Of a DNA stretch of 64,000 nt, positions 1 to 64,000 are shown piece by piece; the stretch's first letter is position 1; each line of letters starts with the position of its first letter. The position numbers and the translations under genes were made by a program. Source of the stretch: Bartonella melophagi K-2C (lineage in GTDB: Bacteria; Pseudomonadota; Alphaproteobacteria; Rhizobiales; Rhizobiaceae). The DNA is taken from NCBI RefSeq assembly GCF_000278255.1, contig NZ_JH725081.1, positions 286,484-350,483 on the forward strand, read 5' to 3'. Below the pieces are notes generated by a model. The model had not been told where the DNA came from and did not search any database. It saw nothing but the letters and a program-made list of their open reading frames with translations.

Positions 1-1595
1 TTCATGTGAATGGTGATGATCCTGAAGCGGTTGTTTTTGCGGCAAAAATAGCAACAGAGTTCCGTCAAACCTTTCATAAGCCGGTGGTGATTGATATGTT
101 CTGTTATCGCCGTTATGGACATAATGAGGGCGATGAGCCTTCTTTCACGCAACCTCTTATGTATAAAGCAATTCGTAACCACAAGACAACAGTTCAACTT
201 TATAGTGACCAGTTGGTAGAGCAAGGAGTTGTTGGTTTAGAAGAAATTGAGCAACAAAAGAAAAAATGGCGTGATAAGCTTGAGGTTGAATTTGAAGCAG
301 GTGCTTCTTATAATCCTGATAAAGCTGATTGGCTTGATGGAAATTGGTCAGGCTTGAAAGCGGCTAGTGATACTGAAGAACAGTGTTGTGGTGCAACAGG
401 CGTTGAGTTAAAAACTTTAAAGGAAATTGGACAAAAGCTTGTCGAGGTTCCATCAAGTTTTCATGTTCATAAAACTATTCAGCGTTTTTTAAACAATCGT
501 GCTAAAATGTTTGAGACCGGTGAGGGAATTGATTGGGCAACAGCCGAAGCTTTAGCTTTTGGTTCACTTTGTTTAGAGGGAACACCAATTCGTCTTTCTG
601 GTGAAGATGTTGAACGTGGGACCTTTTCGCAACGTCATTCAGTTCTTTATGACCAAGAAAATGAAACACGTTATATTCCTTTGAACAATTTACAAAAAGA
701 GCAAGCACTTTATGAAGTTGTAAATTCCATGCTCTCTGAAGAAGCGGTTCTTGGTTTTGAGTATGGATATTCACTTGCTGAACCACGTGGTTTAACGCTT
801 TGGGAAGCACAATTTGGTGATTTTGCTAATGGTGCACAGGTCATTTTTGATCAATTTATTTCATCTGCAGAGCATAAATGGCTTCGTATGTCTGGTCTTG
901 TTTGTTTGTTACCTCATGGTTTTGAGGGTCAAGGACCAGAGCATTCTTCGGCACGTTTGGAGCGTTATCTTCAACTTTGTGCGGAAGATAATATGCAGGT
1001 TGCTAATTGTACAACTCCTGCAAATTATTTTCATATTTTACGGAGACAAATTAAACGCGATTTCCGGAAACCATTGATTTTGATGACGCCTAAATCACTT
1101 TTGCGTCATAAGCGAGCGGTTTCTTCTTTAAGCGAAATAGGGCCAAAGACAAATTTCCACTATTTATTGCTTGATGATGCGCAATGTCTTAAAGATTCTG
1201 CGATTAAATTACAAAAAGATGATAAGATCCACCGTGTTGTTCTTTGTACGGGTAAGGTTTATTATGATCTTTATGAGGAGCGTGAAAAAAGGGGAATTGA
1301 TAATGTTTATTTGCTTCGCGTTGAGCAGCTTTATCCTTTTCCAGCGAAAGCTTTAATGGATGTGCTATCACGCTTTTTACAAGCTGAGATTGTTTGGTGC
1401 CAGGAAGAGCCCAAAAATATGGGAGCGTGGTCATTTATTGAGCCTTACTTAGAACAGGTTTTAACCCATATTAATGCAAAATATTCGCGTGCGCGTTATA
1501 CTGGGCGCCCTGCGAGTGCATCGCCAGCTGCTGGATTAATGTCTAAACATCTTGAACAACTTGCCGCGTTTCTTGAAGACGCGTTGGGTTCTTAA
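1..1595 (+). CDS. sucA: 2-oxoglutarate dehydrogenase E1 component, C-terminal part (5'-truncated by window)
   Basis: Thiamine-diphosphate enzyme that decarboxylates 2-oxoglutarate and passes the succinyl group to the lipoyl arm of SucB; cytoplasmic TCA-cycle complex. The frame is open from the left edge (codons start at base 3), so about 530 C-terminal residues of a roughly 1000-residue protein are present. They start in the ThDP-binding region (HVNGDDPEAV, then YRRYGHNEGDEPSFTQP) and continue through the transketolase-like pyrimidine-binding domain (GTFSQRHSVLYDQ, FGDFANGAQVIFDQF) to the C-terminal regulatory domain (EEPKNMGAWSF). The later in-frame GTG is an internal valine, not the start. 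sucB follows 33 bases downstream on the same strand, so co-transcription is likely. Identification is secure. Confidence 0.96.
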   Translation, partial: HVNGDDPEAVVFAAKIATEFRQTFHKPVVIDMFCYRRYGHNEGDEPSFTQPLMYKAIRNHKTTVQLYSDQLVEQGVVGLEEIEQQKKKWRDKLEVEFEAGASYNPDKADWLDGNWSGLKAASDTEEQCCGATGVELKTLKEIGQKLVEVPSSFHVHKTIQRFLNNRAKMFETGEGIDWATAEALAFGSLCLEGTPIRLSGEDVERGTFSQRHSVLYDQENETRYIPLNNLQKEQALYEVVNSMLSEEAVLGFEYGYSLAEPRGLTLWEAQFGDFANGAQVIFDQFISSAEHKWLRMSGLVCLLPHGFEGQGPEHSSARLERYLQLCAEDNMQVANCTTPANYFHILRRQIKRDFRKPLILMTPKSLLRHKRAVSSLSEIGPKTNFHYLLLDDAQCLKDSAIKLQKDDKIHRVVLCTGKVYYDLYEEREKRGIDNVYLLRVEQLYPFPAKALMDVLSRFLQAEIVWCQEEPKNMGAWSFIEPYLEQVLTHINAKYSRARYTGRPASASPAAGLMSKHLEQLAAFLEDALGS

Positions 1596-1628
1596 CTTAA
1601 TTATTACTCTGACGTATGGAAAAATATT

Positions 1629-2825
1629 ATGGCTAGTGAAATCCGTGTTCCTACTTTGGGCGAATCGGTTACTGAAGCAACAATTGGCAAATGGTTTAAA
1701 CAGTGTGGTGAAGCTGTCGCTGTAGATGAGCCTTTGGTTGAATTAGAAACTGATAAAGTAACGGTTGAAGTTCCTGCACCTGTTACGGGGAAATTATTAG
1801 AAATTCTTGCAAAAGAAGGCGATACAGTTGAAGTGAATGCTCTTTTAGGGTTGATTGAAGCGGGAACTGTTGGTGCTTCGTCATTATCTGCATCTTCTCT
1901 TTCTGCACCAAGCCCGGTTGCAGCGTCTGGACCAGCTTCATCTTCTTTGGGTAGTGCAACGCCTCCTGCTCCTTCGGCAGCAAAATTGATGGCTGAAAAT
2001 AATATTGAAAAAGATAAAATTTCAGGTTCTGGAAAACGTGGACAGATTCTCAAAGGAGATGTTCTTGATGCGTTAATGCAAAAAACAGGAGCAGATGCTT
2101 TTGTGCCGGTTTCTTCATCCAATGAAATGCGTGAAGAGCGTGTTCGTATGACAAAATTACGTCAAACAATTGCTCGTCGTCTTAAGGATGCACAAAATAC
2201 AGCAGCTATGTTAACGACATTTAATGAAGTTGATATGTCTGCAGTAATGGATTTGCGTAAGCGTTATAAAGATCTTTTTGAAAAGAAACACAATGTTAAG
2301 CTTGGCTTTATGGGCTTTTTTACCAAAGCCGTTTGCCACGCATTAAAAGAACTTCCTGCAGTTAACGCTGAGATTGATGGGTCGGATATTGTTTATAAAA
2401 ACTATGTCAATGCTGGAATTGCAGTTGGAACAGATAAAGGGCTTGTTGTTCCGGTGGTTCGTGACGCAGACCAAATGTCAATTTCAGAGATTGAAAAAGA
2501 AATTGGCCGTTTAGGGCGCCTTGCTCGTGAGGGAAAATTGGCTGTTTCTGATATGCAGGGTGGGACATTCACTATTACCAATGGTGGTGTTTATGGGTCA
2601 TTAATGTCGACGCCAATTTTAAATGCACCACAGTCTGGCATTTTAGGAATGCATGCGATTAAAGAGCGTGCAATGGTTATTGGGGGACAAATTGTGATCC
2701 GCCCAATGATGTATTTAGCGCTTTCTTATGATCACCGTATTGTCGATGGGCAAGAGGCTGTAACTTTCCTTGTACGTGTCAAGGAAAGTTTAGAAGATCC
2801 GGAACGTCTTGTTCTTGATTTGTAG
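1629..2825 (+). CDS. sucB: Dihydrolipoamide succinyltransferase, E2 of 2-oxoglutarate dehydrogenase
   Basis: E2 core of the 2-oxoglutarate dehydrogenase complex; it accepts the succinyl group from SucA on a lipoyl-lysine and transfers it to CoA. The 398 residues show the normal order: one lipoyl domain (residues 1-75, lipoylated K43 in [10 protein letters not shown]), a Ser/Ala/Pro-rich linker (about 80-115), a peripheral subunit-binding domain (about 117-150), and the catalytic domain ending in [12 protein letters not shown], with catalytic H369 and D373. The ATG start fits the family's usual N-terminus. It lies between sucA and lpdA with gaps of 33 and 32 bases, so the complex is encoded as one unit. 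SucB is a known immunodominant antigen in Bartonella (family knowledge, not visible here). Confidence 0.97.
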
Positions 2826-2857
2826 AAGTGCAGTTTTGGGGATGAAAGGAAAAACGA

Positions 2858-4264
2858 ATGTCTTATGATGTTGTTGTGATTGGAGCGGGCCCAGGTGGTT
2901 ATGTTGCGGCGATTAAAGCGGCACAATTAGGTCTTAAAGTCGCGATTGCTGAAAAGCGTGCGACGTTGGGTGGTACCTGTCTCAATGTTGGTTGTATCCC
3001 TTCTAAGGCATTGTTACATGCTTCGGAGGTGTTTGCTGAAACGCAGCATGGTTTTGAAGAACTTGGTGTTTCTGTCTCCAAACCTAAGCTTAATCTTAAA
3101 AAGATGATGGAGCATAAAGAAACCGTTATAACGGCTAATACGAGTGGTATTTCTTTTTTGATGAAGAAAAATAAAATTGATACTTTTTTTGGTACAGCAA
3201 AGATTTTAAATGCAGGCCAAATTGAGATTACCGCTAAGAATGGTAGCCAACAAACAATTGCAACAAAAAATATTGTTATTGCTACAGGTTCAGATAGCTC
3301 GAGTATTCCAGGTGTCAATGTTGAAATTGATGAAAAGGTTATTGTATCTTCCACAGGAGCACTTGCGCTTGAAAAAGTTCCAACATGTATGGTTGTTGTG
3401 GGTGCAGGTGTTATTGGTTCAGAACTTGGTTCAGTGTGGAGCCGTTTGGGTGCAAAGGTTACTGTTGTTGAATTTCTTGATAAAGTTTTAGGATCAATGG
3501 ATGGTGAAATTTCGCGTCAGTTCCAAAAATTGATGGAAAAACAAGGAATTGAATATAAACTTGGTGCGAAAGTTAAGACTGTTACTAAATCTAAATCAAC
3601 TGCTAAAGTGATTTTTGAGCCTGTTAAAGGTGGTACAGAAGAAGTTCTGGAAGCAGATGTTGTTTTGATTGCAACTGGGCGTCATCCGTATGTTGAGGGT
3701 CTTGGTTTAGCAGAGGTAGGTGTTCAGTTAGATGAACGTGGTTGTATTGTAACTGATCAGCACTGGCAAACCAATATTCCAGGAATTTATGCAATTGGTG
3801 ATGTCATTAAAGGCCCGATGTTAGCACATAAGGCTGAGGAAGAAGGCATTGCTGTGGCTGAAATTTTGGCTGGTCAAAAAGGTCATGTTAATTTTGATGT
3901 TATTCCCGGTGTTGTTTATACGCAACCAGAAATTGCCAGTGTAGGTAAAACAGAAGAGGAGCTTAAGGCTGCCGGAATTGACTATAATGTTGGGAAATTT
4001 CCTTTTATGGCTAATGGACGTGCACGCGCGATGCAGAAAAGTGATGGTTTTGTTAAGATTCTTGCTGATAAAAAGACAGACCGAGTATTGGGTGGACACA
4101 TTCTCGGATTTGGTGCGGGTGAGATGATTCATGAAATTGCGGTTTTGATGGAATTTGGTGGTTCATCAGAAGATTTGGGCCGTTGTTGCCATGCACACCC
4201 CACTTTATCAGAAGCGGTACGAGAAGCAGCTTTAGCGACATTTTCTAAGCCACTTCATACTTAA
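2858..4264 (+). CDS. lpdA: Dihydrolipoamide dehydrogenase (E3)
   Basis: FAD- and NAD-dependent enzyme that reoxidises the dihydrolipoyl arm of the 2-oxoacid dehydrogenase E2. The 468 residues carry the FAD-binding GAGPGGY motif (9-15), the redox-active disulfide C41/C46 in GGTCLNVGCIPSK, the NAD-binding GAGVIGSELG, the second FAD motif around YAIGDV, and the C-terminal HAHPTLSEA His-Glu pair of the dimer interface. An AAAGGA ribosome site sits 8 bases before the ATG. Being directly after sucB, this copy most likely serves the 2-oxoglutarate dehydrogenase complex. All key residues are intact. Confidence 0.97.
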   Translation: MSYDVVVIGAGPGGYVAAIKAAQLGLKVAIAEKRATLGGTCLNVGCIPSKALLHASEVFAETQHGFEELGVSVSKPKLNLKKMMEHKETVITANTSGISFLMKKNKIDTFFGTAKILNAGQIEITAKNGSQQTIATKNIVIATGSDSSSIPGVNVEIDEKVIVSSTGALALEKVPTCMVVVGAGVIGSELGSVWSRLGAKVTVVEFLDKVLGSMDGEISRQFQKLMEKQGIEYKLGAKVKTVTKSKSTAKVIFEPVKGGTEEVLEADVVLIATGRHPYVEGLGLAEVGVQLDERGCIVTDQHWQTNIPGIYAIGDVIKGPMLAHKAEEEGIAVAEILAGQKGHVNFDVIPGVVYTQPEIASVGKTEEELKAAGIDYNVGKFPFMANGRARAMQKSDGFVKILADKKTDRVLGGHILGFGAGEMIHEIAVLMEFGGSSEDLGRCCHAHPTLSEAVREAALATFSKPLHT

Positions 4265-4355
4265 GAAAATTTTTGTAAAAGAGTTTTATAAAGACATCTG
4301 TTTTACAGACTAATCTATATTCTTGTGGTTTTTTATATTTTAGCATATTGATGGA

Positions 4356-5594
4356 TTAAAATTGTAATTGTTTATCTTCTTGTTTCTCTCTTATACAGGT
4401 TGGAAGCCCCATATGATCAAGTTGTTTAAGAAAGGGGAGTGGTGGTAATTCTTCTACATTAACCATTGTTTTCATATCCCATATTCCTGTGGCGATAAGA
4501 ATGGCGGTAGCAGCTGCAGGTACACCGGCTGTATAGGAAATTCCCTGTGCGCCTGTTTCATTAAAAGCTTGTTTATGATCAGCTATATTATAGATAAAAA
4601 CTTCTCTTGGGCTTCCGTTTTTTATGCCTTTAATGAAGTCTCCAATACAGGTTTTTCCTGTATAGTTTGGCGCCAGAGAAGCTGGGTCAGGTAAGACAGC
4701 TTTTACGACTTTCAAAGGAACAACTTCCTGGCCTTCTGCTGTTTTAATAACTTGTTCTGATAAAAGTCCAAGGTTTTTTAAAACGGTAAAAACAGTAATA
4801 TAGAGCTCACTAAAACCCATCCAAAAGCGGATATTTTGGACATCGAGATTTTTAGATAATGAATGAATTTCATCATGTCCTGTCATGTAAGCTTTTTGTT
4901 TTCCAACAACTGGTAAATCCCATTCATGGTTGATTTCAAACATTTGATTGGAAACCCACTTTTTATTTTGCCATGACCATACTTGCCCTGTAAATTCTCG
5001 AAAATTGATTTCTGGATCAAAATTGGTTGCAAACCAACGTCCATGTTTTCCAGCGTTAATATCAATAATATCAATGTCAGAAATTGTATCAAAATAAGTA
5101 TCATGTGCTAACGCTGCATAAGCATTAACGACACCAGGGTCAAAACCTGCGCCTAAAATAGCCGTTATACCAGCTTGTTCACATTCTTTACGTCTGGGCC
5201 ATTCATAATTGTTATACCAAGGTGGTGTTTCACAAATTTTTAAAGGGTCTTCATGAATCGCTGTATCAATATAAGCGCATTTTGTTTTGATACAGGCTGA
5301 AAGAACAGACATATTCAAAAAAGGAGAACCAACATTGATGACGATCTCACATTTGGTCTGTTGGATAAGCTTTACAGTTTCTTCGATGTTCATTGCATTA
5401 AGCATATGGCTTTTAAGAACACCTGCTACTTTCATTGCTTTTTTATCTTTAATGGAAGCAATTATTGCTTCACATTTTTTGAGTGTTCGTGAAGCGATAT
5501 GAATTTCTCCAAGTATATCATTGTTTTGAGCGCATTTATGCGCGACAACTTGTGCAACACCGCCAGCACCAATAATGAGAACATTTTTTTTCAT
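4356..5594 (-). CDS. Carboxynorspermidine/carboxyspermidine dehydrogenase (saccharopine dehydrogenase family)
   Basis: NADPH-dependent enzyme that condenses aspartate semialdehyde with a diamine to make carboxy(nor)spermidine, an alternative route to spermidine-type polyamines. The protein begins MKKNVLIIGAGGVAQVVAHK, a Rossmann dinucleotide-binding motif, and continues as a saccharopine-dehydrogenase-like protein of 412 residues (ILGAGFDPGVVNAYAA, DINAGKHGRWFATNFDPEIN). An in-frame upstream extension to 5678 exists, but the ATG at 5594 has an AAGGAGA site about 9 bases upstream and starts right at the Rossmann fold. It follows the decarboxylase gene by 58 bases on the same strand. Function rests on that pairing: Lys1-like alone would be ambiguous, next to nspC it is not. 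Confidence 0.88.
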   Translation of the reverse strand: MKKNVLIIGAGGVAQVVAHKCAQNNDILGEIHIASRTLKKCEAIIASIKDKKAMKVAGVLKSHMLNAMNIEETVKLIQQTKCEIVINVGSPFLNMSVLSACIKTKCAYIDTAIHEDPLKICETPPWYNNYEWPRRKECEQAGITAILGAGFDPGVVNAYAALAHDTYFDTISDIDIIDINAGKHGRWFATNFDPEINFREFTGQVWSWQNKKWVSNQMFEINHEWDLPVVGKQKAYMTGHDEIHSLSKNLDVQNIRFWMGFSELYITVFTVLKNLGLLSEQVIKTAEGQEVVPLKVVKAVLPDPASLAPNYTGKTCIGDFIKGIKNGSPREVFIYNIADHKQAFNETGAQGISYTAGVPAAATAILIATGIWDMKTMVNVEELPPLPFLKQLDHMGLPTCIREKQEDKQLQF

Positions 5595-5652
5595 TGTAAT
5601 TGATCTCCTTTTTAATATCGCTGCATAATAATTTTTTTGTATGTTGTTTTGA

Positions 5653-6750
5653 TTATGAAAGACTGTTTTTATAGTCATTATAGTTGAATTGGCGTTGAAT
5701 GGTTAGATTTCCATTGTATTCTTTAATAACAATGGCTGGCATCGCAACGCCATTAAACCAGTTTTTCTTAACCATTGTATAGCCTGCGGCATCTTGAAAA
5801 GACAATCTGTCACCTATTTTAAGTAATTCAGGAAATTGGAATGTTCCAAAAATATCGCCAGCAAGGCAGGATTTTCCGCAAACCATAATTTCATATGATC
5901 CTTGATTTGGTTCTAATTTTGCATTTTCATGATAAATGAGAAGATCAAGCATATGTGCTTCAATTGAGCTATCAACAATAGCGAGGTTTTTTTCATTATA
6001 CAGTGTATCAAGAACACTAACTTCTAATGTGGTACTTTTTGTGACAGCAGCTTCCCCTGGTTCCAGAAAAACGGTTACATTGTAAGTTTGAGAAAAGCGT
6101 TTTAAACGTTCTGCAAGAGCTTCTAGAGGATAATTATCAGCAGTAAAATGAATTCCACCACCAAGGCTAATCCAATCAACAGCGATGAAGAGTTTTTTAA
6201 ATTTTTCTTCAATATGGTTAAGCATTTGGTTGAAGAGATTAAAATCAGCATTTTCACAATTATTGTGGATCATTAAGCCATTTATAAGGGGTAAGACTTC
6301 TTCGATCGCATTTTGGTTGGTTTCACCCAAACGGCTAAAAGGACGAGAGGGGTTTGCAAGATCAAAATTTGATGCACTAATACCTGGATTTAGCCTTAAT
6401 CCTCGTTGAATAGTTTTGGTAGTACTCGCAAAACGTTGGAGTTGTTGAATGGAATTAAAGATAATTTTGTCTGCATAAGTACATACTTCATCAATTTCAT
6501 GATCTGCCCAAGCAACCGAATAGGCGTGAGTTTCTTTCCCAAATTTTTCTCTTCCTAAGCGTAATTCATAAAGAGATGATGAGGTACTTCCATCCATATA
6601 TTCAGACATGAAATCAAACACGCTCCACGTTGCAAAACATTTCAAAGCCAGCAAGACCTTTATTCCCGACATTTCTCGTAAACGAGCAATAATTTCCATA
6701 TTCTTTATGAGTTTGGATTTATCTATAAGATAATAGGGAGTTTTAATCAT
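5653..6750 (-). CDS. nspC: Carboxynorspermidine decarboxylase
   Basis: PLP-dependent decarboxylase of the alanine-racemase fold (group IV decarboxylases) that turns carboxynorspermidine or carboxyspermidine into the polyamine. The 365 residues start MIKTPYYLIDKSKL; the PLP lysine is in VLLALKCFA, and the family signatures GLRLNPGI, SLGGGIHF and VFLEPGEA are visible, with a C-terminal active-site CGKSCLAGDIFG. It is first in a two-gene minus-strand unit with the dehydrogenase. Distinguishing it from diaminopimelate decarboxylase is straightforward: true LysA is encoded separately at 28181. No strong Shine-Dalgarno is seen before the ATG. Confidence 0.92.
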   Translation of the reverse strand: MIKTPYYLIDKSKLIKNMEIIARLREMSGIKVLLALKCFATWSVFDFMSEYMDGSTSSSLYELRLGREKFGKETHAYSVAWADHEIDEVCTYADKIIFNSIQQLQRFASTTKTIQRGLRLNPGISASNFDLANPSRPFSRLGETNQNAIEEVLPLINGLMIHNNCENADFNLFNQMLNHIEEKFKKLFIAVDWISLGGGIHFTADNYPLEALAERLKRFSQTYNVTVFLEPGEAAVTKSTTLEVSVLDTLYNEKNLAIVDSSIEAHMLDLLIYHENAKLEPNQGSYEIMVCGKSCLAGDIFGTFQFPELLKIGDRLSFQDAAGYTMVKKNWFNGVAMPAIVIKEYNGNLTIQRQFNYNDYKNSLS

Positions 6751-7572
6751 TGCTCATCCATTCTCTTTTGAAGAATCTTAATTATTTCTACCGATGTTTA
6801 GTACCTATAGAAATAGGATGTCTCAAGGGAAAAAGTATCATAAAGGAAAATCTGCTATATCTAGTTATAAAAAGACATCTGTTATCTCATATTGTTTTAA
6901 GTTATTTTGAGATTTGTGCTATGTACATTGCTTTTAAAATTTGTACTATTTTTAAAGCTTCTATATCTATGGTAAGTGTTATTCATAATAACAAAAAATG
7001 CCGCTGATTTAGCATAAAAACGATATTGAAATGGGAAAGTTTCATTAGCTATTTTTATTTTTCTCCAGAAATTTTAATAGTTACAAGATGTTAGGAGCTC
7101 AAGAATTTTAAGATTATCGTCATTATTAGTGTTGTTATTGTAAATGTAGTGATAATATTTCGGCATCATATTTATTGTGTCTGCACATTCAGATGTTAAA
7201 TAGGTGAGATTATAAAGGCATTATTAATTCAAAGAAAGATTTATGATCTTTCTTTTAGAAATTTTAGAAAAGAAGATTATAGCCTTTAAGATGTATATGA
7301 TTTTTGTTTTGATCATTTATGATCCAAATAATCGTTTATTCATTGTGTCGTCAGTTTTATTGTATCGTCAGCTTTATAGGTAAATGCTTTTAAAAAAGTC
7401 ACAAAAGGCTAAGACGGTGTGGTGTGTATAGTTTTCTTTCAAAAAATAGTTATTTTCTGAAAATCTGCGACATTTTTTTAATTTTGTTTAAATTTTATTA
7501 TCATAATTGCGAAATAAAGAAGTTTTTATTTTACTAATACCAAAGCGTTAAAGATAGGGTGGAGCTTGGATA
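6751..7572. other. Long intergenic region between nspC and the pha operon
   Basis: About 820 AT-rich bases between divergent transcription units. A short open frame on the plus strand (6750-7007) has no recognisable domain, no ribosome site and no coding character, so I do not call it. The region holds a perfect AT-rich hairpin (7231-7255) and must carry the promoters of both flanking operons. I could not pick confident -35/-10 pairs. Confidence 0.5.
7231..7255. repeat. Perfect 10-bp inverted repeat
   Basis: AAAGAAAGAT, a 5-base loop TTATG, then ATCTTTCTTT. The stem is almost all A-T, so it would be a weak terminator; it has only a short T run after it. It could be a regulatory dyad or the relic of a terminator. 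No gene immediately upstream explains it. Confidence 0.4.
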
Positions 7573-10494
7573 ATGACAATACGGGAAGCAATGTTGATAT
7601 TACTAGTTTTGCTTCCCCTTGGTGGTAGCGCTATCATCGGTTTTTTTGGTTCAACTGCCAAAAATAATGAAGCATGGTTTGCTGGAGCGATAGCGTTTTT
7701 TAGCCTTCTTTCCACATTGATACTTTACCCAACGCTTTATGGAAATCATGTGGTCCGTTTAGATATTGCTTGGTTACCTGAGTGGGGTGTTAATTTAACT
7801 TTGCGCATGGACGGTTTATCGTGGCTTTTTTGCCTTTTAATTACAGGGATAGGCCTGCTTGTTGTTGTTTATGCACGTTACTATATGAACCCGGCAGATC
7901 CGGTTCCACGGTTTTTTTCTTTTTTTCTAGCTTTCATGGGATCAATGACAGGAGTAATCTTATCAGGAAATCTCGTCTTTTTAGTCATTTTCTGGGAATT
8001 GACCAGTATTTTTTCCTTTTTATTGATTGGTTATTGGTATCATAATGCTAGTGCGCGTGATGGGGCCCGTGTGGCTTTAATCGTTACGGGTTTTGGGGGC
8101 TTTGCGCTACTTTTGGGAGTTTTACTCATTGGTCATATTGTTGGCAGTTTTGATTTAGATGAGGTATTGCAATCTGGGAATCTCATCCGGTCGAATTCTC
8201 TTTATACACCCGTACTTATTTGCATTTTATTGGGAGGGCTAACAAAGAGTACACAGTTTCCCTTTCATTTTTGGCTGCCAAAAGCCATGGCTGCCCCAAC
8301 GCCTGTATCATCTTATTTGCATTCAGCAACAATGGTAAAAGCAGGGTTGTTTTTGCTTATTCGTTTATGGCCAGTTTTATCGGGAACAGAATCTTGGTTT
8401 TTTTTAATAGGTTTTGCAGGTCTCACAACGTTGCTTCTTGGGGCCTATTTTTCAATGTTTCAGCAGGATTTGAAAGGTCTTCTTGCTTATTCAACTATTA
8501 GTCATCTTGGTTTAATTACAACACTTTTAAGTCTTGGCAGTCCACTTGCATGTGTTGCAGCAATTTTTCATATTGTTAATCATGCTACCTTTAAAGCGTC
8601 TTTATTTATGGCAGTGGGTATTGTTGATCATGAAACAGGAACGCGTGACATACGCAAATTAACGGGTCTTTTTCGTTATATGCCTATTACAGGAACTCTC
8701 GCTTTAGTCGCGGGTGCGGCTATGGCTGGTGTTCCTTTATTGAATGGTTTTTTATCAAAAGAGATGTTCTTTGCACAAGCGGTTGAAACGCATATGGAAT
8801 CGTGGTTGGATTGGATTGCACCTTACGTGGCAACGCTTGCTAGCTTGTTTAGCGTGACTTATTCTGTACGTTTTATTCATGGTGTCTTTTTTGGGCCAAA
8901 ACCTATCAATTTACCCAAAATACCGTGTGAACCACCACGTTTTATGCGCTTTCCGATAGAGTTTTTGGTTTTTATTTGTTTGGCAGTTGGTATTTTCCCC
9001 AGTTTAACAATGGGATTCATTTTAGATAATGCGGTTATGGCTGTTTTAGGACCTGCGAGAGTTTCTTATAATTTAGCTGTCTGGCATGGCTTTAATACCC
9101 CTTTGATGATGAGTTTGGTCGCTTTATCAGGAGGGGTACTGCTTTATATTTTAGGGCGTCGTTATTTTCTATTTTGTGATGAAGGTCCTCCTTTTTTTCG
9201 TTATTTAAAGAGGCAGCATATTTTCAAACGAATTCTCATGATGATTTCTTGGAAATGGGCGCGTGCGGCAGAAGTTTTTTTGTCAACACGTCGTTTACAA
9301 GTTCAATTGCATTGGGTGCTTTTGGTTTGTTTTGCGTTTGTTGGTTTTTTATTATGGCATGATGGTTTGATTTCAGCTGGTCCATTATTGCTTTTTCCGC
9401 TTGATTTACCCTTCATAGCCATTTGGCTGATTGGTGGGGTTTGTGCTCTTTTAGTTGCTTTGTATGCAAAATTTCATCGTTTTGCATCATTAATGTTCTT
9501 AGGCGGCGCTGGTTTGATGACCTGTGCGTCTTTTTTATGGCTTTCTGCACCCGATTTGGCGCTGACACAATTGGTTGTTGAAGTTGTAACAGCAATTCTT
9601 TTACTTCTTGGTTTGCGGTGGTTGCCTAAGCGTTTGTATGATTCTGCGCCACTGCCTGTTGGTTTTGTAGTGCGTTTGCGCCGTATGAGTGATTTTATCA
9701 TAGCGTTTGTGGGAGGAGCAGGTATGGCGTGGTTATCATTTGCGATGATGACGCGTCCCCAAGGGGTAACAATTTCTGATTTTTTTCTTACTCATGCTTA
9801 TTCTGAGGCTGGTGGTCGCAATGTTGTGAATGTGTTATTGGTTGATTTTCGTGGCTTTGATACAATGGGAGAAATTGTTGTTTTGGGTATCGTTTCGCTC
9901 ACTGTTTTTGCTCTTTTACGGCGTTTTCGCCCTGCTCCTGAAAGTGTTAATGCGCCTTTTCAACAACGCATTCAAACAGCTTTTGATGCAGCGCAACCTG
10001 ATCGTGAAGTTGGGGATACTTTATCGGATTATTTAACTATTCCTTCTGTTATTATGCATTGGCTTTTTCCTGTTATTATTGCTATTGCGGTTTATTTATT
10101 AATGCGTGGGCATGATTTTCCAGGAGGTGGGTTTGCTGGTGGTATTACTTTAGCAGTGGGGTTTATTTTACAGTATCTTGCTACTAATATTCGTTGGGTG
10201 GAAAGCCATTTACGTGTTTTACCTGTACGTTGGATTGGTTTTGGCTTATTATTATCAGTGGTAACTGGGGCAAGTTCTTGGTTTTTTGGATATCCTTTTT
10301 TGACATCGTTTTTTCAGTATATTCATCTGCCTTTAATTGAAAACATTCCAATAGCATCTGCTTTGTTGTTTGATTTTGGCGTGTTTTCTGTGGTTTTGGG
10401 AGCGAGCGTTCTTATTTTAATTGCGCTTGCACATCAATCAATTCGCTTTTACCGAATTAGTAAGAAATCTATTGCAAAGAAAAAGGAAAGTTAA
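7573..10494 (+). CDS. phaA: Na+(K+)/H+ antiporter subunit A, fused A/B type
   Basis: Largest subunit of the multisubunit Mrp/Pha cation/proton antiporter in the inner membrane, homologous to complex I NuoL. The 973 residues contain a proton-antiporter core (SFLLIGYWYH, then the STQFPFHFWLPKAMAAPTPV signature at about 225-245 and the HATFKASLFM segment) with many membrane helices, followed by an MnhB-like C-terminal domain (LMRGHDFPGGGFAGGI). That A+B fusion is typical of the rhizobial Pha group. A GGTGGAG ribosome site precedes the ATG. The TAA stop shares its last base with the ATG of phaC, so it is the first gene of a tightly coupled six-gene operon. Confidence 0.95.
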   Translation: MTIREAMLILLVLLPLGGSAIIGFFGSTAKNNEAWFAGAIAFFSLLSTLILYPTLYGNHVVRLDIAWLPEWGVNLTLRMDGLSWLFCLLITGIGLLVVVYARYYMNPADPVPRFFSFFLAFMGSMTGVILSGNLVFLVIFWELTSIFSFLLIGYWYHNASARDGARVALIVTGFGGFALLLGVLLIGHIVGSFDLDEVLQSGNLIRSNSLYTPVLICILLGGLTKSTQFPFHFWLPKAMAAPTPVSSYLHSATMVKAGLFLLIRLWPVLSGTESWFFLIGFAGLTTLLLGAYFSMFQQDLKGLLAYSTISHLGLITTLLSLGSPLACVAAIFHIVNHATFKASLFMAVGIVDHETGTRDIRKLTGLFRYMPITGTLALVAGAAMAGVPLLNGFLSKEMFFAQAVETHMESWLDWIAPYVATLASLFSVTYSVRFIHGVFFGPKPINLPKIPCEPPRFMRFPIEFLVFICLAVGIFPSLTMGFILDNAVMAVLGPARVSYNLAVWHGFNTPLMMSLVALSGGVLLYILGRRYFLFCDEGPPFFRYLKRQHIFKRILMMISWKWARAAEVFLSTRRLQVQLHWVLLVCFAFVGFLLWHDGLISAGPLLLFPLDLPFIAIWLIGGVCALLVALYAKFHRFASLMFLGGAGLMTCASFLWLSAPDLALTQLVVEVVTAILLLLGLRWLPKRLYDSAPLPVGFVVRLRRMSDFIIAFVGGAGMAWLSFAMMTRPQGVTISDFFLTHAYSEAGGRNVVNVLLVDFRGFDTMGEIVVLGIVSLTVFALLRRFRPAPESVNAPFQQRIQTAFDAAQPDREVGDTLSDYLTIPSVIMHWLFPVIIAIAVYLLMRGHDFPGGGFAGGITLAVGFILQYLATNIRWVESHLRVLPVRWIGFGLLLSVVTGASSWFFGYPFLTSFFQYIHLPLIENIPIASALLFDFGVFSVVLGASVLILIALAHQSIRFYRISKKSIAKKKES

Positions 10495-10835
10495 TGGAAG
10501 TTGTTCTTTCTTTAGGCATTGGTGTTTTTATTGGATCAGGCATTTGGCTTCTTTTGCGTCCACGAACTTTTCAAGTTATTCTTGGTTTATCGTTGCTCTC
10601 TTATGGGGTTAATCTTTTTATATTTTCAATGAGCAGACCACGCAACAATGCAGCGCCTATTATTGATCCTTCTATTGTGATTAATCCTGCAAATTATGTT
10701 GATCCTTTACCTCAGGCTTTAGTTTTGACAGCAATTGTGATTGGTTTTGCAACGACAGCGCTATTTTTAGTCATCCTTTTGGTTTCACGCGGTTTAACAA
10801 ATTCAGACCACGTTGATGGACATGAAGTAAGATGA
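10494..10835 (+). CDS. phaC: Na+(K+)/H+ antiporter subunit C
   Basis: Small membrane subunit of the Mrp/Pha antiporter, homologous to NuoK. The 113 residues form three hydrophobic helices; the family's conserved segments are visible (GVFIGSGIWLLLRPR, GVNLFIFSMSRPRNNAAP, DPLPQALVLTAIVIGFATTA). It overlaps phaA by one base and phaD by four bases, which fits translational coupling and fixed subunit stoichiometry. Confidence 0.95.
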   Translation: MEVVLSLGIGVFIGSGIWLLLRPRTFQVILGLSLLSYGVNLFIFSMSRPRNNAAPIIDPSIVINPANYVDPLPQALVLTAIVIGFATTALFLVILLVSRGLTNSDHVDGHEVR

Positions 10836-12457
10836 CAGAAATTTGGCTGCGTCATTTACTTATTTTACCTGTTCTTGTGCCATTAAGCATTGGAGCAATT
10901 CTTCTGTTTTATGATGAACGTCGTTCACAGCTTAAATCACGCATTAGCCTTTTTTCCGCGGGTTTATTGGTTGTTATTTCTGTTATTTTGCTTATGCGTA
11001 CTCTTGAAATAGCTCCAGCTTCAGATGTATATCGGCTTGGCAATTGGCCTTCTCCTTTCGGCATAGTTTTGGTTCTTGATCGCTTAAGTGCTATGATGCT
11101 TTTGCTTTCAAATGTGTTAATTGCTGCTGGTTTGATTTTTTCACAAGCTTATTGGTGTAAAGCGGGCCCTCATTTTCAGTCGCTGATGCAATTTTTGATA
11201 GTGGGGATAAATGGTGCTTTCTTAACGGGTGATTTATTCAATTTATTTGTATTTTTTGAAGTTATGTTAACCGCCTCTTATGGGCTTGCATTACATGGTT
11301 TGGGTCAATCACGGGTGCGTGCAGGTATGCATTATGTGGTCATTAACCTTGTTGCTTCATTGTTTTTCTTAATTGGTGCAGCGCTCATTTATGGGGTTGT
11401 TGGTACACTTAATATGGCTGATTTAGCTATCAAGATAAAACATATAACTGATGGGGATATTGTTTTATTTAAGGTAGGTGCAACATTTTTAGGTATTGCG
11501 TTTTTGCTCAAAGCCGGTATGTGGCCACTTAATTTTTGGTTGGTGCCAGCTTATAGTGCAGCAGCAGCACCTGTTGGTGCTTCTTTTGTGATTTTAAGTA
11601 AAGTGGGTATTTATGTTATTTTGCGTTTAACGCTATTATGTTTTAGCTCTGAAAGCGAATATTTGACTCATTTTGGTCATACGGTTTTATTTTATGGTGG
11701 GCTTGTCACACTAACTTTTGGTGTTGTTGGGGTATTAGCTAGTCAAGTTTTGAGGCGTTTGGCATCTTACAGTATTCTTGTGTCTTCTGGTACAGTGTTA
11801 ACAGCAATTGGAACAGGTAATGTGGTGCTAACTGCAGGGATACTTTTTTATATTGTTTCTTCAACTTTAGCGCTTGGAGCTTTTTTTCTTTTGGTTGAAT
11901 TGGTTGAGCGCAGTCGAGATATGGCTACTAATGTTTTGGCTGTTACAATGGAATTGTATGGTGAGGATGAAGAGGAGCAAGAAGATGAAATTGGTACTTA
12001 TTTACCAATAACTTTAGCTGTTCTTGGAGCTTGTTTTAGTATCTGTGCAATTTTGATTATTGGATTGCCTCCTTTTTCTGGTTTTGTTGCAAAATTTATG
12101 ATGCTTACAGCTATTTTAAATGCAGACGAGGGAAATTTTTCTACTTATGTGCCAGTTTTGCGTGATTGGTTTTTTATAGTTTTTGTTATTCTATCTAGTT
12201 TTGCGACTTTGGTTGCAATGATACGCATGGGCATTCGAACTTTTTGGGTTTCTTTTGAGAGTAAAGTTCCACCTATACAAATGACCGAATTTGCACCTAT
12301 CGCTGTTCTTTTTTCTTTATGTTTTATGATAACGATTATGGCTAGCCCTGTGAGTCATTATATGTCTGAAACCGCTAAGACTTTGCATGATCCTAAAAAT
12401 TATGTTGAGAGTGTTTTATTTAATTTTTCTCTTAAAAAAACTGAGAGGAATCAATGA
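10832..12457 (+). CDS. phaD: Na+(K+)/H+ antiporter subunit D
   Basis: Proton-translocating membrane subunit homologous to NuoN/NuoM. The 541 residues hold about 14 hydrophobic helices with the family's conserved parts (FVFFEVMLTASYGL near 140, FLLKAGMWPLNFWLVPAY near 230-245, GLPPFSGFVAKF near 410). A short acidic stretch, YGEDEEEQEDEIGTY, lies in a loop around residues 375-390; it looks like a cytoplasmic or periplasmic linker. The gene overlaps phaC and phaE by four bases each (ATGA type). Confidence 0.95.
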   Translation: MTEIWLRHLLILPVLVPLSIGAILLFYDERRSQLKSRISLFSAGLLVVISVILLMRTLEIAPASDVYRLGNWPSPFGIVLVLDRLSAMMLLLSNVLIAAGLIFSQAYWCKAGPHFQSLMQFLIVGINGAFLTGDLFNLFVFFEVMLTASYGLALHGLGQSRVRAGMHYVVINLVASLFFLIGAALIYGVVGTLNMADLAIKIKHITDGDIVLFKVGATFLGIAFLLKAGMWPLNFWLVPAYSAAAAPVGASFVILSKVGIYVILRLTLLCFSSESEYLTHFGHTVLFYGGLVTLTFGVVGVLASQVLRRLASYSILVSSGTVLTAIGTGNVVLTAGILFYIVSSTLALGAFFLLVELVERSRDMATNVLAVTMELYGEDEEEQEDEIGTYLPITLAVLGACFSICAILIIGLPPFSGFVAKFMMLTAILNADEGNFSTYVPVLRDWFFIVFVILSSFATLVAMIRMGIRTFWVSFESKVPPIQMTEFAPIAVLFSLCFMITIMASPVSHYMSETAKTLHDPKNYVESVLFNFSLKKTERNQ

Positions 12458-12936
12458 AACGCTTTTTTCCTCATCCTTTTCTAAGTGGTGCGATTGTTTT
12501 TATGTGGTTTGTTTTAAATGGTTTCACTTTAGGCCAGCTCCTTTTAGGAGGTGTAGTCTCTTTATTTGGTGGTTGGATGATGCAGTTGCTTGAGCCGGAA
12601 AAAATCACAATTAAAAGTTGGAATGCAATTTTCCGGTTAGCTTTTCGGGTATTAATAGATTCTATTTGTGCAAATATTACGATGGCTTGGTTTATTTTAA
12701 CAAAAAAGCGCAAAGAACAGCACTCTGGTTTTATTATTGTGCCTCTTGCACTTAAGAGCCGTACGGCTTTAGCTGTTTTGGCATGTATTTTTTCAGCAAT
12801 TCCAGGCACTGTTTGGATTGCGTATAATAGCAAAAATAGTGAACTTTTAGTTCATGTGTTCAATTTAACGGATGGAAATGATTATCAACAGTTGATCAAA
12901 CAACGATATGAGCAATTGCTTTTGGAGATTTTCTAA
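12454..12936 (+). CDS. phaE: Na+/H+ antiporter subunit E
   Basis: MnhE-family accessory membrane subunit of the antiporter. 160 residues with N-terminal hydrophobic helices and the family segment KKRKEQHSGFIIVPLALKSR, followed by SAIPGTVW and a soluble C-terminal end (LTDGNDYQQLIKQRYEQLLLEIF includes the usual L(I)xxRYE-type end). It starts inside the phaD stop (4-base overlap) and its last base is shared with the ATG of phaF. Confidence 0.93.
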   Translation: MKRFFPHPFLSGAIVFMWFVLNGFTLGQLLLGGVVSLFGGWMMQLLEPEKITIKSWNAIFRLAFRVLIDSICANITMAWFILTKKRKEQHSGFIIVPLALKSRTALAVLACIFSAIPGTVWIAYNSKNSELLVHVFNLTDGNDYQQLIKQRYEQLLLEIF

Positions 12937-13217
12937 TGAGTATGGTGATTCTTTATTGGGGAATTTTCCTCTCACAAATTTTCTTAAGTTTGGCGATGAT
13001 TTTAGCGTTTTTTCGATTAATTTATGGTCCAAGGGTACAGGATCGAGTTGTGGGGTTGGATACTCTTTATATGACGACTGTTCTTTTATTTCTTATATTT
13101 GATATTCGTTCAGGGACAAATATTTATTTTGATGTTGCTCTTATGATTGGGTTTTTAGGTCCTATCTCAAGTGTTGCTTTAGCAAAATTTTTAATGCGTG
13201 GAGAAATTATTGAATGA
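12936..13217 (+). CDS. phaF: Na+/H+ antiporter subunit F
   Basis: MnhF/MrpF-family small membrane subunit, 93 residues with three hydrophobic helices. The characteristic RLIYGPRVQDRVVGLDTLY segment at about residues 27-45 is intact. It overlaps phaE by one base and phaG by four, continuing the coupled operon order A/B-C-D-E-F-G. Confidence 0.93.
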   Translation: MSMVILYWGIFLSQIFLSLAMILAFFRLIYGPRVQDRVVGLDTLYMTTVLLFLIFDIRSGTNIYFDVALMIGFLGPISSVALAKFLMRGEIIE

Positions 13218-13606
13218 AAGATGATGTTTCGCTTTGGATTGCCATTGTTATTACTATTTTTTTAGTGCTGGGATCCGGTCTTACACTTATTGGAGCAATA
13301 GGGCTTATGCGTTTTTCTTGCTTTTATGAGCGTCTCCATATGCCTTCATTAGGTGCAAGCTTGGGAACTGGAAGCATTGTTATTGCTGCAATCCTTTATG
13401 CGATATTTGTAGATGGTCATTTTGTTGTGCATGAAGCTTTGTTAGCAATTTTCACACTTATAACAATACCCGTTACGACTATGCTTCTTTCACAGGCTGC
13501 GGCTCATCGAGATCACTCAGAAGATTGGCTGCAAAAGCCGCCAACCTTTTTGGTAAATCAGACAGAAGAAAAATTGCCTACATTAGAAGATAAAACATCA
13601 CATTGA
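13214..13606 (+). CDS. phaG: Na+/H+ antiporter subunit G
   Basis: MnhG/MrpG-family subunit and last gene of the antiporter operon. 130 residues: three helices with the family motif GAIGLMRFSCFYERLHMPS (about 28-46) and a polar C-terminal tail from about residue 97. Convergent with the lysozyme-inhibitor-like gene 27 bases away; no clear hairpin terminator is visible between them. Confidence 0.93.
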   Translation: MKDDVSLWIAIVITIFLVLGSGLTLIGAIGLMRFSCFYERLHMPSLGASLGTGSIVIAAILYAIFVDGHFVVHEALLAIFTLITIPVTTMLLSQAAAHRDHSEDWLQKPPTFLVNQTEEKLPTLEDKTSH

Positions 13607-13632
13607 GGCCAGTATGATTTTTAATCTAGAAC

Positions 13633-14037
13633 CTATTTTATGTTTCTTTCTTCTTCACACATAATGGGTTTTTCTTCATTGGGATCATTAATATGGTCAT
13701 AAAGTATGGCTTCATTTTTAGTTGTCCACCAAATATATTGAGCTCCCGCATATTTTGAACCTGAAGCTGAAATTACATTTGCTCCAACAATGCGTTCACC
13801 TTTCCATGTAAAATCGACTAACGAAATATTACCAGCGTTGAGATAAGTAACTTCAATGCGTTCTCTATTGGTTTGAGTGCCACATTGATAGACAACTGTT
13901 TCTTTAGTGGGGGTTGAATTGCTTGGTACTTCAATGACTAAAGAACTGGAAAAAATATTGGTTTTATTGAACAAGAAATAAAAAATAACAAAAGCTCCTA
14001 AAGTAAAAAGTCCTAAAATAGGTAGAATTTTTTTCAT
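13633..14037 (-). CDS. MliC-family (C-type lysozyme inhibitor-like) membrane-anchored protein
   Basis: The C-terminal two thirds match the MliC/PliC fold: a cysteine-bounded small beta barrel (VVYQCGTQTNRERIEV ... VISASGSKYAGAQYIWWTTKNEAILYD ... IMCEE), with the SASGxxYxxxxxxWWTxxxEA core that inserts in the lysozyme active site in known members. The N-terminus has one hydrophobic helix (about 5-22) without a lipobox cysteine, so I infer an uncleaved inner-membrane anchor or a signal peptide rather than a lipoprotein. Start chosen at 14037 because an AAGGAAG site lies about 6 bases upstream; an in-frame ATG at 14058 is possible. It lies 45 bases downstream of the tRNA-Arg gene. In a blood- or cell-associated bacterium, protection against host lysozyme is a plausible but unproven role. 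Confidence 0.8.
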   Translation of the reverse strand: MKKILPILGLFTLGAFVIFYFLFNKTNIFSSSLVIEVPSNSTPTKETVVYQCGTQTNRERIEVTYLNAGNISLVDFTWKGERIVGANVISASGSKYAGAQYIWWTTKNEAILYDHINDPNEEKPIMCEEERNIK

Positions 14038-14082
14038 TGACGCTTCCTTCTTACTCATAAATGATAACCTTAATTGATGAAA

Positions 14083-14392
14083 TGGTGTCTACGGCGGGAT
14101 TCGAACCCACGACCCCAGGATTCATACCACTTCGATTTTCATCGCCAGTCTTATTATTGTAAGCTGTTTGTGGTCTGGACTGTCTCTTCACCTTGAAGTA
14201 TACACTTTTTAGGCGCTGCCCGTTCAGTCTCTACACCTTCCTTGTTTTTTTAAAACAGGCTTGGCTCGGGATTGGCATACAGTCTCCTGTGAAGCTTTCC
14301 CCGAATTTGAGCAGATCCACTTTAAAGATTTCTCCTCAAAGCGCCCAATTTATTTAGGAATCCTGTGCTCTATCCTACTGAGCTACGCAGAC
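14083..14392 (-). tRNA. tRNA-Arg(CCU) split by a group I intron
   Basis: Reading the minus strand, the 5' exon (14392-14356, 37 nt) gives the acceptor strand GTCTGCG, a D arm and the anticodon arm up to CCT. The 3' exon (14122-14083, 40 nt) resumes with AATCCTG and gives the variable loop, the T arm (GTGGG TTCGAAT CCCGC), acceptor CGTAGAC, discriminator A and an encoded CCA. Joined, they form a normal 77-nt cloverleaf: acceptor pairs 7/7 with one G-U, and anticodon stem CAGGA/TCCTG encloses loop TTCCTAA. The intervening 233 nt sit immediately 3' of the anticodon. Agrobacterium tRNA-Arg(CCU) is known to carry a self-splicing group I intron, so this is a homologous arrangement. Confidence 0.93.
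14123..14355 (-). ncRNA. Group I intron in tRNA-Arg(CCU), probably subgroup IC3
   Basis: 233 nt with no open reading frame. Conserved core elements occur in order on the minus strand: P (AATTCGGGGAAAGC, near 14293-14308), Q (AATCCCGAGCCAAGCC, 14258-14273), R (GTAGAGACTGAACG, 14221-14234) and S (AAGAGACAGTCC, near 14175-14188). P7 can form between GACTG in R and CAGTC in S. The 5' exon ends in U, which can pair as U-G in a P1 helix CCUAA/UUGGG at the 5' end of the intron, and the intron ends in G; both are group I hallmarks. The subgroup is inferred from size and from known tRNA introns of Azoarcus and Agrobacterium. Confidence 0.9.
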
Positions 14393-14451
14393 TCAAATCA
14401 CACCTACTCTTTTAACTAAAGTATAAAAATTAATCAATTAATAAATAGAAA

Positions 14452-15588
14452 TTAATCGGATTTCATTAATTTTTGTTTCAGGAAAGTCAAGACTGCATTT
14501 GGTGAAACATTTTTAGCTATAAATGATTGGCCCAGTGCGCGTGTTAGGATAAAAGTTAAGTTATTTTGCGAAACTTTTTTATCTTGGGCAATAAAAGTCA
14601 TAAGTGTTTCGGCATTTGGAAGTTTGCCGGGGATATCTTGTAGTTGTGTTGGTAAACCAACGGTTTTAAAATGTGCTTTAATACGTTGTGTCACTGTGGG
14701 ACTGATTAAATTTAATTGTTCAGAAAACTGGTGGGCTAAAATTATTCCAATAGCTACAGCTTCACCATGGATTAAACGATTTGAATCGTAAATAGTTGCT
14801 GTTTCAAGCATATGTCCAAATGTATGACCAAGATTTAGCAATGTGCGTTGGCCTGTTTCATATTCATCGTGCGTTATAATATCAGCTTTAAATTGACATG
14901 AGCGAGCAATAGCTTCTATTTGTATTGGGCCCTTGGAAAAGACTTTTTGCCAATTTTTTTCAAGCCATTCAAAAAAATGAGGCTGATTAATGAGGCCATA
15001 TTTAACCATTTCTGCATAGCCAGCGCGAAATTCGCGTGAGGGTAATGTACCAAGAACATCAATGTCAGTAATAACGCATTGGGGTTGATAGAAGGTACCG
15101 ATGAGATTCTTACCATAGGGACTATTGATTCCGGTTTTTCCACCAACGGATGAATCAATTTGTGCTAGAAGTGTTGTAGGCATTTGAATGAAATGCATAC
15201 CTCGGCGTATGATGCTTGCAGCAAATCCTGCAAGATCACCAATAACACCGCCCCCCAAAGCAATAATGCTATCGCCTCTTTCTAAACGAGCAGAGAGAAT
15301 TTTATCGATCACATTTTGCAAAATTGGAAACGACTTTGATTGTTCTCCTGCTTCTACGATGATGGGGAGAGTGTAGATTTCATTTTCTGCTAATTTTGTC
15401 TGCAATGTGTTCAAATGAAAAGCAGCAACATTTTTATCTGTAACAATAGCTAAACGTATTTTTTGATGAGAACTCTTTTGATACAAATAATGCTTAATCT
15501 TTGAAACTGCTTGTGCAATTAAACCTGAGCCGATAACGATATCATAACAATGTTTATTCAGTTTGACAGTAACAATTTTGGTTTGCAT
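14452..15588 (-). CDS. aroB: 3-Dehydroquinate synthase
   Basis: Second shikimate-pathway enzyme: NAD- and metal-dependent cyclisation of DAHP to 3-dehydroquinate. 378 residues with the family's conserved parts: substrate-site [12 protein letters not shown]-binding [32 protein letters not shown], and the metal-ligand histidines in [12 protein letters not shown] and HGEAVAIG. It lies 17 bases downstream of aroK on the same strand, the normal alphaproteobacterial aroK-aroB pair, so one transcript is likely. Confidence 0.97.
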
Positions 15589-15605
15589 GCTTTTTATCTC
15601 TATCG

Positions 15606-16193
15606 TTATTTTATGGATAAATAGCGTTGTACAGACCGTATCACGTTATGCGCTACTACATGATAATGTTCTTCATGATTGTTAATTGTTAAATTTGCTT
15701 GTGCGTAAATAGGATAGCGTTGCTCCATGAGTTTTTGCATCGTTTCTTTAGGATTTTCTGTTTGAAGCAATGGTCGCGCAAAACACCTTGAAACGCGCTC
15801 TATGAGGACATGAAGATCTGCTTTAAGCCATATGGATATACCATTTTGATGAATGGCTTTTCGGATGTTTTCATTTATATAAGCACCTCCACCTGTCGCT
15901 AAAATGAGAGGACCTTTTTTAATGATGTTTAGAATAACTTTCTGTTCAAGAGCGCGGAATTTTGATTCGCCATACATTTCAAATAATTGGGTGATTGTCA
16001 TCTGTGCAGCTTTTTCGATTTCTTGATCAGAATCATAAAATGGCAAACTGAGCATAGTAGCGACGTGTTTTCCAATAACGGATTTTCCTGAACCCATAAG
16101 ACCGACGAATACAAGTGTTTGTTGGTTAAGATGTGATAATAGTTGGTTTTTTATTTGTATTATTGAAATATTTTGAAGTTGCTTATTTTTCAT
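15606..16193 (-). CDS. aroK: Shikimate kinase
   Basis: Phosphorylates shikimate to shikimate 3-phosphate. 195 residues with Walker A GLMGSGKS (31-38), the shikimate-binding SDQEIEKAA (D of the family's D-x-D pair is represented by DSD), the FRALEQKV arginine/glutamate segment, GGGAYI, and the lid arginine in ARPLL. The roughly 25-residue N-terminal extension before the P-loop is common in rhizobial homologues. First gene of the aroK-aroB pair and divergent from xerD. Confidence 0.95.
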
Positions 16194-16447
16194 GATTTTA
16201 TTTCGATATTTATCTGCTTTAAAATCAATTTCTGTTAATCTTTGTCAGGCATAATAAAGTTAAGAGTGTTTTTGGGATAATTTATTTTCTTATGCCAATA
16301 TTAACCGATTTTGATAAATTTCTTCATTATAATCAGCTATTTTCCAGTCTTATGATAATGTTTATAATTTGGGTTGAATTCATAACAAAAAAATATGTGT
16401 AACAATGTTCCTTTTAATTTATACAATGTGTTTTTAAAAGCAAATCC

Positions 16448-17386
16448 ATGAAAAGTAATGCTGTGATAGATCGTTTTCTTGAAATGATGAGTGCTGAACG
16501 AGGGGCTTGTGCTCATACACTTTCTGCTTATCAGAATGATTTACAATGGGTACATGACCAGTTGTGTTCACGCTCTGTTTCACTTTTTTCGGCACAAAGA
16601 GAGGATTTAATCAATCTTTTGTCGCTTATGCATACTGCTGGTTTTGCAGCTACTTCGCAAGCACGTCGTTTATCGACTTTGCGTCAGTTTTATCAATTTC
16701 TTTATGCTGAGGGATTAAGAACAGATGACCCTTCTCATGATATTGATACGCCTCGTCAAAGACGTCTTTTACCAAAAACCATGAATGAAGATACGGTGAC
16801 AAAATTACTTGATCGTGCGCAACTAGAGGTAGATCAAGCAGATCATGGATCGAAAAATTATCTGCGCGCGTTGCGTCTTCAGCTATTGGTTGAAATGCTT
16901 TATGCAACAGGATTACGCATTAGTGAGTTGGTAAGTCTTCCGGTTCAAGCAGTACGCGGAAAGGAACAATTTATTATTGTTCGTGGTAAGGGAGAAAAAG
17001 AACGTATGGTCCTCTTATCAGTTAAGGCGTGCCAAGTTATTTCTCAGTGGTTAGTTTTGCGTGATCAGGGCAAGGATGCGGCAAGCTTTTATCTTTTTCC
17101 TGCTCGCTCATCAACAGGATATGTTGCCCGCCAGTTTGTTGCACGAGGATTAAAAGACCTCGCCAAAAGAGCAGGAGTGAAAAGCAGCAACTTTTCTCCC
17201 CATGTATTGCGCCATGCTTTTGCTAGTCATCTTTTGCAAAATGGTGCTGACTTACGTGTGGTTCAGCATTTATTGGGGCATTGTGATATTTCTACTACCC
17301 AGATTTATACACATGTATTGGAAGAAAGGCTGTATTGTTTGGTTAATGAGCATCACCCACTTGCTGATCAGCAGAAGGCCGGGTAA
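16448..17386 (+). CDS. xerD: Tyrosine recombinase XerD
   Basis: Site-specific recombinase that with XerC resolves chromosome dimers at dif. 312 residues: an N-terminal SAM-like DNA-binding domain (1-105) and a catalytic domain with the complete R-K-H-R-H-Y set: R157 (ATGLRISEL), K181, H252 and R255 (PHVLRHAFASHLL), H278 (LLGHCD) and Y287 (STTQIYTH). Its place next to aroK-aroB and accA is the conserved rhizobial position for xerD, which separates it from xerC at 62698. The ATG is weakly preceded by a purine-rich stretch only. Confidence 0.95.
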   Translation: MKSNAVIDRFLEMMSAERGACAHTLSAYQNDLQWVHDQLCSRSVSLFSAQREDLINLLSLMHTAGFAATSQARRLSTLRQFYQFLYAEGLRTDDPSHDIDTPRQRRLLPKTMNEDTVTKLLDRAQLEVDQADHGSKNYLRALRLQLLVEMLYATGLRISELVSLPVQAVRGKEQFIIVRGKGEKERMVLLSVKACQVISQWLVLRDQGKDAASFYLFPARSSTGYVARQFVARGLKDLAKRAGVKSSNFSPHVLRHAFASHLLQNGADLRVVQHLLGHCDISTTQIYTHVLEERLYCLVNEHHPLADQQKAG

Positions 17387-17460
17387 AGAAAAAGTAATAT
17401 TTTGAAAAATACTTAAAAAGATTATAGATATATAAGTTATACACGAGTAAGTTAGGAAGA

Positions 17461-18417
17461 ATGTATAATTATCTTGATTTTGAAAAACCTGTTGCTGATC
17501 TAGATGTGCAAATTCTTGAATTAAAAAAGATTGCTCAAGAAAAGGGTAGTCTTGACATGAAGGATGAGATTGCGCGTCTTGAGATGCGTTCTCAGATAGC
17601 TTTGCGCGATCTTTATAAAAAATTGTCACCGTGGCAAAAAACACAAGTGGCACGCCACCCTAATCGACCTCATTTTATGGATTATTCAGCATATTTATTG
17701 AGTGATGTTACACCTTTGGCAGGTGACCGTAAATTTGCCGAAGATGAAGCTATTCAAGCTGGCTTTGCACGCTTTAAGGGTGAAGCGATTGCTTATATAG
17801 GTCAAGAAAAAGGCCATGATACACAAACTCGTTTACGGCATAATTTTGGTTCTGCTCGCCCAGAGGGGTATCGCAAAGCTGTGCGGGTTATGGAAATGGC
17901 GGATCGTTTTGATTTGCCATTATTAACTTTTGTTGACACAGCTGGTGCTTATCCTGGTGTGAGTGCTGAAGAACGTGGACAGGCAGAGGCAATTGCACAA
18001 TCAACAGCGGCAACTTTACGTCTACGTGTTCCTGTTGTTTCAGTCATTATTGGAGAAGGTGGTTCTGGAGGGGCAATAGCGATTGCTGCGGCTAATAAGG
18101 TTTATATGCTGGAGCATTCAATTTATTCGGTTATTTCACCAGAAGGGGCGGCTTCTATTTTATGGCGTGATCCAACTCGTGCGAAAGATGCAGCAACCAA
18201 TATGCGTATTACTGCTCAAGACCTTTATAAACTAAAGGTTATTGATGGCATTATTCCTGAACCTTTGGGGGGGGCACATCGGGGGAAGGAAGCTGTTATG
18301 GAAACAACAGGCAATATTATTTCTGTTGCTTTACACTCTATGGCTAATAAAGATGGTGAAACTATAAGACGGGAGCGCTGGGAAAAATATCTTCAAATTG
18401 GCCGTTCTTTGGCTTAA
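17461..18417 (+). CDS. accA: Acetyl-CoA carboxylase carboxyltransferase subunit alpha
   Basis: With AccD forms the carboxyltransferase that makes malonyl-CoA, the first committed step of fatty acid synthesis. 318 residues starting MYNYLDFEKPVADLDVQI, with the helical N-terminus, then the crotonase-like core: RPEGYRKAVRVMEMADRF, TFVDTAGAYPG, IGEGGSGGAIAI (oxyanion region) and the conserved YSVISPEGAASILWRD. AGGAAG lies just before the ATG. The xerD-accA-YafK-type transpeptidase order is also found in other Rhizobiales. Confidence 0.97.
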   Translation: MYNYLDFEKPVADLDVQILELKKIAQEKGSLDMKDEIARLEMRSQIALRDLYKKLSPWQKTQVARHPNRPHFMDYSAYLLSDVTPLAGDRKFAEDEAIQAGFARFKGEAIAYIGQEKGHDTQTRLRHNFGSARPEGYRKAVRVMEMADRFDLPLLTFVDTAGAYPGVSAEERGQAEAIAQSTAATLRLRVPVVSVIIGEGGSGGAIAIAAANKVYMLEHSIYSVISPEGAASILWRDPTRAKDAATNMRITAQDLYKLKVIDGIIPEPLGGAHRGKEAVMETTGNIISVALHSMANKDGETIRRERWEKYLQIGRSLA

Positions 18418-18462
18418 TTGAGGTGGTTTGTGTGAGACTTTATAGATTAGAGTTTTATTTCA

Positions 18463-19212
18463 ATGAAGTTAAATCGGTATTTTTCATTGTTTTTTTTGTT
18501 GGCGATTGGAATGTTGATAGCGTGTCAAAAGCAATTACCTCCTTCTGTTCAAGTTAAAGTTAAGCAGCCATTACCAAAAGAGATTCACCATAAAATGGTT
18601 ACACATAATGTCGATCCGTATGCACCGATTATGATGCGTTTTTTTAAGGAAGAAAATGTTGCTGAAGTTTGGAAGCAAGATCGTACCGGGCGTTTTGTGC
18701 TTGTGGCAAGTTATGACATTTGCAAATGGTCAGGCCAACTTGGACCTAAATATAAAGAAGGGGATTATCAAACACCAGAAGGCTTTTATACCATTAATGC
18801 AAACCAAATGAACCCTTATTCGAGTTATTATCTTTCTTTTAATATTGGTTTTCCTAATCTTTATGATCAAGCACATGGCCGTACAGGTAGTTATCTTATG
18901 GTTCATGGGGGATGCACTTCTGTAGGCTGTTATGCAATGACTGATAGTAATATGGGACAAATTTATGCTTTTGCACGAGATGCTTTTAAGGGTGGGCAGA
19001 AAGAATTTCAGTTACATACCTTCCCCTTTCGCATGACCGATGCTAATATGAAACGTCATCGTGACAACCCTCATTATCAATTTTGGGAGATGCTCAAAGA
19101 AGGTTATGATCTCTTTGAGACCAAGCGTGCGCTTTCAAAAATTGATGTTTATGAAAAACGCTATGTTTTCGATCGTCTTACCAAAAAAGATTTAAGTGTG
19201 GTAAAACCATAA
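18463..19212 (+). CDS. YafK-like L,D-transpeptidase-family lipoprotein
   Basis: YkuD-fold protein acting in the periplasm on peptidoglycan. The 249-residue precursor has a lipobox, LIAC, with lipidated C21 after a hydrophobic helix. The catalytic motif is SYLMVHGGCTSVGCYAMTD, with H148 and nucleophile C156 and the CYAMTD ending typical of the YafK/DpaA subgroup. E. coli YafK (DpaA) cleaves the Braun lipoprotein-peptidoglycan link rather than making 3-3 crosslinks, so hydrolase or transpeptidase activity cannot be decided from sequence. It sits 45 bases after accA. Confidence 0.88.
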   Translation: MKLNRYFSLFFLLAIGMLIACQKQLPPSVQVKVKQPLPKEIHHKMVTHNVDPYAPIMMRFFKEENVAEVWKQDRTGRFVLVASYDICKWSGQLGPKYKEGDYQTPEGFYTINANQMNPYSSYYLSFNIGFPNLYDQAHGRTGSYLMVHGGCTSVGCYAMTDSNMGQIYAFARDAFKGGQKEFQLHTFPFRMTDANMKRHRDNPHYQFWEMLKEGYDLFETKRALSKIDVYEKRYVFDRLTKKDLSVVKP

Positions 19213-19434
19213 AATATAGATTTTGTTGTGAAAAATACCGTGTCTTTTATAATTTTTCAAAACCAGTTTGCTAAATTCATTAAAGATGATCAGTATTCAT
19301 TACGATGATAATATTATCGTACTTTAGTAGAAAGTTTGAGCAGAATTACCGAAAAACGTAGAAAATTGATTATAAAGGTAATAGAAATATAGGCTATTTT
19401 CCTATGTTCCACGTGAATCATCAACAATAATTTA

Positions 19435-20514
19435 TTATATATAGGCAGGTCGTTTATGCGGGATGGGGATTTTGCGCGGTATTCTTGTATTAATTTTATA
19501 TGTCTGTGGTGCGGCAATGAGTTGTACTGTCAAAGGAAGAATGGAAGAAGGTAAAGCAGTGATTAAAGGAGAGGTAAGGATAACATTTCCTTCCTTATCA
19601 AAGGTGTCTTCTATGCGTTTTTTTACAACTTCAGGATCACACATTTGTTCTTCCATATCGGTGATTTGCGTCATTTTAGTACCGTAAGGTTTTAAAGTGG
19701 CTAATGTTGATTGTGGAGAACCTTGAAGAGAAAATCCTGTTTCAAGCAATTGTGCTGCTTTTCCTTCTCTTGCATCAATGGTATCTAACCCTAAAACGAC
19801 AGCAATAATCGTACGTTTATTGCGGGTTGCTGAAGCAACAAGATTGAAACCAGAAGCGCAAGTAAAGCCAGTTTTCATCCCATCTATTCCATTAAAATGG
19901 TTAATGAGGTTGTTTGAATTGAATTTGATTTTTCGCCCATCACCAAAATCAATAGCTGGAATAGAAAAATAATGAGCATATTGGGGAAATTCCCGACGGA
20001 TTTGAACAGCGAGAAGAGCAATATCGCGTGCTGTGGTGTAATTGTCTGGATGTGGTAGACCACTTGCATTAGCAAAATGAGTTCCAAACATGCCTAAACG
20101 TTGGGCTTGGACATTCATTTGTTGCACAAAAGCTTCTTGTGAACCAGAAACAGCTTCACTTAAAGCAATGGCCAAATCATTGGCTGATTTAACTAACGTG
20201 ATGCTTAAAGCTGTTTCCAGTGTAAGGATGGAACCTGTTTCATAACCTGAATGGATGGGAGAAGCTTGTGATGCGTTTTGGCTGATGATGATGTGTTTTT
20301 GTGGTGAAATTTCTCCTATACTCATGGCACGAAAAATAACGTAAGTAGTCATTAATTTTGTTAAAGAAGCAGGGTACCATCGTTCAAAAGCTTGGTTATG
20401 TTCTAATATTCGTCCAGTTGTAGCGTCAACAGAGATAAAGGGATAAGATAGAGTTAGAGTGCTTGTCATACTTAAAATAAAAGACAAACAGAGGCTGTAT
20501 AAGAGTCGACGCAT
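19435..20514 (-). CDS. D-alanyl-D-alanine carboxypeptidase (PBP5/6 type)
   Basis: Penicillin-binding protein that trims the terminal D-Ala from peptidoglycan stem peptides in the periplasm. 359 residues: a signal peptide (about 1-22), then the serine-peptidase S11 motifs S50-L-T-K53, S110-A-N112 and K214-T-G216. The usual C-terminal beta domain (PBP5_C) looks reduced and there is no obvious amphipathic membrane anchor; the protein ends in a basic, proline-rich tail (RIPRKIPIPHKRPAYI). That form is common in the rhizobial DacC/DacF homologues. Convergent with the YafK-like gene. Confidence 0.92.
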   Translation of the reverse strand: MRRLLYSLCLSFILSMTSTLTLSYPFISVDATTGRILEHNQAFERWYPASLTKLMTTYVIFRAMSIGEISPQKHIIISQNASQASPIHSGYETGSILTLETALSITLVKSANDLAIALSEAVSGSQEAFVQQMNVQAQRLGMFGTHFANASGLPHPDNYTTARDIALLAVQIRREFPQYAHYFSIPAIDFGDGRKIKFNSNNLINHFNGIDGMKTGFTCASGFNLVASATRNKRTIIAVVLGLDTIDAREGKAAQLLETGFSLQGSPQSTLATLKPYGTKMTQITDMEEQMCDPEVVKKRIEDTFDKEGNVILTSPLITALPSSILPLTVQLIAAPQTYKINTRIPRKIPIPHKRPAYI

Positions 20515-20611
20515 ATAATTTAAGCCTAATTATTGTCCAGTTTAAGTAACTTAGAACTGTTTTAGCTTTAAATACAATAGATTTGAATGTATAAAATAAA
20601 GAAAGGAGCGT

Positions 20612-21418
20612 TTAATTACATATAGGTCCTTTCCAATGATGACCGAGCGCTTGAAGCCTTTTAACAGCAAAGGGTGGCATAGGTGGGGGAGTGGGGTCTT
20701 GAGCGGCCAATAAGAGCAATTCATCACAGGCTTTTTCTGTTTTTTCGATTAGTTGGTCTAAAAAGTCACGTTTATTTAAGCCAGTTTCTATAGGAGGAAG
20801 AATACGCACACGAATTTTTCCTGGATAACGGCGAAAATTATCACGTGGCCAATATAAACCAGCGTTGTGGGCAATGGGTACAACTTGGAGTTTTAATTCG
20901 TTATAAAGGGCAGTAATACCTGGTTTATAATTTGGCTCTTGACCGGGTTGTCGGCGTGTTCCTTCGGGGAAGATCAAAATTTGGCGCCCTTGTTTTGCTT
21001 TTTGTTTTGCTTTTTGTATGATGATTTTAAGGGTTTGAATAGGGGTTGCTCGGTTAATTGGGATAACTTGTGTTTTGGCCATATACCAGCCAAAAAAAGG
21101 GATCCACATTAGTTCACGTTTTAAAATAAGGGCAGGATCATCAAAATAGGGTACAAGGCTAAAGGTTTCCCACGCAGATTGATGTTTTATAGCAATAATA
21201 TATGCACCCTTTGGTAGGTTTTCTATACCTTCAATTTCATAATGTGTTCCAGCAATGTATTTTTGTAAAAATAATGTAACACGTGCCCATGTTTTAGGGA
21301 TAACCCACGCTTTCTTACGGGGCATTAAAAAATAAAAGGGGGCATAAAGAATCATTTGCACAAAAGTGGTTGTATAAAAAGCAAACGTAAAGAGAAGAGA
21401 ACGAAGGATAAGTACCAT
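20612..21418 (-). CDS. plsC: 1-acyl-sn-glycerol-3-phosphate acyltransferase
   Basis: Makes phosphatidic acid from lysophosphatidic acid at the inner membrane. 268 residues: an N-terminal hydrophobic anchor, then the acyltransferase motif in KHQSAWETF (H79 with E84 where the general family has HX4D; this variant is usual in alphaproteobacterial homologues) and FPEGTRR (150-156), the glycerophosphate-binding motif. No strong ribosome site is visible before the ATG. Paralogues that acylate other lipids (for example ornithine lipids) share these motifs, so the exact acceptor is inferred. Confidence 0.88.
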   Translation of the reverse strand: MVLILRSLLFTFAFYTTTFVQMILYAPFYFLMPRKKAWVIPKTWARVTLFLQKYIAGTHYEIEGIENLPKGAYIIAIKHQSAWETFSLVPYFDDPALILKRELMWIPFFGWYMAKTQVIPINRATPIQTLKIIIQKAKQKAKQGRQILIFPEGTRRQPGQEPNYKPGITALYNELKLQVVPIAHNAGLYWPRDNFRRYPGKIRVRILPPIETGLNKRDFLDQLIEKTEKACDELLLLAAQDPTPPPMPPFAVKRLQALGHHWKGPICN

Positions 21419-21964
21419 ATTTATTTAATATTTTCTGAAACTCTAGTTGTTCCACTCTATGTGCGGAAAATATCGTCATTATAATATACTTATTTTATGT
21501 ATTTAAAACTATAAAACAAGAGAATAAGAATATCACAAGTTGTCAGAAGCAAATTTTGCTCAACAAATTTTATCTATTAGTTGATCTTGATCTTTTTTGT
21601 CAGATTGGAATCCAAAGAAATTTAGAGTTTTTATTAGAAATAAAAACTTAAAATATTAAGTACGGTAGTTAGTTATGACTGTATTAAATACGTAAGATAG
21701 TCTTATGTTTTTTACGCAGACGATGCCTCTTTTATAACTGATCGAATTAAATTCAATTTGATATAATCAATTTAAGTAAATATATGACTTAAGATGCCTA
21801 GATAACATAACTTATTACAGAGTGGTTTGCTTAATTATCAAATTTACTTCATTATTTTTGTAAATACTTAAATCAAGAAACAATTCTTACAAAAAATAAA
21901 AAATCACTTGAAGAAGTGCTTTGCATTATAAAGTGAATTTTAGTGGAAGTAAAACATATTTTAT
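21419..21964. other. Gene-free AT-rich region upstream of plsC
   Basis: About 545 bases. Contains the probable terminator of tRNA-Gly at its right end and presumably the plsC promoter at its left end. No open frame with coding character on either strand. Confidence 0.5.
21887..21918 (-). terminator. Probable rho-independent terminator of tRNA-Gly
   Basis: On the minus strand, CACTT-CTTC-AAGTG forms a 5-bp stem with a 4-base loop, directly followed by ATTTTTTATTTTTT. It begins about 47 bases after the CCA end of the tRNA. The stem is short, so efficiency may be modest. Confidence 0.55.
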
Positions 21965-22039
21965 TGGAGCGGGCGATGGGATTCGAACCCACGACCCCAA
22001 CCTTGGCAAGGTTGTGCTCTACCCCTGAGCTACACCCGC
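21965..22039 (-). tRNA. tRNA-Gly(GCC)
   Basis: On the minus strand the 75-nt sequence folds as a standard cloverleaf: acceptor GCGGGTG/CGCCCGC with one U-G pair, D arm GCTC...GAGC, anticodon stem AACCT/AGGTT with loop containing GCC, T arm GTGGG TTCGAAT CCCAT, discriminator T and encoded CCA. Reads glycine codons GGC/GGU. Confidence 0.97.
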
Positions 22040-22061
22040 TCACATATTCTCAAACGCCTTT

Positions 22062-22090
22062 TGTATGGCTTAGCCTTGTTTGAATTGCAA
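22062..22090 (-). promoter_or_regulatory. Candidate promoter of tRNA-Gly
   Basis: Minus strand: -35 TTGCAA, 17-base spacer, -10 CATACA, ending 22 bases before the tRNA 5' end. Position and spacing fit sigma-70; the -10 is a poor match. Confidence 0.35.
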
Positions 22091-22884
22091 CAAAAAAATA
22101 ACGTTTCAGTGAAATTTATTTTCAATGTTAAAAAAGTATTATTCAACTGGTGATTTAAATAGTGCTAGATAATTGATTTATATTTAACAAATATGCCCTT
22201 CTCAAGGGAGGGTAAGTGATTATAAACTTCAGCAAAACACTTTTTGTCCATCAATAAGTTAAAAAGATTGGCAACATTGTTTGCGTTTTTCAAGATTGAT
22301 TAGCCGATTAGGGTGGTCTTTTTAACGATTGAAAAAATTGATGCTTGTGACTCTTCGGGAGAAGTATTGAAAATTTTATTCGATTTTAAATCATAAGAAG
22401 CGGCAGTTTTTGTCAAATAGAGTTACTCAATAAGATTTTGAGTTTGCTAAAGTTTTTCATAATCGTGTGGATAGTTTATTAAATAAGCAGTATCATAAGG
22501 TTTATCTTATTTATGATCGCTGTTTTAGTGCAAGTGGATGTTTTGGATTTAAATAAATATATTCTCCGCATTAAGATCTAGTAAGTATTTGATTTTGTAG
22601 TATATTTAACTGAAAAGATTATTAAAGAGAATAAACTAATCACAATTATAGTGATGCATTCTATATATCAAGTTTTGAATGTGAGGGATCGGTGTATAGA
22701 TAGTGTATGGAGAGAGTGCGTAGTAGAACAATGATCTTGGACATACACTAAAAAGAACGTAAATTACATGTTAGGATTTTTTGGCATGATTGGCATGCTT
22801 TAAAATTTTCACGATGAAGTTTTTGAAATGATATACTAATGATACACTATAATGGATTTGATATTTTGGTAGTGGATTAATATT
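22091..22884. other. Gene-free region upstream of holA
   Basis: About 790 bases with stop codons in all frames. In other Rhizobiales holA usually follows leuS and lptE; neither is recognisable here. I tried reading the plus strand in all frames around 22300-22600 and saw no family signature. It may be an eroded locus, but nothing in it can be named. Confidence 0.45.
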
Positions 22885-23928
22885 TTGGCTGTAAAAAAAG
22901 CACATGAAGTTGATCATTTTCTAACGCATTTTTCGCGTTCTTTTCCCATTATTTTAATTTATGGTCCTGATCGTGGTCTTGTTTGTGAACGTGTGCAGCG
23001 TTTTGCTAAGCTAACGCAAGTGGCAATAAAGGATCCTTTTTCTACGATTCGTCTCAATGCAGCTGAGATTGATAAAGATCCTGTACGATTGCAAGATGAA
23101 GCACACACTTTATCACTTTTTGGTGGTGATCGTTTGATATGGATATCCAATGGTGCGAATCAAAAAGGTTTTCTTACTGCTCTTAAGCTTTTAATTAAAG
23201 AACCACCCAAAGCATGTTTCATTTTAATTGAAGCAGGGGATCTAAGAAAGGGTGTGGGGTTGCGCAATATTGTTGAAACGGCATCAACAGCTCTGGCTTT
23301 ACCCTGTTATACGGATGATATCCGTTCCCTTGATAGAGTGATTGATGAGGTTTTGAATAATTTTAAAATGACTCTTTCTTTGGAAGCGCGCAAGTGGTTA
23401 TACGAAAATTTAGGGGCGGACCGTCTTGTTTCGCGTGGTGAATTGGAAAAGCTTTGTCTTTATGCTCTAAAGAAAGATCAGGTTACGCTTGAAGATGTGA
23501 AGGCTGTGGTAAGTGAGGCTAGCGCTCTTTCTCAAGATGAAGTCATTGATGCTATTTTATTGGGAGATGTGGCAGGTTTTGAAATGCATTTTAGTCGATA
23601 TGCGACTATGCAAAATACACTTTTCTTTGTTTTGAGTACAGCGCAAAGGCATTTTCAACAATTACAATTGTTGCGCTATCAAGTGGAAGTTGAAAGGAAA
23701 GCCCCTTTTGCAGTCATATCTCAAGCACGGCCACCGATTTTTTTTCGTAGAGAAAAAACAGTTGAAAAAGCTCTAAAATATTGGGGGTTGGAACAAATTG
23801 CTTATGCTATGGAAAAAATTCAATGCGCTATTTTAGATAGCCGTAAAAATCCATTTTTAGGTACAGCTATTGTTCATCAAGTTTTATTAGGATTGGCAGT
23901 TAGTGCACAAAAACGCATCTCTTCTTAA
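22885..23928 (+). CDS. holA: DNA polymerase III subunit delta
   Basis: Clamp-loader subunit that opens the beta sliding clamp during replication. 347 residues; the N-terminus AVKKAHEVDHFL and the nucleotide-fold segment IILIYGPDRGLVCERV match alphaproteobacterial HolA, followed by FGGDRLIWISNG and the collar-domain region LGADRLVSRGELEKLCLYA. The start used is a TTG because it gives the family's usual N-terminus and no ATG lies nearby; the ribosome site is weak. The gene stands alone, with gene-free stretches on both sides. Confidence 0.93.
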   Translation: MAVKKAHEVDHFLTHFSRSFPIILIYGPDRGLVCERVQRFAKLTQVAIKDPFSTIRLNAAEIDKDPVRLQDEAHTLSLFGGDRLIWISNGANQKGFLTALKLLIKEPPKACFILIEAGDLRKGVGLRNIVETASTALALPCYTDDIRSLDRVIDEVLNNFKMTLSLEARKWLYENLGADRLVSRGELEKLCLYALKKDQVTLEDVKAVVSEASALSQDEVIDAILLGDVAGFEMHFSRYATMQNTLFFVLSTAQRHFQQLQLLRYQVEVERKAPFAVISQARPPIFFRREKTVEKALKYWGLEQIAYAMEKIQCAILDSRKNPFLGTAIVHQVLLGLAVSAQKRISS

Positions 23929-24449
23929 AAATTAGCTCCATCGGCATTGATGTGTTTTTGTGACTTGATAAATTTATAAGATATGTTTTTCCTTTATGGT
24001 AATTTTTTGTCAAAAGGCAAAAAACGATAATGCATAAAAGCTTTTGATCATGAAATTGTAGTATTACGTGTAATACTAGCGAACATTGTTTGTTTTGAGT
24101 AATTAGCAAATTTGCATCAAGATCAAAAAGGTCATTGTTCAACATGATTTAAGTATTAAGTATAAAGTACAAGGTTACTTAATATTTTGGGGTACGGTAT
24201 ATGAAGAAGTACTCCTTTATTAATGATAATATGGGAGTTAAGCAGTGATCTTAACAAGATGAGATATCAATGAAATTTGTTGATTTATCATTGTTGGTTT
24301 TAGTATAGTTTTTTAAATTTGGCTATCATAATTGTTATCCTTAAAAAGGTATCTGTTTTATACGAGAACAACTTTCATTTATGAAGTTTAGATCATTTTT
24401 ATAAAGCTTAAAGAGACTTAAGAGAAAAATCATCAAAGAGTGTGAAGAT
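23929..24449. other. Gene-free region between holA and the YihY-family gene
   Basis: About 520 bases. Holds the 20-bp palindrome at 24059-24078 and an AT-rich hairpin near 23999-24020 (TTTTTTGTC AAAA GGCAAAAAA). A short minus-strand open frame overlapping the end of holA is not convincing as a gene. Confidence 0.5.
24059..24078. repeat. 20-bp palindrome upstream of the YihY-family gene
   Basis: TAGTATTAC-GT-GTAATACTA, with perfect 9-base arms. It lies about 370 bases upstream of the YihY-family start. The short spacer and symmetry resemble a dimeric repressor operator more than a terminator; no bound factor can be named. Confidence 0.4.
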
Positions 24450-25304
24450 TTGATAAGAAATATGTTGTGCTATAGTTGTCGTATTCTCATTAATGCAGTA
24501 AGTCATTATGCACGTGATAATGGTAGTGCTTTTGCAAGTCATATCGTACTTTCAGGGCTTTTAGCATTTTTTCCTTTTTGTATTTTTGGAGCATCTCTGG
24601 CCAGTTTTTTTTGGAATTTTGCGTATACACCACAAAAAATTGAAGCGCTTATGCACTTGTTGCCAGATGCAATTGCAGAACCTTTTTCTAAAGAAATCGT
24701 CAATGTTTTGGTAACACAACGAAGAGGTTTGTTAACGCTTTCTTTTGTTGGGGCAGCTTATTTTGCTTCAAATGGGGTAGAAGCTTTACGTGCAGCTTTG
24801 AATAAGGCTTATCGTGTTGTTGATCAGCGAAGTTTGTTTTTTTGTCGTTTTCAAAGTTTGTTTTTTGTGATCATTGGAACAATCGGTATTAGTGTTATCA
24901 GTTTTTTATTAGTTTTAGCACCTTTGCTGATAAAAATTACACAAAATCATTTTCCTTTTATTGTTGAATATATTGGTATTATTCGTTTATGGCGTTACAC
25001 GATTGCGGTGGTTGTTTTATTTATCAGTCTTTTGATTGTTCATAAATGGTTGCCAGCAAAGCGCAGGAAATTGATAGATATTTTACCAGGAATTATCGTG
25101 ACACTATTTTTGTGGTTTGCGGCATCGATTACTTTTGCACATTATTTAACAATGTTTAATTATGTGTCCACTTACGCTGGGTTAGCATCTATTATGATTG
25201 CTATTATTTTTCTTTATATGTTGAGTGCGATTTTTATTTTGGGGGGTGAAATAAACGCAGCAATTATGTTTTATCGCACTCGTTTACAACATTCAGATTC
25301 GTGA
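24450..25304 (+). CDS. YihY/BrkB-family inner-membrane protein
   Basis: 284 residues with six hydrophobic segments and the family's N-terminal YARDNGSAFASHIVLSGLLAFFPF, then the FLYMLSAIFILGGEINA C-terminal signature. The family was once annotated as ribonuclease BN by mistake, and BrkB of Bordetella gave it a virulence label; the true function is unknown, possibly export or envelope-related. A TTG at 24450 with AAGAG 8 bases upstream or the ATG at 24462 could be the start; they differ by four residues. Confidence 0.88.
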   Translation: MIRNMLCYSCRILINAVSHYARDNGSAFASHIVLSGLLAFFPFCIFGASLASFFWNFAYTPQKIEALMHLLPDAIAEPFSKEIVNVLVTQRRGLLTLSFVGAAYFASNGVEALRAALNKAYRVVDQRSLFFCRFQSLFFVIIGTIGISVISFLLVLAPLLIKITQNHFPFIVEYIGIIRLWRYTIAVVVLFISLLIVHKWLPAKRRKLIDILPGIIVTLFLWFAASITFAHYLTMFNYVSTYAGLASIMIAIIFLYMLSAIFILGGEINAAIMFYRTRLQHSDS

Positions 25305-25838
25305 AAGAACTTTTTATTAAATATAAGGAATAAAGGTGCACATTCTACTATCGCTTTTTAGTGATTGATAAGGATACTTTGTGCCTAAAGCTAAAATTGA
25401 TTATATTATGCGTCATTATCAGTTTCAAATATGTATTATGGCAAGTTAAGTTGCTTTTGTTTATTCTCAATTCTTAGAATATTTATTTAGTGAAACGCTT
25501 ATTAAACAAAGGCTTTTTCTAAGGAGTTTGACGGTACAAGACTTGGAATGTAAATTGTAAGGTGTGAGGTGTCGTGTATTATGAAGACAGGTTAAAGCCA
25601 TTGAAATGGATAATGCAGGTGGGAATAGCAGAGTGAAGCTTACCTTATACTTAATACTTAGTAGTGCGTATTTTTATTCAACAAGCTCAATCGACTAAAC
25701 TTTAGTGATAGGTGTTTTAATAGGAGGTTTGTGAGGGTAGGGCAATTTGCAAATGGACTTTACCTTTTTTATTGTTAATGATCATTTCTATCTTTGAGCG
25801 GTTTTGTAAGGCGTAGTTATTTGTAGTCATTGAGAGCG
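25305..25838. other. Gene-free region between the YihY-family gene and tlpA-like gene
   Basis: About 530 bases between convergent genes. No coding frame seen. A promoter-like pair, TTGACG and TAAATT with a 17-base spacer (near 25528-25556, plus strand), has no gene after it and may be chance. Confidence 0.4.
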
Positions 25839-26528
25839 TTATTTTGTTTCTTTAATGATAGCTTTTATGAGTGCTTTGGCATCGTTATTGGCCCATGGAG
25901 CTATACCATTAAATGAAGCAATAAGGTCACCATCTTGATCAACCAGGAGTGTAATGGGTAGCCCTAAAGCTAGTCCTTGTTTGCGGATATTGGTAAAAAT
26001 GTTCATTTTTTCGTCGCGGTAATAGATCAAATTATCAGCATGCACTTCACGTAAAAATTGTTGAATTTTTTCAGGAGAAGCAACTTTATCGATGTTAATG
26101 GCTATGACATCAAAATTCTCTCCTTTCATATCGCGTTTTAATTGTGCAAGTTCTGGCATTTCTACACGGCAAGGTGCACACCAAATGGCCCATAGATTAA
26201 TAAGCAGTGGTTTTCCAGTAAATTCGGAGAATTTATGCTCTTTTCCCTGAATATCTTTAAAAGAAAACTGGCTTACATTATAAAATGTATCGGCAAATCG
26301 GAGATGCTTAAAAGAGCCTTTGGCTTCTTTTTTGATCGCTGTTATCTTTTCCGCTTTTATTTTGTTGGCGTTTGTTTCTTGTGCTTTTGCAACTGAAATA
26401 AAGTGAGGAAAAAAAGATACTTTATGATTATGGTTTATTGTTGCGTATAAACTTAAGGCAATGATAAAAGATGTAAGCAAGTGTTGTGTTTTTTTATTTT
26501 TCCAGTTGATAAAAGTTTGAGAAATCAT
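25839..26528 (-). CDS. tlpA: TlpA-like membrane-anchored thiol:disulfide oxidoreductase
   Basis: Periplasmic thioredoxin-fold reductase; Bradyrhizobium TlpA is needed for cytochrome oxidase maturation by keeping copper-site cysteines reduced. 229 residues: one N-terminal membrane helix (about 17-30), a linker, then the thioredoxin domain with active site W-C117-A-P-C120 (NLWAIWCAPCRVEMPEL) and the cis-proline region GLPITLLVD. Start chosen at 26528 because AAAGGA lies 8 bases upstream; an in-frame extension to 26612 exists. It is divergent from the argH remnant, the usual rhizobial tlpA/argH arrangement. Confidence 0.87.
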   Translation of the reverse strand: MISQTFINWKNKKTQHLLTSFIIALSLYATINHNHKVSFFPHFISVAKAQETNANKIKAEKITAIKKEAKGSFKHLRFADTFYNVSQFSFKDIQGKEHKFSEFTGKPLLINLWAIWCAPCRVEMPELAQLKRDMKGENFDVIAINIDKVASPEKIQQFLREVHADNLIYYRDEKMNIFTNIRKQGLALGLPITLLVDQDGDLIASFNGIAPWANNDAKALIKAIIKETK

Positions 26529-26619
26529 AATTTTGTCCTTTGAATGGGCGCTTTTAAGGGGTATGACAGATAATAAATTGAGCAATAAAATAGGGTGGGC
26601 TATTTTGCACAAGACCCTG

Positions 26620-27930
26620 CTCGGTTATAGAAGATATTAATGCTTCCATTGATTGTGATCAAAAACTTTATCGGCAAAATATTGAAGATTCACTTTCTCA
26701 TGTGGCGATGCTAGCACAAACGAAAATTATTTCACACTCTGATTATGAAAAAATTGTGCATGGTTTAAAGTTTATTTGCCAAGAAATTGAAGAAGGTACA
26801 TTTACTTTTTCATGAAAGCTTGAAGATATTCATATAAATATTGAAATGCGATTTGAGCCAATTGATTGGTCCTGTAGCATGCCGTTTGCACACAGCGCGT
26901 ATCACGTAATGATCAGGTTGTAGTTGATTTTCATTTATGGGTGCGCGACGAAACGCAAAAAATAGCGCAAGTATAAAAAGAGCTCATAGAACAATTGCTC
27001 ATTCAAACAGAACAGTATGTCGATACTTTTATGCCAGGTTTTACACATTTACAAACTGCTCAGCCAGTGATGTTTGGTCGCGATTTATCACGTATGCGTG
27101 ATGCGTTTGAGCGAATGAATGAGTCTCCTCTAGGGGCTGATGCATTGGCGAGAACGGGCTTTCCAATCGATTGCTTTATGACAGCACAAGCTACTGGGGT
27201 TTCATGAGCCGATGCGCAATTAATAGATAGTTTTTAGATCATGATTTTGCGTTGGAATTTTTAAGCGCTGGTGCGCTTTGTGCAATGCATCTTTCACGTT
27301 TAGTAGGAGAGATTATTCTGTGGTCGGGTGCACAATTTTAGTTTATTCATTTATCCGGTGCTTTTTCAGCAGGTTTATCTATTATACCACAAAAGAGAAA
27401 TCTTAATGCTGCTGAAATTATAAGGGCCAAATCGGGACGGTTGAGTGGTGCGTTTATTGGATTTCAACAGTGATGAAAGGCTTACTTCTTGCTTATTTAA
27501 AGGGTATGCAGGAGGATAAAACTTATATGTTTGGTGGGGCTTTGAGTTTGGAATTATCGGCTGGCAGCAATGACGAGGATTATTGGTGATCTGGAGGTGA
27601 ATAAAAAAGTCATGAAACAAGCAACAGATTCTGGTTATGCAATAGCAACAGATTTAGCTGATTAGCTTGTACGCAAATTGAGGCTTTTCTTTCGTGGGGC
27701 TTATCATATTACTGGGCGCATTGTAGTATTGGCGAAAAAAAAAGAAATGTCGTCTTAATGATTTATCATTGGCTGAACTTCAAACGATCTATCCTGATAT
27801 AAGTGCAGCTGTTTTTGATGTTTTAACAGTTGAAAAATCAGTTGAAAGTCGTAAAAGTTTTGATAGAACAGCACCTTTAGAAGTACTTCACCAAATTGCT
27901 TATTGGAAAAGGCATCTTGTGAGTGCATGA
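26620..27930 (+). pseudogene. argH: Argininosuccinate lyase, degenerate
   Basis: The whole length of argH is recognisable but broken into many frames by stops and frameshifts. Pieces in order: EDINASIDCDQKLYRQNIED and HVAMLAQTKIIS (N-terminal domain, ending in a TGA near 26814), [19 protein letters not shown] followed by [16 protein letters not shown] (27030-27180), the SS-loop region eroded to [12 protein letters not shown] near 27380-27420, RAKSGRL near 27427, and FREAHYITGRIVVLAKKK to SVESRKSFDRTAPLE at the end. A functional enzyme cannot be made. The locus order tlpA / argH - lptM - lysA is the ancestral rhizobial one, so this is decay in place. Consequence inferred: no arginine made from citrulline. 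Confidence 0.93.
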
Positions 27931-27992
27931 ATAGATTTTAATTGTAAATACAAAAGATGCAGCAAAATATCGATATAAGAAGAAAAGGGCGT

Positions 27993-28172
27993 ATGAGAAC
28001 CATTTTAAAAAATTTAATAATTGTCCTTTTTTCTAATGTTGTTATAGTTGGGTGCGGGCGTAAAGGGGCATTAGAATTACCTTCTTCAACAACGGTGGAG
28101 TCTTCGCAAGGAGCTTTTGTTTCTGAAAGAAAAACGGATAAACCTTTTATTCTCGATCGATTGATACAATAG
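27993..28172 (+). CDS. Small LptM/YifL-like lipoprotein
   Basis: 59-residue lipoprotein precursor: a basic N-terminus, a hydrophobic helix and a lipobox ending in VGC, followed by the family hallmark CGRKGALELP. LptM in E. coli assists maturation of the LPS translocon LptD. Start chosen at 27993 (MRTILKN) because AAAAGGG lies just upstream; an extension to 27957 is open but adds nothing conserved. It sits between the argH remnant and lysA (8 bases to lysA), the usual context for this small protein in Rhizobiales. Confidence 0.82.
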   Translation: MRTILKNLIIVLFSNVVIVGCGRKGALELPSSTTVESSQGAFVSERKTDKPFILDRLIQ

Positions 28173-28180
28173 AGGTTTTT

Positions 28181-29455
28181 ATGCGTTTTTTCCCTTATCA
28201 TCAAGACATGCTCTATGCTGAGGGTCTTTCACTTTCTGCACTTGCAGATAAGGTTGGAACACCTTTTTATTGTTATTCAGCCAGTGCACTTGTTACTCAT
28301 TTTCAAGACTATCAAAATGCATTTCATGATATACCTAGCCTTATTGCTTATGCGGTCAAAGCAAATTCCAATCAGGCTATTTTACGGCTTTTAGCACGCA
28401 ATGGGGCGGGAGCTGATGTGGTGTCAGAAGGTGAATTACGACGTGCTTTAGCTGTTGGTATTCCTGCGCATTGTATTGTTTATGCTGGGGTTGGTAAAAC
28501 GGTTAGAGAGATAGATTTTGCTCTTGCACATGATATTTGCTGTTTTAATGTCGAATCAGAGCAGGAACTTGAACAATTATCAGCACGGGCTGTTGCACTT
28601 TCAAAAAATGCACGCATTTCGTTGCGTCTTACTCCAGATGTAGATGCAAAGACCCATCAGAAAATTACAACTGGTAAGTCTGAAAATAAATTTGGTATTC
28701 CATTGGTATTGGCATATGATGCATATAAAAAAGCAGCCCAATTGCCTGGTCTTCAAGTGTGTGGCGTGGCTATGCATATTGGCAGCCAGATTTGTGATTT
28801 AAAACCATTTGAAGAGGCATTTATAATTGCTGCAGATTTTGTGCGCCACTTACGCAATGATGGTTATGCCATAACCCATGTAGATATTGGAGGTGGGCTT
28901 GGGGTTTCTTATGGTCGTGAGTCGTGTTTAGTGCCTTCTCCTTTTGATTATGCGGCACTGGTAAAGAAACATATTGCACCTTTAGGGATTACTGTAATTT
29001 TAGAGCCTGGGCGCAGTATTGTAGGCAATGCTGGGGTGTTAGTAACATCCGTTGTGTATTTCAAAAGAGGAAAGGGGCGCAATTTTGTTATTGTTGATGC
29101 AGCAATGAATGATTTTATGCGTCCAACACTTTATGATGCTTGGCATGGTGTGATGCCAGTGAAAAAAAAACCATTAAATGGTGTGATGATCAATGCAGAT
29201 ATTGTTGGCCCTGTTTGTGAAGCTGGTGATTATTTGGCATTGGATCGTTGTCTGCCAGTGTTAGAGGCGGGTGATCTTTTGGCAATTACTGGAGCGGGTG
29301 CTTATGGTGCGGTGATGGCAAATACCTATAATAGCCGACTTTTGGCACCGGAAGTTTTAGTTCAAGATACGCGTTATGCTGTTGTTCACCCACGTCTTGA
29401 TTATGCGCAATTGATTGGCTTTGATCATATTCCAGATTGGGTTGAGAATTTTTAA
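28181..29455 (+). CDS. lysA: Diaminopimelate decarboxylase
   Basis: Last step of lysine synthesis: PLP-dependent decarboxylation of meso-diaminopimelate. 424 residues of alanine-racemase fold: PLP lysine K60 in IAYAVKANSN, HIGSQI, the phosphate-binding HVDIGGGLGVSYG, EPGRSIVGNAG, and the active-site cysteine in GPVCEAGDYLA, with GAGAYG and YNSRLLAPEVLV at the end. AGAGG 5 bases before the ATG. Closely follows the LptM-like gene, so probably co-transcribed with it. Confidence 0.97.
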   Translation: MRFFPYHQDMLYAEGLSLSALADKVGTPFYCYSASALVTHFQDYQNAFHDIPSLIAYAVKANSNQAILRLLARNGAGADVVSEGELRRALAVGIPAHCIVYAGVGKTVREIDFALAHDICCFNVESEQELEQLSARAVALSKNARISLRLTPDVDAKTHQKITTGKSENKFGIPLVLAYDAYKKAAQLPGLQVCGVAMHIGSQICDLKPFEEAFIIAADFVRHLRNDGYAITHVDIGGGLGVSYGRESCLVPSPFDYAALVKKHIAPLGITVILEPGRSIVGNAGVLVTSVVYFKRGKGRNFVIVDAAMNDFMRPTLYDAWHGVMPVKKKPLNGVMINADIVGPVCEAGDYLALDRCLPVLEAGDLLAITGAGAYGAVMANTYNSRLLAPEVLVQDTRYAVVHPRLDYAQLIGFDHIPDWVENF

Positions 29456-29563
29456 ATGTCTTTGACATTGTTTCCAATAAACTTTTATGGAACGATTTAT
29501 ATGGTACAAATTATTTTGTATAAGTTTTATGATTCTTAAACTTATTTTAAAAAGGACAAATGA

Positions 29564-31999
29564 TTGTCTATGAAAAATGAAAACATCAAAGGTTTTCTGA
29601 AAATAAAGCTTTTATTTGCGCACCTTCTCGCTTGGTGTTTCTTATTTTTTGAGCGGATATGGCCGCGACTGTTACCATTTTTTTTAGCGTTAAGTCTTTT
29701 ATGTTCACTTAGTTGGTTTGGTGTTTTTAATCTCTTAAGTTATTGGTGGCATTTATTTTTTCTTTGGCTTGTACTTTTTGCTATTTTGGGAAGTTTGTTT
29801 CTACTATTTGGCTTTCGCTTTCCAACTGCAAGGGATGTTGATTGTTATATTGAACAGACAAATGGGTTTAAAAACCAGCCTTTAAGTGTTCAAAAAGATC
29901 GTTTGTGTGTTGAAGATGATGATGGTTCTAGTGTGGTTATTTGGCGTGAACATCAACGTCGCATGGCAGAACAGTTGCATCATGTTCAAATCGGGTTTGC
30001 TTACCCCAATAGTGCTGCCTATGACCCTATAGCTCTTAGGGCACTATTTATTTTGTTGTGTGTATGTGCTTTTAGTTTTTCTTTTGGCTCATCTGGGGGG
30101 CGTTTATCAGATGCGTTTGATCTACGCCCTGTAGTTGATGAATCATCAATACGTATTGATGCTTGGGTAACACCACCTGCTTACACAGGTATTGCACCTA
30201 TTTATTTAACACAAGGTGAGACAACAAAGCTTACTGTTCCTGAAGGTAGTGATGTCGTTGTGCGTGTTGTTGATGGTGCTGGTGTTAAGGTTAATGCTGT
30301 GTCTGAAGACGGTGGACACAAAATTTTACTTACTGAAAAAAGTGAGCAAACGGCTTTAAATGATCCAATGACTCGTTTTGAAACACGTTTAGATCGTTCA
30401 ATGCGTTTGTCTGTGTCATTGCGTTATAGGCAACAACAATGGCATTTGCACATGATTAAGGATAAAGGGCCGACAATTCATTGGCTTGCAAAACCAGAGC
30501 GGATTTTGACTGGTTCATTAGAGTTACGCTACGAAATGGATGATGATTATGGTGTAACAAAGGCTTTTGTTGCAATAGAACCTCTTCTTAATCAGAATAA
30601 AAATGCTTCTCCTCTTTATAAAGCACCTGAGATAAAGCTTCTTTTAGCGCGTGGTGGAAAAGGTAAAATGCGAACAGTCCAAGATATATCTGGTCATCCA
30701 TGGGCTGGTAGCGAGGTTAAAATCACTTTGGTAGCAGAAGATGGGGCTGGTCAGCAGGGGCGTAGCAAAACTTTTATTATGATGTTACCACAGCGTATTT
30801 TTGCCAACCCTATTGCTCGTGCAGTAGATGAGCAGCGTCGTTTGTTAGCACTTGATGCACATGCACGAGAACGTGTACTTGATATGCTTTCTGCTTTGCT
30901 TGTGCGCCCGGAAGATGGCCTTCAAAATGTGACACATTTTCTGGCATTGCAGAGTGCATGGATAAGACTTTCTGCTGCAAAAACAGATGATCAATTGCGT
31001 GATGTGGCTCATTATTTATGGCAAATTGCTTTAGGTATTGAAGGAGATCAGTTTGAGTCTGCTCAGCAAAGATTAAAACAAGCACAAGCTGCTTTGCGTG
31101 ATGCATTGCGCCATGGCACTTCAAGTGAGGAAATTGAGCGACTAATGGCAAATTTACGCCAAGCTGTGAATGATTATATTAGTGCTTTGCCTGAAAAAGA
31201 ATTAAAAAGTAGCAATGAGCGTAGAGCTACACTTTCTGAAGATTCATTATCCCAAAAGTTAGATTCGATTGAAGAAATGGCTAAGTTGGGTTCTTCTTCT
31301 GCAGCTGAACAGCTTTTAGCTGAAATTGAGCAGACACTTGATCATTTGCAGAATCGAAAAAGTAATCAAACTAAAAAGGAAAACAATCATCAAGAAACAC
31401 AAATGAAAAAAAAGCTAGATCAACTTGGTGATTTGATGCGTCGACAGCAGGAAATTCTTAATGATACGCACAATTTAGAAAAGAAACAACGTTATAATGA
31501 AAAAGATGTCACAAGCAATGAGGAAAAGCAAAGCAAAGCTTTGGAAGATCGTCTAATTGAATTGCAGTCTGAGTTATCAGAGTTAGAAAAAGGACTCTCA
31601 GCACAAGGTCTTAAACAAAATGATGCATTGAAAGAGGCAGAAAAGAAAATAAACTTAGCAAAGACCGCTCTTGATAATGGGGACTATGAAACGTCAATGC
31701 AAAATCAGTCAGAGGCTTTAGAATCCTTGCGACAAGGCGCGCAAAGTGTTCTACAAGAAATGCGTGAGATATTGAAAAAAGAAGGGGATAGTCACAATGA
31801 TATCCATGGCCCTCAAGATCCATTAGGACGTCCACTTTCTTCACAGACAGGTCAAGGTCAAGAAGGTATGGGGGGAGCACAGCAAAATGATCAAATGCGT
31901 GCACGACAGATTTTGGAAGAAATTCGCAAACGCCTTAATAATGGTCGTATTCCTGAGGCAGAAAAAAGCTATCTTGAAAGATTACTTCACTTTCGTTAG
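29564..31999 (+). CDS. TIGR02302-family (DUF4175) membrane protein with C-terminal coiled coil
   Basis: 811-residue protein of a family found in alphaproteobacteria next to lysA; function unknown. Visible: two or three membrane helices in the first 90 residues and another near 160-180, a periplasmic segment with the conserved DAWVTPPAYTGIAPIYL (about 200), then a long helical charged region (about 430-740) rich in Gln, Lys and Glu, and a Gly/Gln-rich stretch (SQTGQGQEGMGGAQQND) before the family's conserved end ARQILEEIRKRLN...ERLLHFR. The TTG at 29564 lies 7 bases after AAAGGA; ATG 29570 is the alternative. Confidence 0.82.
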   Translation: MSMKNENIKGFLKIKLLFAHLLAWCFLFFERIWPRLLPFFLALSLLCSLSWFGVFNLLSYWWHLFFLWLVLFAILGSLFLLFGFRFPTARDVDCYIEQTNGFKNQPLSVQKDRLCVEDDDGSSVVIWREHQRRMAEQLHHVQIGFAYPNSAAYDPIALRALFILLCVCAFSFSFGSSGGRLSDAFDLRPVVDESSIRIDAWVTPPAYTGIAPIYLTQGETTKLTVPEGSDVVVRVVDGAGVKVNAVSEDGGHKILLTEKSEQTALNDPMTRFETRLDRSMRLSVSLRYRQQQWHLHMIKDKGPTIHWLAKPERILTGSLELRYEMDDDYGVTKAFVAIEPLLNQNKNASPLYKAPEIKLLLARGGKGKMRTVQDISGHPWAGSEVKITLVAEDGAGQQGRSKTFIMMLPQRIFANPIARAVDEQRRLLALDAHARERVLDMLSALLVRPEDGLQNVTHFLALQSAWIRLSAAKTDDQLRDVAHYLWQIALGIEGDQFESAQQRLKQAQAALRDALRHGTSSEEIERLMANLRQAVNDYISALPEKELKSSNERRATLSEDSLSQKLDSIEEMAKLGSSSAAEQLLAEIEQTLDHLQNRKSNQTKKENNHQETQMKKKLDQLGDLMRRQQEILNDTHNLEKKQRYNEKDVTSNEEKQSKALEDRLIELQSELSELEKGLSAQGLKQNDALKEAEKKINLAKTALDNGDYETSMQNQSEALESLRQGAQSVLQEMREILKKEGDSHNDIHGPQDPLGRPLSSQTGQGQEGMGGAQQNDQMRARQILEEIRKRLNNGRIPEAEKSYLERLLHFR

Positions 32000-32076
32000 T
32001 CAAATTTAAATCAATATTAGAAAAAGCGCATTAAAAATTTTTATAAAGTAAGATGCATTCAAAATAAAGAACACAG

Positions 32077-32138
32077 CAAAGTAACCATGCTTTTGATGAA
32101 GTGATAATACCGTGGTGTCCCTTACTTATGTTACTTTG
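32077..32138. repeat. Widely spaced inverted repeat CAAAGTAAC/GTTACTTTG
   Basis: Perfect 9-base arms at 32077-32085 and 32130-32138 separated by 44 bases, followed by TTTTGAATTATTTT. It lies after the TIGR02302-family gene and could be part of a long terminator hairpin. CAAAGTAAC also occurs once at about 45977. Confidence 0.35.
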
Positions 32139-32266
32139 TTTTGAATTATTTTGGTTAAAAGTGGAAGGTGAAAGTTTTTGCTCTTGAGGGGAAGGGGTGC
32201 AAACCCATATAAGTTGATTATAAAGGGCTGCAACGTTTGATATTTGTTTCTACATGGTAATGTAAA

Positions 32267-33028
32267 TTGGATATAGTTACACTCAAAGATTTTTATGCTT
32301 CTGCACTTGGTCTTCGGGTGCAAACGACGATTTGTGACCAATTGAATTTCTATTGGCCAAATCTTGCTGATAAGCGAGTAATGGGTTTTGGTTATGCAGT
32401 TCCTTACCTTTCTGTGTTGTGTACGCGTGCCCAACACTGTTTTGCTTTTATGCCTGCTAGTCAGGGTGCTTTACCTTGGCCTTGTGCTGATAGGGTTGCT
32501 ACAGCACTTGTTTTTGAAGAAGATTTACCTCTTCCTGATGCTTCGATTGATTGTGTTTTATTGGTACATGCACTTGAATATACAGAAAATTCACGCGAAA
32601 CTCTTAAAGAAATATGGCGTGTTTTAGCACCTAATGGCCATTTGATTGTTATTGTTCCCAATCGCAGCGGTTTTTGGGCACGCAATGATCGTACACCTTT
32701 TGGTTATGGTGAACCTTATAGTCGCCAACAAATTGTTCGGTTATTTGAGGAAACAAATTTTATATCCGGACCTGTGCAAGAAATTGTATATTATACACCT
32801 TCCTTAAATTATACAGCACAGTTGTTTTCGTTTTTCTATAGACCATTTGTACGCCACCTTTTTCCTTATTTTGGTGGGCTTTTAATGTGTCAGGCGCACA
32901 AACGTATTTATCAAGGCATAAGTATACAACGCCGTCAATCACGACGTGTATTCATTCCTACATTATCACCACAGGCTCGCGAGAGATATGTCTTGTCTGG
33001 ATCTGATTTTGTTTCAGAGAAAAATTGA
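32267..33028 (+). CDS. SAM-dependent methyltransferase (UbiE/Methyltransf_11 type)
   Basis: 253 residues. The N-terminus DIVTLKDFYASALGL is characteristic of a rhizobial family; the Rossmann core follows with a degenerate motif I (VMGFGYAVPYL where GxGxG would be expected), LPLPDASIDCVLLVHALEY (motif IV region) and EIWRVLAPNGHLIVIVPN (post-I/motif VI, the strongest match). The substrate is unknown. The start is a TTG, chosen to keep the conserved N-terminus. In related genomes it lies beside a hydroxyacylglutathione hydrolase, which is absent here. Convergent with the response regulator. Confidence 0.82.
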   Translation: MDIVTLKDFYASALGLRVQTTICDQLNFYWPNLADKRVMGFGYAVPYLSVLCTRAQHCFAFMPASQGALPWPCADRVATALVFEEDLPLPDASIDCVLLVHALEYTENSRETLKEIWRVLAPNGHLIVIVPNRSGFWARNDRTPFGYGEPYSRQQIVRLFEETNFISGPVQEIVYYTPSLNYTAQLFSFFYRPFVRHLFPYFGGLLMCQAHKRIYQGISIQRRQSRRVFIPTLSPQARERYVLSGSDFVSEKN

Positions 33029-33070
33029 TGATGTTAGAATTATTTTAAAGGTAATCATTGCTCATAAAAT

Positions 33071-33754
33071 TTAAAGATTAAGGCGATAGCCGTTGTGATC
33101 TGTAACGAGGATCTGAGCATTAGAGGGGTCTTTTTCAATTTTTTTGCGTAAACGATAAATATGGGTTTCTAATGTGTGGGTGACAATGTTTTTATTATAG
33201 CCCCAAATATGTTCCAGCAATGTTTCACGGTTTACAACTTTGTTACGCGTATTATAAAGATATTTAAGAATTGCCGCTTCTTTTTCGGTAAGGCGGATTT
33301 TATTACCATGGCAATCAATTAGAAGTTTTTGCCCAGGTTTAAAAGTGTAAGAACCAATACGAAAAATCGCATCTTCATGGTGTTCGTATTGATGTAATTG
33401 AGTTCGAATACGCGCTAACAATACCGCAAAACGAAAGGGTTTTGTTACATAATCATTGGCACCTGCTTCAAGGTTTAAAAAAGTATCACAATCTGTGTCA
33501 TGGTCAGTTATCATAATAATAGGAGCACGAAATTTTTGATCACGTAGTTTTTTAACAGCTTCACGACCATCTAGATCAGGCAGTTTAATATCAAAAATAG
33601 CAAGATCGACTTTTTCTTTATGAGCTATTGCGATTCCTTCTTTGGCTGTTTTTGCTTGGAACACTTCAAATTCTTCATGGATTTGCAATTGTTCTAGCAG
33701 AATAGAGCGCAGGTCATCCTCTTCCTCAACAATTAAAAGGGTGTAGCTGTTCAT
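33071..33754 (-). CDS. OmpR-family DNA-binding response regulator
   Basis: Two-domain transcription factor of 227 residues. Receiver domain (1-120) with acidic patch E11/E12/D13, phosphoacceptor D55 (AIFDIKLPD), T/S switch and K105 (VTKPFRF); C-terminal winged helix (130-227) with TLETHIYRLRKKIEKDP recognition helix region and HNGYRLNL wing. An AAGGA site sits 7 bases before the ATG. No sensor kinase gene is nearby, so this is an orphan regulator in the window and its targets are unknown. Divergent from the L,D-transpeptidase gene 66 bases away. Confidence 0.9.
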   Translation of the reverse strand: MNSYTLLIVEEEDDLRSILLEQLQIHEEFEVFQAKTAKEGIAIAHKEKVDLAIFDIKLPDLDGREAVKKLRDQKFRAPIIMITDHDTDCDTFLNLEAGANDYVTKPFRFAVLLARIRTQLHQYEHHEDAIFRIGSYTFKPGQKLLIDCHGNKIRLTEKEAAILKYLYNTRNKVVNRETLLEHIWGYNKNIVTHTLETHIYRLRKKIEKDPSNAQILVTDHNGYRLNL

Positions 33755-33820
33755 TTTTTTTCCTTATAAGCCTATGTGCGCTATACTTTGTGGAAAGTAG
33801 TTTCATGAAAATAAAATCTT

Positions 33821-34384
33821 ATGCAAGTAGAATTAAAAAAGAAATGCTATAAAAAACAAACTTTTGTTGCTTTTATGGTCATCCGTCGACAAGCAGGTGT
33901 CCATACACGGGGTATTCTTTGTGCTGGTCAGCATCGTTTTTTTTGTGCTTTAGGGCGAGGCGGTATTTCCCCTTATAAGCGCGAAGGTGACGGTGCTACG
34001 CCTTTAGCAAATATGCGGTGTTTAGGAGGATTTCGCGATAATTTTTATCGTCCTTTTCCACGTTCAGTTTTGCCTTTTCATCGTATTCGTGCACAAGATG
34101 GTTGGTGTGATGCTAGTGGTGATGCTAATTATAATCGTTTGGTACGCCTTCCTTACCCTAAAAGTGCTGAAAAAATGCACCGTGAAGATGGTCTTTACGC
34201 GATTGGCCTTATTCTAGATTGGAATAGCACACAGCGCAAAATGGAAAGAGGAAGCGCTATTTTTATGCATTTAGCACGGGACAATTATGCCCCAACAGAA
34301 GGATGTATTGCACTTTCCCGCCGTGATATGGAACGTCTTTTGCCCTATATTAATTGGCGGACAAGAATTGTTGTTTTAGGTTAA
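33821..34384 (+). CDS. L,D-transpeptidase catalytic domain protein
   Basis: YkuD-fold enzyme for 3-3 peptidoglycan crosslinks or lipoprotein attachment. 187 residues with substrate-binding GRGGISPYKREGDGATP (46-61) and catalytic AIFMHLARDNYAPTEGCIALS with H150 and nucleophile C162. No signal peptide is evident, which is odd for a periplasmic enzyme: a start at 33875 (MVIRRQAG) does not create one either. This soluble, leaderless form is common in the rhizobial family DUF-like homologues annotated L,D-transpeptidase. Stop overlaps the end of the convergent EVE gene by 9 bases. Confidence 0.85.
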   Translation: MQVELKKKCYKKQTFVAFMVIRRQAGVHTRGILCAGQHRFFCALGRGGISPYKREGDGATPLANMRCLGGFRDNFYRPFPRSVLPFHRIRAQDGWCDASGDANYNRLVRLPYPKSAEKMHREDGLYAIGLILDWNSTQRKMERGSAIFMHLARDNYAPTEGCIALSRRDMERLLPYINWRTRIVVLG

Positions 34385-34810
34385 AAGCATTTCTGGTTTA
34401 AGCCCACCCATAGAGCAAACTTCTTTCCACTCATCTTCTGTGACAGGTTGTACTGATAAGCGTATGGTTTTAACCAGTGCCATGTTTTTCAATTTTGGAT
34501 TAGCTTTAATTTGTTTTAACGAAACAGGATTTGGCATATCACAAAGAGCACGAATATCTACACATTCCCAGCGTGGATCAGAAGTTGTCGAATCAGGATG
34601 TGCTTGTGCACATACTTCTACAATGCCTACTATTTCTAACCCTTTGTTGGAATGATAAAAAAATCCTTTATCACCATATTTCATGGCACGCATATTATTG
34701 CGTGCTTGATAGTTGCGTACACCATCCCATTGTTCGCCGTGTGCGCCTTTTTGTTTTTGCATGGCCCATGACCATTTTTGAGGTTCAGATTTAAAAAGCC
34801 AATAAGCCAT
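34376..34810 (-). CDS. EVE domain protein
   Basis: PUA-like EVE domain, which in this fold family binds modified bases or small nucleotide-like ligands; the cellular role of the single-domain bacterial form is unsettled. 144 residues beginning MAYWLFKSEPQKWSW, with GVRNYQARNNMRAMKYGDKGFFYHSN (28-53) and DPRWECVDI, all family hallmarks. AAGGAGA lies 4-5 bases before the ATG. It is upstream of nothing on its strand except the response regulator; tsaD lies behind it, also on the minus strand. Confidence 0.92.
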   Translation of the reverse strand: MAYWLFKSEPQKWSWAMQKQKGAHGEQWDGVRNYQARNNMRAMKYGDKGFFYHSNKGLEIVGIVEVCAQAHPDSTTSDPRWECVDIRALCDMPNPVSLKQIKANPKLKNMALVKTIRLSVQPVTEDEWKEVCSMGGLKPEMLLT

Positions 34811-34905
34811 TTAGTCTCCTTTTATATGCACTGTGTTTGGTTTTTGCGTCTAATTTTATAAAAAATAAGTGTTGGAAGAATTTTAGCCATAGGGATTTTA
34901 TGTTC

Positions 34906-36000
34906 TCATACTTTTACTCCTCGCCGTCCTGTACCGATTAAGGGAGGTGCTTTTTCATCCAACGGCCAGCGTGAGCGAGGGGCAATGTCAAGGGAGCTTG
35001 TTTGCCCCTGTTCTATGCGTTTTGCACCGGCAAAAGCAATCATTGCAGCGTTGTCTGTGCACAAAGAAGGAGGGGGAGCAATAAATTCAAAACCATGTTG
35101 GCAAGCCAGTTCTTGCAAACTTAAACGAATAGCTTGATTGGCTGATACTCCACCTGCAACAACCAAGGCAGGGGGGCGACATTCTTTCTGATGAGAAAGG
35201 GGATAGTGGTGGGTAAAATATTGCAAAGCTAAACTAATACGATCTTGCAATGTATCAATGACTGCTGCTTGAAAACTTGCAGCGATATCAGCAATATCGC
35301 GCTGTGTTAAAGGAGCCATTGTTGTTGCGGCTTTGCGAACAGCAGTTTTTAGGCCGGAAAAAGAAAAATCTAACCGTTTTTCACCCTTTAAAGGTCGTGG
35401 GAGAGAGATGCGATTTTTATCTCCTAATAAAGCGGCTTTTTCAAGAGCTGGACCACCAGGGTAAGGAAGACCTAAAAGATTTGCAGTTTTATCAAAGGCT
35501 TCTCCCAAAGCATCGTCAATGGTTGTTCCTAAGCGTTGGTAATTTCCTATCCCGTGGACAAGAATGATTTGTGTATGACCACCTGAGACTAGGAGCAATA
35601 AATAGGGAAAATTTATATCGTGAGTCATGAGTGCTGTTAAAGCGTGCCCTTCTAGATGATTGACAGCAATAAAAGGTTTTCTGGTGGCAAGAGCTAATGC
35701 TTTTGCAGTCATAAGTCCCACTAAAAGCCCCCCAATCAGACCAGGGCCACTTGTGGCTGCGATAGCATCAATATCTTTCAACTTTATGTTAGCTTGTGTA
35801 AGCGCTTTAAGAATCAAGCTATCAAGAATTTCAACATGAGCACGAGCAGCAATTTCGGGAACAACGCCACCATAAGGTGCGTGATGTTCAATTTGGCTCC
35901 AAACGATATTGGAAAGAATACGACTTTTTCCATTACTGTTGTGCTCAATAATAGCAGCAGCAGTTTCATCACAGCTTGTTTCTATTCCCAATAGACGCAT
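34906..36000 (-). CDS. tsaD: tRNA N6-threonylcarbamoyladenosine synthase subunit TsaD
   Basis: Transfers threonylcarbamoyl to A37 of tRNAs reading ANN codons; essential translation-fidelity enzyme working with TsaB/TsaE. 364 residues of ASKHA fold: [26 protein letters not shown], metal-binding H115/H119 in [33 protein letters not shown] and the C-terminal [11 protein letters not shown]. In other Rhizobiales tsaD is divergent from hemC; here the gene on the other side is the Mic60-like protein. Confidence 0.96.
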
Positions 36001-36649
36001 TGCAGGATAACCTTATATTGAAAGATTTTTTCATGCAGTGGGTATCACGGATTAAGAGGGATGCAAAGAGTTCTCTTAAAATATAAGGTATATGAGAGAC
36101 AATGCATCTGGATATGGTCTATGGGTGTAGTCAATGATGGATTATGGTTCCATTTGAAAATTCAACAAAAAAGTAAAATGTTTAGTATAGGATGCATTTT
36201 AAAATGTATTAAGTCATGTTTGGTGACCAGTTCTTGGAAATTTTTGTAGTCAAGCCATATGACATGCAGGTGTGAGGGGTTGGCAGCGTTAGACCTAGAA
36301 AGTTTTTTACAATTAGGTTTTTTAGCACACTTGGTGTGTTTATCCCAAAATTGATATGTTTTTTTATTTTTTGACAATGAGTTACTGCATTATTAGGGTC
36401 GTTGCATTTACTGTTTATAATCAACAATTTTTAAGGATTTTTTTTAACGTCAGTTTTGATGTGCTTCTAAGATTTTAATATTAAGTGTACTTGAGAGAGG
36501 ATAGGCTATTAAAATATCTGGCTTGTGAGTTAAGAGGAATTGAGTAAAAATACTTAAAAAGCAAAATATTCAATCAATGCTTAGCTTTTTTAAAGTTTCT
36601 TTCATTTTGTTATTTTATAATAAAAATGAGCGGGAGAAAAGAGACATTT
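36001..36649. other. Gene-free region between tsaD and the Mic60-like gene (site where hemC/hemD are expected)
   Basis: About 650 bases with no recognisable coding frame. In related Rhizobiales hemC and hemD lie here ahead of the Mic60-like gene and hemY. I looked for HemC and HemD signatures in all frames and saw none, so the genes are gone rather than present as readable pseudogenes. Confidence 0.5.
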
Positions 36650-37837
36650 ATGGCAAAATTTTCAAAACCCAAAGCAAAACCACATTATACCGGTACTAAC
36701 CGTAAAACATCTGTAATTGAATGTGATGTGATAGATTGTGATTTAGAGCAAGAAACACAAAACTCAGCAGAATCAATAACAAAAGAAACACAAAGCAAAC
36801 AAAAAGCAAAAGAGAGAGAAGCATCTGGTATTGCTTGGTTTCATTCGTTGATTTTAGTAATTGTTGGCAGTTTTATCACCTTAAGTTTTTGGATAGGAAT
36901 GCAATGGGCGGGTTTTCTTTCTCCTTTTTTGAGAAGCGAGCATATTAGGGGAGAACAAGCTTTACAGATTGCTGAAATTGCAAAAAGCCAAGCTGAAGAA
37001 ACAACGGGACAATTACATCATATTATCCAAGAACTTGATGCATTAAAGACGGCTTTTTCTATTTTTTCATCACAAGATGATAAGTCTCTTCAAAGAGGTG
37101 AGGTATCGCAAGAAGAAAGTAAGGAAATTTTTGCGGCTTTAGAGAAAAAGGTTAATGCTCTTGAAGAGAATGTACAAAGTTTAGTTGCAATCTCACACGG
37201 TATCCATGAAGCTTTATTAGCTGGGCAGGGCAATACAAATGATTTTGCTGCGTTAAAGCAACAAATAGACACTCTACGAGAAGAAATTGCTGCTAAAAGT
37301 GATGTAAAAGGGGGAATAAACCCTGCATTTTTAATGGCGATTAATGCCTTAAAAAATGCCGTCGATCGGGGTAAACCTTATGCCAATGAATTGGAAATAA
37401 TACAACGTTTTTCACCTTCAGTTTCAGGGCTTGATCTTTTGCAAGAAACGGCAAATACAGGTCTTCCAAGCCCTGTTAAGCTTGCAGCTGATTTTTCTAG
37501 TATTGCAGATACGATTGTTGGGCAACAAAATATGGTTGTACCAGATGCTGGTTTTTTTGCACACATTTGGGGCTGGATAAAAAGTTTATTTGTTTTACGG
37601 CCAGTTGGAAATGTGGAAGGTGTGACGGTAGGTGCGATTGTAGCGCGGATGGAAATGGCCATTCAAGTTGGAGATTACGAAAAGGCTTTAGCAGAGTGGC
37701 AAACATTACCCCAAAGTGCTCAGGATATTTCAGTAGATTTTATGCAGCAGTTAAAACGGCATTTAACTGTTCAACGTGTTTTTCAGCAATTACTGATTTT
37801 TGTGCAACAAGGATCTTCTAAGGCTATAAAAATGTAA
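36650..37837 (+). CDS. Mitofilin/Mic60-like (COG4223) membrane protein
   Basis: 395 residues: a basic, polar cytoplasmic N-terminus, one membrane helix (about residues 58-82), a long coiled-coil region (about 100-220) and a helical C-terminal domain with the mitofilin-like signature EGVTVGAIVARMEMAIQVGDYEKALAEWQTLP. Alphaproteobacterial Mic60 homologues are thought to shape intracytoplasmic or envelope membranes and typically lie in the haem-synthesis cluster. An ATG at 36626 is also open, but the one at 36650 follows a purine-rich GAGAAAAGAGA stretch. hemY follows within 13 bases. Confidence 0.8.
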   Translation: MAKFSKPKAKPHYTGTNRKTSVIECDVIDCDLEQETQNSAESITKETQSKQKAKEREASGIAWFHSLILVIVGSFITLSFWIGMQWAGFLSPFLRSEHIRGEQALQIAEIAKSQAEETTGQLHHIIQELDALKTAFSIFSSQDDKSLQRGEVSQEESKEIFAALEKKVNALEENVQSLVAISHGIHEALLAGQGNTNDFAALKQQIDTLREEIAAKSDVKGGINPAFLMAINALKNAVDRGKPYANELEIIQRFSPSVSGLDLLQETANTGLPSPVKLAADFSSIADTIVGQQNMVVPDAGFFAHIWGWIKSLFVLRPVGNVEGVTVGAIVARMEMAIQVGDYEKALAEWQTLPQSAQDISVDFMQQLKRHLTVQRVFQQLLIFVQQGSSKAIKM

Positions 37838-37849
37838 ATGGAGCTAAGA

Positions 37850-39382
37850 ATGATACGTGTTTTTATTTATATTTTTGTTGTTTGTGTTCTTGGTGCAGCT
37901 TTTGGGTGGGTTATTAGTCATAATAGTGTTGTGACCATAACATTTATGCACACGCGATTATCTATTTCATTGTTAGCTTTTTTCAGTATATTTATTGTAT
38001 TTTTGGGGATTTTATGGGGACTTTTGTATGTTGTTTGTTTTGCACCTGGGGCTTTCTACAATTATTTTTATACACGCCGTCAAAGACGCGGTCGTGAAGC
38101 CCTTTCACAAGGCCTTCTTGCAGCCTTTATTGGTGACCATCTAACAGCACAAAAAATGGAGACACGGGCGTTAAAATATCTTGAAGAAAATTGTGAACCG
38201 TTGATAAAACTTTTACAAGCTCAAACTCTAGTTTTGCAAAAAGATTCTGTTCGTGCCATTCACCTCTATGAGGAGATGAGACAAAAAAAATCAACAAAAC
38301 TTGCTGGGCTTTATGGTTTGTTTTGTGAGGCTATGAATACAAAAACTTATGAAGCAGCACAACACTATGCACAAGAGGCGTTTACTTTATCACCATCACT
38401 TGTGTGGGCTCATCAGGCTGTGCTTGATCGATTGAGCGCTGAGGGGCAATGGGATGAAGCACTGGATGTTTTTGAAAAAGTGCAAAAAGCTTTACCACGC
38501 TCTGCCCGTTTGACTGCAGAGCACAATCATACACATGCTCTGTTATTGAGTGGAAAGGCGCTTCATGTTTTTAAAATCCATCCTGTAAAAGCACGTAGCG
38601 CCATTTTAAAAGCACATAAGTTGGTACCTGATTTTGGGCCGATAACGGTTATAACGGCCGGTATTCTTTATAAATTAAATGAAACCCGCAAGGCTGATAA
38701 AATAATCATTGAAGCTTGGAAGAAGGATCCTCATCCTGATTTTGGAGCACTTTATCTTGGGAGAGAAGAGAGGGCTGTTGGACATTTGAAAAAAGCTAAA
38801 AAACTGGCTTCTTATAATAAAAATACTTTTGAATCAGCCTTTCTTATTGCTAAAGCTGCTTTAGATGCAGGTGAGTTAACATTAGCAAGAGAACAAGCAA
38901 AAAAAGCACTAAATTATCATCCCCGTGAAAGTGTGTATTTATTATTAGCAAATATTGAAGAAGTGCAAGGAAATGATCAGGGGTTAGTGCATAAGTGGCT
39001 CTCTCTGGCACGCAATGCAGAACGTGATCCTACATGGATTTGTGATAATACTCTCTTTTCTTCTTGGTCAGCGGTTTCTCCAATAAGTGGGCGATTGGGC
39101 TGTTTTGAATGGAAAGCACCTCCTCGTCGGTTTCCTTTAACATTAGAAGCTGATGACATTGTACTGAAAAAAGAAGACAAACAAAATGTTGCTGAAATAG
39201 CTTTTAAGGATAATCTCTTAAGCAAATGTCCACCTAAAGAAAATGATAGCCCCTTTGAGGTTTACACAAATAAGCAAGATGAAAAAACACTCAATCAGGT
39301 CTATTTAGATGTTGATGACTCAAACATTAAAACAACGAAAAAAGAGGTTTCTACATCAAAAAAGAAATTTCAATTATTTTAA
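37850..39382 (+). CDS. hemY: HemY-like TPR membrane protein
   Basis: 510 residues: two N-terminal membrane helices (about 3-22 and 38-65; HemY_N domain) followed by TPR-like helical repeats (about 80-390) and a variable polar tail. The name comes from the haem-synthesis operon of proteobacteria; it is not the Bacillus protoporphyrinogen oxidase, and its biochemical role is not established. GGAG lies 6 bases before the ATG at 37850, preferred over ATG 37838. It follows the Mic60-like gene directly, so they probably share a transcript. No haem-synthesis enzyme is present in the window. Confidence 0.85.
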   Translation: MIRVFIYIFVVCVLGAAFGWVISHNSVVTITFMHTRLSISLLAFFSIFIVFLGILWGLLYVVCFAPGAFYNYFYTRRQRRGREALSQGLLAAFIGDHLTAQKMETRALKYLEENCEPLIKLLQAQTLVLQKDSVRAIHLYEEMRQKKSTKLAGLYGLFCEAMNTKTYEAAQHYAQEAFTLSPSLVWAHQAVLDRLSAEGQWDEALDVFEKVQKALPRSARLTAEHNHTHALLLSGKALHVFKIHPVKARSAILKAHKLVPDFGPITVITAGILYKLNETRKADKIIIEAWKKDPHPDFGALYLGREERAVGHLKKAKKLASYNKNTFESAFLIAKAALDAGELTLAREQAKKALNYHPRESVYLLLANIEEVQGNDQGLVHKWLSLARNAERDPTWICDNTLFSSWSAVSPISGRLGCFEWKAPPRRFPLTLEADDIVLKKEDKQNVAEIAFKDNLLSKCPPKENDSPFEVYTNKQDEKTLNQVYLDVDDSNIKTTKKEVSTSKKKFQLF

Positions 39383-39485
39383 AGAGAAGAATTTAGAGTA
39401 AACTTTGTTGACAGAAATCATTTTCTTATGCTTTAGAAGCGCGTAACTAAACTATATTGCTGCAATAATAACTAAAAAGAAATTT

Positions 39486-40220
39486 TTGGCAAAAATGTAT
39501 CTTGGTAAAAAACAGAAAAATAAAAAACCAAGAATTGCGGTGGTCTTACATCGTCAATCTCCATGCACTGGCCGCTTGGGACAATTTCTGCAACAAAACG
39601 GTTTTGTTCTTGATACTTATTGCCCTATTGTAGGACAAAAGCTTCCCGATACATTGGAACATTACGCAGGTGTTGTCATTTTAGGTGGCCCGATGAGTGT
39701 CAATGACAGGGAAGCATATATTCGTGAAGAAATTAATTGGATTTCTTTGTCCATGAAAAAGAATAAACCTTTTTTAGGTATTTGTCTTGGAGCACAAATG
39801 TTAGCGCAAAATCTTGGTGGGCGTGTTTGTGCGAGAAGTGATAAAATTGTTGAAGTTGGTTGGTATCCACTAGAAGCAACACTTCAAGGTAGAGCGATTA
39901 TGGATTGGCCTGAAATGGTTTATCATTTTCATGATGAAGGTATTTATGATTTACCTAAAGAAGCAGTTCTTTTAGCAAGTGGTCAAACATACCCTGTACA
40001 AGCTTTTCGTTATGGAAATAATGCGTGGGGTTTACAATTTCATGCCGAATTAACACGGGCTATGATGCAGCATTGGGTAGTGCGTTCAGCTAAGAAATTG
40101 ACTAAAAAAGGTGCCCAACCTGCCTATACACATTTACAAGGCCGCTTAATGTATGACAAAGCTTTGCGCCAGTGGTTTAAAAATGCATTGCAACAAATTT
40201 TTGGTGTTCCTGCCACTTAA
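39486..40220 (+). CDS. Class I glutamine amidotransferase (GMP synthase-like)
   Basis: Stand-alone amidotransferase of 244 residues with a complete catalytic triad: nucleophile C100 in FLGICLGAQMLAQ, and the His-Glu pair in LQFHAELT (about 186-188). GGPMSVND (67-74) provides the oxyanion region. The acceptor substrate is unknown; the family includes proteins annotated as GMP synthase-like although true GuaA has an additional ATP-pyrophosphatase domain. Start TTG at 39486 or ATG 39495; neither has a strong ribosome site. Confidence 0.88.
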   Translation: MAKMYLGKKQKNKKPRIAVVLHRQSPCTGRLGQFLQQNGFVLDTYCPIVGQKLPDTLEHYAGVVILGGPMSVNDREAYIREEINWISLSMKKNKPFLGICLGAQMLAQNLGGRVCARSDKIVEVGWYPLEATLQGRAIMDWPEMVYHFHDEGIYDLPKEAVLLASGQTYPVQAFRYGNNAWGLQFHAELTRAMMQHWVVRSAKKLTKKGAQPAYTHLQGRLMYDKALRQWFKNALQQIFGVPAT

Positions 40221-41050
40221 ATAAATTTAAAAATTATGTTTATTTTGAAAATGATCTTTGAAAAAGAAAATTTTCGTTTTGTTGGTATTCTATTATGAAT
40301 ATCAAAATAAGAGCTTTTTGATATTACATTGGCGCATTTGGCTCTTCAAAACAGATTTTCATGAGGAAGGGAAAGGGAGAAAAAGAAGCTTATAATTGAA
40401 GGGTTTGGAAAATTGCTATCGTTTCATTGTTTTTAAAAATCAGAGGTTTAAAGAAATATCTGTGCACAAGACAATAGGGGAAAATCTTAAAATTTAGATA
40501 TTTTTTAGGTGATGCTGATAACAAGATTTCGCATCTATTGGGCCCAAAAAGTATAATAATAGTATTTTAAATTAAGCGTGAGGATAATAATTTATTAGGG
40601 TATATTACTTTTGATTTTTCTATTTTTACGACATTCTTATTTTGTTGATCTTCTCAAAGTTGATAGGGCTTTATGAGTGAAGCTTCAATGATATGCTTCA
40701 TTTCTTGGAAGCAGATGCGATAGTAGATGATAGAATTGATTGGAAACGGTATTTGTAGAGAAGAGATGTTTTTTCAGTATTTTCATACAGATGGAGTCTC
40801 TGGTGTAAATGGCTTGTTTCTTTCGACAATTAAGGATATTTAACAAGTAAAATTTAAGTTTCTGTTTCTTTACATGCAAAATCCTTCTCCACTGTGCAGT
40901 GTTTGTTTTCTTGTACACAGCCCATTTTTTAAGCTTTATTTTTTAATTGATAGCTCGAAGAGTTGCAAGCAGCCAGCTTATTATCATTGTTATAGGTCAC
41001 GTAAGAGTGAGTAAAACTGTGTTTTCAGCTTGGCTGCTTTGCACACTGCT
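40221..41050. other. Gene-free region between the amidotransferase and the glutamate dehydrogenase gene
   Basis: About 830 bases between convergent genes. Holds one AT-rich hairpin (40298-40325). Short open frames on both strands have no domain or ribosome site. Confidence 0.5.
40298..40325. repeat. Perfect 10-bp inverted repeat downstream of the amidotransferase gene
   Basis: AATATCAAAA, loop TAAGAGCT, TTTTGATATT. It lies 78 bases after the amidotransferase stop. The T-rich arm could act as a weak terminator, but no T tract follows it. Confidence 0.35.
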
Positions 41051-44000
41051 TTAAGTAAGGAAAGTAGTGTTTTTGAGTTGTGCAATCATGTTGGCTGCAA
41101 AGGTAAAGCGAGAAATATTGAGATCATTTTCAATGAGAGCACTAATTCGGTTAGTTACATCGCAAATTTGATCTTCTTCTGTTTTGACCCATGCTGCAAG
41201 CGGATCATTTTTATCACCATAGTTTTTTAAGATTTTTATAACAATTTGCCGCACATTTTCAGCAATATTTTCTTTAGTTTGGCTTAAGACCATACCATCA
41301 TAATAATCAAGAACAGGAATTGTTTGACTGGCTTCATTAATGCGATTTATGCGAATAATTTGAGTCAATGAAAAATAGATTTTTGCAGTTTTAGTAAGGT
41401 CACTTTGGCTTTGTTTTGCGATTAAAGAAATATCACAAATCATTGGAGCAGCTTCAAGGAGAGCTAATTGTTTTGCTAAAGTGCTTGGTATTCCTTCTTC
41501 GCTATATAATGCTACTTTTTCTGCAATTTTTTCATGTATATCTTTATTGTTAGAGTGTGTAAGCTGTTTTTCAATGGTTTTACGTGCTTGTTGAATTGTT
41601 GTCACAAGTTCTTCTAATGGCACAGATAAATCGATATTGAGCAATCCCCAATTGGTTGTTTCAAAGAGCATTGAGGTGATTGCTGCATAGAATTTATTTT
41701 GGATAAGGCCGGGTATTTTATTGTCAAGATTATCAATTTGGTCAGAAAGCTGAGGAATTTCAAATCCATCACGAATAGCAATGAAAACACGAATAATATT
41801 TTCAACCTTTTGTCCCGTTTTATCTTGCAGGCGACTAACAAAAGTAGGCCCTCCACGATTAACAATATCATTGGCAATGAGAGTGGCAATAATATCACGA
41901 CGCAATTGGTGGTTAATAATTTCGTTCTTAAAACTTTTTTGGAGTTGAGTTGGAAAATAGTTTAACAAGGTTGTATCGAAATAATGATTGTCAACAATGG
42001 AATTGTTAATGATTTCTTCTTGCAACGTTAATTTAGCATAAGCCAAAATAACAGCCAGTTCTGGGCGTGTAAGACTTTGACCTTGGGCCATTCTTTGGCG
42101 CAAAGTTTGATCATCAGGCAGAATTTCAACTCTGCGATCGAGCAGTTTTTTCTGTTCTAAATCGTGTATAAAGCGCGCTTGATAAGGCAGGTCAATAATG
42201 CCACGACTTTCAGCCAAAGAAAGGGCAAGAGTTTGCAGATAATTGTTGCGTAGAACTAATTGTTCAACTTGTGGTGTCATTTGTTTTAAAAATGTATCAC
42301 GTGCTTTACGCGTAAGCATTTGAGCACGCATTGCTGATGCAAGAACAATTTTGATATTCACTTCAAGGTCGGAACAATTGACCCCTGCGGAATTGTCAAT
42401 GGCATCGGTATTACACCGCCCACCATTTAAGACATATTCAATGCGACCACGTTGGGTAAGGCCAAGATTGGCTCCCTCACCAATGACTTTGGCGCGTATT
42501 TGTTCGCCGGTAATGCGAAGTACGTCATTAGTACGATCGCCCACTTGAGCATCGGTTTCTGTTATTGCACGTATGTAGGTACCAATGCCACCAAACCATA
42601 AAAGATCAACAGGAGCTTTTAAAATGGCTGTAATAATTTCAAAGGGTGTTCCTGTTTGTTTTTCAAAACCAATGGCTTGTGCAGCTTCAGGGGAAAGAGT
42701 AATAGTTTTGGCTGTGCGTGAGAAAATACCACCACCTTTTGACAATTTCGTTTTATCGTAATCTTGCCAACTTGAGCAGGGGAGTTGAAATAGACGCATA
42801 CGCTCTGCATAACTTTCAGCTATATTGGGTTCTGGATCAATGAAAATATCGCGATGATCAAAAGCAGCGATAAGTTTTGTTTGTTTGGACAGTAACATTC
42901 CGTTACCAAAGACATCTCCCGACATATCGCCAACGCCGACACAACTAAAGGGGGTTGTTTGAATGTCATGATCAAACAATTCCCGAAAATGTCTTTTAAC
43001 AGCTTCCCACGCACCTTTAGCCGTGATTCCGATAGCTTTGTGGTCATAACCTGCTGATCCTCCAGAAGCAAAGGCATCATCAAGCCAAAAGTTACCTGCT
43101 TGGCTGATTGCGTTTGCAGTATCGGAAAAAGTTGCTGTGCCTTTGTCTGCAGCAACAACAAAATAAGGATCGTCACCATCATGGCGAATCACATTTTTGG
43201 GGGCACTTATTTTGCCATTGACGAGATTATCAGTAATGGAAAGCAAAGCTGTGATATAATCAATATAAGCTTGCCTGGCCGCTTCTGCTACCACAGCGCG
43301 GTCGTTGGTTTGGGGAAGGTGGTGAGGATAGAAGCCACCTTTTGCACCCACAGGGACAATAACTGCATTTTTAACCTGTTGGGCTTTGACTAAATCTAAT
43401 ACTTCAGTACGGTAATCTAATGCGCGGTCAGACCAACGGATGCCGCCACGAGCAATAGGACCAAAGCGCAAATGGACTCCTTCTACTTCTGGTCCGTACA
43501 CAAAAATTTCTCGATAAGGGCGTGGTTCAGGTAAGCCTTCAATTTGGCGTGGGTCCAGCTTGGTTGCCAAAATACGGCGCGGATTGCCATTTGGAAGGGG
43601 GACAAAAGCATTAGTCCGTAAACTTGCAGCAATGAGATTGCGATAGCGGCGTAAAATGAGGTCATCATCCAAATTGGGGACCATCTGCAATTTTTCTTCG
43701 ATACGCTGTTGAATAATTTGTTCGTTGTTTTGGCGTTCTTTTTCTTTGTGGCTTGGATGAAACTTCAAATGAAACAAAGCATAAAGATCTTTGGTAATAT
43801 CGGGATAAGCATTTAAGGTTTGAGCGAGACGTTTTTGTGAATAGGGAATGCCAGCTTGTTGGAGATAGCGTCCGTAATGGCGCAAAATAACAATTTCACG
43901 CCAATCAAGTTGAGCCGTTTGTGTTAAGGCATTAAAAGCATCATCAGCAGCATTTTTAGCCCAAATGGCTTCAAAGGTTTCAGCGTGTTTTTGACCATTT

Positions 44001-45763
44001 TTATTAAGATCAATATAGGTTTGGAAAGCACTTTCCAGTTGCATGTCATGAAGATATACATATTTCCCATGCCCATCGGGTAATTCAAGTGTTTGTTCAG
44101 CGATGACACGAAAGCCCATATTTTCAAGAAGTGGTACACGTATAGAAAGGGCAAGTGCTTTGTGGCGGTGAAAGAGTCTAAGAGCAATATTGTGTTTTTC
44201 TTTATGATGGGTGTGATAAAAAATGACAAAAAGAGGCTTTTCATCATTAAGACTTAAAATATGATCTGCGTCTGCAATGGCATCTTCAGCTGAAAATAAA
44301 TCGCGATAGCTGTTGGGAAATTGACTTGCTAGAAGTGTTTGTTGTTCTGTTGCTTTATAGGCAAGAGCCACAGCTTGGACATTATCTTCCCAATTTCTTG
44401 TTATCGAGCGAACATGTTGTTCAAGTGTAGTGCGTTCAATGGAGGGAACGCTGTTGTTTCCTTTGCGGTGAATGATATAATGAATGCGAATGAGTGTGCT
44501 TTCTAGGAAGAGTGGGTAAGATTCAAAAAAATCACCTTCATAAATATCAACAAAATATGCACCAATTTTTTCAGGAATATTACTGCTGTATTGGTCACGC
44601 GGGACGTAAACAAGTATAGAAACAAAACGTCCAAAAGAATCAGTGTGCGCAAGTACGCGCAAACGTGGACGTTCATCTAATTGCAGAATAAGTTCGGCAT
44701 TTTCTGTTAGCGTATCAATATCAGAGCGAAACATTTCATCTCTTGGGTAAGTTTCTAAAACATTGATAAGTGCTTTTCCAGAATAGTCAGTCTGATTATA
44801 TCCAAGACGTTGAATAATGGTTTGTGCTTTTTCTTTTAAGAAAGGAATTTGCAAAACAGAACGGGTATAAGCAGAGGATGTGAATAGCCCTACAATGCGT
44901 AATTCCCCACATACACGCCCTTTTTTATCAAAAATTTTAATTCCAATATAATCTAACCAAATGGGACGGTGGATTTTTGAGCGGCTATTGGCTTTTGTTA
45001 CAATAAGAAGGTCATCGCTTTCCATAAAGGATAAGACTTCTTGGGGGCGTTCTTCTACGTGTGTATCGCCAATAATGCGAATGGAGGCATCTGTGAGAAT
45101 ACCCAATTCAATATTGCCAGCTTTCAAACTGTTTTGGGGTTCTTTGTTTTTAATGAAGTCATAAGTGCGCATTCCAAGGAAGATAAAATTATTATCTGTA
45201 AGCCAATTGAGAAACTCAATGGTTTTTTCACCTTCTTTTTGGTAATTTTGCGGGAGGTTTGTTTGATAGGCGTGGATGTGCTTTTTAAGTTCCTCCAACA
45301 TAGGTTTCCAGTCTTGCACAGCGGCATTGACTTGTTCAAGAACTAAGGTGAGCTCATCTTTGAGTGTTATGGCCTTTTGTTTGCTTAATGCTTCAATGTG
45401 GATTTGTATAAGGCTAATGCGTTGTCCAGAAGAGCAATCAAGAACAGGATGTGCAATCAAATAAATATGGTTTGCTTGTTGATTAAAGACATTTAAAACA
45501 GAATCAAGCAGGAAAGGCTTGTTGTCATTGACAAGTGTGATAGCTGTTATAGGTTTACCACTACGTGTCAGTTCTTTTTGTTCAAAGCAAATGGTGCTTT
45601 TTCCTGCTTGATGTAAGCTGAGTGCTTGAGCAGCGATAGCTATAGCTTTTTCGAGTTCATCTTTTTTATAACAAGCAATATCTTCTTTATCGGTATGGGC
45701 GAAAAGGATCTTTGTTAATTGTTTTTGATTGTTTTTGATATCTAATGCTTCTTGTTTTGACAT
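41051..45763 (-). CDS. NAD-specific glutamate dehydrogenase, 180-kDa class
   Basis: Oxidatively deaminates glutamate to 2-oxoglutarate, feeding the TCA cycle; a main catabolic entry point for amino-acid-using alphaproteobacteria. About 1570 residues, the usual size for this large class. The N-terminal half holds ACT-like regulatory domains; the catalytic domain is in the C-terminal half, with the substrate-binding region GVHLRFGPIARGGIRWSDR, VPVGAKGGF, DGDDPYFVVAADKGTATFSD, GVGDMSGDVFGNG and WFGGIGTYIRA all intact. Start chosen at 45763 because GGGGAG lies 7 bases upstream; ATG 45769 is too close to it. Regulation is probably allosteric through the ACT region (inference). Confidence 0.95.
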   Translation of the reverse strand: MSKQEALDIKNNQKQLTKILFAHTDKEDIACYKKDELEKAIAIAAQALSLHQAGKSTICFEQKELTRSGKPITAITLVNDNKPFLLDSVLNVFNQQANHIYLIAHPVLDCSSGQRISLIQIHIEALSKQKAITLKDELTLVLEQVNAAVQDWKPMLEELKKHIHAYQTNLPQNYQKEGEKTIEFLNWLTDNNFIFLGMRTYDFIKNKEPQNSLKAGNIELGILTDASIRIIGDTHVEERPQEVLSFMESDDLLIVTKANSRSKIHRPIWLDYIGIKIFDKKGRVCGELRIVGLFTSSAYTRSVLQIPFLKEKAQTIIQRLGYNQTDYSGKALINVLETYPRDEMFRSDIDTLTENAELILQLDERPRLRVLAHTDSFGRFVSILVYVPRDQYSSNIPEKIGAYFVDIYEGDFFESYPLFLESTLIRIHYIIHRKGNNSVPSIERTTLEQHVRSITRNWEDNVQAVALAYKATEQQTLLASQFPNSYRDLFSAEDAIADADHILSLNDEKPLFVIFYHTHHKEKHNIALRLFHRHKALALSIRVPLLENMGFRVIAEQTLELPDGHGKYVYLHDMQLESAFQTYIDLNKNGQKHAETFEAIWAKNAADDAFNALTQTAQLDWREIVILRHYGRYLQQAGIPYSQKRLAQTLNAYPDITKDLYALFHLKFHPSHKEKERQNNEQIIQQRIEEKLQMVPNLDDDLILRRYRNLIAASLRTNAFVPLPNGNPRRILATKLDPRQIEGLPEPRPYREIFVYGPEVEGVHLRFGPIARGGIRWSDRALDYRTEVLDLVKAQQVKNAVIVPVGAKGGFYPHHLPQTNDRAVVAEAARQAYIDYITALLSITDNLVNGKISAPKNVIRHDGDDPYFVVAADKGTATFSDTANAISQAGNFWLDDAFASGGSAGYDHKAIGITAKGAWEAVKRHFRELFDHDIQTTPFSCVGVGDMSGDVFGNGMLLSKQTKLIAAFDHRDIFIDPEPNIAESYAERMRLFQLPCSSWQDYDKTKLSKGGGIFSRTAKTITLSPEAAQAIGFEKQTGTPFEIITAILKAPVDLLWFGGIGTYIRAITETDAQVGDRTNDVLRITGEQIRAKVIGEGANLGLTQRGRIEYVLNGGRCNTDAIDNSAGVNCSDLEVNIKIVLASAMRAQMLTRKARDTFLKQMTPQVEQLVLRNNYLQTLALSLAESRGIIDLPYQARFIHDLEQKKLLDRRVEILPDDQTLRQRMAQGQSLTRPELAVILAYAKLTLQEEIINNSIVDNHYFDTTLLNYFPTQLQKSFKNEIINHQLRRDIIATLIANDIVNRGGPTFVSRLQDKTGQKVENIIRVFIAIRDGFEIPQLSDQIDNLDNKIPGLIQNKFYAAITSMLFETTNWGLLNIDLSVPLEELVTTIQQARKTIEKQLTHSNNKDIHEKIAEKVALYSEEGIPSTLAKQLALLEAAPMICDISLIAKQSQSDLTKTAKIYFSLTQIIRINRINEASQTIPVLDYYDGMVLSQTKENIAENVRQIVIKILKNYGDKNDPLAAWVKTEEDQICDVTNRISALIENDLNISRFTFAANMIAQLKNTTFLT

Positions 45764-45769
45764 AGTCAT

Positions 45770-46028
45770 ACTCCCCTTTTTGCTCTTGGTGACCTTTTCT
45801 CCTCACAAGAGCAGGTCGTTTATGTCATCTTTTACTGTATCACTTTATTTTTGAATGAATAGTTACTTATTTAAATAATTATAAAATTTTTTTATGCAGT
45901 TTAGAGTAATGCTATAAATTTTGGATAAACATTTGGTGTAGGTGGATGGATGTTTTTATTGATATTGTTGCCATGACAAAGTAACATAGTGTGGGAATGT
46001 GCTCTAACAGTAAATATTAGCTATAAAG
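45770..46028. other. Divergent intergenic region, glutamate dehydrogenase / carbonic anhydrase
   Basis: About 260 bases carrying promoters for both genes. I could not choose a convincing -35/-10 pair. Confidence 0.4.
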
Positions 46029-46688
46029 ATGACAGATTTACCAGAAAGACTTTTAAATGGTTATCGGTCCTTTATGACCAATAATTTTTCGCAGCAGGCA
46101 GCACGTTATCGGCAATTGGCAGAAGAAGGGCAAAGGCCTGAAATTTTGATGATTGCGTGTTGTGATTCGCGTGCAGCGCCAGAAACAATTTTTGATGCTA
46201 GTCCTGGTGAAATTTTTGTTGTGCGCAATGTGGCAAATTTTGTTCCGCCTTTTTCTCCTGGTGATCAATATGATGCAACAGCAGCAGCAATTGAATTTGC
46301 AGTGCAGTCGCTCAAAGTTAAGCATGTTGTTATTTTAGGTCATGGACGTTGTGGGGGGATTAATATTGTTCTTGGAGAGGTGTGTAAGCCTTTGTCATCT
46401 AATAATTGTATGGGACTATGGATGGATCTTTTGGTCTCAGTGGGAAAAGGAGCTTGCTGTCGTGAATCAATGACTGAGACAGAGCGACAAGCTGCGTTGG
46501 AACATTTTTCTATTCGTTATTCGTTGAAGAATTTAGAGACATTTCCATGGTTAAAAGAACGTAAAGATCAAGGTCTTTTGACAGTGCATGGTGCTTGGTT
46601 TGATATTTCAAACGGTGAATTATGGAGCTTAGAGCAAGAAACAGGGTGTTTTATGCGCGTTGAAGAAAAATTGCTCACCCAGTCATAA
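46029..46688 (+). CDS. Beta-class carbonic anhydrase
   Basis: Zinc enzyme interconverting CO2 and bicarbonate; supplies bicarbonate for carboxylases such as acetyl-CoA carboxylase. 219 residues with zinc ligands C44, H105 and C108 and the catalytic D46/R48 dyad (CCDSRAAPE; LGHGRCGG). Length and spacing are normal. For a bacterium living in host tissue or blood, where CO2 varies, the enzyme is often needed for growth in low CO2 (family knowledge). No operon partner. Confidence 0.95.
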   Translation: MTDLPERLLNGYRSFMTNNFSQQAARYRQLAEEGQRPEILMIACCDSRAAPETIFDASPGEIFVVRNVANFVPPFSPGDQYDATAAAIEFAVQSLKVKHVVILGHGRCGGINIVLGEVCKPLSSNNCMGLWMDLLVSVGKGACCRESMTETERQAALEHFSIRYSLKNLETFPWLKERKDQGLLTVHGAWFDISNGELWSLEQETGCFMRVEEKLLTQS

Positions 46689-46742
46689 ATATCTTTTTGT
46701 TTTGTGTGATCTTTGCGTGAAAAGGTGCTGTAATGATCAATC

Positions 46743-46771
46743 TTGACAAAGAGTGGTTTTTGTTGTTTGAA
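46743..46771 (+). promoter_or_regulatory. Candidate promoter for the ffh leader
   Basis: TTGACA, 17-base spacer, TTTGAA. The -35 is perfect; the -10 is a poor match. It lies about 33 bases before the leader hairpins. Confidence 0.3.
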
Positions 46772-46803
46772 GAAAAAACATTCAGTGACAAGGATTAACT
46801 TGG

Positions 46804-46888
46804 AGCCACCGACTGGGACCCCACTTATAAGGGTATAAAAGATCCCAGAGGTCAACATCCGATAACGCGTTGCGTCCTCGGATGTCAT
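46804..46888 (+). ncRNA. Structured two-hairpin leader RNA upstream of ffh
   Basis: Two adjacent stable hairpins end about 37 bases before the ffh start. Hairpin 1: ACC-GA-CTGGGA (46808-46818) pairs with TCCCAG-A-GGT (46843-46852), enclosing a CCC/GGG inner pairing. Hairpin 2: ACATCCGA (46855-46862) with TCGGATGT (46878-46885), containing an inner ACGC-GTT-GCGT helix. This GC-rich block stands out in AT-rich surroundings and has no T tract, so it is not a terminator. A conserved RNA motif called ffh, located upstream of ffh genes, has been described from comparative genomics; I think this is an instance but cannot confirm the match. Confidence 0.65.
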
Positions 46889-46924
46889 TTTGATTTGTTT
46901 GTTATGTGGTCGATGAGGTAGATG

Positions 46925-48487
46925 ATGTTTGAATCCTTGCAGGAACGTCTTGGTTCCATTCTGTCCAATTTGACAGGGCGTGGTGCTTTGTCGGATCAGG
47001 ATGTTGCAACAGCGCTGCGTGAGATTCGTCGTGCTTTGTTGGAAGCTGACGTTGCACTGGATGTGGTGCGTTCTTTCACGGATAGGGTTCGTGAAAAAGC
47101 TGTTGGTTCTGCTATTGTTAAATCTATTAAACCCGGACAAATGGTTGTTAAGATTGTTCATGATGAACTTGTGAGCATGCTGGGAGATGAAGCTGTCCTT
47201 AGTGATCTAAACGCACCAGCACCGGTTGTTATTATGCTGATTGGTTTGCAAGGTTCGGGAAAAACAACCACGACAGCAAAACTTGCAAAGCGCTTAACCG
47301 ACAAGCACAATAAAAAAGTTTTGATGGCATCACTGGATACGCGTCGCCCCGCAGCGCAAGAGCAGCTTCGTCAATTAGGAGAGCAGGCGCAGCTTGCAAG
47401 TTTACCCATTGTTTCAGGTCAATCTCCTGCCGATATTACTGCACGGGCAGTGCAAGCAGCAAAGTTGGGCGCTTATGATGTTTTGCTTCTTGATACGGCA
47501 GGGCGTAATCATCTTGATGATGCTTTGATGATTGAATTGGCTGAAATCAAGGCATTGTCGCTTCCTCATGAAATTATGTTGGTTGCTGATAGTCTTACCG
47601 GTCAAGATGCTGTGCATCTTGCGCGTTCTTTTGATGAGCGTGTAGGCCTTACAGGGATTATCTTAACACGAATGGATAGTGATGGTCGTGGTGGTGCAGC
47701 TCTTTCAATGCGCGCTATTACAGGCAAGCCGATCAAAGCGATTGGAGTTGGTGAAAAAATAGATGCTTTGGAAGAGTTTCACCCTCGTCGTATTGCAGAT
47801 CGTATCCTTGGCATGGGGGATATTGTTTCTTTAGTTGAAAAGACTGCTGAAGCGATTGATCATGAAAAGGCGATGAATTTTGCAAAAAAGATGCAGGCTG
47901 GAAAATTCGACCTTAATGATCTTGCAGAGCAATTACAGAAAATGAAAAAACTTGGAGGTATGGGCAGCATTATGGGAATGATGCCGGGTCTGGGGAAGAT
48001 GAAAGATCAAATAGCAGCTGCAGGTCTTAGTGATAATCTTTTGAATCGCCAATTGGCTATTATTTCATCAATGACATTTGTAGAGCGTGCTAATCCTGAA
48101 ATTTTGAAACATAGTCGTAAACAAAGGATTGCTAAAGGGTCTGGTACGAGTGCGGCTGATATTAATAAGCTTTTGAAAATGCACCGTCAAATGGCTGATA
48201 TGGTGAAAGCTATGGGGGGAAAAGGCAAAGGCGGTTTGATGGGAAAGATGTTAGGGGAGCTTGGTTCCAAACTAGGATTTGGGGCTGGAGGTGTTCCTGG
48301 TAATATGCCTAATTTATCGGGAATTGATCCGGTTCAATTATCGGCGTTACAAAAGCAGATTAAAAATGGTAATATAGAAGAGAAATTACCTGGTCTTCCT
48401 CAAAGTGGATTGCCATTTCCCGGCCTTCCCAGTGGTCTTTCTGGGAATGGGGGAAAATTGCCTCCGCTTCCTAAGAAGAAATCGTAA
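46925..48487 (+). CDS. ffh: Signal recognition particle protein
   Basis: GTPase that binds signal sequences and 4.5S RNA and delivers ribosomes to FtsY at the membrane. 520 residues: N domain (MFESLQERLGSILSNLTGRG), G domain with GLQGSGKTTTTAKLA, DTRRPAAQEQL, DTAGRN and TRMDSDGRGGAALS, and a methionine-rich M domain from about 300 (MGSIMGMMPGLGKM, SMTFVERANPEI, RIAKGSG). The C-terminus has an extra Gly/Pro/Leu-rich tail. Start at 46925 fits the GAGG spacing and the family; ATG 46922 directly precedes it. Followed by chorismate mutase and rpsP, a conserved rhizobial order. Confidence 0.96.
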   Translation: MFESLQERLGSILSNLTGRGALSDQDVATALREIRRALLEADVALDVVRSFTDRVREKAVGSAIVKSIKPGQMVVKIVHDELVSMLGDEAVLSDLNAPAPVVIMLIGLQGSGKTTTTAKLAKRLTDKHNKKVLMASLDTRRPAAQEQLRQLGEQAQLASLPIVSGQSPADITARAVQAAKLGAYDVLLLDTAGRNHLDDALMIELAEIKALSLPHEIMLVADSLTGQDAVHLARSFDERVGLTGIILTRMDSDGRGGAALSMRAITGKPIKAIGVGEKIDALEEFHPRRIADRILGMGDIVSLVEKTAEAIDHEKAMNFAKKMQAGKFDLNDLAEQLQKMKKLGGMGSIMGMMPGLGKMKDQIAAAGLSDNLLNRQLAIISSMTFVERANPEILKHSRKQRIAKGSGTSAADINKLLKMHRQMADMVKAMGGKGKGGLMGKMLGELGSKLGFGAGGVPGNMPNLSGIDPVQLSALQKQIKNGNIEEKLPGLPQSGLPFPGLPSGLSGNGGKLPPLPKKKS

Positions 48488-48506
48488 AGCAAAAAAAGGA
48501 AGTGTG

Positions 48507-48785
48507 ATGCAGAAGAAAATACCAGATGATTTGACGCGTTTACGAGCATCTATTGATGATTTTGGTACGGCGCTGGTTCGTATTTTAACAAAATGCTTTT
48601 ACTGTATACAAACAGCTGGGGAGTTAAAAGCTCGTTATAATTTGCCTATAACTTATGTGACGTGTGAGCAAAGTAAGGTTGCAGGTTTGCGACAATTGGT
48701 TATGGACAATTGTCTTAACCGCGGTTTTACTAAAAAATTTTTAAATTTCGCCCTAGAAATGATTCACCATAATAATCATTGCTGA
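48507..48785 (+). CDS. Chorismate mutase (AroQ-type) homologue, active site altered
   Basis: 92 residues with the AroQ helical pattern (LTRLRASIDDFGTALVRIL, GELKARYNLP, KKFLNFALEMI). Chorismate mutase converts chorismate to prephenate for Phe/Tyr synthesis. Aligned by spacing to E. coli numbering: R11 (here R13), K39 (K41) and E52 (E54) are kept, but R28 is C30, D48 is Y50 and R51 is C53. Relatives have R at the first and third and D at the second position. Each change needs one base (CGC/CGT to TGC/TGT, GAT to TAT). The frame is intact and AAGGAAG precedes the ATG, so it is translated but may be inactive or repurposed. Start set at 48507; the frame extends upstream into ffh without support. 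Confidence 0.8.
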   Translation: MQKKIPDDLTRLRASIDDFGTALVRILTKCFYCIQTAGELKARYNLPITYVTCEQSKVAGLRQLVMDNCLNRGFTKKFLNFALEMIHHNNHC

Positions 48786-48844
48786 AAGGCAAAGAAACAA
48801 AGCAAATTAATTTAGATAAAAGTTAAAGTTGATCGGAGAAAAAG

Positions 48845-49243
48845 ATGGCATTAAAAATTCGTTTGTCTCGTGGGGGTTCAAAGAAGCGTCCTTATTACCA
48901 TATTGTTGTTGCGGATGTGCGTAGTCCGCGTGATGGGCGTTTTCTTGAGCGTGTTGGTGCGTGGAACCCCATGTTGCCTAAAGATCAACAGCGCGTAAAG
49001 CTAAATGAAGAACGTATTCAATATTGGCTTGGTCAGGGTGCTCAACCGACAGATCGTGTTTTTCGATTTTTGGATGCTGCTGGTTTAAAAAAACGCCCAG
49101 TACGTAACAACCCACACAAAGGTGAGCCTGGTAAAAAGGCACAAGAACGTGCTGCAGCAGAAAAGCAAGCTGCTGAAGAGGCGTCAGCTTCAATTGCTGA
49201 GGAAGCTGTATCAGAAAAGGTTGCTGCATCAGAAGAAGTATGA
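48845..49243 (+). CDS. rpsP: 30S ribosomal protein S16
   Basis: Small-subunit assembly protein. 132 residues: the S16 domain ([21 protein letters not shown] ... [16 protein letters not shown]) in residues 1-82, then an Ala/Glu/Lys-rich tail of about 45 residues typical of alphaproteobacterial S16. GGAG 7 bases before the ATG. In many bacteria rpsP continues to rimM-trmD-rplS; here it is followed by a terminator and a convergent gene. Confidence 0.97.
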
Positions 49244-49288
49244 GTGCTTTAAATCTCATCAAGAAAAGCATTGTGAAAGCTTATTTTT

Positions 49289-49313
49289 AAGCAGGCAATC
49301 GCTGCTTGTTTTT
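49289..49313 (+). terminator. Rho-independent terminator after rpsP
   Basis: AAGCAG, loop GCAATCG, CTGCTT, then GTTTTT. A 6-bp stem followed by a T run, 45 bases after the rpsP stop; the clearest intrinsic terminator in the window and the likely end of the ffh-chorismate mutase-rpsP transcript. Confidence 0.75.
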
Positions 49314-49378
49314 ATCTGAAAGATGTTTGCTTGTCTTTAAAAGATGGTTTGGTTTTTTAAGCTATCAATTTGAGCTTT

Positions 49379-49606
49379 TTAAAAGTCAATAGCGCGGCCT
49401 TTAATTTCCCAGTCTCCATAGCGTGCTGGGTCTTTCCCACCGCGCCCACCATTTTCTAAAGGTATATTTTCATGGAGTGCTTGTTTACGTCTTTGCGCAG
49501 CCTCTTTGAGGGCACGTTGTGCTTCTGGGAGAAGGGAGCGTTGCTTAAGGAAAGCTGCATTTTGTTTTGTTGCATCTTGTTTTATTGTTTTATCTTTTTG
49601 GTTCAT
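49379..49606 (-). CDS. Succinate dehydrogenase assembly factor 4 family (DUF1674) protein
   Basis: 75 residues with a helical charged N-terminus and the highly conserved family end ENGGRGGKDPARYGDWEIKGRAIDF-type segment (about 50-75; the conserved GGxDPxRYGDWE core is intact). Mitochondrial SDHAF4 binds flavinylated SdhA and aids complex II assembly; the bacterial form is presumed to do the same in the cytoplasm. Start at 49606 follows AAAAGG 6-8 bases upstream; an in-frame ATG at 49624 is less likely. Divergent from htpX. Confidence 0.88.
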   Translation of the reverse strand: MNQKDKTIKQDATKQNAAFLKQRSLLPEAQRALKEAAQRRKQALHENIPLENGGRGGKDPARYGDWEIKGRAIDF

Positions 49607-49687
49607 TTTATACCTTTTTTCCATTGAAGAATCAAAAAATCCTTATCATATAGATATTATTACGCATTATCATGGAGTTTTAAAGCA

Positions 49688-50743
49688 ATGAATATCCTGC
49701 GCACAACAATGCTTGTGGCTTTTATGACGGCTCTTTTTATGGGGGTTGGTTATCTTATCGCAGGAAGCAATGGTATGGTTATTGCGCTTTTGATAGCAGG
49801 GGGCTTAAACTTTTTTTCTTATTGGAATTCAGATAAAGTAGTTTTGCGTATGTATGGTGCGCGTGAAGTGGATCAGCATTCAGCACCCGTTTATTATAAG
49901 ATTGTGCGTGAATTGGCAAAAAAAGCTTCTCTTCCACAGCCGAAGGTCTATATCATGGACAGTGGGCAACCCAATGCTTTTGCTACAGGACGCAATCCGC
50001 ATAATGCAGCTGTTGTTGCGAGTACGGGACTGTTAAAAAGGTTAAATCCAGAAGAAATTGCTGGGGTCATGGCTCATGAGTTAGCGCATATTCAAAATCG
50101 TGATACATTGATCATGACTCTTAGTGCAACAATTGCAGGGGCCATTTCTATGCTTGGTAATTTTACTTTGTTGATGGGAGGGCAGCGTTCTTCTTCAGAG
50201 CATTCGCATGGTGCTGGGGTGCTTGGTGGCCTTATTACTCTATTTGTGGCGCCTTTTGCGGCTATGTTGGTGCAAATGGCTATTAGCCGCACACGTGAAT
50301 ATACTGCTGATCGGCGTGGAGCTGAAATATGCGGTAATCCCCTATGGTTGGCTTCGGCTTTGAGTAAAATTGCAGGTGGGGGACATATGGTGTATAATAA
50401 AGAGGCAGAGCATAATCCGGCAACAGCTCATATGTTTATTATTAATCCTTTGAAAGGTGAGGGAGCAGATAGCCTTTTTTCTACTCATCCAGCGACTGCA
50501 AATCGTATTGCTGCTCTTTATAAACAAGCCGAGGATATGAATATATTGAAGGCTAAGAATGCAGAAGAAAATAAAAAGGGTATATTTGGTGAAAAGGCAA
50601 ATGGTTTAGATTTAGAGAATGAAGATTTAATTTTTAGCGCTCAAAACAATACTCTTAATCGTCAGGAAAAAGGTGCTCTTCGGCGTACAACAAATCGTCC
50701 TTCTTGGCTTCGCCATCAGAATTTTAAAAAGCCTCGGTTATAG
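49688..50743 (+). CDS. htpX: Membrane zinc metalloprotease HtpX
   Basis: Inner-membrane M48 protease for quality control of damaged membrane proteins. 351 residues: two N-terminal helices (about 5-22 and 28-45), zinc motif H130-E131-L-A-H134, two more helices (about 150-190), then the third ligand region [15 protein letters not shown] and [14 protein letters not shown]. The charged C-terminal extension of about 65 residues after position 285 (up to [15 protein letters not shown]) is typical of rhizobial HtpX. GGAG about 10 bases before the ATG. Followed by rsmB after 33 bases, so possibly co-transcribed. Confidence 0.95.
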
Positions 50744-50776
50744 TGTTTTTAAAGGGGGAGATGTAGAGGTGTTATT

Positions 50777-52144
50777 GTGCAAAATAAAAAAGCGGGATGT
50801 ATGTCTAAAAAGAATATTCCGGGATTGGTTGTTCGCCAAGTTTGTACCCGTCTTTTAGGTGTGGTGCTTGATAAGCATAAATCTCTTTCTGGTTTGACCG
50901 ATCATGAATATGGACATCCACATTATTTAAAGCTTTCATACCGTGATCGTCTATTATGTCGGGCTATTTTAATAGCGGCTTTGCGTCATCGAGGTCAGAT
51001 TACAGCTGCTTTATCACGTTTTTTAAAACGGCCTTTGCCGCTTCAAGCATTGTCACTTCAGCATCTTTTACATATCAGTGCAGCACAAATTCTTTATCTT
51101 GATATTCCTGATCATGCGGCGATTGATTTGGCGGTGCAAATGGCTAAAATTGATCCGCGTACACGCCGTTTTTCAGGGTTAGTGAATGCTATTTTACGCA
51201 ATTTTGCACATGAGGCGGTGTGTTTGCGTGTGCAAGAGCCAACCATTAAAGATGTTCCAGCTTGGTTTGGGCAGCTTTTGGTGTCAACATATGGGGTTGA
51301 TAAGGCGCATCAGATTTTAGCGATACAAAATAATGTACCATCGCTTGATTTGACTGTAAAATCAGACAGTATTGGTTGGGCAAAGCGGCTTGGGGGTGTT
51401 GTTTTGCCTAATGGTTCAATTCGGCTTGGCGCTTTGGATGGTTCTGTGGTTAATTTACCAGGATATGCGCAAGGGGCTTGGTGGGTTCAAGATTTTGCAG
51501 CAGCGTTACCTGCTTGTTTGTTAGGAGATATTCGTGGCAAACGGGTTGTTGATTTTTGTGCAAGCCCTGGTGGAAAAACGGCTCAATTGGCTTTGCAAGG
51601 GGCAGATGTGACAGCTGTTGAGAGTTCGGCTAATCGATTAGAGCGTTTAAAAGAAAATATGGAACGTCTTCATTTGTCAGCCCATTATTGGACTGGTGAT
51701 ATGCGAGATTTTTATTCTGAGCAGCTTTTTGATGCGGTTCTTCTTGATGCACCTTGTTCTTCTACGGGAACGATACGCCGTCATCCAGATATCTTATGGA
51801 CTAAATCGCCTGACGATATCGTCAAATTAGTGGCTCTGCAGTATGATCTGCTTTTGGCAGCAATTGCTTTTGTAAAGAAGGGTGGACGCATTATTTTTTC
51901 TAATTGTTCATTGGCAAGACAAGAAGGGGAAGACCTTATTAAAAAGATTTTGTCTACGCGTAATGATATTATTTTAGAACCTATTTTAGCAGAGGAGATG
52001 GGTTCTATGAAGCATTTGCTATCTTCTGATGGTACTTTGCGCACGACGCCTTCTGAGTGTTGCTATGATAATTATGATATTGAGGACCCACTGTTATTTG
52101 GAATGGATGGTTTTTTTGCAGCACGTTTACGCAAGGTGGCTTAA
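50777..52144 (+). CDS. rsmB: 16S rRNA m5C967 methyltransferase RsmB (Sun/Fmu)
   Basis: 455 residues: an N-terminal NusB-like helical domain (about 10-140) and a C-terminal SAM-dependent methyltransferase (about 215-455) with VVDFCASPGGKTAQLA (SAM site), FDAVLLDAPCSSTGTIRRHPD (motif IV cysteine) and IIFSNCSLARQEGED (motif VI catalytic cysteine; NCS where most have TCS). GTG start at 50777 has GAGGT 7 bases upstream; an ATG at 50801 is the alternative. In Rhizobiales it lies ahead of the heparinase-like gene and purH, as here. Confidence 0.93.
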   Translation: MQNKKAGCMSKKNIPGLVVRQVCTRLLGVVLDKHKSLSGLTDHEYGHPHYLKLSYRDRLLCRAILIAALRHRGQITAALSRFLKRPLPLQALSLQHLLHISAAQILYLDIPDHAAIDLAVQMAKIDPRTRRFSGLVNAILRNFAHEAVCLRVQEPTIKDVPAWFGQLLVSTYGVDKAHQILAIQNNVPSLDLTVKSDSIGWAKRLGGVVLPNGSIRLGALDGSVVNLPGYAQGAWWVQDFAAALPACLLGDIRGKRVVDFCASPGGKTAQLALQGADVTAVESSANRLERLKENMERLHLSAHYWTGDMRDFYSEQLFDAVLLDAPCSSTGTIRRHPDILWTKSPDDIVKLVALQYDLLLAAIAFVKKGGRIIFSNCSLARQEGEDLIKKILSTRNDIILEPILAEEMGSMKHLLSSDGTLRTTPSECCYDNYDIEDPLLFGMDGFFAARLRKVA

Positions 52145-52222
52145 TTAACGTTTCATTTACGTAAATCGCCGACATTCATTTTATTTGATAAAGAAGTGGT
52201 TGGACATTTTGTTTGATAAAGA

Positions 52223-53947
52223 ATGGCTGGAGAGATAAGTGTGGCGATTGCGGTGGGAAGTCATCAGGTAAAAACATCAGTTTTTGTGTGTAAGGTGTTA
52301 CAATTTCTACGGCGTTTATGGGTGGGGCCTTTATTTCGTTGGCGATTTTTGGGTTTTTACCCGCAAAAAATTTTAGCGCATCCCATTGATTTGCACTTAG
52401 CTGATTCAAAAGTAGCACATGAATTTTATCATGGCCGTTTTGCTTTTGCTGGTCGAGTCGTTCAGTCTGGTTCTTTTTCGCCTTTTGCAGTAGTTCCACC
52501 AACGTCAGAATGGGAAGCAGCACTTCATGACTTTCATTGGCTGCGACATATGACGCCAGCACGCAATCCATTAGCTATAGCACATGCGCGCTCTTTATTA
52601 GAAGATTGGCTTGATCATAGTGGTAAGAAAATAAAAGGGCTTTCTTGGAGTGGGGGGGTTGTTGCACGACGTTTGATTTCATGGATTTGTCATTCGCAAA
52701 TATTGTTGGAAGGTGCAAGTGAACAGTTTAAAAAGCGTTTTTTGCATTCGCTTGGTTTTCAATTTCGTTATTTGCGTATATCGATTCACAGTATGGAAGA
52801 AAATGATCGACGCTTACAAGCGGTGATCGCTTTGGTATTTGCTTCTTTGGCTTTGCCTGTTTGTGCTGCGATAAAGAAGAAAGTTCAAACTTATCTTATC
52901 CGTGAGCTTTCGCGTCAAATTCTTATCGATGGGGGGCATATTTCGCGTAGTCCTGCTATTTTGCTTAATTTACTGCCATATTTATTATCTTTGCGTGATC
53001 TTTATAAGCGTAGCAATGAAACGGTGCCGCGTGTTTTAATTGACTCAGTTGAGCGTATGTTACCAGCTTTGCGGTTTTTTATCCATGAGGATCGAACACT
53101 TGCACATTTTAATGGGGTTGGTCCTGTTATGTCGGGGCACCTATCAGCTATTTTAGATTTTGATGAAACAGGGGGAAATCCTTTTAGTCATGCACGTTAT
53201 TCTGGTTTTCAGCGTTTACAGGCCAATCAAACAACTGTACTTGCAGATACGGGAAAATTTCCACCACATTTTGCTTCAGAATATGCCTGTTCGGGATGTT
53301 TATCATTTGAGATGTCTTCTCAAGGAAACCGCTTTATTATCAATGCGGGGATTGCTTCTTATGAGGATGAAGAGTATCGGCATTTCGGGCGTATCACAGC
53401 GGCACATTCAACGGCAACAGTTAATGATTGTTCAGTGGGCATTTTTCGCAAAAAAAAGAACAGAAATACTTCCCTGTTGCTTGAAGGACCGGCGAGTATT
53501 AAAGTGCAACGTATAGAAGAAGCAGAGAAGATTGGTTTTATTGCATGCCATGATGGGTATGTGCGACCTTTTAATCTTATTCATGAGCGCGGTCTTACTT
53601 TAACGACAAACGGGGCGATTATTGAAGGGTTTGATCGCTTTTTCATGCCGCATACTGCTCGCTCAAATGAACATAAGGCTAATTGCAATGAGTCTAGTTG
53701 TGTTGCAGTTCGATTTCATCTTCATTCCAAAGTTGAGGTTATCCATAATGGAGACAGTGTGCATTTGGCTGTGAAAGGTAAGGAGGTGTGGCATTTTATG
53801 TCACCTGATACGGATATTTCTTTAGAAGATTCGATTGATTTTACTGAATTAATGGGCCCACAACGTACGCAGCAAATTGTTTTATATTTCCGCCCTGCGT
53901 TGACAGAAAAAATTCATTGGCGTTTTGTCCGCCTTGAATCAGAGTAG
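52223..53947 (+). CDS. Heparinase II/III-family protein
   Basis: 574 residues: an alpha-toroid domain (about 50-310: DFHWLRHMTPARNPLA, LISWICHSQILLEGA, GGHISRSPAILLNLL) and a beta-sheet C-terminal domain (about 320-560: GCLSFEMSSQGNRFIINAG, AAHSTATVNDCSVG, HDGYVRPFNLIHER). The polysaccharide-lyase family catalytic residues lie in such HD and ATVND regions. The family is conserved between rsmB and purH in Rhizobiales although the true substrate is unknown; no signal peptide is seen, so a periplasmic location is not supported. It follows rsmB by 78 bases. Confidence 0.87.
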   Translation: MAGEISVAIAVGSHQVKTSVFVCKVLQFLRRLWVGPLFRWRFLGFYPQKILAHPIDLHLADSKVAHEFYHGRFAFAGRVVQSGSFSPFAVVPPTSEWEAALHDFHWLRHMTPARNPLAIAHARSLLEDWLDHSGKKIKGLSWSGGVVARRLISWICHSQILLEGASEQFKKRFLHSLGFQFRYLRISIHSMEENDRRLQAVIALVFASLALPVCAAIKKKVQTYLIRELSRQILIDGGHISRSPAILLNLLPYLLSLRDLYKRSNETVPRVLIDSVERMLPALRFFIHEDRTLAHFNGVGPVMSGHLSAILDFDETGGNPFSHARYSGFQRLQANQTTVLADTGKFPPHFASEYACSGCLSFEMSSQGNRFIINAGIASYEDEEYRHFGRITAAHSTATVNDCSVGIFRKKKNRNTSLLLEGPASIKVQRIEEAEKIGFIACHDGYVRPFNLIHERGLTLTTNGAIIEGFDRFFMPHTARSNEHKANCNESSCVAVRFHLHSKVEVIHNGDSVHLAVKGKEVWHFMSPDTDISLEDSIDFTELMGPQRTQQIVLYFRPALTEKIHWRFVRLESE

Positions 53948-54110
53948 GAATATGCTTAACTGATGGTGGAATGAAAGTGGTTTTATTATTTATGAATTTC
54001 AGAATTTTAAGCATTATGTTCTTTCAGTTTTTTGGAAAAGACATATATTCTATAATAATACATTATAAATTTGCTTGAATTTTAATCCTTTTATTTTTAA
54101 AATCTTCCTT

Positions 54111-55727
54111 ATGGCTGCTATTTTAAAGAATTATTCTGCGCCTGATCTTCATCAGGTTCGTCGTGCTCTTCTTTCTGTTTCTGATAAAACTGGTTTGGTG
54201 GAGTTTGCGCAAGCGCTTCACGCTTATGGGATTGAGTTGATTTCAACGGGGGGAACATCCAAAGCATTAAAAGATGCTGGTTTACCGGTAAAGGATGTTG
54301 CTGAAGTAACAGGATTTCCGGAAATCATGGATGGGCGTGTTAAAACACTCCACCCATTGATTCATGGTGCTTTATTAGGTATTAGAAAAGACCCAGACCA
54401 TGCAGCTGCTATGAAAGAACATGGTATTTGTGGAATTGATCTTGTTGTGGTTAATTTATATCCTTTTGAAGCAACAATTCAATCTGGAGCAGATTCACAA
54501 ACGATTCTTGAAAATATTGATATTGGTGGCCCAGCGATGATTCGTGCGGCAGCTAAGAACCATGCTTATACTGGTGTTGTGACAGCAGTTTGTGATTATG
54601 ATTTGGTTTTGGATGAATTAAAGAAACATAATGGGTGTTTAAGTTTTTTATTGCGTCGCCAATTAGCAGTACGTGCTTATGAGCACACAGCTTCCTATGA
54701 TGCAGTAATAGCGGCTTGGTTTGCACAAGATTTAAAAGTTGAAATGCCATCTTGGCAGAGTTTTTCCGGTCATCTTGATAGTGTGATGCGTTATGGGGAA
54801 AATCCGCATCAGCGGGCAGCATTTTATCACACTCGTGATAAACGTTTTGGGGTTGCAACCGCAACACTTTTACAAGGTAAAGAACTTTCTTATAATAATA
54901 TGAATGATGCAGATGCAGCATTTGAGCTTGTGGCAGAATTTGATCCTTATAGAACCGCTGCTGTTGCTATTATTAAACATGCCAATCCTTGTGGTGTTGC
55001 GGAAGGGCAGAATTTAAAAGAAGCTTATTTAAATGCTTTAAGATGTGATAACATATCAGCGTTTGGTGGGATTGTTGCTTTAAATCGCCCTTTAGATGAA
55101 GAGTGTGCAGGAGAGATTGTTAAGTTTTTTACGGAAGTGATTATTGCTCCTGATGCGACAATGGGGGCACGTGAAATCATTGCACAGAAAAAAAATCTCC
55201 GCTTATTGATAACAGGGGGTTTGCCTAATCCACGTTCTGAAGGGCTGATTTTTAAAACGCTTGCAGGGGGGGTTTTAGTACAGTCGCGTGATAATGCGGT
55301 GGTTGAGGATTTGAAGCTCCAGGTGGTAACGAAACGGGCGCCCAGCCAAGATGAGATGCGTGACCTTCAGTTTGCGTTTCGTGTTGTTAAACATGTCAAG
55401 TCAAACGCTATTGTTTATGCAAAAAACAGTGCAACAGTGGGTATTGGTGCTGGCCAAATGAGTCGTCTTGATGCAGCTAAAATTGCAGTTCATAAGGCTG
55501 AAGAAAACGCAAAAGGAATGGGTTTAACAGAGCCTTTAACCAAGGGATCTGTTGTTGCATCAGATGCGTTTTTTCCCTTTGCCGATGGTTTATTGTCAGC
55601 TGCTGAAGCTGGTGTGACTGCAGTTATTCAACCAGGTGGGTCAATGCGCGATAAGGAAGTTATTGCAGCGGCTGATACGCATGACTTAGCAATGGTTTTT
55701 ACAGGTGTGCGCCATTTTCGCCATTAA
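54111..55727 (+). CDS. purH: Bifunctional AICAR formyltransferase / IMP cyclohydrolase
   Basis: Last two steps of IMP synthesis. 538 residues: IMP cyclohydrolase domain (1-200; [41 protein letters not shown]) and AICAR transformylase domain ([51 protein letters not shown], ending [11 protein letters not shown]). All key motifs are intact. The frame opens 36 bases earlier at a TTG, but ATG 54111 matches the family N-terminus; no Shine-Dalgarno is seen before it. Confidence 0.96.
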
Positions 55728-55896
55728 AGCGTATGGTTTTTTATTTATTTTTGTTTACCAGTCGAATGAAGGAAATTTGGCAACACTCTCCTATGCTATA
55801 AACGCACGCCAGTTATGTGATTATAGCACAACTTATTTGTGAAATTTGCTCTATCTTATGGATCTCAAGAATTTAACGTAAGGTTTGGGTAAAAAC

Positions 55897-56049
55897 ATGA
55901 ACATTCTGCAGTCTTTTGGTTCTTGGCGCCGTTATCGTCGGACAGTTAAGGTATTAAATAATCTTTCAACATATGAACTCAATGATCTTGGTATTAATCG
56001 GGGTGATATTCGTTCAATTGCGTGGCATTTTTCGCGCAAATCTCTTTGA
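55897..56049 (+). CDS. DUF1127 small arginine-rich protein
   Basis: A 50-residue gene easily missed by length cutoffs. The protein starts MNILQSFGSWRRYRRTVKVL and carries the DUF1127 core LNNLSTYELNDLGINRGDIRSIA, ending WHFSRKSL. In Rhizobiales such proteins are abundant; in Agrobacterium and Rhodobacter members affect RNA and phosphate or carbon regulation, but no molecular role is settled. Preceded by TAAGG about 15 bases upstream, so translation may be weak. It stands alone after purH (170 bases), with a palindrome and a hairpin downstream. Confidence 0.85.
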   Translation: MNILQSFGSWRRYRRTVKVLNNLSTYELNDLGINRGDIRSIAWHFSRKSL

Positions 56050-56075
56050 TGTTTGTTTTTGATAAGCACTACTTA

Positions 56076-56089
56076 CACGTGATCACGTG
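56076..56089. repeat. 14-bp perfect palindrome CACGTGATCACGTG
   Basis: Two CACGTG hexamers joined by AT around a central GATC; GC-rich for this region. It lies 26 bases after the DUF1127 stop. Could be a dimeric operator; it has no loop, so a hairpin is less likely. Confidence 0.45.
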
Positions 56090-56131
56090 GGTGTGAAATT
56101 TAAGGGGGTATTTTGGTGAGGGGTTTGTATT

Positions 56132-56156
56132 TTCCTCTATTGTAGAAATAGGGGAA
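56132..56156. repeat. 10-bp hairpin between DUF1127 and SURF1 genes
   Basis: TTCCTCTATT, loop GTAGA, AATAGGGGAA; ten pairs with one T-G on the plus strand. No T tract on either side, so termination would have to be factor-assisted. It lies between convergent genes. Confidence 0.4.
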
Positions 56157-56286
56157 GAGAGCGAAAAGAGTCTATAATTTTCAGCACAATATTTGATGAT
56201 ATCTTAAATGATGCATGCTCTTCTTAAAAGAGGGGCTGTTTAAGTATTTATTTCATGAGATAGTGATATTTGAGGGTGTGTCTTCT

Positions 56287-57060
56287 TTAGTTATTATATT
56301 TTGAAAGCAGAAAAAAAGATGCACCCAAAACACCAGCTGCTAAAATGAACCATGTTAGAGCATAGCTAAGGTGATTATTGTTAAAATGCACAACTGTTAG
56401 ACCGACAATAGGAAGATTTCCTTGTATGGCTATTTTTTGTGTGACATCAATAAAATAAGGGGCCACATTAGAGAGCCCTAGCTTTTGGGCCATGGCGGGG
56501 AGTTGGCGTGTATACCAGAGATTTTGATCAGGATTATTTTTGCGTGGAAATATTCCCTCTCCTTCGCTCATACGTAAAAAACCGGTGATCGTAGTCTGCT
56601 CTGTATTAGTGGAAAAATGGGAATGAGGTGGGGTGTTTTCTTGCTCAAAGTGATGGCGTGCATCCATAGGAATGAAACCACGGTTTACAAAGGTTAGAGT
56701 GTTATCGGCTGTTTGTAAAGGGGTTAAAACCCAATAACCAGTGGTATCTTGAGTGAGGGCTGTTATAAGAATATTTTTGTCTGTTAAGAACTTTCCGGTA
56801 AGTGTGATAGGGCGATATTCATCTTTATCAAAAGTAACATGTTCCCATTGATCTTGGGGGGGGGCTTTGATGGGGGGTAAATGAATGCGCTGATTAACAC
56901 TGGCAATAAGATTCGTTTTCCAGTTTAGCCGTTGCATTTGCCAGATGCCTAGTGCACTGAAAAGCAAAAAAAAGCTTATACATAAAATACCAAGCAGAAT
57001 AGAAAAAAAACTTATATTTTTGTTCTGTGATTCTGTTGGAGATTGTTTCATTTTAATCAT
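56287..57060 (-). CDS. SURF1-family cytochrome oxidase assembly protein
   Basis: Inner-membrane chaperone that helps insert haem a or otherwise assemble cytochrome c oxidase. 257 residues with the family topology: N-terminal helix (about 18-40; then LGIWQMQRLNWKTNLI, the classic G-W/Q-RLxWK segment), a periplasmic domain (VTFDKDEYRPITLTGKF, VLTPLQTADN, FVNRGFIP) and a C-terminal helix (about 228-248 after HLSYALTWF). Start at 57060 (ATG) rather than the TTG before it. Usually near the cta operon; alone here. Confidence 0.9.
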   Translation of the reverse strand: MIKMKQSPTESQNKNISFFSILLGILCISFFLLFSALGIWQMQRLNWKTNLIASVNQRIHLPPIKAPPQDQWEHVTFDKDEYRPITLTGKFLTDKNILITALTQDTTGYWVLTPLQTADNTLTFVNRGFIPMDARHHFEQENTPPHSHFSTNTEQTTITGFLRMSEGEGIFPRKNNPDQNLWYTRQLPAMAQKLGLSNVAPYFIDVTQKIAIQGNLPIVGLTVVHFNNNHLSYALTWFILAAGVLGASFFLLSKYNN

Positions 57061-57204
57061 CAACTCTCTTTTAACATGTTCAACGTTTAAAGAAAGTATT
57101 TTATGTACTTTTTTCGAAAATGAGTAACATATCTGTCAAAAAGGCAGTAATATTGGTAATCGAGCGAAAAAAATATGGTTGATATTGGTGGTGGAAATGC
57201 AAAA

Positions 57205-57233
57205 TTGACAAAATAAGTATCAATAAATATCAA
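57205..57233 (+). promoter_or_regulatory. Upstream candidate promoter of rpmB
   Basis: TTGACA, 17-base spacer, TATCAA. Perfect -35, fair -10. It lies just upstream of a second, better promoter. Confidence 0.4.
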
Positions 57234-57238
57234 AATGC

Positions 57239-57267
57239 TTGACCTTTTAGTACTAACACCTTATAAA
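57239..57267 (+). promoter_or_regulatory. Probable promoter of rpmB
   Basis: TTGACC, 17-base spacer, TATAAA. Nearly consensus sigma-70 elements with ideal spacing, ending about 110 bases before the rpmB start. The intervening leader of about 100 nt is long enough for a regulatory structure but none was identified. Confidence 0.6.
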
Positions 57268-57377
57268 CCCGACATTTCCAATGATGCTTGTTCAAGGCTG
57301 AATTTGGTGTGCTTGGCGCCCGTTTTGTATTGCTGGATTGGAATTTAAAAGTTTCTTAAAGTTTAAAGGTGAAGTCT

Positions 57378-57671
57378 ATGTCTCGTGCCTGCGAATTAAC
57401 AGGAAAAGCAGTCCAGTATGGGAATAATGTTAGCCATGCCAATAATAAAACGCGTCGTCGTTTTTTGCCAAATCTTTGCAATGTGACATTAATTTCGGAA
57501 GTGCTTCAGCAAAGTTACCGTTTACGCATTTCAGCGCATGCTTTACGTTCAGTTGAGCACCGTGGTGGTCTTGATTGTTTTTTAGTGAAAGCTGATGATA
57601 AAGAATTGTCACAACGTGCGCGTTTATTAAAACGTCAGATCATGAAGAAAAAGGCTGAACAAGCAGCTTGA
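57378..57671 (+). CDS. rpmB: 50S ribosomal protein L28
   Basis: 97-residue large-subunit protein. [33 protein letters not shown]-type N-terminus (the GNxVSHANxKTRRRFxPNL core is intact) and the alphaproteobacterial helical C-terminus with [17 protein letters not shown]. Start at 57378 has AAAGGTG 6 bases upstream; the GTG at 57369 is excluded by spacing and homology. Monocistronic by appearance. Confidence 0.97.
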
Positions 57672-57752
57672 TTGATTTTGGTTCAAAGCCAAATTAAAAT
57701 ATTTTCTCTTGTTTTTTAAGGGTGTGTTTTAAATTTTGGTTATTTAGCCAAA

Positions 57753-58445
57753 GTGTTGGTTGATTCGAAATTATTACTCAGGTTACAAAGGATGTTTTCA
57801 ACCTGTAAATTTTTAGTATCACAGCAAAGAAAAAAGCGTATTGTTTTTGCAAGTTTTGCCATGTGTTTGGCGGTGACTGCTTCCAATATTTTGGTTCAAT
57901 ATCCTATCTATTGGTTTGGTTTGAATGAGATCTTAACCTATGGGGCTTTTACCTATCCAATTGCTTTTCTGATTAATGATTTAACGAATCGTTTTTATGG
58001 TCCAACTGCAGCACGGCGTGTGGTGTATGCTGGTTTTATAACGGCTTTTTTTGTTTCTTGGGTATTAGTTACGCCACGGCTTGCAATTGCTTCTAGTATG
58101 GCATTTTTATTTGCGCAATTACTGGATATTTTAGTTTTTACACCTTTGCGACGTAAAACATGGTGGAAAGCACCTTTAGCAGCAGCATTGGCTGGCTCAG
58201 CTTTGGATACGGTATTATTTTTTGCTATTGCTTTTTCTAGTTATTTTAGCTTTGTCGATCACATGACAGGTTATGTTGATGGTTCTATCATGGATAACGC
58301 AATATTTTTTGAGTTTGACGTTCCAGTTTGGTTCTCACTTGCTTGTGGTGATTTTTCTGTCAAAATAGTGATGAGTCTGATTATGCTTGTGCCTTATGGT
58401 ACAATTTTGAGAAGTTTTAGGGCTTCATTTTTATCAGAACAGTAA
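57753..58445 (+). CDS. Queuosine precursor transporter (YhhQ/VUT family)
   Basis: Inner-membrane carrier; E. coli YhhQ imports preQ0/preQ1 for tRNA queuosine. 230 residues with about six helices and family motifs: ASNILVQYPIYW (near 48-60), TYPIAFLINDLTNRFYGPTAARRVVYAG (near 68-95) and GSALDTVLFFAIAFS (near 148-162). Start is uncertain: TTG 57753 or ATG 57792; the latter has AAAGG too close. A bacterium that imports rather than makes the precursor fits a reduced genome, but no queuosine genes are in this window to test that. Confidence 0.88.
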   Translation: MLVDSKLLLRLQRMFSTCKFLVSQQRKKRIVFASFAMCLAVTASNILVQYPIYWFGLNEILTYGAFTYPIAFLINDLTNRFYGPTAARRVVYAGFITAFFVSWVLVTPRLAIASSMAFLFAQLLDILVFTPLRRKTWWKAPLAAALAGSALDTVLFFAIAFSSYFSFVDHMTGYVDGSIMDNAIFFEFDVPVWFSLACGDFSVKIVMSLIMLVPYGTILRSFRASFLSEQ

Positions 58446-58577
58446 AAAGAAAGCTTCTCTTTAGCTTTTTAAGTTTATTGTCAATCCATAAACATGATCA
58501 GATTTTGTAGTGTACTTGTGGAAATAAGAGGCATTCAAAATGTACGCTTGTTCAAATATTTGGTGCATGCAAATCAT

Positions 58578-60500
58578 TTATCGTGGATGTTTACCTTTTA
58601 GAATATTGTATGAGCGATTAGGTTTTTTAGGGTCAAAGAGTGTTGTTAATTGTTTTGTCATGGCATCTGCTAGTTCTTCAGCGTTGACGATTGTCACGGC
58701 GCGTTGGTAATAACGTGTGACATCATGACCAATGCCAATGGCAATTAATTCTATAGGTGAATGTATTTGGATTTCTTGAATGACAGCGTGTAAATGCTTT
58801 TCAAGATAAGAACTAGGATTAACAGAAAGTGTCGAATCGTCAATTGGTGCACCATCAGAAATGACCATGAGGATACGGCGAGATTCGTGTCGTGATAGAA
58901 GGCGCTGATGCGCCCAAATGAGTGCTTCACCATCGATATTTTCTTTGAGCAATCCTTCTTGCATCATTAGGCCTAAATTACGTCGAGCACGACGCCATGA
59001 TGTATCGGCACTTTTGTAGATGATATGGAGCAAATCATTCAAACGCCCTGGATTATCAGGTTTATTTTGGTTGTTCCATTCTTCCCGGGCTTGACCGCCT
59101 TTCCAAGCTTTAGTGGTGAAGCCTAAAATTTCAACTTTGACTTTGCAGCGTTCAAGTGTTTGCGCTAAAATATCAGCACAACTTGCTGCAACGGTAATTG
59201 GTCGTCCTCGCATTGATCCTGAATTATCAATGAGCAATGAGACAACTGTATCATGAAAGTGTGTATCGTGTTCTCTTTTAAAAGAAAGCGATTGCATTGG
59301 ATCGATAATGAGTCGTGCGAGTTGTGCTGTATCAAGATGTCCTTCTTCAAGATCAAAATGCCAAGAACGATTTTGTTGTACCATAAGACGGCGTTGCAGG
59401 CGGTTTGCTAAGCGTCCGACAATGTTTTGGAGATGATTTAATTGTTTATCAAGGCAGCAGCGTAAATGATCTAATTCGCTTTCCGAACAAAAATGAGTTG
59501 CTTCTGAAATTTCATCAAATTGACGCGTGAAAATTTTATAATCAGCAAGTTTCTCCATTGGCTGAGAAACACCGGAAGAGCATTTGAATTTCCTTTGTTC
59601 TTTCTGCCAAGTATTTTCTTGTTTTTTTTGAGTTGTATCATCATCGCTTAATTGGGCAGTTTGTGTGTTTTCCTTATTGTATTTATCATTGTTTTGGTCA
59701 GTTGTTTTTTGTTCTTTATTTTGAGAGTATTTTGCGCTTTCACTTTCTTCTTTATCTGGGCTTTTTGTTTCAAGATCATTGTTTGGTTCTCTATTGTACG
59801 CCCCCTTGGAATTTTCATTCAATTGGTTGGCAATTTTCAATGCAATAAGCATTTGATGAACAATACGTGCAAAAGCTTTTTGGTTATAAATATGATATGT
59901 AAGCTCACGCAGTTCTATTGCAGCTTTTTGTTCAATTAATTGACGCCATAATTCCAATATGGATTCAGCTTCTTGCGGAAGGGGGCGTTTTGTTATCTTT
60001 TCACGCAGTAAAAGTGCAAGTGCATCTTCTAGGGGAGCTTCACTTTGATGGAGCACCATTTGGTAATGGGTTTTTTGGTATTTATCGGCGAGCATTGTAT
60101 CAAGATTTTGAGCAATTCCTTCCATTGCTAAGGTGCCGATTGCTTCAACGCGTGTTTGCTCAAGAGTGTCAAAAATAGCACGTGCTTCTGGTTGTGTTGG
60201 AGCGAACTGGGCATGAATATGAGGATCATGCCATGCTTTGTACAGTGCTATACAATCCCCCCGTGCGCGGATAATGGCGACATCTTTTTGTGTTATGTAT
60301 GATGATAATGTTGTTGGTGGGCGAGCATAATTGTCGTCTATAGATGATTTGTTTTTGTTAAAAGTAACTTCAAAGTTGTGTGTACTAGAAAGTGTGCGAA
60401 TACATATGGAAAGAGCTTTTTTAAAAGTAGTGATGTCAAAGTTATCATTGGGAAGGTAGTTTATCAGATGTTTGCTGTGGTTGCCAACTTCTGCCGCCAT
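58578..60500 (-). CDS. cobT: Cobaltochelatase subunit CobT
   Basis: 640-residue VWA-domain partner of CobS; with CobN they insert cobalt into hydrogenobyrinate diamide in aerobic cobalamin synthesis. Visible: helical N-terminal domain (1-220), a low-complexity linker rich in Lys/Glu/Gln/Asn (about 225-300), and a C-terminal von Willebrand domain with the MIDAS motif [11 protein letters not shown] (about 415) and [14 protein letters not shown]. It lies 28 bases downstream of the unextended cobS stop on the same strand. No cobN or other cobalamin gene is in the window, so its role here could differ. Confidence 0.92.
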
Positions 60501-60528
60501 AATTGACGCATTCCTTAAAGATCAGACA

Positions 60529-61500
60529 TTATAAATTGAGTGATTTGGTGAGCTCTTTTCCAAAAGCACGTTGGTAAAATTCTGCAACGATTGAGTATTC
60601 GAGTTCATCACATTTGTTAAGAAAGGTTAAGCGAAAAGCCAAGTCAACATTTTGAAAAATTTCCGTATTTTCTGCCCAAGTGATTACGCTGCGCGGGCTC
60701 ATGACCGTTGAAAGGTCACCATTGATAAAGGCTTGGCGTACCATGTTGGCTACATGCACCATTTGTGAAACTATTTTTTTTCTTTGAGGTGTTTGGAAAT
60801 GTTTGACCTTTAAACAGACAATGTCAACTTCATGGTCATGGGGTAAATAATTTAATATCGCCACAATAGACCACCGGTCCATTTGGGCTTGGTTAATTTG
60901 TTGTGTGCCATGATAAAGCCCTGTTGTATCGCCAAGGCCAATGGTATTTGCAGTCGCAAAAAGGCGAAATGCTGGATGAGGAGCGATAACGCGGCTTTGA
61001 TCGAGTAAGCTCAACCGTCCAGAAGCTTCAAGTACCCGTTGAATGACAAACATAACATCAGGTCTGCCTGCATCATATTCATCAAAGACAAGAGCAATGT
61101 TATTTTGATAAGCCCAGGGTAAAATGCCATCTTTAAATTCAGTAATTTGTAAGCCATCTTTCAAAACGATAGCATCTTTTCCGACAAGATCAATGCGACT
61201 GACGTGACTGTCAAGATTAATTCGAATACAAGGCCAGTTAAGGCGTGCAGCGACTTGTTCAATATGTGTTGATTTACCAGTGCCATGATAGCCAGAAACC
61301 ATAACACGACGATTAAAAGCAAAGCCTGCCAAAATGGCTAAAGTTGTTTGCTGGTCAAAAAGATAATCGGGATCTAAGTCAGGGACATGTAGGCTTTTTG
61401 CGCTAAAAGCGGGTACTTTCATGTCTGTATCAATATGAAATACATTACGAGCGCAGACTGTGATATCAGGAACATCGATAGCGTGATTTGGTTTTGTCAT
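60529..61500 (-). CDS. cobS: Cobaltochelatase subunit CobS (MoxR-like AAA+ ATPase)
   Basis: 323-residue AAA+ ATPase that forms a hexameric ring with Cob[14 protein letters not shown] start; substrate-specific region [15 protein letters not shown]; Walker [11 protein letters not shown]; Walker [17 protein letters not shown]; sensor 1 [10 protein letters not shown]; and arginine-finger region [12 protein letters not shown]. The frame is open to 61548, but the 61500 ATG matches relatives. No clear ribosome site. Gene order cobS-cobT with a J-domain gene and bolA upstream is shared with other Rhizobiales. Confidence 0.92.
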
Positions 61501-61709
61501 TGTTTTTCTGGAAGGGTGTCCATTCTTTATTATTTGAGTTAAAAACAATACAAGACATCAATTGCTGATGCAATGCTCTGTAGAAAGAGAGGGAATGGGG
61601 GATAAGCAGATCTATCACTTTAATATTTCATGGTGCTTTTTAAACAAATAAATTAAACAAGTAAACAGCTTGCACTAAAGTGGATTGCTTTGAGCACGGT
61701 TCCCCTCTT

Positions 61710-62327
61710 TTAGCACAGGCCGGATTTCTTGAGTAAATTATAGGCGTGTAAAACATCGCGGAAACGTTCTTCTGAAGAACGGTTACCACCATTGGCATCA
61801 GGGTGATGTTTTTTGACCAGTTCTTTATATTTTATTTTAATATCCTCAGCTGAGGCATTTGCTTGTAACCCTAAAGTATCAAAAGCTTTGGCTTCCAAAG
61901 GTTTTAATTTTCTTGAGGTTGTACCGGCTGAGTGACGTTTGGTGAAAAATGAAAAAGGATCACGCATACGGTTTTGATAAGCTGCTGTTCCAGAGCGAAT
62001 TGTTGCGTAGTGAGGGGATGTTTTTTTTGATGCACTATTACTCCCAACAGACCACGTAGGGCGGTGCCCTGTGAGAGCGTCTTTCTGAAAATTGGCGATA
62101 TCTTTATCGTTAAGGCCTGAGAAATAGTTAAAATCTTTATTGTAAGCACGTACATGATCAAGGCAAAAGTAAAAATACTGTCCTTCACGATTACGGCCTG
62201 CTGGTGCTTTGTGCACCCCTGTTTTTTCACACCCTTCCCATTGACACTGTCGGGTTTGTGCTTCACCTTGTTTTCTTTTATTGGAGCTGATACGAATTGA
62301 ATCAAATAATTTGGATGTTGTAGCCAT
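61710..62327 (-). CDS. J-domain (DnaJ-like) protein
   Basis: 205 residues with the J domain at the C-terminus (about 145-205: LGLQANASAEDIKIKYKELV, HPD in KKHHPDANGG). The N-terminal half contains CQWEGCEKTGVHKAP and YFYFCLDHVRAYNKDFNYF, a two-Cys-pair putative zinc site plus a conserved segment typical of the rhizobial family. It would stimulate DnaK ATPase with a specialised client. Between cobS and bolA, divergent from the latter. Confidence 0.9.
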   Translation of the reverse strand: MATTSKLFDSIRISSNKRKQGEAQTRQCQWEGCEKTGVHKAPAGRNREGQYFYFCLDHVRAYNKDFNYFSGLNDKDIANFQKDALTGHRPTWSVGSNSASKKTSPHYATIRSGTAAYQNRMRDPFSFFTKRHSAGTTSRKLKPLEAKAFDTLGLQANASAEDIKIKYKELVKKHHPDANGGNRSSEERFRDVLHAYNLLKKSGLC

Positions 62328-62452
62328 GTTTTTGGTTTATGCAAAATCGGTGTGGTTGACAAGGATTGACTTTTGAAAATTTATTTTCATACTTAATGTA
62401 GTGTCGAAGATGGCTAATTACACTATCCATTTTAGTGGAGAGTAAAGAAAAA

Positions 62453-62731
62453 ATGTCTACTCTGATTCAAACAGTCATTGAAACAAAGCTTTGTGATGCT
62501 TTTTGTCCGCAAAAGCTTGAAGTGATTAATGAAAGCAGCCTTCATGCAGGGCATCATCATAAAGGTGGTGTTTTTGATAGCCACGGGGAAACGCATTTTC
62601 GAGTGAAAATTCTTTCTTCTTCTTTTTCAGGTATGTCGCGGATAGAAAGACACCGAGCGATTTATAAAGTTTTACAGCAAGAATTAGCAACACATGTTCA
62701 TGCTTTGGCTCTTGAGGTTGAAGCTGCTTGA
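62453..62731 (+). CDS. BolA-family protein
   Basis: 92 residues with the BolA class II-type helix-turn: MSTLIQTVIETKLCDAFC, LEVINESSLHAGHHHKGGVFDSHGETHF and FRVKILSSSFSGMSRIERHRAIYKVL; the invariant RxxxH..Y core is present. BolA proteins bind monothiol glutaredoxins and [2Fe-2S] clusters, affecting iron regulation and morphology. Start at ATG 62453; the GTG 62435 is an alternative. Its 3' end overlaps the convergent xerC by 34 bases. Confidence 0.93.
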   Translation: MSTLIQTVIETKLCDAFCPQKLEVINESSLHAGHHHKGGVFDSHGETHFRVKILSSSFSGMSRIERHRAIYKVLQQELATHVHALALEVEAA

Positions 62732-63726
62732 GATGGTTTTTCCGATTCAATAACTTTTAAAGCACGAGGATGTGCTTTTTGATAAACTTCTAATAAGCGA
62801 TCTGTATCAATATGGGTGTAAACCTGTGTTGTGGATAAACAGGCGTGGCCAAGTAATTCCTGAATGGTACGCAAATCTCCTCCACGCGACAAAAGGTGAG
62901 TTGCAAAAGAATGACGCAATGCATGCGGTGTAGTCGTTTCTGGTAAACCAAGACGAGCACGTAAATTTTGAACAAGACGTTGAATAATAGCTGGTTGTAG
63001 CGGGCCACCTCGAACGCCACGAAACATTGGTTGGGTGCTCACTAAAGGGTAAGGGCAGCATTTAAGATAAGTCTCTACCATTTCGTAAACAGTTTTAATC
63101 AATGGAACTAGACGTGTTTTCCCCCCTTTTCCTATTACAGACAGACTTGTTATCTCTGGATCAGAAAATTGCTCTGGTGTAAGTGCTAAAGCTTCTGATA
63201 TTCGCATTCCGCAGCCGTAAAGGAGTGCTAAAACAGCAACGTTACGGGCAATAATCCATGGTTCAGCTTCTTGTTGATTTTCTGGTTTGATTATATGCAA
63301 TGCTGCTTGTATGTTCAAAGGCTTAGGTAAAAGCTTTGGGTGTTTTGGTGTGCGAATAAGTTTAGCAGCTAGGGTATCAACGATTCCCTCACGCGATAAG
63401 TAATTGAAAAAAGAGCGCAAACTCGCCGCATTTCGGCTTAAAGAGCGTGTACTTATTTTTAACGTACGACGATAAGCCAAATAAGAACGCAAATCAGCTA
63501 CACGCAAATCAGCAAGGTCTTTGCAAGTTACTTCATGTCCGAGGTGATTACACAAAAAAATCAAAAATTGTCGTGTATCGCGCTCATAAGCTTGTGCTGT
63601 GCGTATAGCCATACGACGCGTTTTTACAAGAGTTTCCAACCATTTTTTTCTTGCAACTAAAAGATTACGCTCCGCTGGAATCAGAGGAGCATTTTGACCT
63701 TTTTTGTTGTCATTATTGGGAAACAT
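62698..63726 (-). CDS. xerC: Tyrosine recombinase XerC
   Basis: Partner of XerD in dimer resolution at dif. 342 residues: N-terminal SAM-like domain (15-130) and catalytic domain with R175 (CGMRISEAL), K200, H268 and R271 (PHALRHSFATHLL), H294 (LLGHAC) and Y303 (STTQVYTH), all intact. The gene starts 2 bases after the stop of the SapC-family gene, so it is translated from the same message. The C-terminal end includes a Lys/Ser/Ala tail past the tyrosine. Conserved rhizobial position for xerC. Confidence 0.95.
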   Translation of the reverse strand: MFPNNDNKKGQNAPLIPAERNLLVARKKWLETLVKTRRMAIRTAQAYERDTRQFLIFLCNHLGHEVTCKDLADLRVADLRSYLAYRRTLKISTRSLSRNAASLRSFFNYLSREGIVDTLAAKLIRTPKHPKLLPKPLNIQAALHIIKPENQQEAEPWIIARNVAVLALLYGCGMRISEALALTPEQFSDPEITSLSVIGKGGKTRLVPLIKTVYEMVETYLKCCPYPLVSTQPMFRGVRGGPLQPAIIQRLVQNLRARLGLPETTTPHALRHSFATHLLSRGGDLRTIQELLGHACLSTTQVYTHIDTDRLLEVYQKAHPRALKVIESEKPSQAASTSRAKA

Positions 63727-63728
63727 TC

Positions 63729-64000
63729 CTAGTTAAGGGTATTTTTTTCTTTTTTAGGTTTTTCAGGACTAGCCTGCCCATTTGTTTTTTCTTTCTGTTC
63801 CACAGAATTGGCAGTGGCTTGACTTGCACCTTTTAAAGAGAGCACCTTTAGAAGATTATTCATTGATAAAAGATGTGCAAAAATTCGCCCTAAAAAGCCA
63901 TTTTTATGCAATTTAGCAAGTTGATGAGCAGGTAATTTATGAAGTTTTTCTTCATCAACAATCCAGAAGTCTTCTAATTGAGCTGAAAGACCTTTGTCGT
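63729..64000 (-). CDS. SapC-family protein, C-terminal part (cut by window edge)
   Basis: The last 90 residues of a gene running in from beyond the right edge. The C-terminal SapC-like segment GLSAQLEDFWIVDEEKLHKL ... KNGFLGRIFAHLLSMNNLLKVL is visible (D/E-E-x-L-x-x-L, then L-x-K-x-G-x-L-x-x-x-x-A-H-L-L-S), followed by a low-complexity Ser/Ala/Lys/Glu tail ending NTLN. SapC domain proteins are poorly characterised; the name derives from a Campylobacter S-layer locus. It lies immediately upstream of xerC (2-base gap). Confidence 0.65.
   Translation of the reverse strand, partial: DKGLSAQLEDFWIVDEEKLHKLPAHQLAKLHKNGFLGRIFAHLLSMNNLLKVLSLKGASQATANSVEQKEKTNGQASPEKPKKEKNTLN

Follow-up and report, generated by a model that had tools for sequence, protein, structure and literature searches.

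A group I intron interrupting the tRNA-Arg(CCU) gene of Bartonella melophagi K-2C

On the minus strand of the 64,000-nucleotide stretch of Bartonella melophagi K-2C DNA that was analysed (“the window”), the gene for tRNA-Arg(CCU) occurs in two pieces, at 14392-14356 and 14122-14083, which flank a 233-nt insert (14355-14123) located directly 3' of the anticodon base U36. The insert is, with very little room for doubt, a group I intron orthologous to those already known from the tRNA-Arg(CCU) genes of Alphaproteobacteria, a ribozyme that would remove itself and is probably inherited with the chromosome. The phenomenon is already known, since an intron in the same gene and the same genus is described in a published paper (PMC7717549).

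The 5' exon (14356-14392) comprises the 5' strand of the acceptor stem, the D arm, the 5' strand of the anticodon stem and the loop as far as the anticodon (UUCCU), a layout that is identical in 37 loci of the same genus and in two more, and the 3' exon (14083-14122) comprises the remainder of the anticodon arm, the T arm, the 3' strand of the acceptor stem and an encoded CCA. With the CCA counted, the joined tRNA is 77 bases long; in the cloverleaf that ARAGORN draws for it, the acceptor stem and the T stem each contain a single G-U pair. A preliminary description of this DNA had proposed that a perfect cloverleaf results if 233 nt are removed from behind the anticodon; the coordinates, the anticodon and the length are exact, and only the word “perfect” is slightly strong in view of the two G-U pairs. 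It had also warned that tRNA finders can miss the gene and had suggested a search in intron mode. Both points proved sound: with its default settings, which do not allow introns, ARAGORN returns a tRNA-Gly alone from the whole window, and in intron mode it recovers the exact gene on the complement of 14083-14392 as tRNA-Arg (cct), interrupted from tRNA position 38 by an intron of 233 bases.

The assignment of the insert to the group I class can be evaluated directly with a covariance model, as had likewise been suggested. The model RF00028 matches positions 14365-14164 of the minus strand over model positions 1-253 with 66.9 bits, above the curated gathering score of 50 (E 8.7e-15), and this is the sole match at E <=0.001 in the 1,571,225-base genome. 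The ends of the match are not the splice sites, because the match takes in the last 10 bases of the 5' exon and leaves off the final 41 bases of the intron; the splice sites were deduced from the tRNA, the U before the intron, the G at the intron end and the relatives. So placed, the intron (14123-14355) begins after U36, ends in G and contains helices P1 to P9b. No open reading frame of at least 80 amino acids overlaps it, and at 233 nt it has no room for a homing endonuclease gene. Neither promoter-like sites (2, where shuffles average 3.3) nor terminators (0, where they average 0.7) exceed chance. Subgroup IC3 is the usual class of bacterial tRNA introns of the tRNA-Arg(CCU) type.

The internal guide sequence, AAUUGGG (14344-14350, minus strand), has the pairing partners that are expected of it on both exons: its GGG pairs with the CCU of the 5' exon to form P1, with a U.G pair at the splice site, and its AUU pairs with the AAU of the 3' exon to form P10. 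The combination of a 5' splice-site U paired to a guide G with a terminal intron G is present in the window, in all 48 aligned rows inspected and in 75 of the 75 parsed loci from a wider scan, a count from which five of the 80 loci listed are absent because they were not parsed. The U-G at the 5' splice site and the terminal G, together with a P7 pairing, had been reported in the preliminary description, and all of them are borne out; P7 has the strands GACT...AGTC, and the remaining helices can be found as well.

The group I helices were drawn by hand from the letters and then counted across 112 distinct aligned sequences, namely 39 from Bartonella, 9 others and 64 wider-scan loci that remained after 11 duplicates had been dropped, with counts that ignore kinship. 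In this alignment 6191 of 6615 cells (93.6%) are in standard pairs, and both sides of the pair change at 36 of the 61 pairs; the Bartonella rows alone (n=39) have 2257 of 2359 cells paired and both-side changes at 18 pairs. Pairing in the core helices reaches 100% in P3, 94.5% in P4, 100% in P6, 99.8% in P7 and 89.5% in P8, and both-side changes occur in P3, P6 and P8 and are absent from P4 and P7, which hardly vary. P1 is paired in 336 of 336 cells and P10 in 312 of 336, shares that are partly selected because the pattern used to collect the 64 wider-scan rows demands AATTGGG, whereas the rest of the rows, 39 from Bartonella and 9 others, were found independently of it. Since P1, P4, P7 and P10 contain no both-side change, they are little informed by covariation. 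The weakest helix is P9a, with 75.8% of its cells paired. If one strand is slid by one or two columns, pairing drops in every helix except the two-pair inner P2 (82% against 83% at one shift).

The insert also folds better than shuffled versions of itself (z -3.5, with 1 of 200 shuffles as good), and the retention of the intron in 39 of 39 genomes of the genus makes chance untenable as an explanation. The minimum-energy fold contains the P4, P5 and P9 helices and lacks P2, P3, P7 and P8; it was set aside as a structure. The P3/P7 pseudoknot is beyond the reach of a minimum-energy program.

The closest known system is BbgpI, a group I intron reported in 2020 from a tRNA-Arg(CCU) gene that had gone unannotated in B. 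bacilliformis; it is described as splicing in vivo and self-splicing in vitro, and as a member of the family whose first example came from Agrobacterium tumefaciens (PMC7717549). The paper gives a locus (c42404-42711) of 308 bases, similar in length to the 310 bases of the window locus, and states that tRNAscan-SE found the tRNA only after removal of the intron (PMC7717549). Both genes escape a tRNA finder until the intron has been taken out or is permitted. Compared by the locus length given there, the window locus is 2 bases longer and is therefore not the same copy. A literature search found only this one paper that pairs Bartonella with a group I intron in its title or abstract.

The Agrobacterium tumefaciens intron interrupts the same tRNA at the same site as the window intron, and five Agrobacterium loci with a cct intron were found (L204, L206, L229, L245 and L246), in agreement with the kinship that the preliminary description had named. 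They are about 73-75% identical to the window over tRNA and intron, and lie apart from it in the intron tree. The Agrobacterium intron was reportedly described by Reinhold-Hurek and Shub in 1992, in a study that PMC7717549 cites. Insertion directly after the anticodon, which defines membership in the alphaproteobacterial tRNA-Arg(CCU) intron family, is found in the window copy. The introns of Azoarcus tRNA-Ile(CAU) and cyanobacterial tRNA-Leu(UAA) are likewise small and ORF-less, and lie in the anticodon loop with a U.G splice site and a terminal G; their hosts are other tRNAs.

Related introns were also encountered in other tRNA genes of the Rhizobiales. One genus carries a group I intron in tRNA-Thr(GGU) after U36 (L093, L095, L098, L099, L103, L105 and L106), which ARAGORN calls in six of the seven fetched loci; in the seventh (L098) it misparses the same gene. 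A further match, in an eighth genome (G241), lies outside the fetched loci. In the five of these loci that were inspected the guide is TTGCC, a sequence suited to the GGU exon, as though the intron had been retargeted. A literature search of titles and the beginnings of abstracts found no published bacterial tRNA-Thr intron, which does not prove that there is none. Several Rhizobiales genera carry, in tRNA-Leu(UAA), group I introns that share the P7-region motif (L084, L085, L090, L094, L096, L097 and others), and the intron-bearing tRNA-Phe, tRNA-Ser and tRNA-Stop that ARAGORN reports in other Rhizobiales were discarded, as they look by their letters like misparsed tRNA-Leu(UAA). In one further genome (G203, contig C36) two group I intron matches lie 1.2 kb apart, at 12146-12405 (L083) and 10660-10912, and have the two highest scores among the order-sample matches listed; ARAGORN finds no tRNA in L083. 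The window itself also holds a match to the ffh sRNA family at 46841-46892 on the plus strand (RF01793, 56.9 bits).

The distribution of the tRNA-Arg(CCU) intron is uniform within Bartonella and patchy outside it. In all 39 Bartonella genomes examined, an intron of 224-278 nt interrupts tRNA-Arg(cct) from tRNA position 38. A search of relatives gave matches in 36 of 37 genomes of the genus, including that of the window, and in 0 of 24 genomes of other families, and a search of the family added two further Bartonella genomes with the intron. The apparent loss in the one remaining Bartonella genome (G033) was rejected, for a DNA search recovers tRNA and intron at 85% identity and the Rfam score on the locus alone is 53.0 bits; because this genome was missed under stricter filters, the Rfam counts of 41 of 397 genomes in the order sample and 38 of 394 in the family sample are lower bounds. 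An exact pattern for the intron-bearing gene is present in at least 38 of 394 family genomes, spread over 20 of 109 genera; it hits 8 of 8 genomes in the window's genus and at least 30 of 386 family genomes outside it. This too is a lower bound, since the pattern misses, for example, a genome (G777, locus L134) in which the guide starts one base after the anticodon. A pattern for the intron-free anticodon arm matches 0 of the 8 Bartonella genomes and matches CCU tRNAs in other genera. Its total of 88 of 394 genomes cannot be taken as a count of intron-free CCU tRNAs, because many of the matches are CAU tRNAs with two or three mismatches and unlike stems are missed. In one genome (G759), judged by pattern matches only, an intron-bearing and an intron-free CCU tRNA are apparently about 5 kb apart (C3:545087-545113 and C3:539763-539790).

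The wider scan, which requires AATTGGG, found at least 118 stretches, 80 of which were listed; ARAGORN identifies 75 of these as cct with an intron, two (L196 and L203) are the same gene misparsed, and three (L202, L216 and L249) are unparsed. The genera and groups among the matches listed include Bartonella, Agrobacterium, Neorhizobium, Phyllobacterium, Methylobacterium, Rhodobacter, Azospirillum, Magnetospirillum and Acetobacteraceae. The preliminary description had called the retention of the intron notable; this is overstated, given that the intron is present in every Bartonella genome examined and in many other Alphaproteobacteria, and is already published.

The manner in which the Bartonella introns were acquired can be evaluated with the help of the upstream neighbour of the tRNA, an open reading frame at 14452-15588 on the minus strand that we take, from its sequence, to be aroB, encoding 3-dehydroquinate synthase. 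This gene adjoins the tRNA in 35 of the 39 Bartonella loci, in 31 of them over 320 or more aligned residues uninterrupted by a stop and in four (L003, L005, L028 and L111) in fragments, and no match to it was found in the stretch examined at the other four (L002, L009, L030 and L061). The aroB beside the tRNA seems to be broken in the former group and lost or moved in the latter, and the intron-bearing tRNA is intact in both. An aroB match is also adjacent in five of nine non-Bartonella loci and in Mesorhizobium liriopis (L207). Intron distances are correlated with AroB distances over 36 rows (r 0.869), over the 31 Bartonella rows (r 0.876) and over the 23 rows that remain without the eight-row B. 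choladocola clade (r 0.674), with 0 of 2000 permutations as high in each case. The presence of the intron in all 39 genomes, its position beside aroB in 35 of them and a divergence that tracks AroB make descent within the genus likely, and descent with the chromosome is the likely best reading for Bartonella. The vertical inheritance asserted in the preliminary description therefore holds at the level of the genus; across the Alphaproteobacteria, the patchy spread agrees with horizontal movement.

There is a small residual chance that the Bartonella introns were instead gained by repeated horizontal transfer. Outside the genus the intron is patchy, as the pattern counts and the intron-free CCU tRNAs of other genera attest, and Paquin et al. 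are said to have argued in 1999 for horizontal transmission. In the intron tree a locus of another genus on a long branch (L130) falls inside Bartonella; two changes are required by the starred branches, and a single change suffices in 0% of 200 bootstrap trees, none of which unites Bartonella in one group. In a quick AroB tree two loci of another genus (L124 and L125) join one Bartonella clade (SH-aLRT 92). Repeated transfer is opposed, however, by the completeness of the intron's presence in Bartonella and its usual place beside aroB, by the correlation of the two sets of distances, and by an AU test in which a single Bartonella clade is not rejected (log-likelihood 19.99 lower, p 0.209).

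A particular transfer was also considered. Two Commensalibacter loci are 79% identical to the window intron, a match that hinted at an exchange between bee symbionts, but the proposal is unsupported, as the tree groups Commensalibacter with Acetobacter (91/85, on a branch that is not starred); a shared A+T-rich composition likely lies behind the near match.

The two-step splicing chemistry is established for group I introns, and the window copy would be expected to follow it and to yield mature tRNA. The precursor tRNA would be transcribed with the intron inside, and the intron would fold into the ribozyme, in which the guide AAUUGGG holds both the anticodon CCU of the 5' exon and the AAU of the 3' exon. 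The cut after U36 would then be made by a free guanosine docked at P7, and the freed 5' exon would attack after the terminal G, joining the exons as tRNA-Arg(CCU). The element, which has no endonuclease gene, is in Bartonella probably passed on with the chromosome, mostly beside aroB.

Whether the cell needs the product is a separate question. A genome search gives 38 tRNA matches, among which ARAGORN finds arginine anticodons ACG, CCG and UCU and no intact CCU tRNA, in line with the earlier suggestion that the interrupted gene is likely the only CCU-reading one. The genome is in 13 contigs, so that a second CCU tRNA may be unassembled, and the ARAGORN listing of the genome's tRNA loci contains no tRNA-Ile(GAU) and no tRNA-Ala(UGC), which suggests that some region is absent from the assembly or the search. 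A UCU anticodon can in principle read AGG by wobble, and AGG is rare, at 14 of 11,203 codons in 24 hand-picked open reading frames of the window. Because the intact tRNA-Arg(UCU) may read AGG, the need for tRNA-Arg(CCU) is unproven, and the description of this tRNA as essential is not upheld.

It is improbable that the intron is retained in every Bartonella because its splicing is useful and not merely tolerated, for example by tying the level of the AGG-reading tRNA to guanosine supply or growth state. Least probable of all is that the intron is a decayed, non-splicing relic with AGG read by tRNA-Arg(UCU) alone, since, tolerable as a loss might be where AGG is rare and a UCU tRNA is present, all 39 Bartonella rows retain the guide, the two splice sites and both halves of the tRNA, P3 and P7 stay paired over the whole alignment, the tRNA survives where the adjoining aroB is fragmented or undetected, and the B. 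bacilliformis orthologue is reported to splice (PMC7717549).

The consequence is mainly one of annotation, in that the sole CCU tRNA found in the genome is invisible to ARAGORN in its default mode. The occurrence of the intron in 39 of 39 Bartonella genomes, as against its patchy occurrence elsewhere, is a small addition to what is known of a family that is said to move horizontally.
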